DNA of 64,000 nucleotides, taken from NCBI GenBank assembly GCA_028753945.1, contig JAPNXP010000005.1, forward strand, positions 2,170,001-2,234,000. The letters are read 5' to 3'. Shown in pieces: positions 1-64,000 of the stretch. Position numbers and translations under genes: made by a program. This DNA comes from Hexactinellida sp. DTS-2022 (Eukaryota; Porifera; Hexactinellida). Within the stretch, counting starts at the first letter, position 1, and every line of letters begins with the position of its first letter. Under the pieces are notes generated by a model, which saw only the letters and a program-made list of their open reading frames with translations, did no database searches and was not told where the DNA came from.

Positions 1-552
1 TTGATTCTCAACTGTAATACAAAGTTATAGAGTTAATAATTAATCAGAGCCAAATATTGGTAAATTTGTCATTATTTTAAAATCTATGGAAAAAATAATT
101 AAATTGATTCTGACAAATGTACGTGGCGGATCTGATGTAACTAATAGTAAAGAGTTAAATTAGCCCTATTACAGAACTTGCGCCTAATAGAGTAAATTGC
201 TAGCTCTTACATTATCTAGTATGGATTCACTATTAGGCTAAACTTTGACTATGAATATCTAATTCAAATTTTTCGATTTTTGAAATTCTGAGTATCTACG
301 TCCTTAGAATAACTAGTACTGTCCAAAAACGCAATAATAATCATCGGGTGTCGAAAATGCGATATTCTATCTCCTTAATTCTGCTTGCTCTCCTTTAAAA
401 ACTATTCATAATAAGTCTATTGGTACTGTTAGAGGCATGTAGCGCGAACAAATGATTCGTTAGATGAATTTATTATCACTCAAAGCTAATGCATACTAAA
501 CAAACCCTAGAATTTAATTGGATCCATATTTGTCACCCATTTGGATAAAAAT
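1..552. other. no gene recognised
   Basis: AT-rich sequence with no convincing coding frame, repeat border or RNA gene that I can see. Confidence 0.5.
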
Positions 553-1132
553 CAGTGTTTGCCAGAAAAAACCACCCCGGAAAAATCCCCATGGAAAAAC
601 CGGTTTTTTTCCCACCGGAAAAGGGCAGTAAATTTGGTAAAAACCACTTATGACCATATATGGCAACACTGCATGCCAATTTATGGTCAGCTTCTATATG
701 CAAGAGACAGATTTTCTAAAGAGATTCTACACTTCTAGTCCACCGATTGTAAAATTTAGGACTTTTGAGAGTGGGTCCCTAATGTTAAACTAAGGTTAGT
801 AGATTAACCACTGAATACACTGATATTCGTATATGATTGTTTACTAACACGTAGTACCAAACGTGCTAGGTGAACGCTGATAAGTGTGGTATGTAGGAAT
901 TCTTCGATACCAAATATCATTTAAAAGTAATCTAACCGTGTGAAAGATATCAAATTGTGGAATAAGCATTTACTTACTATATACAGTAAATAGTATCCGC
1001 ACTGTCACCGAAATATATTAATCATGCGAGGTCAGTAAATAGAAAAGGCAGAAAAGGGCAGTTTTCCGGAAAAACCGGTTTTTCCAGCTGCCCCGGTCTT
1101 TTCTAGAAAAGGGCGGTTTTTCCCGAACACTG
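553..1132. mobile_element. hAT-like non-autonomous element (MITE)
   Basis: The ends are inverted: the left reads CAGTGTTTGCCAGAAAAAAC and the right, reverse complemented, starts CAGTGTTCGGGAAAAACC. They are flanked by ATAAAAAT (545-552) and ATAAAAAA (1133-1140), an 8-bp duplication with one mismatch. CAGTG ends and 8-bp duplications are typical of hAT elements. The inside is rich in CCGGAAAAACC-like motifs near both ends. A short frame starting at 541 runs across the left border and is not a gene. Confidence 0.75.
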
Positions 1133-1749
1133 ATAAAAAATTGAGAATATTTCTCTACAAACCAATAGATCGTTGTCGCAAGACAAAATTACACCTATAT
1201 ACAATTTTTCAGCTTTCTGGGACTCAATAGTCTTTCCAATTAATTCTGGACAAACAACAAATAAACACATAACAATTGTCCTTTAATATATAGTTTAATC
1301 ATATTATTGTTTTTAGCCATTAAATACAAGGGTTATCCTAGTATGGATTAGCAGCCAGCATTCAATTAGTATAAAAGGATTTATAAATATCAATTGTTAA
1401 GTGTGCATTATTTATCTAACAGAGACTGTAATTTAATTGATCGAGAATATATTGATGCATACAATGAGTTATTTGTGTTTCGTCTATCTGGCCATACATT
1501 TCTAACATTATATTGTCTATTTTCTCTTGGAGGCACTATTAATCAACCAACAGCAAAAATATAGTAACTCCAAAGGATATGCTGTCGGCACAGTTGTGAT
1601 TTTATATTTTCTAATTTGAGGTATTGACTTTCATTTATGTCAGCCTGTTCATTAATCGTTAATTAACATCCGTATTCTTTTTAGATTATAAAATATATAA
1701 TAACGAATCTACTATTTGTTGTTCTCCATAAAACTTTTAGTGGAGTCAT
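1133..1749. other. 5' flank of the Elongin A-like gene
   Basis: No gene is seen. A pyrimidine-rich tract ending in AG at 1739-1740 lies 9 bases before the ATG at 1750, and another (TTTTTAG) ends at about 1684. Either could be the acceptor of a 5' UTR intron or a trans-splice acceptor. Confidence 0.4.
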
Positions 1750-2949
1750 ATGAACTGCTCACACAACGATAACGTGGAACACTTTGTTACAAAGGTAAAA
1801 GTTAGGATAGGCAAGCTGCTAGATGGTCGAAAAAAAAGTAGTGATAAACCCCTTGATTTATTAAAATATATTGGATATTTATCTAATATTGATATAACTT
1901 GTGATATTTTGAATAAAACCAAAATAATAGATACTCTTAAATTACTTGAACATATTAATGATGATATAATGATTTCTGTAAGCGAATTACTTGATTCATG
2001 GAGGCAAATATTAGGTCAAAACCTCTCTTCAGGATTGGTTAAAGATACTCAGTCAACCAATAATGATATATATCCTGGATCATTTAATGAACAACTTTCG
2101 GAATCTATAAAACCTAATATGCACAAAAAAACTAATGAAATTTGTAACTCGCATCCAATTAGATGCGAACTGAACAGTTTATCAGAAATTGAACCTCCCA
2201 TTGTGGATCTAAATATCGGTTGTTTATTGACACTACCTCAATTGAAGCAAATACCTTCTCTTCCTGATATTTTACTTCCTGATACCTCAATTGACAATGT
2301 GAATAATTTTATAACCAACCAACGTATGTCAGTAAAAAGGAATCGATGTCCTTCAAATTCTATCAGCCAATTTATATCCAGAAACAGCAAGAGAAAAAAG
2401 TTGTACGCTGGAAAAATATTTATCTCTAGTTTGCATGAATTATGTATACGTAAAATCGCTTCAAACGTTCTGTTGATAGGTAAAATTCCCTGTAACAGTT
2501 TCAGAATTTTTCAACCAATTTTGGACAGAATTTCCCCTCAAGAATTAATACGCATTGAATCGTTGAATCAAGAAATTATTCCTTTTACTGAAAGCATTTG
2601 GAAACGAAATTGTCAAAAAACGTTTAAAGATACAATACAGGTTAAAATAGGAGAGTCTTGGAGAAATAATTATAATTTGATGCAAACTGAGAAAGAACAA
2701 AAATTAAAATTAGTCTCTTGTCGGATATCAACTAAACAATCTGGTAAAAAGCCCTTAAATATGATCAAGTCTATATCATTAGTTAAATGTCCTAAAAGTA
2801 GAAAAATCTTTAATCCCAACAAAACTGCTAGACATTTTTTCAATAATGATGTTGAATCTAAGAAACAAGCTCCCTTAATGAAACGAACCTTAATGGAATT
2901 CAAAGAAAGGAAACAGATATCCAAATCAAAGCCCACAATTTTTTTTTAA
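1750..2949 (+). CDS. ELOA: Elongin A-like transcription elongation factor
   Basis: Elongin A is the large subunit of the nuclear Elongin (SIII) complex, which stimulates RNA polymerase II elongation and binds Elongin B/C through a BC-box. The 399-residue frame begins with a helical region resembling the TFIIS N-terminal (LW) domain at about residues 31-90, including DDIMISVSELLDSWRQIL. A basic low-complexity linker follows. The Elongin A domain starts at about residue 225 with the BC-box-like SLHELCIRKI (about 227-236), continues through PILDRISPQELIRIESLN, SIWKRNCQKTFKD and ESWRNNY (about 301), and ends in a lysine-rich tail. Human Elongin A is roughly twice as long; the linker is what is shortened. 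No intron is needed. The family call rests on motif order; I could not run a profile search. Confidence 0.85.
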   Translation: MNCSHNDNVEHFVTKVKVRIGKLLDGRKKSSDKPLDLLKYIGYLSNIDITCDILNKTKIIDTLKLLEHINDDIMISVSELLDSWRQILGQNLSSGLVKDTQSTNNDIYPGSFNEQLSESIKPNMHKKTNEICNSHPIRCELNSLSEIEPPIVDLNIGCLLTLPQLKQIPSLPDILLPDTSIDNVNNFITNQRMSVKRNRCPSNSISQFISRNSKRKKLYAGKIFISSLHELCIRKIASNVLLIGKIPCNSFRIFQPILDRISPQELIRIESLNQEIIPFTESIWKRNCQKTFKDTIQVKIGESWRNNYNLMQTEKEQKLKLVSCRISTKQSGKKPLNMIKSISLVKCPKSRKIFNPNKTARHFFNNDVESKKQAPLMKRTLMEFKERKQISKSKPTIFF

Positions 2950-3638
2950 TATATGTGTTCCTATTATTTCCAAATATATACGGAGGTTTATTTGAGATAT
3001 CCGGATTTATTTTGTAAATATGCTAATTAATTAATTAATATGTACTGATTAGTTATTTTCTCTGACCCTTTTTCACGTTTGTACTTTACTATCAAATTAT
3101 CAGTAATTTAGTCCATTTGTTTTTAATCATGTTATCCCTAGGCGTTTAAATATCTCGAACGTTAATTTCCTATCCTTAATTAAATGTTGTAATTCACTTT
3201 CTACAACTTTGAAAGCAATGTTTTCTTTAATTAGTACAGCGATTCCCAAACCTTTTCACTTTGGAAGCCGTATAGCAAATATTTAACATTATGTGGACCT
3301 TCTGTTCAACCCATTGACCTTAATACAAATTTTGAGATCTGGACACTGGTTTAAAATGGCAGCTAGCGAACATTAGGTATCTGAGTGCATTATACAGATT
3401 AGTTTAGCATTATTTGGGTATAGGTTATCGATACCTGCGTGTTCATTGGTGAATTCAAAAAACTTATACGGCTTCTATTTTACACTAGGCTGTATGAACT
3501 GAAGTAAACTCTCTGAAGGGTTCCGCTTAAGGATTTTGGTTCCCATGGAATTGGGAATTCAATCAATCGTTATTGAGTTGATCAACGTTTTCTTAGATTA
3601 TAATGTAGGTAGATCATTTTTAGAAAAGTAATGGTATC
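2950..3638. other. 3' flank of ELOA; possible degenerate hAT end
   Basis: No gene is seen. At 3237 the sequence CAGCGATTCCCAAAC resembles the CAGTGGTTCCCAAAC end of hAT MITEs found elsewhere in the window, but I found no matching right end. Confidence 0.35.
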
Positions 3639-4569
3639 CATGGCCTACTATATAATACGGCTAGATAAGTCAAGTATTTGCCATTTTATTTCCAGGCCAG
3701 TGTTTACTTTCTAATTGCTCGTAAAATATATTCCATATTGTCATGGAATAAACTAAACTTAGGTTTTCAAATACGCTGGAGACATCTAAAATACTTTTGA
3801 GAAAGATTTCTCATCAGATTTCACCACAATGACGTAATCAAATATACATACCCATATATGGTAATAATGTTAAATAAATGTTAATTTTTTAGATAATTTG
3901 AGAATCTAACTTGCCGTTTTTATCCTAATGCATTTTTCTTGTAAAAAAACTTCCTCAGTAACTAATTATGTCATCGCTTTCACTCAAATTCTTTTCAACG
4001 TCAATGTAAGTAAATAATTATGCTATTGTTATCAAACCATATGTTTTGTTTTATTTTGAAATGTATAGTTAGATTTTAATCTAAGTCTTAAAAGTGCTGT
4101 TTGACGACGTTCATGTTGCCCAGTCAGTTTAATGACCGTTCTTGGGACTTATTTAGCTAATATTCACAAAATCTCTACTTCAATCTCTACTTCATAATTA
4201 GTATTAATTACCATATATGGGTATGTATATTTGATTACGTCATTGTTGTTAAATCCGATGAGAAATCATTCTCAAAAGTATTTTAGATGTTTCCAGCGTA
4301 TTTGAAAACCTAAGTTTAATTTATTCCATGACAATATGGAATATATTTACGAGCAATTAGAAAGTAAACACTCGCCTGGAAATAAAATGGCAAATACGTA
4401 CTTGACTTATCTAGCCGTATAATATAGTAGGCCATGTGGAATCATATTTTTCTTCATCTATGTTGAGGATAGCGTTTATTCCATCAGCCGAGTCAGGAAT
4501 GTTAAATTCATTCTGTTTCAAAATTCGTGATAAATCACGGCGGTATTTTGGCTGTGGAGCCTCAGCCAT
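3582..4569 (-). pseudogene. short unidentified frame split by a foldback MITE
   Basis: On the minus strand an ATG at 4569-4567 opens 44 codons that read cleanly (start MAEAPQPKYRRDLSRILK) down to the right edge of the foldback MITE at 4437. If the MITE (3639-4437) and one copy of its 6-bp duplication are ignored, the same frame continues at 3632 for about 17 more codons to a TGA at 3584-3582. The ancestral frame would be about 63 codons, or a first exon of a longer gene. I do not recognise the protein. The exact continuity of frame across the duplication suggests that the MITE landed in a coding sequence, but a frame this short could be chance. Confidence 0.4.
3639..4437. mobile_element. foldback MITE, family 1 (copy A)
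   Basis: About 240-bp arms are inverted copies of each other: 3639 onward reads CATGGCCTACTATATAATAC and the complement of the right end reads the same sense, with arms running inward to CCATATATGG near 3850 and 4210. The central spacer is about 350 bp without coding. Flanks are GGTATC (3633-3638) and GGAATC (4438-4443), a 6-bp duplication with one mismatch. A second member is at 26501-27582. Confidence 0.8.
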
Positions 4570-5284
4570 AGTTATTATTTGAACGTTTGATATAAATTTC
4601 TACTTTAGAAATGTAATGTTTACTATTTTAAGATAAGTATTTATATTTGTTGTTAGTGCAACGAACTATAGGCAATGGTATTTAGCAATTTTGAAAAGGT
4701 TGCGCATCAAAGCGGGTCCTATAAATTTGATATGTTGTATATGTAGCTTTTTTGAGTTAATAACAGAAATAATCGCACTTGTCTCAAGTGATCGTTTTCT
4801 CTTTTTGAAAAATATTTAGGTATAAATATTTTTGCGAAAATGTTGACTCAAGTTCAAACCGAAATTCAAAGCATAGAGGAAAATCTAGCATACTCTGAAG
4901 GTTAATTAATTAAATACAATAATTAGATACTTATTGTTAAGTATTATAAGTAGGAACAAGGATCAAGTCTGGGATTGCAAATTAAGAAGGTCAATTTTCT
5001 CACATTTTTCCAACCGCAAATTTTTTATTTTACATGTTGAAAGTGCTTTAGACTTCGACTTTACAAATGAATTACTAATATGCATTCAATTCACGCACTA
5101 TTTGATATACATAATAATGGACAATTATGAAGCAAAAATAATTGGAAATTGGCTTTTAGAGGCCATGAATTAAAAAAAAAAAGGCTGCCCCCAACCACTG
5201 TGCTGGATCCCATACTTTCGTCCGTGGACCAAGGTTTGTACCATTGCATTAATACATTATTATTGTGCCGACTATAATATAGTA
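4570..5284. other. no gene recognised
   Basis: AT-rich sequence with a short purine-rich tract near 5170-5190. Nothing supportable is seen. Confidence 0.45.
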
Positions 5285-5358
5285 CAGGGGCGTAGGAATA
5301 GGAGGCCGTGGCCCCCCCAACATCCAACATTGGGAAGTCCGGCCCCCCCAATACTATA

Positions 5359-5656
5359 GTCAATTCCCGTTAGATCCAAAGTGGAAATAACGATTTACCT
5401 GCTTATAACGAAGTCGTTCAATGTTTCGGAAATCCTTCAATCTTCTAACATCATTAAAACTTCGTCTAAAAAGAAATTGATATAACGAAATTCCGCTTAT
5501 ACCGAAGTCATATAGCTTATAAGTTATTTTCCTCCGAAAATAACTAATTCTGCTTGTAAAGTACTCCGGTTATAACGAAATCAGTTTATAACAGACTCCG
5601 CATATAACGAAATGAAACTACGGCCCCGAGCTCTTCGTAATAACGAGAGTTAACAG
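5359..5656. mobile_element. TA-flanked mariner-like MITE
   Basis: Bounded by TA at 5357-5358 and 5657-5658, with many TATAACGAA motifs inside. It belongs to the same family as 61676-61829, whose ends are better preserved (CAGTGAACTCCAGTTTAACG and its inverse). The interior has no coding. The TA target suggests a Tc1/mariner-type donor. Confidence 0.6.
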
Positions 5657-5760
5657 TATATAATTTTTTTTTATAACGGTATGTGCATGTCGGACGATGA
5701 TTAGAATACTTCTAATGAATCGTCCAATTATGATTGAAGCCCAAAGGTAGGCACAGTTAA

Positions 5761-6387
5761 TAGGGTTGCCAGATTTTCATAAGGCCAGACCCGGACAAAA
5801 ATTTTCTCTACACTATAAACCATATTTGTTGTTACTAACATATCTACTGTACATCTAAGGCATATTGTTAACAATGTATCAAAATGCTAACTACTATATA
5901 TTGTGTTATTTATGAAATTGCTTGTACTTATCACTTAATACTGCAGTGGCGTAGCCAAGCCCGGGCCTGGGAGGCACAGGCCCTGGCAACTTCTCTCTGT
6001 GCCCGGGCAATATTTTTCAATATGGTTATATTTAGTGCAGTGGAGTAGCCAAGCCCGGGACTGGGGGGCACAGGCCCGGGAAACTTCTCTCTGTGCCCGG
6101 GCAATCACTCGGAGCTGGCTACGCCACTGCTTAATAGATTTATAAACGCAATCATTGTAAGAGCCTATTTAGAATAGATAAATTCTGAAACATAACATAA
6201 CATAATATTAACTAGTAACTAAGGAATGATAACCTATAACATTAGGAAAATATGAATTATTGTGCATATTGCTTCATAATAGTGCTAACTTCTCCAAACC
6301 CGGACAAAATAGCTCCAAACCCGGACCCCGGACAAATGGCTCTAAACCCGGACTGTCCGGGTCAAACCCGGACGTCTGGCAACCCTA
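5761..6387. mobile_element. hAT-like MITE (TAGGGTTGCCAGA ends)
   Basis: Inverted ends TAGGGTTGCCAGA and TCTGGCAACCCTA are flanked by perfect 8-bp duplications ACAGTTAA (5753-5760 and 6388-6395). Several CCCGGACAAA repeats lie near both ends. It contains the smaller element 5941-6129. Confidence 0.85.
5941..6129. mobile_element. small MITE nested in 5761-6387
   Basis: Ends CTGCAGTGGCGTAGCCAAG and AGCTGGCTACGCCACTG are inverted, with a direct CTTAATA on each side (5934-5940, 6130-6136). Internally an approximately 90-bp GC-rich segment (AAGCCCGGG...GCCCGGGCAAT) occurs twice. Confidence 0.7.
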
Positions 6388-7117
6388 ACAGTTAATCAAA
6401 TTTTTAACTTCGTTAATCGTTAATCAGTTAACTAAAAAATCCAACTGTATACCAGTATAAGAAACAACATTAAACTTTGATGGTTTTTCGATGGTTCGAT
6501 GGTTTTCGCTTCAGTATTGAGGATGGATCCTTTCCAAATATAGAGGGGCTTTACCGGACTTGTATTGGAAGTTAATTAGTCCGTTAATGATGTTTAAAGT
6601 TAGCTTAAAAGTTAAATTGTTAATGAAAAATTTATCTTAGTTAATTAACGATTTAGTGCCCCGCTTTGTTTAAGCCACTGACTTGTTAATTGTTAAATAT
6701 ACAAAAAGTGTTGAACCCATAATATAGATTTGGGGATATTGCTTGCTTTGGAATTGCCAATCAATTTGTGATGGCAAATGAAAGAAGATTTCCTTTTTTT
6801 GGTTATTGCTAATTTACATTTTCTTTTTTGTGAGGTGGATCGAATTACTGCAAAAAGCATATCTTAAATTTTAATTCTTGTAGCCTTAAGAAATTAAAAA
6901 TACGAAGAATATTTAGAAAAAAGAGACGGTAGTATTATTGTTGATGATTTTGCGTTCCCCCAAGCACAATAATGTTCCTACGCCGCTGCTATAGTATAGT
7001 GGCCCAGAGGCCCAGTTCTAATCTCAGTGCCTTGGTTAGTTATTATTGGTCCGTATCCTCTCCACAGAGCAGTTTTATTTACTAAGGACTAAAATTTTCC
7101 TGACAGGTGTCTCATGG

Positions 7118-7294
7118 CAGGGGCGTCCTGACCAGGGGGGCCCATCGGGGAAATTTATATGCTTTTGTACAGATATAATAGCCTTATAAGGACCCCCGAG
7201 GGGGCCCTTATAAAACAATGAATCGAAATTAGGAACCCCCCAAGGGGGGCCCAGCGTGGATTCCCCGCTGACTTGTATGGCCAGGACGCTCCTG
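7118..7294. mobile_element. hAT MITE, 177 bp
   Basis: Inverted ends CAGGGGCGTCCTG and CAGGACGCTCCTG are flanked by a perfect 8-bp duplication TCTCATGG (7110-7117, 7295-7302). GC-rich GGGGGGCCC motifs fill the interior. Confidence 0.9.
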
Positions 7295-7309
7295 TCTCAT
7301 GGGTTACAG

Positions 7310-7610
7310 ATATGCATGGGGTAGCGATTTTTGATTAATTTTTTGGACACATTTTTACACCTGTTTAATGTTGGAAAAAAGATCAATAAATGATTCACGA
7401 ATATTCAATCTATATGCATTCGATAGAGAATTAAATTCTACACCTTTTCACAGTGCACGAATTTTCAAATTGGGTTTAGTTTGTGCCATAATTGAGTTGC
7501 AAGTTTGCTTTGTTTACTAACACTTCAGTTCAATTGAAAGTGTTAAATCTAATTCCATTCTTTCAACTAGTGATAATTATATTGATTCAACTTGTGAAAT
7601 CGAGTAGGGT
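7310..7610. repeat. dispersed repeat shared with the MULE interior
   Basis: This stretch is an inverted, diverged copy of 38160-38460, which lies between the transposase start and the right TIR of the MULE. Shared landmarks include CGATTTTTGATTAA, ATGTTTAC-like tracts and TTCAACTTGTGAAAT-like segments. A weaker relative is at 62930-63050. It may be a solo remnant of a related MULE. Confidence 0.55.
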
Positions 7611-8546
7611 TCCATTTCTAAATGAAAAATAAGATTCTGCATTCCATAACAACGACAGATTAAGTGAATATATTTCCTTATGCAATAATACTCTTCCACC
7701 ATTAATATACTGACGTAATTAATTACTAATTTAGAATTAATTAAGTCTGTATTTGCCTTAAATACATGCTTCCAATGTGATTATTAGGGGTTATCGAGTG
7801 TGCGGAATTGAAATATGGTGGCAAAATTAATTTTATTACTATTTATAACAAAATAATTAAACTCAATAAATTTAGGTTACAATGAAATTGGTGTTAAATT
7901 ATTAATAATTTGAATAATTATTTATATTAATTTGCTAAATAGCATTAATCTCAGAGATGATACAAGAAGGAAACAAACATCCAATTTATCAATTTTTCCT
8001 TATGCCACGTAACACCTCTACAAATGGCTCTTGACAACTTGAGGTGATGATGAAATCGTTAAAAAAGTGTTTTACAATTTTGTGAATTACATAACTCGAA
8101 TGGATTAGTTGGTATGGGTGATCACCAACACGCACATAAAATATGCTGAGTCATCATCTATTATATTCTACTGAGATTTGAATATATCTAAAATGAAGTG
8201 AGCTAAATGGAAACTTCCACCACTCTAAGGGTCATCGCATTGTGAAACACCATTCTGAAATAATCTAACACCTACATAGTGATGATGACATGGAAGCACG
8301 CACATACAAGAGATAAATTGGTAATAAAGCCAATACTTATTCATGAAATTGAAGATGGTAATACTCATGGGTTAGATCCCGATCGTATTGTGTTACTCAA
8401 AGTGTATAATTATGCAATACATCGCTCTATCAATTCTGAAGAGAGTACTAGAACTAGAGAAGGATGGCTATGGTTTACCTCTGTATATGACCGCTTTTCA
8501 GATAAAAGAGAATGTGCCTTAACCAGACCTGGGGCTGATTACTAGT
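7611..8546. other. no gene recognised
   Basis: AT-rich sequence. A short frame at 8279-8545 (+) has no family resemblance that I recognise and no supporting context. Confidence 0.4.
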
Positions 8547-8712
8547 GAGTGATTACGATTACGATTACGATTACATCCTTCAGAAAAAGCTTGATTATGA
8601 TTACGATTACGATTACAGGAAAAGTTGTAATCGATTACAATCAATTACAATCGATTACAACTGATTACAATTTCATTTTCTTCACGATCCAATTACGATC
8701 GTTCCGATTAAG
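8547..8712. repeat. GATTAC-type simple repeat block
   Basis: A run of GATTAC(G) hexamers and derivatives (GATTACAA, TCGATTACAA), some in inverse order, starts just after AGTGAGTG. The layout resembles the microsatellite-cored hAT MITEs at 15601 and 17941, but I could not define matching ends. Confidence 0.6.
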
Positions 8713-9794
8713 CCCCGGAGTTTCATTCGCTCGAAAAATAAGGCCCATGTGCATGGGGGTGGGCCGGATATATCTTTGGGGGTGCAATGAGATCAGCGAA
8801 CCCTCAAACTGTATCCTTATTTAAAGTTATTGTTATTATTACTTGCTCAAAATACTCCAACTGTACACATCGCAATTAATACAAATAGATTTCCAGATAG
8901 CAATATCATCATCATTTTCCATGTATATCAAGGTGAGTTCTACTAATAACCTTCTAGAGGGACCGTCTACAAGCAAAGTCAACAGCTGATTATTATTTTC
9001 TATTCCAATCATTATCTTCATAAAGTTATAACTGAAGTAAGAACAGACTCAGACGGATACTTAAGTCCGCCCCGATCTGTTAATTGTAAGAGCTTAAGTT
9101 CAGTATGTGATTCAACATCAAAAACAAATTCTTTATCATTAGTTAAAGTATCAGTGCACACATGGCATTCTGGAGATCTTTTTAAGAACTTATAAACTGT
9201 ATAACCTGCGATAAAAGCTAACGACTGAAGGATTTGTTGGGAGCATTCAATGGATGATAGATCGTCAATTTCATCAAGAAAAGGCATTACAGCTATTCCA
9301 TCATCACTAGATGTATCAGAGGGGGTAGAAAAAACTTTACAAATGTCTGAATCATTTGGAAAACGTCTTGTTGGTCTGCAAACATGTTTAATATACTAGA
9401 AAGTTTAAGACGACGCTCGGTTTCAAGAATCTGAAGGTAAGAAATATGGTAATTCGAACCCGACATCATACGGTAGAGTCCAAAATGGTGTTCCAACGGG
9501 TCAGTTTGCAAAAAGGATGATAATAAGTAAGAAAAGCCACAATATTCAGTTAGATGGTTAGTTATAAGTGGTAGGGCAGTACAGGCGTGTCTAAAACTAG
9601 TATACGTTTGCTTACTCAATTTACCCGTTTTGTCAGGTAAATCTTGCCAAGTATCTAGCCAAAATACTATACGTACGTGTCAAAAATGAAAATCGTTCAA
9701 CGTTTAAGATCAACGGTCTTGAGAGGCTATCAGTTAAACGGGTCCCTTTGAACGGCGTATTGATATTGAATATTTTCCAAAGTGTAAGAAGGAA

Positions 9795-10059
9795 TCATTC
9801 TTACTCTTTCTTAGGGATCTCGATTTCTCGTCAATTATTGAAACATTTGCTTGTCAAAAAAACCTAAAGGTTGTAGTTTGAACATTAGATATGCCAATTC
9901 TAGTGACCCTTAGTGATATTTTATATAAAGATTATTTCCAATAAACAAATTCGCTCTATATTTGGGATAATTTTTCGTTTCTTATCTTGAGTGGGAGCCC
10001 CTGAAGCTTTGGGGCCCTGGGGCACGTGCCCCCCGTGCCCCTTGGTTAATCCGCCTCTG
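9795..10059. mobile_element. hAT-like fragment inside the P-like gene
   Basis: The right end reads GGTTAATCCGCCTCTG, the inverse of a CAGAGGCGGATTAACC end. It is flanked by AGAAGGAA (9787-9794) and AGAAGGAT (10060-10067), 7 of 8 matching. Removing it reconnects the P-like protein (NTSSFVSILL to TLWKIFNINTPFKG). The left end does not mirror the right, so that terminus is lost or rearranged. Confidence 0.65.
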
Positions 10060-10679
10060 AGAAGGATACTCACGAAACTAGATGTATTATTACGATACTC
10101 CGGACAACGTCTTTCATTTTGGATTTCAAGAGCAGATAGTGTAAGTTCGCTAACAACCTTCTAACCCAATTTGACATTTTGCCTTTCTAAACTAGAAGGA
10201 AAACAAGCTTTTACAGTCAAGTGAGGGGCTAGTTTTGCGAAACTGTATCTTTCAGAATTGTAGAGAAGGCGTACAACTTGAAAGGAAGCATAATGGACAA
10301 TGAGGGGGTAGCTGCATTTATCAATGTCAATATGTTCAAAATTTGGAAAACGAAATGTTTTATCAAAAAATTTCTGATTTAACCAATTATTGCGTAGATT
10401 TTTCAATATATAGACAAAATCAAATGTAAGGAAGAGAGCTCTATTTTCATAAAAAGGGTGGGGTACTCTACTTTCCAGCCTTCCACTAAGAGAAAACAAT
10501 TTAGACAACTCAACTTTCAATTGGTAGTTATCGGTCGAAATTATTTGGACCTTTAAACCACAATGCTCAATATCTATTATACAAGATTTGATAGTGGGAA
10601 ATATGTTTTAGCTGAGATAGATGCACATGGTAACAAACGGGTAATACATGACCATTTCCTATGCAAACTAGACACCATA

Positions 10680-13600
10680 CACAGTGTCACGAAATGGTCA
10701 AATCCTGGAAGTAGCTATTTAGGTATGAGATAGGGCATTAAACTATATTATTTACATATGGGAAATTGTATCCATAGAATCGATTGGTATAATTTGATTT
10801 TTTTCTATGGTTCAGGTGTGAAAGTTGTGACGTCATTGTCACATTTTTAAAAAGAATTTTTAATTATCTCACTTTAGTTACCCCAATCTGTATTAGAAAG
10901 TTTATACAATTAAACATTATATCTATACTAGCCTTATTATCTAAATTTCCTAATTTATGTACAAATTCTTGAGGAAAAAGAACTTTTTTGATATCAATTA
11001 CGGAAGATTTTCAATAATAAGTGAATTTACGAGAATGTCTTGATCGCTCTTTAGCTCCGATACATCTACCTCCAACACTTCTTTCGTATTATTACGAAAT
11101 GAAGACAAAATAGGATCGCTATCGGAAGTAAGCCTGATGAATACATCTCTGAAATTATCTTCAAAGCTAAATTTCCTAGACAACCTCTCGCGGTATCGTC
11201 TCACAAGCTTATTACAAGCTTCTAACCCTTCCATTGATAAATTTTCCAACCCATAACAATCATTGTGATCTGAAATGATTTGAGCTGCATGTGCTAGAAG
11301 TTTATGTAATGTTGGGGTTACGTGTGCCCATGAAAAATTTATCAAAATTGATTCATACAGTATGTCTCTCGGCATACATTGTCAAGGCCTTCAGTGTCTA
11401 TTTTCCTATTGCCATTGTATAGCCTTAAAGTTACACCGAAATTATTAAAATTTTTAGTGATATTTTGATGATTTTCTTGGGGGATAACTGTCAAAACACA
11501 ATAAAGAAAATCTTTGACCGAATCATCCTTACGTGTGAAACACAACCGAACAACATTTCCTGTTGTTGAAGTTCCACCCTGGACTGATGGTGCGTCAATC
11601 GATATATTTATCTTTTCTTCGATTAAGTTGGTATAAACTTCTTAGCACGCAATTTTTAACGAAGTCGGTGACCATTTTTTAGCACCACACTGTAAATGGG
11701 AGATGAATAATAAGAACCAGCTGAAAGTTCTCAAATAAGCATGTAGAGGAGAAGCTGAAACTATATCTTTATCTGAGATTGGCATGCGAGTTAAATTGAA
11801 TCTGTGATTTGATGGCAAAGACAAAAATTCATCCTCATCAACCTCCTCAAATAAAGCAAGAACATCATGAATTGTCCTATTCACAGGATAGCCAGTTTTA
11901 ACAAAACTAATATCATGTATTTGAGCGATTGACGAAGTACATAATTGGCAACTTGCTCCACCAGCGCCGCTTAAGATTTTTGCCATCTTCGTATCGAAAT
12001 GAGAACGAATTATCTTAACCTCGGCATGACCATTCTGTAAACACAACCCACTTTCTTCAATCGCTAAAGTTTCTTGATTTATTAGTGATTCCATCAAAAA
12101 CTTCACATTTTCTTCATTCTCCGGAATGGCTAAAATAGCAACAGGTCTAGTAGAATATGGTGAATTTGGTTTATTTGGTTTCCACAGAATATTGTTGTTT
12201 GCATTTAGATGGCGTTAATTTTAAACCCAAATAACAAAAATGACTTTGAGAGCTCAGGATAACTTCTTGCTTGTTGATACACTCGATGACACCCTGATCC
12301 ATCTAGGCCATCGGACATTTTAACTTTGAGAGGAAAGTCTTGATTACCAACACTTAAGTTCATTACAATTCGCTCAACAGTATGGGAGAGTAGTTTTGTG
12401 TAAGAAATCCCTACTCCAATCGGAAATTCCCTATGAATCAGCCGCACCTCATCAACCAAGTTTTTTTGAGACCTATGAACAGCTACTCTATTATATCCTG
12501 GTAATTTGAGATCATCTGAGACCAAAGTACGTCGGAGTTATATATACTTACTTTTGCCAATCTCAAGGGAGTCAATAAGAAACGCGGATTTATCCAACGA
12601 TAATTGTGGGCACATATTAGAATAATTTCCCTTATCGATTATCTCTTTGCAAACCTTAGCACTACTAAAGTCGAGGTCCTCATTAGAGCAAAGTAATAAG
12701 AGATAAGTAGTAGGTGTCTTAGGAGATACACCTTCGTTCTGAGCAACAGTATTTAGATGCGATTTGAGGGAATAGAGACGATTCTTCAACGCTTTAGTGG
12801 TTAGATCATCAATCGCTTTTCTTTTGATTACATTGAGGTCTTCTTCAAAGCTTATGGTAGAAGTGGTGCTCAACTTAGGCCTCTTCGGAATATGACAAAA
12901 TACATAGAATTCCAAGTATCAATGTCCAAGTTCTTTTGGAATAAGTCCCTCTTTTTCTGAATCTCAGTAAACTTCAAACGGAAGAAATTCAATCATTTCG
13001 TTCGAAGCCGAAAGATGAAATAAATTGGTCGGCAATCGAGCGGGAACTATGTGTTCTGTGTTCGCACAAAAACTGAAAAGCTTCAGAGTTGTTCATATTC
13101 TAAATAAGCATTAAAATACATTACCTACTAATTGTTGATTAAATTAGATGTTTTTTCATAATTCAGCTAAGCAACCACAATGTTACATACAACTTATAAT
13201 TTGAAATTTGTAAATATTTCTAGTGACAAATTAAGTTCGAGGTAACTAAACTAAATTATCGGGAACTTTCGGGAATTTAGAATTGGCTTTATTAAATAGA
13301 GAATTTAAAATGCTATCATATAAAACTTATGAGAAAACTTGACAGAACGCGACAGATAAAGTTTTGAAACTTTGTAGTCAACTAACGGATGAAATATCTA
13401 ATATTGAATTTAGCAATTTATTGAACGTGATTATTTTATGTGTTATTAGTACTAGGATTAAATACTCACCGTTATTATGAAACTCATCTATACTAGCAAC
13501 CAAAAGAAGTCGTTAGAATGCACTAGTTGTATTTATTTTAAGAATTGAGTGTGATAATACACCTGTTCATTTGTGGTTTTGAATAATTCTTTCTGAACAA

Positions 13601-13768
13601 TTAGAATAGTCACACTAGGCAAATTCCAATTGTAGCTGTACAACGTGAGGTATTACAGCTATTTTATATTTTTGAAGTCATATGATATTCAGCTTTCAGT
13701 TTAGCATTAAACTGTTACGATATTTGAGATTAAAAAATTGGCCTACTTCCTGGTGCCGTGCCACTGTG
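10680..13768 (-). mobile_element. RAG1-like/Transib-type DNA transposon with RSS-like ends
   Basis: The element begins CACAGTGTCACG at 10680 and ends CGTGCCACTGTG at 13768, so both termini open with CACAGTG, the vertebrate RSS heptamer, followed by K-CACG. Perfect 5-bp duplications CCATA flank it (10675-10679, 13769-13773). Five-bp duplications are the rule for Transib, ProtoRAG and RAG transposition. Removing it restores the P-like frame (TVFAIM joined to VSSLHRKW). A second shared block, CCWGGAAGTAG, lies 17 nt after the heptamer at the left end and 8 nt after it at the right end. The 3.1 kb body holds a RAG1-core-like gene (minus strand), about 670 bp of 5' non-coding and about 320 bp of 3' non-coding sequence. 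No RAG2-like Kelch gene is present. Confidence 0.87.
10998..13096 (-). pseudogene. RAG1-core-like/Transib transposase remnant
   Basis: RAG1 and Transib transposases are DDE recombinases that nick and hairpin DNA at CACAGTG-type signals. From an ATG at 13096 the minus strand gives fragments in order: MNNSEAFQFLCEH; 12915-12538; 12525-12205 with KVKMSDGLDGSGCHRVYQQ, matching the first catalytic Asp region (CDGMGDVSEKHG in RAG1, DG-SG-Y-Q in Transib); 12106-11642 with SGAGGASCQLCTSS, matching the RAG1 CxxC zinc module ASGSVYICTLC; and SPLHAYLRTFSW, near RAG1 ALHCDIG. Next come 11545-11342 and 11375-10998 with HKLLAHAAQII and MEGLEACNKLVRRYRERL, matching RAG1 ASEGNESGNKLFRRFR, which carries the catalytic Glu. 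First Asp and Glu are kept; the second Asp is not evident (LHAYLR versus LHCDIG). At least five frame breaks, some perhaps introns, make it non-functional as read. Confidence 0.82.
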
Positions 13769-14960
13769 CCATAATCGCGAATACAGTTCTCGTCGCATCC
13801 TCAGAGTTTCAAATTTGGTGCAATATTTTCCCCCCTTTATAAGTAATATCAGATTTTACATTGATTTCATCCATTTGAATGAGTACATTTTTCCTCGGAA
13901 CTAAAGAAAGATGTAGCCTGGGTGAGATAAGTGCAAAAATCATTTTCAAGTCCGAAGGAAGAATACAACTTATTTAATGTATGCCATAATGGACATGTGG
14001 TAGAGTAATACATTCTAACCCCTGATAATAGATATAACAAGCTGGAGAAATGAGATGAGTCTTAATGGACATAATTTTTGGTAATTATATCGCATCTTCG
14101 CCTGTTCTTAGGAATAAATGTATTATCTAATTGACAGAGGATAAGTTGAAGCTTAGCTAAATCTGAAGAATTGTATGTAGGTCCGTCGATACGCGCTAAA
14201 TCATCAATAACATTATTTGTATGTTTTTTTGGAAAAGGAATATGGTATGAATGTGTGTTACAACTAGAATTAGAGCAGATTTTAAGGAGATTTCATGCAG
14301 TATAGATTCAACTGTCGAATATCATTAATTGAATTTAGCGAAAGGGGGGAATACTTTGTCCATGGAACCAGGCGGATACAGATTAAAAATTATTTACTTC
14401 CAGATATAAATCGACAGAAACAGTCCTATCAACTATGTTGGGTTGAATGATCTTAGTATTAGGATTATTTGGATGCCATACTAACCAATTATCAGGTAAT
14501 GCAATCAAGATTAACTTAGCTTTTAGATCCTGTAAATTTCTGATGATGTACTTATGTTTCTCCTCACTTTCAGATAGTAAGCTAAGCTGTAGTGTCTGAT
14601 TCATCAATTCTTCTTCGTTTGCGTCATACGACAAGAGAGTCCGTTTGGTTGTTGAGGTTTAAGAATAGTAGGATGGACAACCAGGAAGCAATCAGCGAAC
14701 TGCGCCGTCTCGCAACTTGGGCTTTGCACGAGGTATTTCAGTGAAAGTTCCGTCTCCATTGGGAACCTTGTGAGAAATTTCGACATCTTCTCGAAAATGC
14801 TTCACGCATACGTTGACTACCTTGAGGTTATCAATATTCTCTCGGTGAAGAGTCCGTATCCAAGCTTGTCTGAGTTCTGGTGGATGTTCAGGCATCCTGA
14901 ATATAGGAACTCGATCATCTGGGCTGTAGTTACTTCTGCATCCGGGGGCTGATCAATTGC

Positions 14961-15600
14961 TGGGCATAATGTAAACGAATCTAATAGTTAGAAGTGAATA
15001 GGAAAGAGAGGCTAATAATTAGTAAAAATTAAAACTTAGTATTTAGTGGGGTACAAAAATATGTGGTTCATTATAAATAGAAATATGGCTCAAAATATTG
15101 TGGTCGGTTAAATATTACCATCTATTAGTGCATCCCTAGTCCATACTTTCAAGGTTACTGTTAGGCCTTATATAGAGTATGCTATGGCCCAGGCTTGAAA
15201 AGAGCAAATATTATCATCGACTTTGCAAAGGCGACAATAAATTCTTTCGCTGAACATTTTCTTGCCGTAACACAGGATGTTTCTAACCTTTCCCAAAATA
15301 TATAACGAAAGATACAATCTTATGGATTAATAGTTCAATATCAGATATTGAATTCGGTTTGAATTTAAAGTTGTTACGAATCCTTGCATTTATTCAGGAA
15401 CAGGAGGTTGTTGATTGTTTTAAAATAATATGGACTTTCCCGTTTCAGCACTGAATGTAGCAAAGTACTTCGAGGATACTTACAATGGAAACTGCTTCCA
15501 GATCAAAGTAGGAGAGTTCCACAATTCCCATCAGAAATTGGAATATGTATGAAATGGTGCAAGAACTCGCTCGCACAAATAATGCTTCCTTGGTTTGCAC
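14961..15600. other. no gene recognised
   Basis: Upstream side of the P-like gene, then AT-rich sequence with no recognisable coding or repeat border. Confidence 0.4.
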
Positions 15601-16080
15601 CAGTGATGTGCTCCGTTACTCAGTAACGGATGACAGAAAAGTAACGGTAGCGGTAACGGTAACGGGAAACGACAAGTAACGTTAACGGAAAAAGTAACGG
15701 TAAAGGGCTTCGCCGAGTAACGTTAACGGACATCCGTTACTTTTAATAACTAGTTACCATCATCTTTAATCAGTTACTCTATCATTGCATTACCCTTACT
15801 ACGTTAAACTTATTCCATTGTCGTTACTCCGTTTCTTTTAATCAGTTACTGTTAAATTAAGGTAACGGTAAATAATTAAAGGTAAACCATAGCATTCTAT
15901 ACACTAAGGCAATGAAGGTCACTAAAAAAATTGAACCAGGGATTGGTTAAGTACTTCAAATCAACATTTTCTAAAATGGTAATTTGTTCAATTTTTCATT
16001 AATTTTAGCTACCCTCATCACCCTGACAACATATTATTGTCAATTAAATATAATATTAAAACGATTGGAAAATATAAGGA
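15601..16080. repeat. GTAACG-cored MITE-like repeat (copy A)
   Basis: It begins CAGTGATGTGCTCCGTTACT, identical to the start of 21720-22191, and is filled with GTAACGG/GTTACC hexamers to about 15890. No matching right end was found, so the right limit is approximate. Confidence 0.5.
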
Positions 16081-16094
16081 GTTTTAATATATAA

Positions 16095-16609
16095 CTAGCG
16101 CGCTTCGCTTGCTAGGTCGCTTCGCGGCAACACAACCACACACCTCCCGCTTCGCGGTTGATGTGTGGTTTATATACTCCTAATATTGATTATAAAGCGT
16201 AAATAGGCCTAAATAGTCAAATTTAAACAATGTGAAATCTTTGTGATTACGTCATCATGCGATAATGAGTAAGCATAGTAGCGATCTGGTTTGACCAACG
16301 TGTCCGCATCATTAATGTACATGTTCTATTATATTTTCAGATTTTTCTCTCTTAAAGGGCGCGAATTATGCGCGATTAAGTGAATTTTCAGGGTTCTCGA
16401 AATGTGACAATGACGTCATAACTTGTCGAGGTGTGGGAAATTTTGAGTGGAAACCTCAACTTGTTTCGGATGCCAAAGGTTGCCCCTATATGCCAAAAAT
16501 CTCATTTGGAAACCGTCCAGTTTCTTCAATCAACTCGTAACATACAAACAAATGTATACACATATATATGTACACACACCCACCCAGGCTTGTGTTTTAA
16601 TAGTATAGA
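16095..16609 (-). mobile_element. non-autonomous Helitron (copy B)
   Basis: On the minus strand it starts TCTATACTATTAAAACACAA and ends in CTAG next to a T, with a GC-rich hairpin (GCGAAGCGACCTAGCAAGCG) just inside the 3' end. It sits between A and T without a duplication, as Helitrons do. It is about 515 bp and closely related to 47257-47753. Confidence 0.8.
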
Positions 16610-16664
16610 TTTTAATAGTATATATAGATATACATAATACAGTATACTCATACGAACACAGATA

Positions 16665-16858
16665 CAGTCAGGTTCTTTTATTATGAACATTCAAGGGACT
16701 AAAAATTGTGTTCACAGTAGAGAGACTTCATAATAAGCGAACTCAACTTAATACAAACCCTATGTAAGTTGTTAAATTGGGACCGTAGGGTTTGTTCATA
16801 ATAAAAAATCTTCATATTAAGCAGACGAAATCTTGTTCACAATAAGCAGACCTGACTG
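16665..16858. mobile_element. TA-flanked mariner-like MITE
   Basis: Inverted ends CAGTCAGGTTCTTTTATTAT and AATAAGCAGACCTGACTG are flanked by TA (16663-16664, 16859-16860). No coding inside. Confidence 0.75.
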
Positions 16859-17049
16859 TATTGATATAAAGTTATTATAATACTAAGGAGCTTAAGACAT
16901 CAATACGTAAATAGAGATATACTTCTAAGAGGAGTAGTCACACTTAATACATCTACAGGAATAGCAACAGGTTGACTGAATAAAACTAAAAGAAACAAAG
17001 AAAGTTAATTCTTGAATTTAGTAAGCTTACTATTATCACGCTTCAATAC

Positions 17050-17912
17050 TAGTACATCATAATGCTTAACTTTATTAGATAACAAATAGTTGGAAACGGT
17101 GGTAAAAAGTTTTCGTAGAATGTCCCACCGCGATGCATTGCATTTACATACGAATTTCCAGTGTGCTATGCTCTAGTTCCATAGTGGCCCATCCCAGTTG
17201 AACAAGTATTGTACGGGAAGAGCCAGAGTAAAAGTTGTCAAATTGTTCCCTATGACTGTCAACTTTGGAAATATGTCAAAAATGACTTTAATGCATTCAA
17301 GAACATGGCTCGATGGATATTTGAGAGAACCTTATCTAACGATTATAGGAGTATAGACGGACTGCCCATGTCATCATTCACATGTAAGGATTTTTCAGTA
17401 CATAGAAATTTGCTGCACAATATACAATTAATAGATTTTTTGAGATAAAGAAGATACAGCATAGCCAGCGACAAACGCGAGGCACTCAACTTGAGATGTT
17501 GCCATTTCCGGAAGGCTGATTTCATTTAAGGTTGACAAATAGGAATCTACATCAAAACTAGCAGCATGTTCATCGTCATTTGAGTGAAAAATGTACTTAA
17601 ATACTCTAAGAGACTAGTAGGTCTCTCAATAGTATCAGATCCTCTTTTGATCTGAATCAATTTTAGAATATTAGAAAGCTGAAGCCGGCGCTCAGACTCC
17701 AGGATTTGACAATATGAAATGTGATACTGTGAACCTGACATTTGCCGGTACAAACCAAAATGGTGTTCTAAAGCATCGTTTTGTATCCTTGATGTCAGAA
17801 GGTATTTGAAACCATATTTTGTACAAATCAATTCGAGTAGTAAGGGTAATAACAGGTTGTATAAAACCGGGAACTTCGCAATACAGGACTTAAAACTGGC
17901 TATAATTAGCAA
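17050..17912 (-). pseudogene. THAP/P-element-like transposase, C-terminal fragment
   Basis: The minus strand reads YGFKYLLTSRIQNDALEHHF then GLYRQMSGSQYHISYCQILE (17912-17547), then CLAFVAGYAV and NCILCSKFLCTEKSLHVND (about 17520-17370), and a decayed tail to about 17050. This matches the C-terminal third of the P-like gene at 8.8-9.6 kb (DPLEHHFGLYRMMSGSNYHI, AFIAGYTVYKF) at moderate identity, so it is a second family. Several frame changes make it inactive. Sequence resembling 17867-17887 recurs at 48058-48078. Confidence 0.75.
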
Positions 17913-17940
17913 TGATTATGGATTACAAGTAGATGGTAGT

Positions 17941-18534
17941 CAGTGAATGAAAGGTTCACGAACGAACTTATTGAACTTGTACTGAACGAACTGAACGCAG
18001 GGCTTTTAAGACATTCACGGTGAACGAACTGAACGAACGCCAACGGTTTCTGAACGAACGCCAACGGTTTCTGAACGGCAATTTGAACGAACTGAACGGA
18101 TTCAACGAACTGAACTGAACTAACTAAACTGAATAAAAATAATTATAAATATAGATCCATTAAATATAATAGGTGACTGCAAAAGTGCTAATTTCGGACA
18201 TCCCTAGTGGACTCATGTCTCTTAGTTTAGATTCTAGCTTCTTAACCTGAACTTCAATAACAGCTTGGAGGATACAACAGTCTATCATAAACTGAATAGT
18301 TCGACCCACTCACTCTACACTGAACGAACTGACAAAACGAATTGAACGGATTGAACGAACTCAATAAACTGAACGAACTTAATTGAACGGATTGAACGAA
18401 CGGGGGTTAGCCCGTGAACGAACTGAACGAACGCTAGTGGAGCTGAAGTTAGGAGGTGAACTTGAACGAACTGAACGTGCGTCAATTTAAGATGAACTGA
18501 ATTGCGTCAATTCAGTCCGTTCGTTCATTCCCTG
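17941..18534. mobile_element. hAT-like MITE cored by GAACGAACT repeats
   Basis: Ends CAGTGAATGAAAGGTTCACG and the inverse of CGTTCGTTCATTCCCTG are flanked by ATGGTAGT (17933-17940) and ATAGTAGT (18535-18542), 7 of 8 matching. Most of the interior is degenerate GAACGAACT/GAACGGATT tandem sequence, plus a unique segment around 18150-18300. Confidence 0.8.
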
Positions 18535-18874
18535 ATAGTAGTATTTATGCAACCACAACGTGTAATGAATTAAACTCCATTTTAAATAACTACAATCAAT
18601 AAATATACTTTGATGTATAAATACTGCAATTAATTTTATTTAGTTCAAGATTTGATTATTCGATAGTTGTATATCGCTTTCGTACTATTTATGCTCATGA
18701 TTTTTTAATTATTCTTGACCTAATGCTAATTTCATTTTACTCAGTGGGATATACTACTTAGCTTAAAGGTTTTATTACATTTAGTGGTTAATGATTAGCT
18801 ACTAGAAAGTGAGAATTATGTGAATACTGTAATGGGATACTAAAATTATGGTTCGTACCATGTCACTAAAAATA

Positions 18875-21800
18875 TTACTTTTCAAAGTTGCAACTACAAA
18901 GTTCTGTGCATTTCCAACGCGCTTTTCTACACGCACATCTACCGCCACAGTCACTTTTACTCTTGCAGCTACATTTCACTAATTCACTGCATGCCATTGA
19001 TGCCACAGGTAAACTATTCCATACAGGAACCCATGATTGGGTTTTTTCATAAGAGTCCAGTCCCACCTTCTGGAGTAGGTACCAGTTGTTCAGTTTGCTC
19101 ACTAGTGCACCATATCCCAGACTGATATGCAACTCGTTTTGAGTGTTGTAGTAGTGCATCCCGGGTGAGCGGTATTCTCTCCATTGTTATATCCTGACAA
19201 AACATTTCTTTTCGTGCTTCATCCACATACTGCAAATCACTTGCTTTATCGTAAAGAATAACAGTGAAGCGTTCCAGCAAATGGAAATGCTGAGCATCGA
19301 ATTCTACTTTTGTAAGTGGGTTGAGTGCCATGTAGGTAAAGGCAACTGTCACATCATGATAACAGTTCCATGCCTCCCATACTGATTTCTTGCCTCTCCC
19401 ATATAATGCAGAAGTAGTATCACATCCCGTGAAACAATGGAAAACAGGAAGGGCCAGAGATTTCTCCCTTCCTAGTTCTTCGTAGATTGCATTGATATGA
19501 TAGTATGTAAAGTTCTTTCCTGTACCAAAGCTAACCCAAATGTTCACATCTTTGCATATGGTAATCAAGTGGTGTAACTTTCCAACAAGGATCACCACTA
19601 CATCCGTGTCAACTGTGAGCATTAGACATTTAGTACAGCTATTGAGAAGGGCATCCTGTAAATGTATCAGTAGCCTGGTGTCAGCTTCCTCATGATCACA
19701 TAGTGCCATAGAACGATCACTTCCTCGAAGAATAGCAGTGGCACCATCCGTGATTATTATTTCGTTGCCTTCGGGACAATTAACATTGGCAATCTTGTTG
19801 GAAAGAAATGCAAACAGTTCTTGTTTATTATTTGGATCACGTAAGAAATCAGCCGAATTTATTGGGAGATTATTCTTACTTGCAACCTTTCTCCGAATAC
19901 CTTTACCTCTCTTTTCTCTAGTAGATTCTTTGATACTCTTGGGGAAATATAAGTCCCATACTATATCAACTCTTTTGGTGTTTGATAGTTGGTTAATGAT
20001 GTGTGGGACAAATACTTGATTAGCATAGTCGTCAAACGTCACAATATTAGTAGTTTGAAGAAAGTGGACCACAGCAGCTCCATCAAGGAGCTTTACGTCA
20101 AAGAAGCTCGGGGGATCATTATGGGTAACCCTTTCCAAAATAGTAAGCAGATCAGATTTCTTTCCAAACCGCAATTTCCCATTATCAGATAGCGAAGGGG
20201 GAAAAGGATGATTCTCATGTTTGAAAAACGTACTCATATCACTGTCCCTGTGCTGCATTACGATATATAGTGAGAGAAGAGTGCAATGTCGTTCTTTAGT
20301 AAGGAGATTTTTCGGGCTTGTTTTGACCTCACTCTTGGTTGTGGACAACTATATAGAGGTAGATTATTCTTCCTAATTGGCTCATGAATGGATAACGTGC
20401 GATCAGTTACCACTTCCTTCCAGTACTTGGCATATTTATCGTTTCCTAGTCTCTGCACTGTTTGAACTGTGTTTACCACAGATTCATTCAAAACATTTCG
20501 TGTGTTAGAGCCAGTAATCCATCACTATCATGAAGGAAAGGATTTCCCAGCTCATCGATAACATGAACAAGACAGTTAGCATGCTCTTTGAAAGTCCTTT
20601 GTGTGGAAAATCCCTCTTCGTGGTGATAACCATACTCTGAACTAATTTCTTTTGAGTAGTAGTCTTCTTCAAACTCTTCATTAACCTTGCTTGTTAAGGA
20701 CCTGAGACCATCCATTTCCTGAAGGTTAAAGGATTCTCAGTTAGGCCAACAGCACCCCCAGCACCCTTGACCGCTTCATTATTTTGTTCATAGGCTTGGT
20801 CGACAGGAATTGCCGAAAATCTGTCTGTTGTTTTATGGACGAACCAATGACTGTTCTCCTTGAATTCTTTGAGGATGGTTTCTGGGAGACTCATCATATC
20901 TCGTATGTGAATTGGAATCCACCGTGCATAATTGTGGTGGTCGAGAGCGAAGAACCATGGAACCAAGGCCTTCAGACTTTCAACATATAGAGGAAAGTTC
21001 CCCTGACGATATGATCTGATGAAAATTAGGGCCGTCAGTTCCATGTTGAGAATCGTATCCAAGAATTGGAATATTGGACTCTTCTCCAACATTTCTAGTC
21101 TCCATTCGTCCTTGTATTTAGTACTGCATGCTTCCTTAGTGTACTGATAAGCTTCTTGCTGGAGCTTAGCAAGAGCTAAAGCAGTTACCTGGTGAGCGTA
21201 TCTTGTTCTGGTGAGATGTGAGACCTTCAGAAATGAGTCTGCTGTGCCCGATGATGCAATGCCTGCTTGCGTTATCACATATGTCCATCCAGATCCATCT
21301 AGGTAGTCACCATGTTTTCCACACTGCCATTTCAATATGGAGGCCACCAAACATTACTATGATATTTTCCTCCCAGCGCGTTTCAGGCCAGTTCCACTGA
21401 GAGAACTTGGCAAGAGCATAAAGTGGTGCATCAAAGGCTTTAACTGGTATCTGTCCAGGGTTAAGGAATTCTATCGCCCAACGTAGCACATTCATTCCGT
21501 GCTTTATCATAGCTGCAGTTGCGGCCTTCTCATAGAAAAGTGGCAAGAGCTGTGTTAGGGTGGTGTACACATCCATTGACTCATCTTGCATATAGGCATG
21601 AAATGCTGACCAGGCAACAATATCGCTTTTTTCAAGTTCAACTTTATCCAGCAGAAGACAAGCATGCTCAAGCCAGTTCTTCTCCCTAAATTGTGCAACT
21701 AACAATTGTCCCTCTACAGCAGTGATGTGCTCCGTTACTAAATCTTCCGTTACTCCGTTACCGTTACTTTATATCTCCCGTTACCGTTACTCCGTTACCG

Positions 21801-23835
21801 TTACTTTATTTGTTCCGTTACCGTTACTTTATTTGTTCCGTTACCGTTACTCCGTTACCGTTACTTATTTTTCTCCCGTTACTTTACTCCGTTACCGTTA
21901 CTTTATTTCTTCCGTTGCCGTTACTCCGTTACTTTTGTTAATTTTATCCGTTTACCTTCATTCAGTACAGTTAACTTAATGTAACGGTAACTGATTTAAA
22001 ATAACGTTGTAATGGCAAAGGAATAAGTTTAACGTAGTAACGGTTACTGTGTTACAGTAATGTAATGGTAAGAGTAACTGATTAAAGATAATGGTAAATA
22101 GTTAAAAGTAACGGATGTCCGTTACCGTTAATTTTTTTTCCGTTACAGTTACTCGGCGATGCCCGTTACCGTTACTCCGCGACGCCCGTTAACAGCAGAA
22201 ACAGTGGTAGAGCTCTCTGATAATTGATAATTCTTTTTGATATCAGTCAATGGCAGTCTGATTGGATTCTGTTTTTCTCCTAAATTAGAACAAGTTGGAA
22301 CCTGGAACAGACTGATCCCCGCCCCATGAAATGAACCTTTAGCAGTTGTGCTTGAAGGATTATAATCCAAGTTATCAAGCGCACCAAGTGTGAACAGTCC
22401 ATGTCGAAGCTGTGCAGGAACCACAACTCCTTTCTCCCGAAAGTTCTCACAGACAGCAGTCGCATGTTTGCTCTCAACCTGAAGTACTCTGTCATAGCTC
22501 ACACTGAGACATAATTGATATAACTGTGTGATTAACTTTTTAGACCTGATCTCTGTATGAATCTTCATTCCGATGTACTATAATGGTAAAGGTGGTTCCA
22601 AGTCCAGGGTATGTCGAGATTTTGCAGTAGATGATGTATGTTTCTTGAAGTTGAAAAGAATAGTTTGAGAGACTGTGAGTATGGCCTCCATGGAAGCCTG
22701 GTCTTCCAGGTCAGCACCATTCAACATCATCGATACAAAGGTCTTGAGAGTAGATGGCACTGACTCTTGTTGACAACCAGCATGAAAATCGCCATCAAAG
22801 GGGGAACCGTTGTGGCTCAGCAATTCCTTGCGCACTATCTTGGCTGCTCTAGCCAGGAGTAGTGCATCACCTTCGTAATCGCATTGCATTGCCTGCTTCA
22901 ACATCTGCTTCATACCTTGTTGAAAAACCAAAATCTTACTTTTTCCATCAGTTTGCTCTTGTGCCTGTTGGAAATATGCTAGAACTTTCTCTTTAAATCG
23001 GGTTCTGTTAGTCTCCTCATACCCAAGGTACTGTAATCGCTTCTCATATAGCTGATGTAAGTACGAATATTTGAATTGAATAGTTCCATCTTCTACCCAT
23101 CTTCTACGCAATGAATAAAGAGCTCCACAAGTGCTCTTGCCTTAATTTTACTATCCTCAGAAAATGTTCCAAAATCATTCTCATGTTCCCGTAAAATGAT
23201 CGGTAGCGATTCTTTAGTGTTCTCGAGCATTGCATACGATATTTAGCCTCGAGTGCTATGAGATCACCGCCTTCCATTCTAGCCATTAACTCTGTTTCCT
23301 GCAGGACTGAAGCCATTTGTCGTATAGTCACATCAAGCTTAAGTGTATTACATTCATGTAGGTGTCCATCCTTTAGTTGACAAAACAGACAGGTAATTAT
23401 GTCCCTCGACTGGCGTCTAGACCGTTTCTCTTGAGAGTGATGATTTCTATGGGTTCATCCCTGTCTCGTTTTTTGATAGCCCTATCCACTTTATCTTTAC
23501 TGAATTTAGTATAGCAAGATTTGTGCCATATTTTGAACCAGATCTACAACAATTATGCGTTCTCCAAAGTTCAGAGTGATGGGTAATGTAACTAAGGCTC
23601 TGAAGGTATTAACATTATTCAGGAAGGAGCTGTATGGTTCTGATTTGTCGCCACTTGCTTGTGTATTCAGTGGGCATTTAAGAGGATCTTTAGTCTTTTC
23701 ATGACAAATCAAGCACATGCTCCAGTCCATCTTGCTAGTCAATATGAACTTAACTAAGGCTAGTATTGAATAAGTAGATCGAGGTATTAATAAAAATGAA
23801 TAAATAGAGGCTCTACTTAGAAGAGTTCTAGGCAA
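18875..23835 (-). pseudogene. Academ-like transposase with XPG-like and CXC domains, decayed
   Basis: Fragments in minus-strand order: 23835-23506 (CLICHEKTKDPLKCP finger), 23331-23104 (GGDLIALEAKYRMQCSRTLK), 23111-22578, 22568-22149 (ALDNLDYNPSSTTAKGSFHG, a likely catalytic Asp segment), 21705-21307 (FLNPGQIPVKAFDAPLYALA), 21350-20694 (DQAYEQNNEAVKGAGGAVGL), and 20715-19047 ending with the nuclease motifs EEADTRLLIH, TVDTDVVVI and FTGCDTTSALYGRGKK. A CXC tail (CSCKSKSDC, CACRKARWKCTELCSC) closes it at 18875. Acidic spacing resembles FEN1/XPG nucleases (EAEA, DxD, GCDY). About eight frame breaks plus the insertion at 21720-22191 make it dead. At about 21340 it lacks the intron seen in the other copy. 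Confidence 0.78.
21720..22191. mobile_element. GTTACC-cored MITE inside the Academ-like gene (copy B)
   Basis: It starts CAGTGATGTGCTCCGTTACT as at 15601 and is composed of CCGTTACCGTTACT repeats. It interrupts the homologous protein between SESSTTVSAV and QLLVAQFREKN. A direct ACAGC(AG) lies at both junctions (21716-21722, 22192-22198), consistent with a target duplication, so the exact ends are uncertain by a few bases. Confidence 0.65.
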
Positions 23836-23979
23836 TATATAGAGTCCGCTTTAATTTATTTGGCTACATAAGAAAATTGAAACAAAGGGACAGCAAAGCA
23901 TCTAGATAAATTTGTGACATGTCGACTTTCGTTCTTATGCTAGCTAATCATTAACCACTAAATGTAACAAAACCTTTAA

Positions 23980-24420
23980 AGTGATACATATTCCAATCTA
24001 GAAATAGTATATTCGTAATCAGCATGGAATTTCCGTGAATTAGAGGGGTCACATGACCATATTAGATTAAAAAGGTTTCCTTGACAACGGTGGAATGTTG
24101 AACATTCCATTCTCAAAAATGATAGCAACCCTACCGAGTGACCCATCTTCCGACAGCACACTGTTCTGATAACGACTATGCATATAATAACCTATACGAA
24201 GTCATTTGACATGAGTTCGTGAATGCGGACTTTTGTCCGAATAATATCAAAGTGACCATTTTGAAAATGTATGATGGAGGTAATAATGTATCCGGCGGAA
24301 GTGGATCCTACCAAAAATCGAGTGCCCAAGCAATGGTATGTACGTGGAAAAATTTTGGTGCTTTGGTCCGGGATGTCCACATCCATTAGCTAATCTGCCC
24401 TAATATATTGGAATATTTGA
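23980..24420. repeat. dispersed repeat, copy 1 (partner at 48760-49450)
   Basis: It is near-identical in order to 48760-49450, from AAGTGATACATATTCCAATC to GTCCGG-ATGTCCACATCCAT. In the second copy it lies directly upstream of a THAP fragment, so it may be the 5' region of a P-like element. Copy 1 lacks the MITE found at 48796-49051 and shows the empty TA site. Short frames in it are not conserved well enough to call. Confidence 0.65.
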
Positions 24421-25235
24421 TAAATAACTTTAATTTTTTGAAATTTTAGTCCTATTGACCGTTCTAGTATGGCTGTAACAATTTTGGGTTAAAATATATC
24501 AATTAGTGACCGGTTACAATAGAGATGGTGTGTCTCACCTCATTAATGTAAGTGTGTTAAGTATTTGTGCCCAGTGGCGGCGCGGGAGGGCGGCCGCCTC
24601 CCCGCGTTTTAAATCTGCACCCCTCGTTGGGGTGGGCGGGAATTCGCTAACTTCCGAAATTTTAATACGGAAATGCTATACTTCTGGGCAAGGAGTCCAT
24701 AATTAGCCGTTTTGCTGAGATGCCCCGCCACATACTATTATAGGACAGATTATTTAACTAAGTTTGTCATTAAAATTATCTACTTTGGTTTGAATGTGTA
24801 TTATTGGAATGTTTACAACTATTGGGTTTGCGGGTCCAGTGCATTGGTTCGCCCCCCCCCCCCCCAGGGGTGCTGTGCTGGCACCGCCCCTGTTTGTGCC
24901 CACCAGCGGCGGATGGCTAGCGCCGCCACTGGGTTACATCTTAAAGATTATTTTCTATAGTTTAAATAGCGTAGGTATGTTTATTGACCATATCCTACCA
25001 GAAAAGTTATCATCGAAAACTCAATGAAATAAATGAATACGAATTCGGAAACCAGAGAGATCTACTAATTATGGACAAATACCTGGAAACTAGACCAAAA
25101 ACTGATTCTAGTAAGCTTATCAATGCTCTAGAAAGGTTCTTTTATGTGGTAAATTTACCTCTTGGGAATTTGATATTATTTGAAAAAACGAGTTTTATCT
25201 TCGAAACCATATAATTCAAAACATAATATCTAGAC
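24421..25235. other. intergenic with one hAT MITE
   Basis: Apart from 24572-24892, and a short palindrome CAGCGGCGGATGGCTAGCGC (24904-24932) next to it, no gene is seen. Confidence 0.4.
24572..24892. mobile_element. hAT MITE (CAGTGGCGGCGCGGGAGG end)
   Basis: Left end CAGTGGCGGCGC and right end GGCACCGCCCCTG are flanked by a perfect 8-bp duplication TTTGTGCC (24564-24571, 24893-24900). It carries a poly-C tract near 24850. Confidence 0.85.
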
Positions 25236-25394
25236 CAGTGGTTCTCAACCGGGGGTGCACGCACCCCCTGGGGATGCGAGGTACGATTCTGTGGGGTGCT
25301 CGAAAAGAGTACAAGTTCTGTTTATAGTAAAAATCAACGATCTTACGTTTACCAGGGGGTGCGAGAGTTGATTTTGAAGTTGATTTGAACACTG
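25236..25394. mobile_element. hAT MITE, 159 bp
   Basis: Ends CAGTGGTTCTCAACC and GATTTGAACACTG are inverted, with a perfect 8-bp duplication ATCTAGAC (25228-25235, 25395-25402). The GGGGGTGCACGCACCCCC hairpin near the left end is typical of this MITE type. Confidence 0.88.
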
Positions 25395-25560
25395 ATCTAG
25401 ACTTCAAGGGCAGTAGCGGATTTACCATAGGCTGCTCGGGCTAAAGCCATAGGCCCACTTAATTCTTAGGCCCAGTCTAGGTCAACTTGGCCTGGAAATT
25501 TGGATTGATTTGGGAGTAGAAACTAGTTTCCTCCGAAAAAACTTCAAAATATAATGAATA

Positions 25561-25801
25561 CAGTATTTCCCCGAATAAGCGCCGGATCAATAAAAATGAA
25601 ATTGGTATGATAAAATTTATACACATTAGTTGATCACTGTAATGTATTTCCATTGATTTTGACAACTTCGGTAGGTATACTATTGGTGGAAACCATTAGA
25701 ACCGACATAAATATTATATTCTGGATATTTTCACAAAGATTCAGGTTAATTTTGGACCACGTAAACAATAAGCGCCGGGGCGCTTATTCAGGGAAATACG
25801 G
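25561..25801. mobile_element. TA-flanked mariner-like MITE
   Basis: Ends CAGTATTTCCCCGAATAAGC and its inverse ATTCAGGGAAATACGG are flanked by TA (25559-25560, 25802-25803). GCGCCGG motifs lie inside both ends. It is related in its terminal sequence to 48796-49051 and 58633-58903. Confidence 0.8.
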
Positions 25802-26500
25802 TAGTTTGCTTCAGCTAAACTTCAGCTTTCAATAAAATTTTAGCAACACCAGATACATAAGTACAACGTGACATTTTTCTCAATAAAAGTTAGCTATCCA
25901 TATCAGGGTTGTTTGATTTAAATCAAAAAAATCGGATTTTTTTGATTTTTTTTTAAAATCATGATTTTTATCAGCCCTGCTGATTTCATATATGAAAAGC
26001 GCAATTGTTGTCTGCTTTTGTGTGTGTTAGTCTAGAATTATTAGGGAAGACAATATGCTCTAGAAAAATAAAAATTAGCATGCAAGGGTAATTAGACGTT
26101 CACAAAGATGAATTGGTCTTAACGTCTTCGAAACGAAATATCGGCATTCTGAAGTCATAAAAGCGCATAGCCTCAACCTTCCAATCGGGCACCCTTATTG
26201 ATGTATAGTCAAACTAAATATGTACTCATTTTACCAATAAATACGTTTAATGATAAAAATATTGACAATAAACTTTCTGAGATGCGGGGAAATTCCCAGT
26301 TACGGGCACCCTTCGTTAAAGGTGCCCGGATATGGGAGGTTTGAGTGTATTTCGGAATAACTCATCAGTTTTTGTCCGAATCGACCACAATTTTAGATTA
26401 CAAGGCAGCATAAAATGAAGCACACGTTACGATTTATGGGATTATAGCCTCACATAGGAACTAATTTGGATTTTACTCCTACTATTTTGATTAGGTCGAC

Positions 26501-27582
26501 CATGGCCTACTTAATATACGGCTATATATGTCGCCGAGAAGGCCATAAAAAAAAGAGGCCAGTTTCTAATTATCAAAATGGAGAATTGATCTTTATTCGA
26601 ATAATTAGCAATGATAGAGCTGAAAAGTGTATTATAACTATATAGGAATATGGTTACCAGGTATACATAGCACCCTCCAGAATTGTGATATGTCATCATC
26701 TGATGACGTTATAGTTATTTTGGTTGCGAAATATCTTGTTTTTCTAACATACTTTTAACATAGTTAAACGCGTTATAAATGTTCAAAATTGGAACATGGT
26801 TATACCCAGAAGTAGTAGAATAAAATATATCGAAATTATAAATGGAATGTTGACACATTCCTCGGTTGCCAAGGAAAATGTATATTTCCTAAAATGTGCC
26901 ATAACTCAAAAATTATGAATGTTATGTAAACTAGGCTGGTACTGATCTATCCTGAATAGGTAACTTCCTATTCATCGATAATACATTTTAAATGCCTAAC
27001 TTCAATAATTTTTGAGATAGTGAGTCATTTACCTAATAATGAATTAAGTGTTAATTATCTCATTATATCAAAAATTATTGAAGTTAGGCATTTAAAATGT
27101 ATTATCGATGAATAGGAAGTTACCTATTCCGGATAGATCAGTACCAGCCTAGTTTACATAACATTCATAATTTTTTAGTTATAGCACATTTTAGGAAATA
27201 TACATTTTCCATGGCAACCGAGGAATGTGTCAACATTCCGTTTATAATTTCGATATATTTTATTCTACTACTTCTGGGTATAACCATGTTCCAATTTTGA
27301 ACATTTATAACGCGTTTAACTATGTTAAAAGTATGCTAGAAAAACAAGATAATTCGCAACCAAAATAACCATAACGTCATCAGATGATGACATATCACAA
27401 TTCTGGAGGGTGCTATGTATACCTGGTAACCATATTCCTATATAGTTATAATACACTTTTCAGCTCTATCATTGCTAATTATTCGAATAAAGATCAATTC
27501 TCCATTTTGAAAAATGGAAACTGGCCTCTTTGTTTAATGCCTTCTCGGCGACATATATAGCCGTATATTAAGTAGGCCATGT
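26501..27582. mobile_element. foldback MITE, family 1 (copy B)
   Basis: Nearly the whole element is one long hairpin. The left arm (26501 to about 27015) and right arm (about 27070-27582) are inverted copies of about 510 bp with few differences. The terminal CATGGCCTACTTAATATACG and the following GGCTA motif match copy A at 3639. A perfect 6-bp GTCGAC flanks it (26495-26500, 27583-27588), although this sequence is itself a palindrome. Confidence 0.85.
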
Positions 27583-28491
27583 GTCGACACAAATTTGTGA
27601 CATTATACTATATATTGTATTCTATTTCTCTTCAAAATTTAACAATTTTCCCCACTTTAAATCTGCGCCAGGTATTATCAAAAACGTACCTCCACTGCTT
27701 CCTCATTGATCAAATTGTGTTTTGGAGATTTAATCTTCACCTAAATTTTTCCGAGATTGCATACTTTGATTAATCCATTTATTTTTGCTACGTCAATTAC
27801 ATAATTATGTAGATATTACTATCAAAGATATTCAACGATTTACCCGCCTATATAATCTGCATTATAAATGACATATTGATCCAACAATTTATTGTCAGGA
27901 GGAAAATCTTGGTATTAAATAGCATTTTAATTAATAAGTTGAATTACCCTGACTCCCAAAATTGTGACAAACTAAAATGAATTAAATTAAGTACGTATAA
28001 TTTACAATTCACAGGCTTAACTTATTTATTATGAGTGATCTTTTGAGTTTGATAAGGTCTCGAAGCGTCCGTTAATTTTGTTTTGTAGTCTACACGAACG
28101 AAAAAAGGACACGATGCAACCTAGACCGAAGAACTGGTTATATTAATTGTAATTATGGAAGAAAAAGTGTTATTTCATTGTTGCTGCTTAAATATGTAAA
28201 GTAGGCACTATCATTGGAAAAATAAAGGATATAAAAATAAGCCCAAAAGAATAAAAGCCCTAGGCCCAGAACACCCTAAATCCGGCACTGTTTAGGGGCG
28301 GTACAACTGAGAGTGCAAATGGCCATGGTTCACCCCGAGATTTTTCAGCGGATTGAAAGTTCAGATTTTGCAGTCAGATCTTTGCAACTCCACCCTCACG
28401 CTAGAAGCTAGCGATACATATTTAAGAATTTGAGCAAAATCTTAGACCTCAACTTTTAGCTGTACCTCGATTTTCATACTGTGCAATAGAT

Positions 28492-28630
28492 CATTGGTTT
28501 GCAAACTGGGGTCCACGGACGGTACTAAGGGTCCATAAAATCTCAAATTTTGTATATGGCCAATGGGAATTAATCCACACCTATAGAATATTATAGGGGG
28601 CACGCGGTTGAAAAATGTTGGGAATCCTTG
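28492..28630. mobile_element. degenerate hAT MITE
   Basis: CATTGGTTTGCAAACTGGGG and TGTTGGGAATCCTTG are decayed versions of the CAGTGGTTCCCAAAC ends. Flanks CAATAGAT and CCATAGGT agree at 6 of 8 positions. Confidence 0.55.
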
Positions 28631-28917
28631 CCATAGGTATATGACCAATTTCTCGAATATATGAATTAAAATTAACAGGGATCAATTACGTAGATAACTA
28701 CCAAGGACTTTCAATGGCAATCGACTTCTGGATCTACAATTCCATACTCTGCTTCAAAAGAAAATTGTTTTCAAGAAAGGGGTGCAGACAAACCAATTAA
28801 AACATAAATTGTCCATATAAGTAACTTGCTATTTTGGAAACTATCCTTCGAAAAAGATTTCTCAACATAATAGAAACGCACAATTAATTCTCATTTCTAT
28901 AATTCTAACAATTTAGT

Positions 28918-30999
28918 TTATCGAATATAATTTGGTAAAATAATGCCAGATTCTAAATGCAGGATCAAAAATACAACCAATATACCAGTAAATGGTAATA
29001 ATAACAGCCATTTAAGAATATACTTGAAATTGAGGTTAAAACTAATTGGAATATGGATACAATCACTGATACCATGTTCATTTCTCAAGTAAACTGAAAG
29101 AGTACTAGTTAAAGACTTTGAAGAGAAGGGAAAAGTTATCCAATAAGAACCTTGTTTAGAATAATAGTTAGTAAATAAAGCTATTTCACCAACTCTACCC
29201 TCTACAACATACCGTTCTGAATTACTAGTAGGAACGATATTATCCAAAATTAAATAATTAAGAGTAAATGTTTCGCTCATATAATTTGTGTAAAAATCTA
29301 ACAGAGTTCCGTCATATATATCTCTAGGTATAATCGATAGACTAATGTTCCTATGTAAGTTTTGAATTTGACAAATTAAAGGAGACTCCCATCTGTCAAG
29401 GTATAAAATGGAAGGTTCTTCCTTCTTGTCTTGAACATCTCCATGGTTACCCTGAAAAAGTGTGTCAATAAGTGAAAGTGATAATACACTTAGAGTACCA
29501 TCGTCTGAAGAAATGAGAAGTTCTAATCCTGAAAGAGCACTAACTAAGTTATAATAAATAATTGGATTTCGAGAAATTAAAAAGCGATTACCTTGAAATA
29601 TTTTACTACATCGTTGTGCATGCGAATATAATACTAACTCTCCTTCATTTGATATGATTATCCATATTGGATCTAAATTTGCACTAAGTGAAACCACTAA
29701 GGGAAGCGAAGTTAAGCTAACACCAGTAACAATTGGATAGTGGGGAAGAACAACCCCATTTTGTGGGTCTATGGCATAAAGCATACCATTTTCGGTAGCA
29801 GTTATCAATGTAGGAACTCCGTCGTAAGTTAACTGAACCATCCTCAAACCACCACCTTCTGTTAATTTAGAATTTAAGGATAACTTCCAAATTACTTGGC
29901 CAACACTACCAACAGAGAATATATCACCCAAGTCATTGATAATAAAAATTTCCAGATCACCATCACCGTTAGTATCATAAGCCAAAGGCGTATTTGATAT
30001 CGACCCACCAAGATCAATTGGAAATCCAGGAGCAAAAAGAAACTGAGGAAGTGTAATTTTGTAAAGATAACCAGATATAGAAGCAGTGATTAGAGATCTA
30101 TCGGCATTTCTGTCAAAATTGAATATAACTGGTGTTGACAAAAGGAGAGATGGTTTTAAACTATGCAACATGTTTATTGAGAGCAGTTTAAACTGAACAA
30201 TCAATCTTTTGTATGGATTTAAAACCAAAATAGCATCAATAAGGTATTTGTTTATATCTTCTGGGGGAAGCCCGGGTAAAAGTTGAACATTTTTTTTATT
30301 ATTATAATCAGAAGGGACGAAGTAAAAAGAAAGAGAAATTATTAATTCCTTTAAGATTGAATCAAGCGCGATATTGCTCAGAAGAGGAGTGGTATGTATA
30401 TGGGGTGGAATAGATACTAGTGATGTATTATTTAAAAGTATCCCAAGGTTAATAGAAAAATCATCTAAAGAGACAATATTCTGTGACAGATAAAATTTAG
30501 CAAAGTCTTCTAATACTTTATTTGTGTCAGTTTCCAGGAACCAAAATCTAGGAAACATTAAAGGTGGTATTTGAAAGGTCTTTTGAATATTTTTTTGTGG
30601 GTAGGAATATAAAAATAATATTTGTCCTCTATCGTTAAAAAATATTATATCATTTATCCCATCTTCATTGAAATCAAAGAGTATCGGAGATGAGTGAAAC
30701 TCAAATTCACTAACATGTAGTGACCAATTGTCCAGTATATGCCCACTTTCCCCATGTATCCCTATTACATCCCCTGATGCTAATGTTCCTACAATATCTG
30801 GCATCAAATCTCCATCTAAATCAGAAATAATTGGTGAGCATAAAAATGGAGTATGAGCATAAGTAAACGACCAGACAACAGAATATTCAATTGGACAAAT
30901 AGTCTCATTTTCAAAAGAGTGAACGAGAAAGACAGTAGAAAAATGAAAAATCCCAATGGTTTGATAAATAGCAAAATTAATGAAATCCAATTTCTTCAT
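28918..30999 (-). CDS. DEX1/FG-GAP-like secretory type I membrane protein
   Basis: The 693-residue frame starts with a hydrophobic signal-like stretch (about 8-28), has a long extracytoplasmic part and ends with one transmembrane helix (about 662-684) and a short tail. Along it lie EF-like calcium loops of the FG-GAP/integrin-alpha propeller kind: SDLDGDLMPDIVG (59-71), FDFNEDGINDIIF (108-120) and YDTNGDGDLEIFI (about 336-348). The surrounding phrase FHSSPILFDFNEDGINDI resembles the propeller of plant DEFECTIVE IN EXINE FORMATION 1 and its protist and animal relatives. The likely role is a cell-surface or secretory-pathway protein binding Ca2+ and ligand, but the function in animals is unknown to me. 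Upstream of the ATG, on its own strand, TTTTATATTTTAG ends exactly at the start codon and looks like a splice acceptor. No frame damage is seen. Confidence 0.75.
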   Translation of the reverse strand: MKKLDFINFAIYQTIGIFHFSTVFLVHSFENETICPIEYSVVWSFTYAHTPFLCSPIISDLDGDLMPDIVGTLASGDVIGIHGESGHILDNWSLHVSEFEFHSSPILFDFNEDGINDIIFFNDRGQILFLYSYPQKNIQKTFQIPPLMFPRFWFLETDTNKVLEDFAKFYLSQNIVSLDDFSINLGILLNNTSLVSIPPHIHTTPLLSNIALDSILKELIISLSFYFVPSDYNNKKNVQLLPGLPPEDINKYLIDAILVLNPYKRLIVQFKLLSINMLHSLKPSLLLSTPVIFNFDRNADRSLITASISGYLYKITLPQFLFAPGFPIDLGGSISNTPLAYDTNGDGDLEIFIINDLGDIFSVGSVGQVIWKLSLNSKLTEGGGLRMVQLTYDGVPTLITATENGMLYAIDPQNGVVLPHYPIVTGVSLTSLPLVVSLSANLDPIWIIISNEGELVLYSHAQRCSKIFQGNRFLISRNPIIYYNLVSALSGLELLISSDDGTLSVLSLSLIDTLFQGNHGDVQDKKEEPSILYLDRWESPLICQIQNLHRNISLSIIPRDIYDGTLLDFYTNYMSETFTLNYLILDNIVPTSNSERYVVEGRVGEIALFTNYYSKQGSYWITFPFSSKSLTSTLSVYLRNEHGISDCIHIPISFNLNFKYILKWLLLLPFTGILVVFLILHLESGIILPNYIR

Positions 31000-31501
31000 C
31001 TAAAATATAAAAGCGAAATGAATTCATTCATTAATAGAGACCAACGCATTTCCCGGAATAAATTATGTAAAAAAGTTAAATATATTAGCCGAACTATCGA
31101 TTTTCCGAACACACGTGGCACAGTGGTGTGAAATGACATTTGAGGATCGACCCACACCTGTAAAAATTCAATCGTGTTCTAATCCATTGTTGTATCAATG
31201 AAAGATAATGATCACAATTAGACTATGAAAGCTGAATTCGAATAACATTGACTCGAGTGATTTAGTATAATTAAAATTGCGTAATATTAAATTCCTATAC
31301 AGGGTTTTATACAGGATTTTTCTTCAGGGGGGGGGGAAAGTCTGCTAGTACCAGAATCCACCAAATAATTGCTTCACCATCTGGGGGTCTGGGGGGCGCT
31401 GCTAGCTCCCCTGTAGGGTCCAGGGGCGAAGCCCCTGGAAGCCAGATACAATATATAGTGCAAATTATTATTGCTAACAATGGAGAGCTATTGCTGTAAA
31501 A
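31000..31501. other. 5' flank of the DEX1-like gene and a repeat fragment
   Basis: Sequence near 31301-31480 (CAGGGTTTTATACAGGATTT, a poly-G tract, CCAGGGGCGAAGCCCCTGG) is an inverted relative of 33340-33510 inside the hAT MITE. It looks like a further non-autonomous element whose second end I could not define. Confidence 0.45.
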
Positions 31502-31824
31502 CAGTGGTTCCCAACCAGGGAGGAATTCCTTCCAGGGGAGGAATTTGGCCATCCTCGGGGAGGAATTCGACATAGGTATACATATAAATATTAATGAAAT
31601 TTTCTGAATTACTTTGTCTCGCTGAATGATTTAATCAATGAGTAATTAAAAATACCTAGTATTAATAATATTGACAGTTCTCATTGACAGTATTATTTAT
31701 ATTTCACTTAGTTTTTCAGTTATTTCAATACCAAAATTCTACATTAGTGCTGGGGGGAATTATAGCAAAAATATAGGTTAGGGGGTAATATCGTTAAATT
31801 TTTGGAAAAGGTTGGGAACCACTG
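31502..31824. mobile_element. hAT MITE (CAGTGGTTCCCAACC ends)
   Basis: Inverted ends CAGTGGTTCCCAACC and GGTTGGGAACCACTG are flanked by CTGTAAAA (31494-31501) and CTGTAAAT (31825-31832), 7 of 8 matching. GAGGAATT repeats lie near the left end. Confidence 0.85.
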
Positions 31825-33189
31825 CTGTAAATAATCACATAGTATTTGAAGCTGTGGTAACTAATGGAAGATAATTATAGCTTCTGGCACAATTTCATTA
31901 ATGATTATCACTAGTAATGTTTGAATGGTATGTGTGAGGAAGATACAGAACTTTTAACATAAAATATTCTAGCCTTGAGAAGAATAGGTCGATTTGTCTC
32001 TTTATAAAAGGCTAAAAACACCTAATTTTAATTCAAAATAAGAACTTAGCAGCATATTTCCAGGGGGGGGAGGCTGAATCCCGGAGGCGCCCCCCCCCCC
32101 CCCCCCCCTCTGTATAAATTATTATCCTGCTATACCTTATGATTTTACCTATGCCTAATTTGAGAAAAAAATGGATGATTAAGACTTGTTTAGCATTTCG
32201 ATATTATCTATGCAGACTTACAAAGAGCCCCTGCCTCTTTGATGTGAATTCACATTCACAATATTGTTTAGAACGCTTCAAAGTGAAATTATTCAAATTC
32301 CAATGATTATTCTGCATTTATCTGATTCAAACACTTACAACAATTATTTTCATATGTTGTGAATATCGTAACTGCCAGGGGTCCTTGATCTATATATGAT
32401 TTATATGCCTAAAGTCTAAAATTACTAAATACTTTAAGAATTTTTCTCAAAATGTGTGCAGGCATGTGTAGGTTTGGAGTTTGGAGAAAAATATCTGTTT
32501 GTTTATATTATAATGTAGTTTTACTATATATATTCACTTCATTCAGTAGGAATCTTAAATAGTGGTTATATAGTATAACAATGTTAACTAAGTAATATTA
32601 TGCAATGGTTTAATCTTAAGTAGTTAGGTATTAAGCATTACAATATAGATAATTTCGCTATAAAATGTGACGAAATCCCCACCTAATTTTGCATTACGTC
32701 AGTGGCGCAAAGTGGCGCAAGGTGGTATATTTCCTAAGTATTTGGAATTTCCGGATGAAAATTCCTGTGAATATACCCCATCTATAGAGCATGCGGAATA
32801 TTCAATAATATAAAATTAATCAATGTTCTGGGCCTCCGTCCTTAAGGTGTGGGTCGAGCCTTGAGTGGAAATAGGCATTTTATCTAGCAGATACCTACTC
32901 GTGAAGTATTATTGACTTAAAGGTTATAGATAGCTGGAAATTGAATGGTGTATCAAGTCTAATACTGACAATCTCTAAAAATTTCATTAAATAAGTATAC
33001 TATTTTGGTTTGTTAACAAATCAAGGCTTGAGTCGAAGTCAATAGTATACTCAACCATAGCAATCTGTATACTAATGCAATGGCAGTCTATTGAATTTAT
33101 GGACTATGGACTGCGAAGCAATGCTAATTTTGAATTACATTATAAAGGCTGTTTTAGCTAATATTTTATATAAAACTAACTAACTAGAG
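31825..33189. other. no gene recognised
   Basis: AT-rich spacer with a poly-G/poly-C patch at 32050-32110. No coding or repeat border is supported. Confidence 0.4.
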
Positions 33190-34139
33190 CAGTGGTTCCC
33201 AAACTGGGGTCCGCGGTCCCTTTGGGGACCGCGAGGTACTTTTTGTAGGACCGCGAGATAGTTGAAACAAAATTTTTAGTAAAGATTTATGAATTAAAAA
33301 ATCATTTATTGTGATTAGAAAAAGTTTGGAATACAATACTTGCTAGGTATTGGAAATTGGACTAATAGCACTTTATTGTATCTGACTTCCAGGGACTTCG
33401 CCCCTGGACCCCACTGTGGAGCTTCCAGCGCGCCCCAGACCCCCAGGTAGAGACGCGAATATTTTATAAAATCACAACCCCCTTTATGACAAATCCTGGA
33501 TCCGCCCCTGGCTTCTTTCTACTAATTAGTTTAATAAGGTAATAAATTCCATAACAAGGATTCAATTGTGTTAAAATATTTACAATGCAGGAATATTCTT
33601 GCACAAGTACATTAATTTCATCCAATTAAATGCAACGAATTCAGTACGTATTATAGACGCCTTAATTCAAATTCAGCCCAAGGGTAGAAATAATTCTATA
33701 ATTACAGCTATACCGACATATTCAATATTCATACCTGCAAATCTATTTGAGTCATATCCCTGTACGGGCATCAATTTTCCTCTGTACATTGGGCAAAATG
33801 CCTGTACACCCCAAAATTTTCTCGCTCGCTAACCTCGCTCGTCCGGGGAATCACTGTACTGTACAGGGTATTCCTGCACGCTTGAATAGGAACTGTTAAT
33901 TTACACAAAACAAATGCTACATTTTAGGTATTATATGACTCACAATCAGTAAACTAAAATCCCTGTACAAATGTAACGAGTGTGAAGTTAGCAGCGAAAT
34001 CCGAGCACACTTATGTATCTAATAAAATGGAAACTAGAACAAATATCAATTAGTCCTTCAAGATTAATGGAGCCTACATGTGGATGTGGTACATTGGCCC
34101 ATTAAATTTTCAAAACATTTGGAGATTGGGTCACCCCAT

Positions 34140-34515
34140 GATGAGTTTGCAAAAAGGGTCATTTTTTTCGAATTTTGGCATGTAATTCTATACTGAGCAC
34201 ACTTGTTAACGTTATACAATGCAAACCAAGTCACTTATATAGTTCTCCTTTGGCACACTTTGAGGCTAGTAGCGGTATATTAGCTCAGGAAATTTTCAAA
34301 CTTATCCGAGATCTGTTTATGCCAAGATGACTTTGCATAAAATTTGTATATTCATAAAATTTTGGCATTTAAGTTCTATACTGAGCACACTTGTTAACGT
34401 TATACAATGCAAACCAAGTCACTTATATAGTTCTCCTTTGGCACACTTTGAGGCTAGTAGCGGTATATTAGCTCAGGAAATTTTCAAACTTATCCGAGAT
34501 CTGCTTATGCCATGA
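34140..34515. repeat. 188-bp tandem units in left MULE TIR (about 2)
   Basis: Units run from ATTTTGGCAT-TTAATTCTATACTGAG through CGGTATATTAGCTCAGGAAA to CCAAGATGACTTTGC. They are inverted relative to the units at 38770-39705. Confidence 0.85.
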
Positions 34516-34673
34516 TGACTTTGCTGACACATGTCTGATTCCCTCTTCCAAACATACATTTGTTTATTAATATTCTAATACTACAGAAATGCTAATTATA
34601 AAAGTTTCTAATATACTTCTTTATAAAACTAAACTGTGTTCTATTCTATTCTACTGTTGCTCCATTCTCTAAT

Positions 34674-35423
34674 CTAAGGTATCGGTATGGTTTCGGGTTC
34701 GCATTGTACTTCATCCTTTGAATTCACTTTGATAATAGGTTGGAAATGGTTCATAAATAGTCGAATATATATTCTTTTTCCCGTCAATTTATGTGAATCG
34801 CGTTTATCTATGAATCCATAACCCGAAAATTTATTCCAGCAGTGATAAGCCTCTTGATAAACAAATATGTCTGTTTTTAATATTTGTGCGGCCAAAAACA
34901 GTTCCATATCTGTACCCCACGATCCCATTCGATCAATCATACTTGCATTTATGTATTGTTCAATTGAATGGCAATGGACTTCTAATAGTAAATCTATTTT
35001 ACTGTGACAGTAACCACTGCATATTTCTCGGTAAGCACCTTTCATATTCTCTACTAACAGTTCCCTAACTTCTTTGTGAAAATGATCGCTACCAGTGATT
35101 ATATAAGAGAGTGAGCTAAAGAGACAGTTTCCATCAGGAGAAATTCTCTTTTCTTTAGAAGGCCTTAGCTCTCGGATTTCCAAACTTCTGTCTTTTGATT
35201 CATTAGTATATAATATTCCACTGACATAAGATAGTTTCAAAGTCTTGCATTTCTCCCTTTGCCAAATTTGATCTACTGGACAAAATTGACCATGATTATA
35301 TAATGTAACATCTTGAGGATTATCATTTATCACAACACTGTCATCGCTTGATATTTCTGCACTAAAATCTGGTTTAAGAGACTTGCTCATTCTATTTTTT
35401 GTTGCTATATTGTCCTTAAACAT
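34674..35423 (-). CDS. OTU-type cysteine protease carried by the MULE
   Basis: The 249-residue frame holds an OTU (ovarian-tumour) domain at about residues 90-235. The catalytic Asp/Cys loop reads ISPDGNCLFSSLSYIITG (about 93-110) and the C-terminal His lies in LFMNHFQPII. DMELFLAAQILKTDIFVY matches the usual middle of the fold. OTU enzymes cleave ubiquitin or similar modifiers. Transposon-borne copies are known in several superfamilies, with unproven function. It ends 35 bp before the transposase stop on the same strand and could be a second gene or a downstream exon of the same transcript. The frame has no internal break. Confidence 0.82.
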   Translation of the reverse strand: MFKDNIATKNRMSKSLKPDFSAEISSDDSVVINDNPQDVTLYNHGQFCPVDQIWQREKCKTLKLSYVSGILYTNESKDRSLEIRELRPSKEKRISPDGNCLFSSLSYIITGSDHFHKEVRELLVENMKGAYREICSGYCHSKIDLLLEVHCHSIEQYINASMIDRMGSWGTDMELFLAAQILKTDIFVYQEAYHCWNKFSGYGFIDKRDSHKLTGKRIYIRLFMNHFQPIIKVNSKDEVQCEPETIPIP

Positions 35424-35458
35424 TTTTTTGCTATTAGGCTTGTTCTTTATTTTAGAAT

Positions 35459-37919
35459 TTAGATGACTTTTTTACATTCAAAAGTCTGTTTATAGTTTCT
35501 CTTGTCACTGATAGTTTTAACACCATCGGATTTGTGTAGAAAATTCAAGCTAATGTTTTTGGGGATACTTTTATCAAAATATGTACTCTTTTTTTTCTTT
35601 CGCTTTTGCCAGATCTCTTCTACTAATGTAGTATCTTGAAATGTAGAAAAATCCTTTGTTCTCTTAAAAACTTTGTCACCTATAGGCTCAAATCCAAATT
35701 TGAAAGCATTTATTCTCCCTTCTAGACCTCCTCGCAATTTTCTTAAGAAATCACCTGGTCTAAGTTTATTCTCGTTGTTAAGAATATTCGATTTAAGAAT
35801 TCGCATCCAATTTTCTACGATTGCATTACTATGCCTTACATTGATTTCACCTGGTGACATAACTGGACCTAAAATCAGACTACTCCAAATAGGACATATT
35901 GGCATATAATGTATGACTAAAAATTCAGGTAACGCTGGTAGATAATAGTTCTTGTTTTCCTCAAAATATGTGGTCTTATATCTAATTTCTAATTCATTAA
36001 TTCGTTCTTGACATTTTCTTAGTAGAGTATCAAAATATCTACCAAATGGAGATCTATCTTTGTAACTTTTACCATCTCCAAAGTCATTGGGAAGTTCTTC
36101 ATCTATTTCATCTAAATAATCAAATTCATTAGTAACTTCTTCCTCTCGAAATCTCAGTGCATTTTCAATTGTATTCACATGAAGGTTGATTTCTGGAAAT
36201 TTTCTTCTCGACAAACACAGCATACATAGAGCAATGAAAAGTTGTTCAAATTTTTCAAATTTTGTTGACGATACTAGCCTAGCCATTACAAACATAATGC
36301 ATCTTATGACAACTTTACTAGTTCTCATACTACGTTCTAGTTTATAGCTGATGCGGTGCATCAAATGAGCTGAGCATATATGTAGTACACTTCTATTTTT
36401 CTCAAATTTCTGTGGTGAATTGTGAATAAAATCCCAACAAGCATCAAGATAATCTTCAAGTTGTTCTTTATTAAAAACCCTGCAGATACTATGCAGCATT
36501 ACCCAACTAAAATCCACTTCGATGTGAGCGGGGCAGATTTCATGGTTCAATACCAACTTCACATCATAGCTCCATTTGTGTAAAAAGTGTGTAATTTCTA
36601 CATTAGTATGGCTGCTACTCAGCATCTCAGCAAGGGGTATAGGGCTCATTTTCATTATTGGGTGCTTTAATGTTAGGGCATAGTATAGAAATTTTTTTTG
36701 GTCTCTATCTATCTTTCTAACAACAGAACCTGTGGCATCCAAATGTAGAGATAATTTAGTCTTGTCAATTGACTTTAAGATAAGTAATTGTTCCTCACTA
36801 TACATGTGTATGACAATAGGATATCTTGATATCTTTTGTAGGTACCCATCAATAACTTTCCCTTTTATTGCACTGTCATATGTTTTCTTTGTAATAATAA
36901 TATCCTCCCACATACATCATCGAACCGACGTTTTGAAAAATGTTGAGACTTAATTTTTCGTAGCACATGCGTTGAATGCAACTGGTTCATATTTCCGTGC
37001 TTGGCAGTTTCTAAAGCATCTGAGTTCTTGAAAAGGTCATAATGATAATTAATAGCTGAAATGCTTAACATATTTTCGCCTATTGATTCTCGCTGTTGCC
37101 CTGATATTTTTCGACTGTATGCAGTTCTATTATCAAAGTGTTCATTTGAAAGAACACCTTCTGCAAAAAAATTAACTGTCACATAATCCAATTCAAATTG
37201 AGGCGCTTCATCAATCCAAAGTGAAAATTTAACACATTCAGCAAATTTGCAAACGGCTTGAGCTACAATAAAACGACATTCGCGAAAACTCGAATTCACA
37301 TTAATTCTGTGGTATATAAATTTGATTACACAATAGGGGTAAAAACGCTGAGCTTCTGGTTGAAAATATAGGTCCAATTTGAAAGTAATATGTTGCATCC
37401 AATTTTTGGCTTAATAGAGATCCATTCATGAGGAGTGAGTATAAATCGGTTAGGTTGTTGAGTTTCAGAATTGAAAGAAAATAAATTATCATCAGCTTCA
37501 ATGATACCAGATCCTTTTTCATGAATAACCGGTGATGGAGGACTATTTTGTGGACTTGTAGAGATCAGAATTGAGTCATTTGATTGTTGGATTGTCAAAG
37601 GAAAAATACTACCCAAGTTTGATCGGTCAAAACTAACAATTAATTGAATTTTATCCTGATCTAAATCCATAGAATCGTAGTTCGCATTTACTTTGTCCTG
37701 AATATTACAATTGTTGTTATGCCAAAAATGCATTAGCTTTTTCCTCATAGTTGTTCGATTCCTATTAAATATTATTTTAGATAACATACCCCAAATTGAG
37801 AAAGAATCGCGCCAATTACAATAACTGAGTTTGGGTCGGATTTCAGACCATGGTAAATCCAATCTTGAGATTGCATGCTCGAATTTCTCAGAAAAATCTC
37901 CGCCCATGATCTCGGGCAA
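35459..37919 (-). pseudogene. MULE transposase (DDE with CxxH)
   Basis: Three overlapping minus-strand frames (37919-37326, 37398-36865, 36913-35459) read as one protein with two single-base frame changes, near 37390 and 36905, unless introns explain them. The N-terminal part includes CRFIVAQAVCKFAECVKF, a cysteine-containing DNA-binding-type segment. The catalytic core shows LHLDATGSVVRK (first Asp), IEVDFSWVMLHSICRVF (second Asp), ICSAHLMHRI (the CxxH zinc/base-flip motif of MULEs) and RHSNAIVENWMRILK (Glu). This spacing is diagnostic of Mutator-like DDE enzymes. It probably acts on the long TIRs that flank it. It looks recently active, given the perfect 9-bp duplication. Confidence 0.85.
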
Positions 37920-38640
37920 AGGGACGCAATTATAAATAAAATAACAAATATTACAGAAGCACTTTATTGATTAGTACATAATTCTGGTCTTATAAATAAT
38001 TCGAAATGCAGCACTCAAGATGCAAATTTGTGGAAAAATTATGAAGGGCCTAATCTAAATTATGACAATCGAATAACTTAGTGTCAAAATATGCATATGA
38101 CTAGACAGAATAATTAATTTGTTTCTATCTATTGTATAGTATTTCTGCGATTGAATAGAAGCCACCTCGAATTAACAAGTGAATCAAGATACATATTACA
38201 AGTTGAAACAATAAATTAGATTTAACACTTTCAATCGAACTGAAGTGTGAGTAAACAAAGAAATTTCAAACCCCATTTGTGGCATGAATTAAATCCATTG
38301 TGAAAATTTGTCTTCTCCCATCAGACGCAGAATTTTATGGTGAATTCAATGGTGTAATAAATATTTGGGGTTTAGTAAAACATTTTTTGAGTTATGGACC
38401 AGACAAATTTTGAAAGGTGTCAAAAATGTGTCCAAAATGTGTTAATCAAAAATCGTAACCCCAGGTGCAAATTATACGATCACTCCGCACCTACATGCCA
38501 AGTTTCAGCCCATAATGTATACAGGTATGGCCAGGGCACCTGTACGAAGAAATAATAAAAATAAAAATAATAAAAATCACATATAAAAGAAAGAATATCT
38601 AATTAAGGTTGTCAATATGAAACATGATGACCGCGTTTTT
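37920..38640. other. MULE 5' non-coding region
   Basis: Between the transposase ATG and the right TIR. The part at 38160-38460 is repeated (inverted) at 7310-7610 and weakly at 62930-63050. No frame is seen. Confidence 0.5.
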
Positions 38641-38769
38641 AAATGGAGCAACAGTTGAATAGAATAGAACACAGTTTAGTTTTATAAAGAAGTATATTAG
38701 AAACTTTTATAATTAGCATTTCTGTAGTATTAGAATATTAATAAACAAATGTATGTTTGGAAGAGGGAA

Positions 38770-39705
38770 TCAGACATGTGTCAGCAAAGTCATCATGGCA
38801 TAAGCAGATCTCGGATAAGTTTGAAAATTTCCTGAGCTAATATACCGCTACTAGCCTCAAAGTGTGCCAAAGGAGAACTATATAAGTGACTTGGTTTGCA
38901 TTGTATAACGTTAACAAGTGTGCTCAGTATAGAACTTAAATGCCAAAATTTTATGAATATACAAATTTTATGCAAAGTCATCTTGGCATAAACAGATCTC
39001 GGATAAGTTTGAAAATTTCCTGAGCTAATATACCGCTACTAGCCTCAAAGTGTGCCAAAGGAGAACTATATAAGTGACTAGGTTTGCATTGTATAACGTT
39101 AACAAGTGTGCTCAGTATAGAACTTAAATGCCAAAATTTTATGAATATACAAATTTTATGCAAAGTCATCTTGGCATAAACAGATCTCGGATAAGTTTGA
39201 AAATTTCCTGAGCTAATATACCGCTACTAGTCTCAAAGTGTGCCAAAGGAGAACTATATAAATGACTTGGTTTGCATTGTATAACGTTAACAAGTGTGCT
39301 CAGTATAGAACTTAAATGCCAAAATTTTATGAATATACAAATTTTATGCAAAGTCATCTTGGCATAAACAGATCTCGGATAAGTTTGAAAATTTCCTGAG
39401 CTAATATACCGCTACTAGCCTCAAAGTGTGCCAAAGGAGAACTATATAAATGACTTGGTTTGCATTGTATAACGTTAACAGGTGTGCTCAGTATAGAACT
39501 TAAATGCCAAAATTTTATGAATATACAAATTTTATGCAAAGTCATCTTGGCATAAACAGATCTCGGATAAGTTTGAAAATTTCCTGAGCTAATATACCGC
39601 TACTAGTCTCAAAGTGTGCCAAAGGAGAACTATATAAGTGACTTGGTTTGCATTGTATAACGTTAACAAGTGTGCTCAGTATAGAATTACATGCCAAAAT
39701 TCGAA
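38770..39705. repeat. 188-bp tandem units in right MULE TIR (5)
   Basis: Five head-to-tail units of 188 bp, with a handful of differences, start at about 38790, 38978, 39166, 39354 and 39542. Each contains a roughly 62-codon minus-strand frame, but the period is not a multiple of three and the same frame occurs in the left TIR, so the frame is a by-product of the repeat. Confidence 0.9.
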
Positions 39706-40444
39706 AAAAATGACCCTTTTTGCAAACTCATAATGGGGTGACCCAACCTCCAAATGTTTTGAAAATTTAATGGGCCAATGTACCACATGTAGGCTCCATT
39801 AATCTTGAAGGACTAATTGATATTTGATCTAGTTTCCATTTTATTAGCTACATAAGTGTGCTCGGATTTCGCTGCTGATTTCGCTGCTAACTTCACACTC
39901 GTACAAATGTAATACTTGTAAATCCCTGTACTAGTGCAGCAGACTAGCCACAAATATACAAGGTATTGTGCATTGTATGGTGCAAGCATGAAATTTTCCA
40001 CAATGATTCTATAGGCCATGAAGTTCATTTTAAGATCGGGACCCATCTTGAAGGTCACCTGTATTGACCTTGGCGCCTATTTTGGTTTCTCACCTTTCCA
40101 TATATGGTAATATTGTAAATAACTCCTATTATGTTCTAGTTAGACATGAAAAATGTATTACTGTCGACTAGGAAGTGATATATGGGGAGTCGATTGGTTC
40201 TATTGAATTTACTTAAATATGTATGGACATTGCTTTTGCGGTTTCACACCTGTCCATATATGGTAATGTTATGAATAACTCGTATTTAATTAAAATTAGA
40301 CATTAAAACAAGCGAAGCGCTAGTTGTTAATAAATTATATTCGGTTACAGTTAGACATTAAAAATGTCCTATATTTCTTGTATATTCAGGTAGAGTTTAG
40401 TAGAGAGTATTGCAGAGTACCTCTTCATTTCCTTTCATCGTACA

Positions 40445-43400
40445 ATGGCCAAGCGTTTTATGTTGATAGAACCTGCTTCAAGCAATTCAAAGCATCCAAA
40501 ACTAATTGCATCCACTAACTGGGAGCTGTGTGCATTGTGCCAGAAAGACACTGGCCATGCTCTTCAGAATCCCGGAAGAAAAATAAAACCAGTAGTTGGA
40601 AGTGGATATGCGTCCTTAGCAATTAACCTCAATGAATTTAAGAAACTCGGATGCTTGCCCATGGAAATTGACCTTGAAAGACTTGATAATGGAAGTGGCA
40701 TAGAAGCAACTCTAGATACAAATTTCGCTGTATGGCACAAAACATGTTTGCTAAATTTCAGCGATATGAAGTTAGAACGTGCTTTGAGGAAACAGACTGT
40801 GAAGGACACACCTTTTCCTTCAATCCTTCATACACGCAGTACAGGTCAATCTAAATCGGTTCAACCAACATGTTTCTTCTGTGAAGAACCAGCAGGACGA
40901 ACAAGTCTTCGCCAAGCTTCAACCTTTGACATTGACTTGCGAGTCCGTAAGTGTGCACATGAACTCCAAGATACTAAGCTTTTGGCCAAGTTAGCTCCGG
41001 GAGACATGATAGCAATAGAGGCAAAATATCATGCTAAATGTCTTGTAGCCTTCTATAACAAGGCATCAAGGGCTGATATCAGCAGAGATAGTGACATAAC
41101 TGATGCTGATTTGCATGGCATAGCATTCGCACAGTTAGTGGCATACATGGAAGACTTCCGCAAGGCGGAAGACACTGCTCCTGTCTTTGAATTAACCGGT
41201 CTGGTAGAGCTGTACACAACAAGGCTCAATCAGTTAGGGGCCAGTGTGCATAATCGAATTCATAGCACAAGACTGAAAATCAGATTATTAGCAGCATTTC
41301 CTGACAGAGGGCCGCGGCATACTCCTTACGTTTGACCAGCATCTCGGGGATGCGCTCAGGAAGGCATGTGACCATGATACTGAAGCTCTATACTTGGCAA
41401 GAGCTGCTCAGATTGTGCGCCAAGAAATGTTCAATCGAAAGTTCTCTTTTAATGGGTCATTCGAGAAAGGTTGTCAACAAGAGGCCATCCCAACATCTTT
41501 GTTGGCTCTCGTGAACATGATACAAGAAGGGCCAAACATCAAACACCAGGCACAGTTGGGTACCTCATTGAATACAAGTGCTGCTCTTTCTATATCTCAG
41601 CTGTTGATGTTCAACAGCGTAAAACATACAAGGTCTGCCAAATCAACCAGCTCAGCACACCATAGTCGAGACCGGGAAAGTCCTCTTCCAATATACATAG
41701 CTCTTAAAATTCATGGCCTCACACGCAAGAGAACTCTGGTTGACACTTTATTTAGTCTGGGAATGTGTATATCATATGACAGAGTACTACAAATAACTGC
41801 AGACTTGGCAAAGGGAATTTGTACAAGATTCGAAGCAGATAAGGTCGTGTGTCCACCCAAAATGCGTAAAGAACTCTTTACCATTGGTGCAGTTGATAAC
41901 ATAGACCACAATCCAACTTCAACTACTGCTCACGATTCCTTTCATGGTACAAGTATTTCCATCATTCAAAATTTGTCCCATGGATTAACTGGCATCATAC
42001 GTGGTGATCTCGTCACTAATCAGGAGAATTCCTCGACCAAATCAATACCTCCATTAGCAGCAAGCTACACATCCGTACCTCCAGCTGCTCTGAAGACAAA
42101 GGTGTTCAAAGCACCGGTGGTTTATGGGCATGTAAAGCCTCCAGAACTTCAGCTTGTAGCTAAAGCTAAAGAAGAAGAGACAGAGTGGCTGAACACAGTG
42201 ATGACTGCACTAAAGAAGGAAGAACTGGTCAATGGAGACTGGATTTCTTGGTCAGCATACCATGCTCACAACCAGCAAAAATCAATCCCTCCAGCTTCAT
42301 TAAATGCCCTTTTACCTCTCTTCCTGGACAATGCACACTCAGTGGCCATGATCAAACATTCCATGAACCTTGTCAATGCAGTTGTTCAGTTTCTCAATCC
42401 TGGTCAAGTCCCAGTCCTTGCTGCTGATCAGCCTTTGTATGCGATGGCCAAGCAAATACAATGGACATGGCCGTCTACACATGGAGAAGACTCTTTCGTA
42501 ATAATGTTTGGTGGCCTACATATCGAAATGGCAGTTTTGAAGGTAAGTTAAGTATACTAATTGGCTTTAACTTCATTATACGTACTCTTTATAATGCTTT
42601 TACATTCCTTTTATAGTTGTTAGGAAATTGGCTAGAAGACAGTGGATGGACAAGTGCACTGACCCTAGCCAATGTTGCAAGCTCGGGTACAACAGACTCG
42701 TTCATTTCAGCAAGCCATGTGACGAAAACACGTCATGCACATCAAGTTACAGCAGCAAGTCTGCATTGTTTGATCATCCAGGCATACACTGAACATTGTC
42801 CACTCACAAAAGAAGATGGTACTCCTACTCCTACATTCAAAGAATGGTGCACACAGCAGACAAAGCGAAGTGTTCATTTTGATTACTGGCTCAAAGTTCT
42901 GTCACTAGAGATCATGCTTCTTCTGTATGTTAGATCACTTCGGGAAGGAAATTTTGACCTGTATGTCCAATCCCTCGCACAAATTACACCATGGATGTTC
43001 GCATTAGACCACACCCATTATTCCCGTTGGTTGTCTGTCCACATCCGTGACATGATGATTCTACCGGAAAAGCATCCAAATATCCTTTCAGAATTTCGTG
43101 CTGGAAAATTTGTTGTCTACAAAACAAGTAACAAGTTTTCAGCAATGGCCATCGACCAATGTCACGAGCAGAATAACAGTTTGGTCAAAGGATCAGGAGG
43201 GGCAGTTGGGCTGTTAGACAATCCCGCAGCACTGAGGCGCTGGACATTGGCAGGTCCTGAAGTTGCACGATTGGTTGCAGAATTTGAAGACGGTCAGGTG
43301 GCTTGCGGGCGAAGAGCGAAACAAAACCTCGATCATCACCATGAACAGCAACCTGAAGTGCAGTCTGCCTTTCTTAAAGACGTCAAATCGCTAACAGCTG

Positions 43401-45075
43401 TGATTCAAGAGATGGGAAACCCCTTCCTGGAGGAAAGCAATGAGCTTCTGGTTCTAGACACCAAATATATCATGAACGAGTCAGTTGCTGAAACTGTCAG
43501 AAAAGTGGAAACCATTGGTCAAGACCAATACAACAAGTTTGTTGATGAAAGGCTGTCCAAGTGTGCGAAGCCTGTTACAGATACATTGCCCAAGAACAAG
43601 CTACCACTTTTCAGCCGTCCTGCAGTCAAAGTTACTTCTAAAGGGAAGCTACAGCTGCAATCAGTAAAAGGGGACTGCAATTTATTCTCCCGGTTATATC
43701 TGGCTTGTCAGTTAAGAGACGGGGATGTGGACCAGTTCTTCTGTCACGAAAACCATGCTTGCCCACCATCTCTGTCACTGGGAGGCAAACTTCGGTATGG
43801 TACAAAGGCCGATCTAATGCCTTGCCTCGAAGCAGAGACAACAGCATCGGAAGAATCCCCTGTCGTTGATGCGATATTTTTGGATGGTGCCGCCGTGGTC
43901 CATATGTTGAATCCCGGAACAGCAAAGACCTTTTTGGAGTATGCAGAGCAAGTGTTTGTCCCATATGTATCAGCACAACTTGAGAATACAATGCGTGTTG
44001 ACATTGTTTGGGATGTTTATCAACCAGATAGCCTTAAGGGTACTCTCAGACAAAAGAGGGGCAAAGGTGTGCGTAGACGAGTAGTTCCTACTGCAGCGAT
44101 GCCAAAGAACTGGAAAGATTTCTTACGCGTGGACGAAAACAAAACAGAACTGTTCAGCTTCCTGTCTCACAAAGTCGCTCTTATACATAGAGAAGGAAAA
44201 GAAGTGTATACAACCGATGGACATAATGTGCTTTGTTCTTTGGTACAAGCTGATTTAGCAGGGCTGGTGCCATGCTCACAAGAGGAAGCCGACACGCGTC
44301 TGTTTTTGCACGTGGTAGATGCTGTCAAAAGGGACACAAGAGACTGTTGGTGCGTACAGTTGATACTGATGTCGTGGTACTGGCAATAGCGACTCTAAAC
44401 AGCATAAAACCCGATAAACTGTGGGTAGCGTTTGGTACTGGTGGAAATTTCAGATTCATAGCAATCCATGATATAGTTGCAACCATTGGCCCAAGGAAGT
44501 CTGCAACTCTTCCAATGTTCCACGCACTTACAGGCTGTGACACTGTGTCTTCATTTGCAAGTATAGGAAAGAAGACTGCATGGTCAACCTGGAATGTGTA
44601 CCCCGAGGTCACTGAAGCATTTGAAGAGCTGATGGACATGGCAGATGCTATTAGCAACACGTCGATAGAAATTATAGAACGCTTTGTTATCCTAATGTAT
44701 AGCAGAACAAGTGACCTCAATAGGGTCAATGATGCCAGGAAACAACTGTTTTCCCAGACATCTCGTATTCTGGAGAACATTCCACCAACTCAGGCTGCAT
44801 TAGAACAGCACATAAAGCGTGCCCGTTACCAGTGCCATTGCTGGAATATGTGTCTGTCATCCGATCCACAGTTGCCAAATCCTTCTGACTGGGGATGGAC
44901 CAAGGTCTTAAATGAATGGCAGCCGCTCTGGACCACTCTCCCAGAAGCATCAAAGTCTTGCTATGAACTGATACACTGTGGTTGTAAGAAGGGATGTCGT
45001 GGGCAATGCAAATGCGTTAAAGCAGTGTTAAAATGTACTTCACTATGTGCGTGTTCAGGAAATTGTCAGGACTAG
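40445..45075 (+). CDS. Academ-like transposase: C2HC fingers, XPG-like nuclease, CXC tail
   Basis: The product reads from ATG at 40445. It has two zinc modules (CALCQ...WHKTC and CFFCEE...YHAKC), then a transposase-like middle with AVDNIDHNPTSTTAHDSFHG, FGGLHIEMAVLK and DQCHEQNNSLVKGSGGAVGL, candidate Asp and Glu ligands. A nuclease-like domain follows (EEADTRLFLHVVDAV, RTVDTDVVVLAIA, LTGCDTVSSFASIGKK), whose acidic spacing recalls FEN1/XPG. The tail is CXC-like (CGCKKGCRGQCKCVKAVLKC). A 74-bp intron with GTAAGT...TTTTATAG borders lies at 42543-42616. Two one-base frame changes, near 41310 and 44345, break it into frames 40445-41335, 41394-42551, 42617-44389 and 44272-45075, so this copy is nearly whole but not intact. 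Academ is the superfamily I know to carry an XPG domain. Confidence 0.78.
42543..42616 (+). other. intron of the Academ-like gene
   Basis: The sequence GTAAGTTAAG to TTTTATAG joins EMAVLK to LLGNWLEDSGW. The homologous join in the copy at 21340 is contiguous at DNA level. Confidence 0.85.
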
Positions 45076-45884
45076 GCACATGAACTTATGACCATTGATC
45101 AAAATTTCATACTTGTTCCATAGGATGCACTCAGTACAATACCATTTATATGTGATTTATCTAGTGCACTAATTTGTCAAGTGTAATTTTAATTAAATAC
45201 GAGTTATTCATAACATTACCATATATGGACAGGTGTGAAACCGCAAAAGCAATGTCCATACATATTTAAGTAAATTCAATAGAACCAATCGACTCCCCAT
45301 ATATCACTTCCTAGTCGACAGTAATACATTTTTCATGTCTAACTAGAACATAATAGGAGTTATTTACAATATTACCATATATGGAAAGGTGAGAAACCAA
45401 AATAGGCGCCAAGGTCAATACAGGTGACCTTCAAGATGGGTCCCGATCTTAAAATGAACTTCATGGCCTATAGAATCATTGTGGAAAATTTCATGCTTGT
45501 ACCATACAATGCACAATTATTTTGCTAATCGGCTGCACTATACGCCTGTACAGAACAGCCAAAATTGTTAAAATCCCAGTACTGTTGGCAGGTATGATAT
45601 TGTATATTTAATGGAGCCACTCTCCACGAATATATAGTTCCTCCAATTAACATACAACTTGTCGGCGCAGCAGTAATTTATTTCTATTTGTATTTTAAGA
45701 GAAGCTTTTGATATTTTTCTGTTTAGTGTTATACTTTATAATATTTTCCAAAGTATCAAAATTACTTGCTTAGAATTTCTTTATGTATAAATTAATGGGG
45801 GACCACTAGAAGTTTCCAAATTACAAAGGGACCAAAAACTCATTTTTTTTTTAAAGTTTGGGAACCACTGAACTAGAGTATATT

Positions 45885-46402
45885 AAGTGCTGCCAAGTCT
45901 CCGTAAATTTACGTAGACTACGTAAATATACCCCTATCTACGTGTCTACGTATGAAGACTTATTTCTACGTATTTCTAGCGAAATATAAGACTTCTTGTT
46001 TAACATATAACTGCGTTTTGTTTTACTAGTGAACCACCATATCATTATTTATGTTTTATAATATGTTAAATAATATCATAGTGATGAATTATTCCAATCG
46101 CAGAATACTCTTGATTCAAAAGAGTTGCACAATTAAAAATTAGTTAAATTAAATCTTACTTTGATAGTTTGATACATATTATTAGTGAGTATATGTTATT
46201 GTTTACATACGCGAAAGCGTCCATATATCTACCTTTATAAATGATTATTCACACAAAATAGTTAGTTTATATGATTTGAAAAAGCAAATTAAGAACTATT
46301 GGGTCGCAGAGGGAATTTTAGCATGCTCCGTAAAAACATTTGTTTCTCCGTAAATTTTATGGTCAATCTCCAGGAATTTATCTGAACTCACTTGGCAGCA
46401 CT
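45885..46402. mobile_element. TIR element with 9-bp duplication
   Basis: Ends AAGTGCTGCCAAGTCTCCG and ACTTGGCAGCACT are inverted. GAGTATATT flanks both sides (45876-45884, 46403-46411). ACGTAGAC/CTACGTA motifs are concentrated near the left end and CTCCGTAAA occurs near both ends. There is no coding. A 9-bp duplication suggests a MULE-type mobiliser. Confidence 0.75.
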
Positions 46403-46656
46403 GAGTATATTTAACCACCCATATCCTATAAATGCATTTACTAATGATTCTGACAACATTCAAAAATATCATATTTGGTATCACCGGAATCTTTAAACTA
46501 AAATTATGTTGAATAAGCAAATTGTCTTAAGTTATAATAAAAATGTCATAAATACATATTATATTTTAATTATAAATTTTAGAGTCCTATCTTAGGGCTA
46601 CTTTTTGGATTATAACAAAGATACGCATAATAACTATCATTTTATTGCCACATCAT

Positions 46657-47076
46657 CTAGTGTGCGACCCGTAAAGCCCGTGGTCCGTGGCCCGCTTATT
46701 TACTCCGCCAGCCCGCGATTTAGGAAATTTGTTTATTTTATGGCACCGTTGGCTGAATTCGTGAATAAATTCTCTAAGAATTGAGAATTCATATAATTTC
46801 CGCGTTATATAATGCGGGAAATCGTATGCGCAAATAGTATCTAAATAAAACTCTTTATATAGGTAACACTTTGATAGTTTCGTTAGTTATTTCTTTTTCT
46901 TCTATTAATGGTGGAAGATAGCAGCTTTAGTGCATCTAGACTTTCAGATTTATTAGTTATTGAAAAATTAACAATTGATCTTTTTGACTCTTTTCGGCCC
47001 GTTTTGGGCCCGCAGCCTGTGGAAAAAGGCCCGCAGCCCGTGATTTACAATAAAGCCCGTACGGGTTGCCCCCTAG
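46657..47076. mobile_element. hAT MITE (CTAGTGTGCGACCCG end)
   Basis: Ends CTAGTGTGCGACCCG and CGGGTTGCCCCCTAG are flanked by a perfect 8-bp duplication CACATCAT (46649-46656, 47077-47084). GGCCCGCAGCCCGTG-type motifs recur inside. A fragment of the same family is at 61520-61615. Confidence 0.88.
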
Positions 47077-47110
47077 CACATCATAGCAACTCATAATTGT
47101 TATTTACAAT

Positions 47111-47249
47111 CAGAGGCCTAGCTAGGCCTGCATGAAGGTGCGGCACTGGTAGATTATGGTTGCGGCATTTCCGCACGATAGTATTATACTAATGGGAATT
47201 TTTAGGGTGCGGCCTGTGCCCCAAGTGCCGCACCCTGGCTACGCCTCTG
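47111..47249. mobile_element. hAT MITE, 139 bp
   Basis: Ends CAGAGGCCTAGCTAGGCC and GGCTACGCCTCTG are flanked by a perfect 8-bp duplication TTTACAAT (47103-47110, 47250-47257). GGTGCGGC repeats lie inside. The Helitron that follows starts within the right duplication copy. Confidence 0.88.
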
Positions 47250-47256
47250 TTTACAA

Positions 47257-47753
47257 TCTATACTATTAAAACACAAGCCTGGGTATGTGTATATATTTGT
47301 TTGTATGTTACAAGTTGATTGAAGAAAGTGGACGGTTTCCAAATGGGATTTTTGGCATATAGGGGTAACTTTTGGCACCCGTCAACAAGTTGAGGTTTCC
47401 ACTCAAAGTTTCTCACACCTTGAGAAGTTATGACGTCATTGTCACATTTCGTGAACCCTGAAAATTCACTTAATCGCGCATAATTCGCGCCCTCTAAGAG
47501 ATAAAAATCTGAAAATTTAATAGAACATGTACATTAATGATGCGGACACGTTGGTCACACCAGATCGCCACTATGCTAACTCATTATCACATGATGACGT
47601 AATCATTAAAATTTCACATTGTTAAATTTGACTATTTAGGCCTATTTTCGATTTATAATCAATATTAGGAGTATATAAACCACACATCAACCGCGAAGCG
47701 GGAGGTGTGTGGTTGTGTTGCCGCGAAGCGACCTAGCAAGCGAAGCGCGCTAG
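47257..47753 (+). mobile_element. non-autonomous Helitron (copy A)
   Basis: It starts TCTATACTATTAAAACACAA after an A and ends GCGAAGCGCGCTAG before a T. A GC-rich stem-loop lies 10-30 bp inside the 3' end. No terminal inverted repeats and no duplication are present. It is closely related to 16095-16609. Confidence 0.85.
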
Positions 47754-47826
47754 TATTATTAAATATTAACAATTTTGAAAATATTGTTGTTTATTCGAAG
47801 AGTGCTTTGAATACCTTTCTAATAAG

Positions 47827-48100
47827 ATGACAACTTGTATTGTACCTGGTTGTAATTCCAACTACCATAATCGAATAAAGTTTACTTCTATCTTTTCCTT
47901 TCCTAATGACATCGTTTTGCGTGAGAAGTGGTTCTGAGCAATACCTAGTCCGCGAGAAGATTATGAGATGAACAAACGTTTAATCAACAAATAATGTGTT
48001 TATTTACCAATGTAAAGAAATACTTCGACTTTATTAAACTTTTAAAAGTTTTATCGGGAACTTCGTAATACAGGACTTACACTACTTTGGACCATGTATG
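47827..48100 (+). pseudogene. THAP-domain fragment
   Basis: ATG at 47827 opens TTCIVPGCNSNYHNRIKF then FSFPNDIVLREKWF and a stop. CxxxxC followed by the F-P-x-W spacing is the first half of a THAP domain. The downstream part is lost. A patch at 48058-48078 resembles P-like sequence at 17867 but lies in the opposite sense. Confidence 0.6.
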
Positions 48101-48352
48101 GTAAGTAGATGGCATTGTAAAACGATAATTTTGTAACATAGGAGTATTCATCATTAACTCCGACACTTAAAACAGATAACCTATGTACTCAATCACATAT
48201 GTAAAAGTTTGGGCAAACTTTTTTAACCCGACAAATTCAAAGGGCCTCCGGCAATCATTTTGAAAAATTAAGGCCCCTCTCTGAACATTTCATAAATTGA
48301 GATTAGAGTATTTTTGAACAGTATGCGATAAGTAGTAGCTGCACTGAAAATT

Positions 48353-48753
48353 TCAACTCACAATAAACAATATAAATATTAAATACCTGATGAAAGAAGC
48401 ATTCTCTTTCTTATCAAGATCCAATCGCTGATGGATTGAATAAGTAGGGAATTCAAATATACGGGGAATAGTACCAGGTAGGTAGGCTGGCCGTCTGGAA
48501 AAAGTTTTCACTGAACCATCAGGTTTCGGTATAACGACGGTCAAAAGTAAATCTTCTTCTCTGAATGTTTAATGCAGACATAAATTGTTCGTAATTCAGA
48601 AACATCCCCACGACATATCTGTTTCAACCACATTTTAGCTAGATCGGCATCTTTTGACAATGAGAAGACAGTGTAGGTAGTCTCCGATCCAGGATAATTA
48701 CTTTTACAATTTGGCACAGAACAACAATTTGGCGCAGAACAACAATTTGGCAT
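48353..48753 (-). pseudogene. THAP-domain N-terminal fragment of a P-like element
   Basis: The minus strand reads CCSVPNCKSNYPGSETTYTV then FSLSKDADLAKMWLKQI and YVCIKH (48753-48541), followed after a frame change by VVIPKPDGSVKTFSRRPAYL (48544-48353). The C2CH spacing and the Pro/Phe/Trp positions identify THAP. A GAACAACAATTTGG(C) unit is duplicated at the very start. No catalytic region follows. Confidence 0.7.
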
Positions 48754-48759
48754 CGTGAA

Positions 48760-49450
48760 TTAAAGTGATACATATTCCAATCTAGAAATAAGATACCGTA
48801 TTGCCTTGAATAGTAGCCGGGGCGATTATTGATTTCAAGTCCCATTTAGGCCCAAGAAAATGTTATGATTTTCGAGAATGGCGAATATTTGTGGAATATA
48901 ATCATTTGAGAGGTCAATAATTGTAGGGAGGCGATTATTTGATATCAACGGTTATTCTAGGCGGTGTCAAAAAATAATTAGGACCTATTTTGGGGGGGCG
49001 ATTATTCAAGGGGCGATTATTCGAGGGGGGCTACTATTCAAGGAAATACGGTATTCGTAATCAGCATGGAATTTCCGTTAATTAGAGGGTCACATTACAA
49101 TATTAGATTAAAAAGTTTCCTTGACAACGGTGGAATGTAGAACATTCAATTCTCAAAAATGATAGTAACCTTACCGAGTGACCCATCTTTCGACAGCGCA
49201 CACTGTTCTGATAACGACTATGCATATAATAACCTTATACGAAGTCATTTGACACGAGTTCGTGAATGCGGGCTTTTGTCCGAATAATATCAAAGTGACC
49301 ATTTTGAAAATGCTTGATGGAAGTCATATTGTATCCGGCGGTAGTGGATCCTACCAAAAATCGAGTGCACAAGCAATGGTCTGTACGTGGAAAAAATTTG
49401 GTGCTTTGGTCCGGAATGTCCACATCCATCCAAAATATGGGCTTAAGCTG
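48760..49450. repeat. dispersed repeat, copy 2, with MITE insertion
   Basis: Homologous to 23976-24390 from TTAAAGTGATACATATTCC onward. It is interrupted by the MITE at 48796-49051. Confidence 0.7.
48796..49051. mobile_element. TA-flanked mariner-like MITE
   Basis: Ends CCGTATTGCCTTGAATAGTA and TACTATTCAAGGAAATACGG are flanked by TA. The other copy of the surrounding repeat (at about 24010) is uninterrupted with a single TA, which confirms the insertion site. Confidence 0.88.
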
Positions 49451-49799
49451 CCCTACTAATACTTGTTGTTAAGTATAAATAAATAAATTATGATGCCTAC
49501 TGTGTTTATTCGTTAAATCAATTTAAATTTATAATATTGATTCAATTTATATTATTGAAACACGCAACGATAATCCCCATGGGCCCATCAAGTATTCGAA
49601 CAGATAGTATGTTAATTTCAAATCCGTGAAACAGAATAATAAATTTATTTTTAGATCTGTTCATGATATTTTGTAACACGTGAGATTCTGAGATAAAACT
49701 ACTAGCAAACCATAGATGTGCTATTAGAAAATTACACAGTGATATTTTGAGACGCTATAAAAGGAATTTTTCGCATATTTTGAGACGCTACTATTAGCT

Positions 49800-50534
49800 A
49801 GTGGCGTAGCCAATGAGGCCATGCCTTTCCCCGAAATATTTTGCTCATTAGTTACAATTATATTTATATATCCAAATCAGTGGAAACGCCAGGAAATATG
49901 GGTCTTAAATTACCTGAAATATTCTCTAAATCTATACTATTGAAACACAAACCTGTATCGCACATAATTAAGAGATTAAAATTTAAAATTTAATAGAACA
50001 TGCCAACATGGACATTAATGATGCGGACACGTTGGTCACACCAGATTACCTATATGCTAACTCATTATCACATATTGAAGTAATCACTAAAATTTCACAT
50101 TGTTAAATTTGACTATTTAGGTCTATTTACGCTTTATAATCAATGTTAGAAGTTTATAAACCACAGATACCAACCGCAAAGCGGTTGGTGTGTGTCCTGT
50201 TAGTTTTGGCCATTTCGTTGATGATTTCCTTTGGCTCTATTTTTATTCCACATCCATGGGCATATATTACTGCAAGACCAGATAATTTTTCTTCCCCCAT
50301 AGAATATATACTAGTAATACTACTCTAGAAACTATAAAAAGAAGAATTAGACAACAAACGATTCTCTTTGTTAAATACATTGATATAAAAGAACACTAAT
50401 CTGATTCTCATTGAATAAAGGTTAATGATTGGACATTGCATTAATATTAAAGTTTATACTAACTAATGACTACAAACTATAGATAATTTGGAACTACTTT
50501 GGCCTCCCCGAATAAAAAAGCTGGCTACGCCACT
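49800..50534. mobile_element. TIR element (AGTGGCGTAGCCA ends)
   Basis: AGTGGCGTAGCCA at 49800 and TGGCTACGCCACT ending at 50534 are inverted, each followed by GAGGCC/CCCCGAA-type text. No clear target duplication was found. A truncated Helitron (49931 to about 50198) lies inside. Confidence 0.55.
49931..50198 (+). mobile_element. Helitron, truncated (copy C)
   Basis: It starts TCTATACTATTGAAACACAA and is collinear with copy A, with an internal deletion, up to the 3' hairpin region (ACCGCAAAGCGGTTGG). The CTAG terminus is missing. Confidence 0.75.
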
Positions 50535-50694
50535 TCTGTAAGCAAACTATGGATGTGCTATTATGAATTATAAAGTGATATTTTGATACGCGTGAGATTT
50601 TGAGACACTACTGCAAAATTAATTTACTACTTAATATCAATTTATATTATGAATTTAAGATTCTTACATTTTTGAGACGATAGTATAACGTGTC

Positions 50695-50805
50695 TATTGT
50701 AACAATTCATAATCGTTAATCTCGTGAATACATGATCTACTACACAGAATTACAGATGTTCTACTGAATTTACATTTCTAAGTAACTACTATGAATCTCG
50801 TTAAA
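50695..50805 (-). repeat. 3' LTR of the gypsy fossil
   Basis: About 111 bp, collinear with 57001-57135 apart from a few small length differences. Confidence 0.85.
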
Positions 50806-51138
50806 GTTCTCCCTTCCCAAATAAGCTCGACCTCGAGCTTGCTAATTTTCTATGTATGTCTTTTTCTTGTGATCATATACTGCATTCCTCAAATGTTCTG
50901 GAAGCTTTCTCTCTCTTTGGGGTCGGTTATATGTTTCATTGTCTTGGATTTTCCAAGGATTTTCACTTTCACTTGGATTTTTATTATAAACTATTCTGCT
51001 TTTAATTGGTGTGCTACAGAATAATTTATCCTGAAAGTCTGTCTCTGTCAAGTCATTAATTTCATGCGTTTCACTTAGATAGCTACCCGTAAGAGACTGT
51101 GTATCCTCTTCTAACTCGTTTTTGCAGATACCATGAGG

Positions 51139-52584
51139 AAACCTCACCCAAACAGGTTAAAGGTACGCAGGCAAAAATGAATTAAATCAAAGGACAAAAT
51201 CAATTAGGAAAAAATCAAATCAAATTAAAATCAAATTAAAGAATCGATTCAAATATTCTGCGTACCATTAACCTGTTTGGCGTACCATTAACCTGTTTGG
51301 CGTACCATTAACCTGTTCGGCGTACCATTAACCTCTTTGGCGTACCATTAACCTCTTTGGCGTACCATTAACCTGTTGGTGTACCATTAACCTCTTTGGG
51401 CGTACCATTAACCTATTTGGTGTACCATTAACCTTTTCGGCGTACCATTAACCTGTTTGGCGTACCATTAACCTCTTCGGTGTACCATTAACCTGTTGGT
51501 GTACCATTAACCTCTTCGGTGTACCATTAACCTGTTCGGCGTACCATTAACCTGTTTGGCGTACCATTAACCTCTTTGGAGTACCATTAACCTCTTTGGT
51601 GTACCATTAACCTGTTGGTGTACCATTAACCTCTTCGGTGTACCATTAACCTGTTCGGCGTACCATTAACCTCTTTGGCGTACCATTAACCTCTTTGGGA
51701 AACCATTAACCTCTTTGGCGTACCATTAACCTCTTTGGTGTACCATTAACCTTTTCGGTATACCATTAACCTCTTCAGTGTACCATTAACCTCTTTGGTG
51801 TACCATTAACCTGTTTGGTGTACCATTAACCTGTTTGGTTTACCATTAATCTTATCGGCGTACCATTAACCTGTTCGGTGTACCATTAACCAGTTTGGTT
51901 CGGTGTACGATTAACCTGTTTGGTGTGCCATTAACCTGTTTGGTATACCATTAACCTCACCACACACGATGCAACTTTGTTGCATGCAACAAGGTAACAT
52001 CACGGTACAACAATGTGCATGCAACACAATTTCGTGCAACATTGTTGCATGCAACATTTACTTTAGTGCGACAATGTTGCATGGAAATTACTCAAATACA
52101 AATGGAATAAATATTATTTTAAATCATTCTAGGTGGCTTGATTAATGGTACTGAGAAAGCGAGCAGTAAATTAAATAGGTACACTAGAAAGTCATGAACT
52201 TGTGAATTCTTCAATTGTTTTGAGAAGGTGAAAAATTCAAACGAAAATAATCTGAAAAACATGTACTGAATTTCCATATTTGCGTGCAACAAAGTTACAC
52301 GAAAATTGAACCTTTTGCATGCAAAATAACATTCACGGTGCAACATTTCAACATACACGATGCAACTTTGTTGCATCGTATTTGGTAGGCTTTAACCTCT
52401 TCGGCGTACCATTAACCTATTTGGCGTACCATTAACCTTTTCGGCATACCCTTAACTCAGCATTCAGTGTAGCATTAACATCCTTGAGTTTTAATATTTA
52501 AGACTACTTATTCTTGCATAATTCCTAACTTAACTAGTCCATTCAAATTCTTATGCGTACCTTTAACCTGTTTGGGTGAGGTTT
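51139..52584. mobile_element. TIR element with internal satellite
   Basis: A perfect 30-bp inverted repeat (AAACCTCACCCAAACAGG and inwards to GGTACGC) bounds 1.45 kb. Weaker pairing (ATACC/GGTAT) extends a few bases outward. The interior is mainly a tandem array of a 20-21 bp unit, CGTACCATTAACCTGTTTGG with G/C and T/C variants, which is nearly the same as the innermost part of the TIR. A non-satellite part (about 51957-52390) carries repeated GATGCAACTTTGTTGCA palindromes. No clear target duplication and no coding were found. It lies inside the gypsy fossil. Confidence 0.75.
51252..51955. repeat. tandem array, 20-21 bp unit, about 34 copies
   Basis: Unit CGTACCATTAACCTSTTYGG with point variants. 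A few more units resume at 52388-52445. Confidence 0.92.
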
Positions 52585-52673
52585 ACAATAGGTATTCATC
52601 TTCGTTTTTTCTTAAAGATCAATTCTCCCGAATTTTGGCTGTTGTTATACTGAACTGTCCATTCTGTATTTCT

Positions 52674-55253
52674 CTAAACGTGATCTTGCTGTCTGTTTAC
52701 ATGTACTACACGTGTTCTTTCGTCAGTATTTTTGATTCTGACATCCACAGGCCCTATGACTGTCTCAATCTTCCAACCCGTTTCCCATCTGTCACTAAAT
52801 TTTCTAGAAACTCCCCTAAATGGAATAGAAAGCAATACCTGATTTCCTGGTATAAACTTACAAAGCCGTGATGAATTCGATCGTCCATCATAATACTTTT
52901 TTTGATGTTCCTGAGCTTTAACCATTTCTCCTTCCACAAAATCTCTTAATTCTGCCAATTTTCCGCGTAGAAATCTATCATAAGAGCCGGATTATAACCA
53001 ATTTGTTCTTCTCCTAAAATTTTGATGGAGGATCTCGACCATTTAATAGTTGAAATGGAGTAACCACCGTACTAGAGTGTTTAGTCGTTCGATAAGCAAA
53101 AAGAACAATAGGTAGATATTCTTCCCAGTCACAGCTTCTCCCAACATAGCACCTTAACATTTGTAATATCGTCCTATTACCCCTTTCCACTAAACTGTTC
53201 CCTTGTGTATGGTAGGATGTCGTGTTTTATTTATTTATTCCTAATGCTTTGCACACATCCTGTAGCATAGTGGACTCAAAATTGCGTCCCTGATCTGAAT
53301 GTAAAAACTCTGGGGTTCCCAATCTTGAAAATAATTCTATTAAAAGTGTAGATATTGTAGTCGCACCTTTGATCTTTCATCGGAAAACACTCCAACCATT
53401 TTGAAAATGCATCTTCTACAACAAGAAGATACAGATTACCCTTATTACTTATTGGAACCTCCAACACATCCACTTGAACCTTTTGCATTGTTCTTCCAAT
53501 TGGTGTATTCAACATAGGAGCTTTGACCGGTAATGGAAGCTTGGCCTTTTGACATTGATCACACGATCTTACATACTGCTCGATATCCATAGCCATTCCC
53601 ACCCAATATGCAAGGGTTTTTAATCTGCTTAAGGATCTTTCCATTCCTTGATGCCCCGCATTGTAGTGAGCTTGTTCTAAATAATCAAACTTCATGACTC
53701 CCGGAATAACTAATACAGTTGATACATCTGAGTATGGTTCTATCTTGTAGCTGCGGACTTGCACGCCATTCATCATAAATAGTTGCGATCGCATCTGTTT
53801 GTATATTCTCATTGACTTTTCTTTCCACATCGCACCTGGAAACAATGATATGTCGCCGTCACTTCCAAACCACTTACAACTTTAGATATTATCCGGTCCT
53901 TTAATTGATGTTTTCGGATATTTTTCCAATCTTGAAGATTAGTTAGTTTAGTTACTGCACAGTGCGCCTCTTCATCTATAACTGGCACACGTGATAAAGC
54001 ATCTGCATTTATATTCTCCACCCCTTTACGATGCTTTATGATGAAATCATATCCTTGGATAGTAAATGCCCAGCTCCATAGACGTCCTATACTCTTCTGA
54101 TTCGCTAACCATTCTAATGGTTTGTGATCTGTAAATATTTGAAAATGTCTTCCAATTAGATAGTGACGAAAGCGTTTAAGAGACTCCACTATTGCTAAGC
54201 ATTCTTGCTCTATCACACTATAATTTTTCTCTGCACTTCTCCATGATCTGCTATAATAAGCGATTACTCTTCCTTCTTGCTCTAGAACTGCTCCCAATCC
54301 GATACTGCTGGCATCCGTACGTATATAACGAGAAATTTTTATTGAAGTTGGGACATCTTAATACCGGCGAAGATGATGATTCACTTTTTAATTCTTTAAA
54401 TGCGGATTCCTGCGATTGCTTCCAACTAAACTCAACATCCTTTCCAGATATCTTCTATAATATCCAGCCAATCCTAGAAATTGTTTGATTTCAGTCTGAT
54501 TATTAGGTTATGGCCAATTTACAATTGCTTCTACCTTTTGAGTGTCTGGAGACATTCCCTCATCTGATTCTGAAAACGTATGACCCAAGTAATTAACTTT
54601 CCTTTTTCCCAATTACACATTTTCTTCCTCTTAACGTTATGTTATGCTGTCCTAACCTTCCAAACAGTTCCCGTAATGCTCCTCGAAGTGACTCCACATC
54701 CCTTGAGAATACCAAATATCATCCATGAAATGATCATTGATAGAATCTTGTCCACTCAATACATCCATAATTCTCTGGAAAGAACTTGGACCCGGAGAAG
54801 ATGCCGTTATTTCTTCATCCTCCTCTGCTACAGGTATTTGCCAATATCCTGAGTTCAGATCCAACTTGGAAAAATATTTCATACCGTTTAACTTATCCTG
54901 TACTTGATCCAGGAGTGGAAGAGGGTAAGCGTCTTTATGTGTCACTTTATTTAGATTTCTATAATCGATGCAGAAACGTAATTCCCCATTTTCTTGGTTG
55001 TCATCACAGGGGCAGCAAGCCATGGGCTATTCGAAATCCTGATTACATTTCTTCTCAACATTTCATTCAATTGCTTTTTCATTTCCTGTTGAAATGCTTG
55101 GGGAAGTATTCGCGGTGGTGTCTTTGTTGGATTGGCGTTACCGGTTCTAATCCTGAATTCATGTACCTCCGCAACACCTAGTACAGAAATAAATAGGTCA
55201 TTGAATTCCCCAACCATATCCACAAACTCAGTACTTGACAAATACTGGAGCAC
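52674..55253 (-). pseudogene. pol region of the gypsy fossil
   Basis: Reverse transcriptase (DYRNLNKVTHKDAYPLPLLD, KLDLNSGYWQIPV), RNase H (EQECLAIVESLKRFRHYL, FTDHKPLEWL) and integrase with the H2C2 finger (HYNAGHQGMERS, SCDQCQKAK) are recognisable in this order. The domain order places it in Ty3/gypsy (Metaviridae-type). Confidence 0.88.
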
Positions 55254-55958
55254 TTAAGTAATCTGGAACTAATCCTCGACATTCCTCCTTTTCTTCGTCT
55301 GTTTCAATGATCGTCATTACTGAAAATGCTTCTGAGTAGACGCAAGCGTGATCCACATGTATGTGATTATAATTGATTTGCGTACCTTCATATGTGAAGT
55401 ATCGACTCTGTTAACATTTCGAGAATCTTCTAAACGGTCGACCTGAATAGGTTTCTATAAAACTCGTTCCACAGTTGGATCTCTTAATCGTTTTTCTGTC
55501 AACTTTTTCGTCTATTTTTAAAACACCAATCCCTTAACTACATATTTTCGAAATCTAAAGTTACTCGTTGAGCATTAAGAAAATCGACTCCTAATATGCA
55601 CTCCTCTATTAGAGGTGAAACAACTAAAATTGTTGATAAGTCCTCATTTGACCAATTTCTATTACCATTGTTGCTTCATCCAAAAGATTCATTTCGTTTC
55701 CTGAAGCAGTAACTAGACCCTTTTCTTTTACTGTTTAGTTTGAAATCTTGGCATATTTTTAAAGAAATATCACGAAACTAGACAAACTGTTGCCCCGCTA
55801 TCAATCAATGCTGTGCACTCTCTACCCCACCCTTATTCTAATCTTCCACGCTTTATTGTTTCTGTTTTGAGCCTTTTCAACTACTGGGACAAAATCACGG
55901 CTCTCCCGTATTGTCCCTTTCAGTTTAAATGTTTATTAAAATGGGCTGTTTGGCAATA

Positions 55959-56100
55959 CAGTGGATGCCGGTTATAAGCACATCTTCGGGAACTGCACTT
56001 AATGTGCTTATAACCGACATGTTCTTATAACCTACATAAATTATACACGGTATATGGCAACCGTTTCCAAACATAGTGTGCTTATATCAGACATCTACTG
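55959..56100. mobile_element. TA-flanked mariner-like MITE inside the gypsy fossil
   Basis: Ends CAGTGGATGCCGGTTATAAG and TATCAGACATCTACTG are flanked by TA. An inverted sibling is at 57315-57437. Confidence 0.82.
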
Positions 56101-56955
56101 TATCTAGCGATATGCCCTGGCTTATCACATCCATAGCATCTCATCTGGTTTGATGCTCTGCCTCGTCCTCTTCCTCGTCTATTTGCACAATCTCTTTCAT
56201 AATGACCTTCTCCTCCACACAGAAAACATTTGAAAACAGTTTCTTGGTTTCTTTCTCTTGAAAAATACCACCCCTGGTCCCTTTCTCTCGAGATGTAATT
56301 CCCATGGTCTCTCCCTCTTGAAATTTTTTCTCTTTTTGCAACTATTGCTATATCTTCCATGTTGCGCAATTCACAATTCGTACATTCCTTCCTATTAGTA
56401 TTGCTTAAAATAATTTGGTTTTCTTCCTTCAAATTGACTGAAGCCACTGCTTCCCCATCCAAATTTTCTAATTCACTATCCAATCTGACGAGCACTTGTG
56501 CTCTTCTCATCGATTTTAATGAAGTTTTGATTTTCGGAAAACCTCTAATTTGTTTGTAAATTGATTTTGGTAAACCTAGAATATATGTACTGTTCAAATA
56601 ACAATGATTCCCTCGCTGCATTATCCATCTCTGGAAAAGCCTTCCTTAATAAGTCCTTTAGCTCGTACAGATACCTTTGGGGAGTCTCATTCGGAAGCAT
56701 ACCCCTGTCATAGAACTTGCTCAATGATGTGAACCAAATATCCCCAGGTCTGAAAGCATTTAATAGTGTATCCCTCACAGTTTCGTATTCTTTTCTCTCT
56801 TCTCTGTTCAGTGTTTTATATACTTCCAATGCTTCTCCTCTCAAACTCGTAGCTAACATTGCTGCTTTCTTTTCTCCTCCCCTTTCGTTTGCTATTGCAC
56901 ATATGTCGACATGTTCTAGAAAATTCTCAATATCGCCATCTTCAAATTTATCCAA
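56082..56955 (-). pseudogene. gag region of the gypsy fossil
   Basis: A capsid-like helical part is followed by two CCHC-type zinc knuckles (CFLCGGEGHYERDC and CYGCDKPGHIARYS) after a basic, Arg/Gly-rich stretch. Confidence 0.85.
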
Positions 56956-57000
56956 ATGTACATTAGCTGCTATTTTTCTTAGATACTCTCTGCTATCAAT

Positions 57001-57135
57001 ATAACGTGTCTATAGTACTAACAATTCATACTCGTTAATCTCGTGAATACAATACTCTTAAGTAATCTACTACACAGAATTACAGATGTTCTACTGAATT
57101 TACATTTCTAAGTAACTACTATGAATTTCGTTATA
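57001..57135 (-). repeat. 5' LTR of the gypsy fossil
   Basis: 135 bp, paired with 50695-50805. Confidence 0.85.
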
Positions 57136-57314
57136 ATAGTATAGATAAACCATAGAGATATAGATGTGCTATTATATATTGTTTTGAGACCTGGTATACA
57201 CCAATTTTTGAGTGATTACCTGTTTTGAACGTCTCACTATATTTTATATTATATCCGAAATATTTATCCCTTTTAAAAAATTAACTTAATTATTGGTAAT
57301 TATAGCAAGTTGTA

Positions 57315-57437
57315 CAGTAGATGTCGGATATAAGCACACTATGTTGGGAAACGGTTGCAATATACCCTGTATAATTTATGTCGGTTATAAGCACATTAAG
57401 TGCATTCCGACGATGTGCTTACAACCGGCATCCACTG
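57315..57437. mobile_element. TA-flanked mariner-like MITE
   Basis: Ends CAGTAGATGTCGGATATAAG and ACAACCGGCATCCACTG are flanked by TA (57313-57314, 57438-57439). Same family as 55959-56100, opposite orientation. Confidence 0.82.
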
Positions 57438-57538
57438 TACCAGTAATCCAATTCCCAATGTATATCTGATTTGACTAGTTTTTTATAATCTAATATTTCC
57501 CAATTCAGCCATGGTTCTAGTACTAACAATTGTAGGGT

Positions 57539-57599
57539 CTGTCACGAAATACTCGGTCCGTGTTGTTTTAGTACGGCCGGACCGAATATTTCGTGACAG
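57539..57599. repeat. tight palindrome
   Basis: Two 22-bp arms (CTGTCACGAAATACTCGGTC and its inverse) with one mismatch are separated by a 17-bp loop. It may be a minimal TIR relic. No duplication was found. Confidence 0.75.
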
Positions 57600-58157
57600 G
57601 AACACAACTTGATTAAAAACAAATACAACTATTACAAACAAACAGATAAATATACTAAAATAATTAATTAAAACCATAGCCTACTATAGAAAGGCCATTT
57701 CACTGCTTTGGACCATTGATAAGATAAAGGCGGGTTTATTTTTATATCAGTAACCAATTACCAGATTAATACTAGACTCATTATATCAACTATACATATC
57801 AAAGTAGTATATAAGTAGTATATATATATGGTTCATAGTTGCTCTCAACATAAATTCAAGGTCAAGTATTATTATTACTTAGGAAAACTAAGCAAATATT
57901 TAGAGGAATTTAGGACTTTCTTTGGGGCAGGTAGTAGGAACATTATGGTTCTTTTCCTTGTTGTTAAGTCACAATTGGCCTCTATTGTTAATTAAAAGTC
58001 ATAATTTGATTTACCTTCTGAACTAAGCAATCTATACACTCATCAACGAAGTCAGCGCACTTCCCACTATCGAGTTTTAGGGGGAGTTGCTTGAATCCGA
58101 TTGAAAACATCATTGTAAACACCACATTTAGCACGTAATTGGAAGGGCCATTTTAAA
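57600..58157. other. no gene recognised
   Basis: AT-rich sequence. Nothing supportable is seen. Confidence 0.4.
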
Positions 58158-58570
58158 TGAATGTAAATGAATTAAGAATAATTTCAGAGGTACTGTTTGG
58201 ACACTTTGACTATATATAATTTTTAGCGTCAAAAGAAACAACCGGCAACGTCCTTAAGCGCGAATTTATCAATTTGGGAGTATTTTGACAGTCATTACAA
58301 CAAAAAAGATTTTTCTTGTTTTTAAGCTCTTAAATTAATGTAAATGAACGAAGTGCAATTCTAGAGGCACTCTCTGTACACTTTTAACGATATTTTATTT
58401 TTAGCATGAAAGAAAACAGCCGGGAAAGTCCTTGAAATCCGAATTTGTTAATTTGGGAGTTTTTTGACAGTCATTGCACCAAAAAATGGTTTTTCTTGAT
58501 TTAAACCTCTTAAATGAATGTAAATGAACGAAGAATAATTTCAGAGGTAAAGTTTGGACACTTTTTGTCT
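58158..58570. repeat. tandem repeat, about 178 bp, 2.3 copies
   Basis: Units start at the ATGTAAATGAA-type motif at 58162, 58339 and 58519 (periods 177 and 180). Shared text includes AATTTCAGAGGTA, TTTGACAGTCATT and ACAACCGG/ACAGCCGG. Confidence 0.8.
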
Positions 58571-58632
58571 ATTTTTTGATTAGCAAGTAACCCTGATTTA
58601 GTTATTCTATCTATTAAGATATTTTTCAAGTA

Positions 58633-58903
58633 CCGTATATACTCTAATAGTAGCCCATATTCGAATAATCGCCTACCTCCAATAATAGCCCCCCCCCCCC
58701 AAATTAGCAAATACAAATTTACTACCAGTACCCTGAGTAAGTTTCTTTATCTAATATTAGTTGCAAACTCGCAATACGATTATCAACCGACTAAACTAAA
58801 TAGATTGTATCAAGATGTGATATTCTCGAAATGTCACAAAATTATTGGTCAGAAAATGGCCTAAAAAACAATAATCGCTAGGCTACTATTCGAATAAATA
58901 CGG
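58633..58903. mobile_element. TA-flanked mariner-like MITE
   Basis: Ends CCGTATATACTCTAATAGTA and GGCTACTATTCGAATAAATA then CGG are flanked by TA. Same family as 48796-49051. Confidence 0.8.
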
Positions 58904-59180
58904 TATTTGTATTGTATATGTATTTTAACTTTCCCTAAATGAGAGTATTTGTATTTATATTTAAATACTTTAAAAAAAGTATTTAAAATATTCAAATACT
59001 ATATACGTAAATACAATCAAATATTAATTATACACCTATAATAAGTTCGTGTTATTCATTTAAATACTTTGAAAAGTATTTATTAATACAAATACAAATA
59101 CATGTGAATTTCTTAAATACAAATACAAATACAAATACTTTGGAATGTATTTAATTACAAGGTACAAATACAATTCGCAA
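58904..59180. repeat. AAATAC-type simple repeat block
   Basis: Degenerate runs of AAATAC(A) and GTATTT units, partly inverted, follow directly after the MITE. Confidence 0.65.
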
Positions 59181-60466
59181 AAACGGATTCTAATACGATC
59201 CGCCAATGATGAATATGGAATTCACTTATATTTATCTACCTCTTAACCCCATGTCTGCTCTACACACAGTGTGGCAAAATGGCGATTATGGGGTAATAGG
59301 TATTAAAACAATTAAGTTAGCAAATACGCAACAAATCATACACATATAGTCAAAACCTAGAGTTAAGGATGATATTTAAGCAGTTCTACACATTACAATT
59401 TCACATTATACTTTACCTACACTAGGAGTCACAAATCTATGATATTCACAGAATTTGTTTTTTGAAAAACTCCCTCGATTTCCTCAGCACGAGTCTCTAG
59501 CGTGAGTGGGAACGCTTATTGGACATTACAAAGAATACTAAGCTGCTCAAAAGTAATAGCAAGTTACTCAAGAGAAAATAATCTTCTGTGGAGTGCCCCG
59601 ATAAGTGAATGGCGCCCCGATACGCGGGGTTATTTTAATGGGAAATATCCAAAGTCCCAACCGACTGCCCCGTTACGAGGGGTGCCCCGATACGCGAGTG
59701 CCCTGACACTCGGGGTTCCACTGTACTTGATTTGCCAATATTTTTGCATTTTTGAATACATCTCGCCGATGCGAACACGAAATTGAAAAATGTTTTCAAA
59801 TCGGGAAAAATAGCTGAATATTCTTGAGAAGTTTCCCAGAACCTTAACTTAATAACTTTAATGGTACGCATAAAAGTTGGATTAGTATGGGTAGGAAATC
59901 GACTCCGTAGAATCCAATTTTTTTTTTTTTTTACTAACTCAACTAGAAAAATGTGAAAATGAAATATCATTCAATTACTTTGAATATTTTGAATATGGGT
60001 CAATAATAATCATATATTTATTACTCTATATTTTATGCTAATTAGTAAATTGATCATGTATCATGTTGCATAGGCTTCGGTAGGTTTGGTATATCCATGG
60101 TTCTACCAATAATTTACACATAATCAGTATTTTCTTTTAAAAATAATCAAAATTGTCCCAAAAGCCCTACATATGATGACTCATAATACAGTCACTGTAT
60201 AATATGAATTGACATTTATTGATTGATTTCCATAAGTTGAATTATTGTATAATGTGTATTGTACGCTGTTGTAGGGTCTTTATATATCCTTATAGCTTTG
60301 AAAGATTTTTACCAGTACAAGGCTATCACACAAAATACGGAATAATTTCAACTAGAGTTTGTCCAGATATATTGATAATTCCGTCGTTACCTACTTTGTG
60401 TATCATATGTGTCAATATTAGAAACAAATTCAATCATATTGTCAAATTTGAAGAGTTAGTACAGTA
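59181..60466. other. no gene recognised
   Basis: At about 59592-59728 GTGCCCCGATACGCG-type repeats end in GGGGTTCCACTG next to TA, perhaps the right end of another MITE. Otherwise AT-rich and featureless. Confidence 0.4.
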
Positions 60467-60676
60467 CAGGGGCCTTATTCACTAACAATACACAAGTTTT
60501 GCTTTTAACTTAAAATTAATTAAAATTTAAGGAAATCCTAAGAAAAACTTAAGATTTGCTAAGTGTTCGTTAAGTTTTCTTAAATTTTCAAAACTTAACA
60601 AAATTCTTAGAATTTGCTTAACTTTCAAATAAAGATAGGTTTACTTGAGTGTAACTTAAGTTTTTAATCTACTATT
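60467..60676. repeat. possible MITE fragment with CTTAAG-type repeats
   Basis: CAGGGGCCTTATTCACTAAC at 60467 has the look of a hAT end, followed by AACTTAAG-like repeats. No right end was found. Confidence 0.4.
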
Positions 60677-61069
60677 CAAGGGTGGGGTTGGTTAACCGAT
60701 CTGAGGCTACGATTACAATTCGATTTCCCTCCACGATTAACCGCTCATCCTACTCAATAAAATAAATCCTATAGAAAATTTTGATTATACTACAGAATAA
60801 GACTCAGCTGTATAAAGTATAACCCCATAAGTACATTGACTAATACATTTCGTATTTTGGTAAACTAAAAACAATATTGTTTTAAGAAAATGTATTATGT
60901 AGGATGAGAAATGGATTAGGACTATCATATTCTAATAAATACAAATTTGTTGATATTTTATACAGTAAGTTCCCAATAACTCTGCTGATATTCAATAGAC
61001 CGGCTAACTGGTTAATAAAATCTGTAACCGTTTTTCGATGTTAGCAACGGTTAACCGAATCCAGCCTTG
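60677..61069. mobile_element. hAT-like MITE (CAAGG ends)
   Basis: Ends CAAGGGTGGGGTTGGTTAAC and the inverse of CGAATCCAGCCTTG, with GGTTAACCG inside both, are flanked by TACTATT on both sides (60670-60676, 61070-61076). Confidence 0.8.
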
Positions 61070-61675
61070 TACTATTATTTAATATAATAATTTGAGTTCT
61101 CAAATATTTTAAAAGTTTATTAATTAAAATTCTTTTAGAATTTTTGAGAAGTGAGAATTTTCATGCAAACACATATGTATGTGTATTCAATTAAATTTAG
61201 TAATTCATTAATACCTTTTTATATTGTAATCAGCAGGAAAAATAGAATATTATAAAACTTTATGCTGATGATGGCATTCCATACAATAACGATCCTGCTG
61301 GAGTCTTATATGCCCTTATAGGTTACTCAAATAGTCCCTATAATTAAAATTAATATATATATATTTATATACAATCACACTGAAGGTGGTATAACTCCAT
61401 AAAGCATGGTTCTTAATGAAGATAAACAAATATCATACAACAAATTAAAATGGAACGTACGTATTATAACACTGAATTATTGAGATGAAATATGAAAGAT
61501 CAATGTGCTAGGATGCGATCCGTATGGGATTTATTATAAATCACGGGCTGCGGGCCTTTTTCCACGGACCGCGAGCCCAAAACGGTCCGAAAAGAGTCAA
61601 AAAGATCAATTTTACAAATGAATATAGCTATAGTTTAATTTGGTCATGAAATTATTATTATTTTATATGTAAGTA
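61070..61675. other. intergenic with a hAT MITE fragment
   Basis: 61520-61615 repeats the CACGGGCTGCGGGCC region of the MITE at 46657-47076 in inverse sense. No gene is seen. Confidence 0.45.
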
Positions 61676-61829
61676 CAGTGAACTCCAGTTTAACGAAGTC
61701 GGATATAACGAAATGGATATTTCCCCCAGAGCACTAAATGCATTAATTATTATCCGCTTATAACGAATATCAAGATATAACGAAGGAATTTACAGGTCCC
61801 AAGCACTTCGTCATAACGAGAGTTCACTG
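61676..61829. mobile_element. TA-flanked mariner-like MITE
   Basis: Ends CAGTGAACTCCAGTTTAACG and CATAACGAGAGTTCACTG are flanked by TA (61674-61675, 61830-61831). Same family as 5359-5656. Confidence 0.85.
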
Positions 61830-62066
61830 TATCACAAGTATTAAAATGCTGTTTTCGAGATGCTACAAAGTAGTGGTGGCAAAATAAACCACTTCGATTC
61901 TTCTTTTCAGAGATGGTGATAAATGTAAACTACTAATAGTCGTGGTTAGGAATGGTGACAAAAGATACCATTACAATGATTTGAACACAGAATGATATAG
62001 AAGATCAAAACTATAATAATCACTAAAACAACCAACATTAATAAGAAATATTGTGTTTTCGGATCA

Positions 62067-62817
62067 ATGCAACAGGAGAAATCTAAGACACGATCAAAAA
62101 CTTCAACCTCGAACAAACTAACTGTTTACTAGATTTAGTCAAAGACAATAGTTCAAAATTATTTGGAAGCCTTAGTGCGTCCCTAACATTTGAGGAAAAG
62201 ACGAGAGTTTGGGAAGAAATTGCTCCCAGATTAACCCAACTCATGGAGTTTTGAGGACAAAATATGAAATTACAAAGAAATGGGCGAATATATTAACAAA
62301 ATACAAGCCGCTAATTTCGGATAAACTCGCATCAGTGAGAAAGACTGGAGGAGGTTCACCTGAGGCCCAATTAACTTACTTGGAGGAGAAAATTCATAGC
62401 ATAAAGGGAAGAGAAATAATCGAAGGAATTCCTTGCGGAATAGATACATCCATCGAGCCTCAAAGTTCTCAGGTGTCTGATCAAATGGTGATTAGTCCTA
62501 CCTTCTCGGGAGATGACGGAGTCCATTTAAGAAAGAAAAGAAAATGTTCACCACATTCGGAAGATATTTACAACACGAAACGCAATCTATTAGAAAAGGA
62601 GGAGCAAAAATTGATGTTGTTAACTAATATAGGAAATGATTTGAAGCTTATAGTAGAACAACTGCAGGAACTAAAGTCACTCCCAGAAATACTCAGAAAT
62701 CAACAAATTATAATATCGCTACTGAGTCAACAGTCCTCCTATCCTAATATTTTAGGACCTTATGGTGTTCCTAGCGTACCCAAGATTATTCTAATTTCCA
62801 TTCTTGCCACCTCCTGA
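62067..62817 (+). pseudogene. Myb/SANT-like DNA-binding protein, broken
   Basis: The pieces read in order MQQEKSKTRSKT, then LLDLVKDNSSKLFGSLSASL and EEKTRVWEEIAPRLTQLM in a second frame, then VLRTKYEITKKWANILTKYK and RKTGGGSPEAQLTYLEEKI in the frame that stays open to 62817. Helix-turn-helix tryptophans (VWEEIA, KKWANI) and the KTGGG signature mark the Myb/SANT-like domain found in PIF/Harbinger accessory proteins and in many animal orphan genes. A coiled-coil-like C-terminal part follows, as is usual. Two frame changes, near 62120 and 62230, make it a pseudogene unless tiny introns are invoked. No Harbinger transposase is adjacent. Confidence 0.68.
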
Positions 62818-64000
62818 TGATTTATAATACATTATGCTTCATTCAATTGACTAATTACAATACTTTAAAAAATAAATGTTAATCAATCATTCTTTAAATC
62901 GTTCCTAAATCGAATAGAAAGTTGATATCTTCACAAAAAGTATCAACTCCATAGATGAAATGAGCCTACTCGATCTAACAAGTTGAATCAATAAAATTAT
63001 AAAAAGTTGAAACAATAGAATTAGATTTACTGGGCCCATTTGAGTAGAAAATTCTCGGGAATGTTATTATTTATTAATTATTTAATTAAATTTTTGTGTT
63101 CGAAATCAAACTGGAAATCTGTATTAAAACCTCGTTAATTATTTTAGGTTGTTCGTCTCGAAAGAAATTACATTCTCGAAAATAACCTTGTTATTATCCG
63201 GTTCCCAATGTCAACTTAGAACTTGCATTATCTTATGACAGATCTGTAATAATTTTCACTTGAAAGACCTTTTTCACAGTTCTACTTTTTTGAATTACTG
63301 ATCACTTTCATTCCTCATCAGTTACAATTGTAATTTTCTGAAAAAATTGGGAAATACCAAGTAATCACTCATGTAGAACTGAAAGTGATTAGTATCTTAA
63401 GGCTAATCAATATCAGAAACTAAAATAAATATTTATGATCTAAAATACACTCATTTTACAGTTTATTGCATTAAACACTACTTCTATATATGTAGTATAT
63501 AGATCCAGAATTTTTTTTTACTAAAATCGGTCTAGAACTAAATTTTTTGGGATTTTTGCTTTTTTTATTAATATTAATTAGGTGCAATTTCACTATCTTA
63601 CCCCACCTAGATATTTTTGTGTTTTGTTAACCGTAGACTGCCTAATCGCCACACAGTGTGGCAGTGCCAAAAAAGGTAGTAAAAAAACTCCAAATTTCAA
63701 AAGATTTCCGATTTAAACATGTTTTTATATACTCTATCGATTTCGATCATAAAAAAGTTTTTCTGAAATTTCAAGATGATGATATAGCATAAAAATGTCA
63801 TCTGCCACTTGAATGCCACCTCAATTAGAAATAGTAAAATGTAAACTTTGGCTGTGCAAAACATGTTAGTTATGGAATTCAATGTATAGAACCTTTTTTG
63901 AATGTTTTACTCGTATATTTATAGAGTTGTGGGACCTAACGGAATTTTCTAACATATTTTCGTCATCCATGGTACAAAAAAAAAACTTTAGTTGTTTTAA
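62818..64000. other. no gene recognised
   Basis: AT-rich sequence. 62930-63050 is weakly related to the MULE interior repeat. Nothing else is supported. Confidence 0.4.

Follow-up and report, generated by a model that had tools for sequence, protein, structure and literature searches.

A degenerate Transib-type transposon with unequal ends in a P-like gene of a glass sponge, and extra bases at the junctions of related copies

Transib transposons generally leave 5-bp duplications of their target (excerpt of PMC7204232), and RSS-like ends have already been published for some of them. Drosophila Transib5 and Anopheles Transib2/N1-N3 have unequal ends of the 12/23 type (both points from an excerpt of PMC8355894), and HzTransib is cited with symmetric ends (in a passage of PMC8289069). 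Asymmetric ends occur beyond Transib Subgroup I, since Subgroup II has symmetric as well as asymmetric ones, and an Aureococcus RAGL element carries 4/13 spacers (PMC9435367). Sponges are unmentioned in the main text of that work (Tao et al. 2022, PMC9435367). A limited text search found no literature on hexactinellid Transibs, and among the matches listed for Transib, sponge and RAG1 there was no title with sponge Transibs, which does not imply absence from print. Here we analyse a window of 64,000 nucleotides from the glass sponge Hexactinellida sp. DTS-2022 (contig JAPNXP010000005.1), which very probably holds a cut-and-paste Transib DNA transposon without RAG2, put into a P-like transposase gene by a 5-bp staggered cut.

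Borders, insertion site and copies

The element is 3089 bp long, ends in CACAGTG and has CCATA on both flanks (Table 1). Both borders named in the sequence-only reading are present: CCATA-CACAGTG lies at 10675-10686, CACTGTG-CCATA at 13762-13773. That reading also placed the insertion inside a P-like gene and suggested a search for empty sites, which were found in six of the seven P-like paralogues compared, each with a single CCATA; the seventh (L111) gave no alignment across the insertion site. The position of the element within a P-like reading might suggest a native intron or domain of that gene, but the six alignable paralogues lack the 3.1-kb segment and keep a precise single CCATA, and the same element was found at unrelated sites with other duplications there. 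We find a native origin hardly conceivable, and it was rejected on the empty sites.

As to the host gene, we take the THAP domain to be its start, and the open piece upstream of the insertion presumably belongs to it as well, judging by a P-like resemblance seen by eye. The downstream piece alone gave no Pfam family in a Pfam search and no significant PDB match, while a read-through across the insertion site matched Pfam TNP-like_RNaseH_N (E 4.2e-7).

Table 1. Features of the element and its host gene, in window positions
Feature	Position	Strand	Basis or remark
Transib-type DNA transposon, complete, degenerate	10680..13768	transposase on -	ends, duplication, empty sites
Left target-site duplication, CCATA	10675..10679	.	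sequence and empty sites
Right target-site duplication, CCATA	13769..13773	.	sequence and empty sites
Heptamer of left end, CACAGTG	10680..10686	+	read in sequence
Second box of left end, CCTGGAAGTAG	10704..10714	+	begins at nt 25 of this end
Heptamer of right end, CACAGTG (CACTGTG on +)	13762..13768	-	read in sequence
Second box of right end, CCAGGAAGTAG	13743..13753	-	begins at nt 16 of this end
Transposase piece 1, 126 aa	12538..12918	-	ORF list; alone without Pfam match
Transposase piece 2, 110 aa	12205..12537	-	DGLDGSG at 12292-12312
Transposase piece 3, 190 aa	11642..12214	-	FDTKM at 11984-11998; CQLC at 11939-11950
Transposase piece 4, 99 aa	11342..11641	-	ORF list
Transposase piece 5, 127 aa	10998..11381	-	LHKLLAH at 11289-11309; EGLEACNK at 11208-11231
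THAP domain	14692..14952	-	PF05485, E 1.5e-10
Open piece upstream of insertion	14383..14658	-	ORF list; no Pfam family
P-like reading (RNase H part), downstream of insertion	10161..10607	-	open reading frame

Further copies were searched for, as the earlier reading had proposed, and in one such search the best 40 of 156 candidates were scored. Among the matches listed, both ends were read in 45 copies; 21 of these carry a perfect 5-bp duplication directly at the heptamers (offset 0) and eight have no recognisable duplication. For the first 43 copies, the 21 perfect duplications compare with a mean of 0.62 under shuffled pairing. Left out of the 45 were copies with an end missing, replaced or unaligned to the last bases (e.g., L002, L028, L037, L045, L048), together with three pairings: L053/054, which is another element with symmetric ends, and the mispaired L084/085 and L088/089. 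In other copies, too, the heptamer marks the border, bar a few replaced or diverged ends (L002, L045 and L048 on the left, L039 and L050 on the right), and the family combines two Transib traits, CAC-heptamer ends and a 5-bp target-site duplication. Many copies are internally deleted.

Transposase, unequal ends and placement

The RAG1-core-like protein described on the minus strand was borne out: DGLDGSG, FDTKM, CQLC, LHKLLAH and EGLEACNK follow one another in RAG1-core order, spread over five open pieces. By alignment of an intact relative, DGLDGSG holds the first catalytic aspartate; FDTKM holds the second, EGLEACNK the catalytic glutamate, and CQLC and LHKLLAH the zinc ligands. The DDE triad and the C2/H2 zinc site expected of a Transib are kept, and judged by its motifs the window protein is a broken Transib transposase. 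Piece 1 forms part of the strung-together window protein placed in the tree described below, piece 2 alone had no PDB match, and piece 3 had only a weak one (HzTransib, E 0.11). Piece 5 matched HzTransib (E 8.4e-10) and Pfam RAG1 (E 7.8e-5, under the curated cut-off). The copy is broken, and from the time of breaking it can only have moved with transposase supplied by another copy, and the same goes for internally deleted copies. As had been noted, no RAG2-like gene is present in the 3.1-kb window element, which holds transposase pieces only.

The right second box lies 9 bp closer to its heptamer than the left one, so that the window element has the asymmetric ends that are a Subgroup I trait. 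Shuffling reached this 9-bp offset in 1/300 trials for the window element, 0/300 for a 1.3-kb relative and, more weakly, 36/300 for L109; in three other pairs of ends it was not above shuffling. Overall the offset is the best match in four of six tested pairs and clearly over shuffling in only two. A vertebrate-type A-rich nonamer with 12/23 spacers is absent, the second boxes being CCTGGAAGTAG and CCAGGAAGTAG. The exact match to the vertebrate heptamer stands, but the special link to vertebrates drawn from it was overstated: in this Transib group CACAGTG is the usual heptamer, and Transibs with RSS-like ends have been published (PMC8355894, in part). By analogy with HzTransib and RAG, the transposase would bind heptamer and second box at each end, nick 5' of the heptamer and turn the flank into a hairpin, after which the blunt transposon ends would be inserted 5 bp apart.

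The intact relative, L110, lies in the same genome and has a 716-aa frame, the only ORF in it that begins with ATG and reaches 150 aa. L110 has no second ORF of that length, RAG2-like or other, and no match to RING or RAG1-type N-terminal zinc fingers, PF12940 being the only Pfam family found. Its predicted fold resembles HzTransib and RAG1, the match to RAG1 chains beginning near residue 103. Pfam RAG1 matches occur at 33 places, the window copy not among them, and 13 of the 33 fall within open frames 616-757 aa long. The description of the element as a fossil of the Transib/RAG-like lineage therefore holds for the kinship; the lineage itself is not only fossil. All 22 of the 68 L110 homologues that carry a species name are from Oopsacas minuta, a glass sponge.

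The CxxC-to-LH zinc-binding loop spans 67-69 residues in three homologues, 67 in L110, 69 in the single RAG1L measured (P0069) and 29-37 in six other Transibs; going by loop length only, the alpha11-alpha12 stretch of Subgroup I is probably retained. The CTT1 tail (Cx2Cx3GHx4C, motif from an excerpt of PMC7204232) is absent from the window family and L110. Twelve of 67 homologues (P0001-P0067, several of them fragments) do carry it, two in strict form and the others slightly longer; P0051, one of the twelve, is named as Oopsacas. The long loop and unequal ends recall RAG1-like and "Subgroup I" elements, and one could argue for a ProtoRAG/RAGL-type element that lost its RAG2-like gene, given the loop of RAG1L length, the RAG1L-type CCHC tail in those 12 homologues and an offset equal to that between the 4/13 spacers of Aureococcus RAGL (PMC9435367). 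Against this, L110 scores 101 bits with HzTransib versus 33 with ProtoRAG and 29 with RAG1, and is a single gene with no RING match that aligns with RAG1 chains only from near residue 103. The tree that had been called for (unrooted, 44 rows) gave three groups, with that of L110 apart both from insect/Hydra-type Transibs and from RAG1L, the latter a separate group on a long stem. A RAGL element after RAG2 loss is less likely than a Transib, and we regard it as improbable, though the lack of a root in the tree leaves loss of RAG2L some probability.

Extra bases at right junctions

Among the matches listed, seven of the 45 copies carry one to three extra bases between the right heptamer and the duplication. 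The right heptamer of the window element is the corresponding end. Six of the seven inserts mirror the flank, each being an exact reverse complement of the bases next to it. Given the base composition of the flanks, the chance of this is ~8e-7, or 5e-6 if only the five cases with perfect duplications are counted. All seven lie on the right (7:0, two-sided 0.016; strict cases 5:0, 0.06), and flanks vary between copies. At a 2-base right offset there are four perfect duplications against 0.10 expected, the junction offsets having been picked after looking at the data. A duplication of 7 bp, rather than one of 5 bp with added bases, was considered and rejected, because in the 2-base cases the two bases preceding the left duplication differ from the extra ones.

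The mirror-image bases look like P nucleotides from hairpin opening. After insertion, the transposase would cut the right (short-spacer) end only and close the adjoining flank into a hairpin. A host nuclease would open that hairpin at a point one or two bases from its centre, and joining of the flank back to the transposon end it had left would place P nucleotides between the heptamer and the duplication. Whether genomic copies do preserve such V(D)J-like "open-and-shut" joints we consider evenly balanced. Misread duplications or later mutations are a somewhat doubtful but sizeable possibility, as cases are few (7/45) and the offsets were chosen with the data in view. The 3-base insert of L104/105 is non-palindromic, its perfect match at that offset (0.14 expected) being not far from chance. 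Of the six palindromic cases, L042 matches in four of five duplicated bases, L013 has just one extra base, and three read AG|CTA. Unpaired right ends show a 2+2 palindrome in one of 16 (read from 43 listed), the chance rate. Against such errors stand the four perfect duplications where 0.10 are expected and the exact reverse complements in six of seven inserts, as well as the varying flanks and the position of all seven at the same end. Separately, four of the 16 unpaired ends have a common flank and probably represent one event. 2+2 palindromes are found at 13/45 right and 5/45 left ends, partly through TA-rich duplications, and this carries no weight alone.

Flank hairpins and palindromic excision scars are features of hAT elements such as Hermes, to which the glass-sponge junction bases can be likened. 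A limited text search found no literature on P nucleotides with transposons or on open-and-shut joints of this kind, absence from print not being implied.

Meaning and comparison with known systems

These data add glass-sponge, probably RAG2-less, Transibs with many copies and at least one intact relative, in which a zinc loop of RAG1L length, unequal ends and the RAG1L-like tail carried by some homologues can be used to ask which RAG1 traits are older than RAG2. Should the palindromic junction bases prove real, they would document in nature how hairpins are opened and which end a RAG1 relative chooses, and the sequence of any genome carrying elements of this kind could be read for them. Open-and-shut joining, if true, would mean that flank hairpins form without RAG2, that they are opened off centre in an Artemis-like way and that only one of two unequal ends is cut, probably in the sponge, and would put much V(D)J joining chemistry near the base of animals.

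HzTransib of Helicoverpa zea (PDB 6pqn/6pqx) shares the RAG1-core fold, the catalytic and zinc-binding residues and the single gene, but has a short zinc-binding loop in alignment with L110, in contrast to the long loop of the glass-sponge group, and is cited with symmetric ends (PMC8289069, in part), unlike the element described here. Drosophila Transib5 and Anopheles Transib2/N1-N3 have an RSS-like heptamer followed by a second box whose distance differs between the two ends, as here, although their difference is ~11 bp with an A-rich nonamer instead of 9 bp with a CYWGGAASTAG-like box (excerpt of PMC8355894). Vertebrate RAG1 with its 12/23 RSS has the A-rich nonamer, an offset of 11 and RAG2, whereas the glass-sponge element has no such nonamer, an offset of 9 bp and no RAG2. 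Subgroup I Transibs (Tao et al. 2022, PMC9435367) are alike in asymmetric ends, lack of RAG2 and, going by loop length, probably the alpha11-alpha12 stretch; their CCHC tail is seen in some glass-sponge homologues and is absent from the window family and L110. From RAGL elements (ProtoRAG, mollusc RAGL, Aureococcus RAGL) the glass-sponge element differs in having neither a RAG2-like gene nor a RING match, and in lower sequence similarity, but it shares with them CAC-led ends, 5-bp duplications and the length of the zinc-binding loop, and with Aureococcus RAGL the same 9-bp difference between spacers.

The insertion and its host gene

The sequence-only reading had described a well-bounded insertion in the window, and this proved real, with heptamers and CCATA on both sides and empty paralogous sites. 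CCATA immediately flanks the element on either side, and the first 12 bases of its left and right ends are identical at 11 of 12 positions. A THAP domain of the P-like host gene lies on one side, and the RNase H part, when read across the insertion site, gave a TNP-like_RNaseH_N match (E 4.2e-7) that spans the junction. The recovery of the P-like reading expected on removal of the segment was also seen, as flanks joined at a single CCATA leave one frame open through the junction of a gene that is broken elsewhere. Probing the genome with 100 bases of the P-like flank gave at least 40 matching places (92-100% identity, the window's own included), and the insertion site was compared in seven of them. 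The empty site that had been sought in other P copies is present in six, with one CCATA and sequence continuous across it; in the seventh the alignment stops short of the site. This comparison settles that the segment was inserted and that 5 bp were duplicated on insertion.

Along the transposase pieces DGLDGSG, FDTKM, CQLC, LHKLLAH and EGLEACNK follow in that order, in keeping with the RAG1-core-like minus-strand protein reported earlier. Against PDB the last piece matched HzTransib, the Helicoverpa zea Transib transposase (E 8.4e-10), ProtoRAG RAG1L (4.4e-4) and RAG1 (0.02), and its match to Pfam RAG1 (E 7.8e-5) was below the curated cut-off. The third piece matched HzTransib weakly (E 0.11), and a PDB search with the second gave no match.

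Features of the window element, and right junctions with extra bases in other copies (a slash in the fourth column separates extra bases from duplication)
Feature	Position	Size	Junction	Remark
Transib-type element	10680-13768	3089 bp		CACAGTG at both ends, pointing inward
Transposase, five open pieces	minus strand	126, 110, 190, 99, 127 aa		
L013 right junction			g/caatt	perfect duplication, palindromic
L017 right junction			cc/ggatc	perfect duplication, palindromic
L019 right junction			cg/cgaat	perfect duplication, palindromic
L024 right junction			ag/ctagg	perfect duplication, palindromic
L061/062 right junction			ag/ctaac	perfect duplication, palindromic
L042 right junction			ag/ctac	palindromic, 4 of 5 duplicated bases
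L104/105 right junction			ctg/ctata	not palindromic

Copies in the genome

The genome scanned comprises 112 Mb in 18 contigs, with the window on contig C14. A whole-element search gave at least 74 matching pieces (best 40 of 156 candidates scored), and end-pattern scans added more forms bearing CACAGTGGCAC ends, including ~1.4-kb internally deleted copies, 1.1-kb forms and other 3-kb forms. The exact CACAGTG heptamer, earlier singled out as special, is ordinary among these relatives and is weaker ground for interest than other traits, the better grounds being the palindromic junction bases and, in what is probably a sponge, a build like that of RAG1L.

Both ends were read in 45 copies. The claimed 5-bp duplication, CCATA at the window element, is perfect directly at the heptamers in 21 of the 45, and a further eight agree in that position at 4 of 5 bases; shuffled flank pairings averaged 0.62 perfect matches at offset 0 when run on the first 43 copies. 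Seven copies needed extra bases at the right junction, one was best fitted by a 2-base left offset (4 of 5 bases, non-palindromic), and in eight no duplication was recognised at the two ends.

A second copy, L021 (C14:2120001-2130000, positions 2201-6356), lies ~55 kb from the window element and is 99.6% identical to it over 2475 bp; its right side is truncated and the copy interrupted. This identity, a different left flank and equal lengths in 4/5 open pieces suggest that a copy was broken first and then mobilised in trans. Pfam RAG1 matches occur at 33 places, in 13 of which the frame stays open for 616-757 aa; several families are represented, and the Transib load is heavy, perhaps recent. 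A different element, L053/L054 (C2:938877-940466), has near-symmetric CACAGTGGCACAGTTA ends, and its flanks (cattatt / aataatg) repeat each other in inverted orientation and do not form a direct duplication. The outer flank cactttgtatattg is common to four right ends (L123, L124, L125, L126) located on C5 and C11, a pattern that carriage of the element within another amplified repeat would give.

Extra bases at the right junction

In the seven copies with extra bases the duplication begins 1-3 bases beyond the right heptamer, and in the five with a perfect duplication they reverse-complement its first bases exactly. Perfect matches at right offsets 1, 2 and 3 numbered 1, 4 and 1, against 0.07, 0.10 and 0.14 expected from shuffled pairing; with one seen against 0.14, the 3-base case (L104/105) may be a chance match. 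No perfect duplication was offset from the left heptamer among the 45 copies; right and left offset cases stand at 7:0 (two-sided 0.016), or 5:0 for strict cases alone (0.06).

The palindromic bases look like marks of P nucleotides from off-centre hairpin opening. The right end would have been cleaved and then re-sealed, leaving what in V(D)J recombination is termed an 'open-and-shut' joint. Because the element is still present and the other junction is clean, such single-end cleavage and re-sealing is the simplest reading. Against this reading stand the small number of copies, the AG/CTA common to three of six palindromic cases, and the unpaired right ends, where there was no palindrome excess (1/16 read, of 43). 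We nevertheless consider misread duplications or later mutations a somewhat improbable origin of the extra bases: at flank base composition at least 6/7 palindromic inserts would arise with a chance of 8e-7, and 5/5 strict cases with 5e-6, though the offsets were picked after looking. Literature text searches found no paper on such junction bases, which does not in itself establish their absence from print.

The right end is also the end at which the second box, a sequence block inward of the heptamer, lies closer, by 9 bp in the window element. Offset 9 gave the best 11-mer match in 4/6 pairs of ends. Against shuffling it stood out clearly for two pairs (1/300, 0/300) and weakly for a third (36/300); for L110, a relative with an intact 716-aa frame, it did not (230/300).

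Comparison with Transibs and RAG1-like proteins

The zinc-binding loop, counted as residues from CxxC to the next LH, is as long in three homologues (67, 67 and 69) and in L110 (67) as in the RAG1L P0069 (69; one measurable of 3 tried), whereas six other Transibs have 29-37. Loss of this stretch, the RAG2-binding region alpha11-alpha12, is reported for Subgroup II Transibs alone (Tao et al. 2022, PMC9435367). A C-terminal CCHC tail, searched as Cx2Cx3GHx4C or slightly longer, was absent from the window element's family and L110; it occurs in 12/67 database hits P0001-P0067, 17/33 RAG1L hits and 0/120 other Transibs, many of these proteins being fragments. The 12 homologues are P0015, P0016, P0021, P0028-P0030, P0032, P0035, P0044, P0045, P0050 and P0051, the last, from Oopsacas minuta, being the sole one with a named species. 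With RAG1L-like traits present and the tail missing, we class the window element as a Transib resembling Subgroup I and not as one of its members. Asymmetric ends occur in all Subgroup I Transibs and both kinds in Subgroup II (Tao et al. 2022, PMC9435367), and unequal ends alone therefore decide nothing on subgroup. The Aureococcus RAGL has spacers of 4/13 bp (PMC9435367), a difference equal to the 9 bp of the window element.
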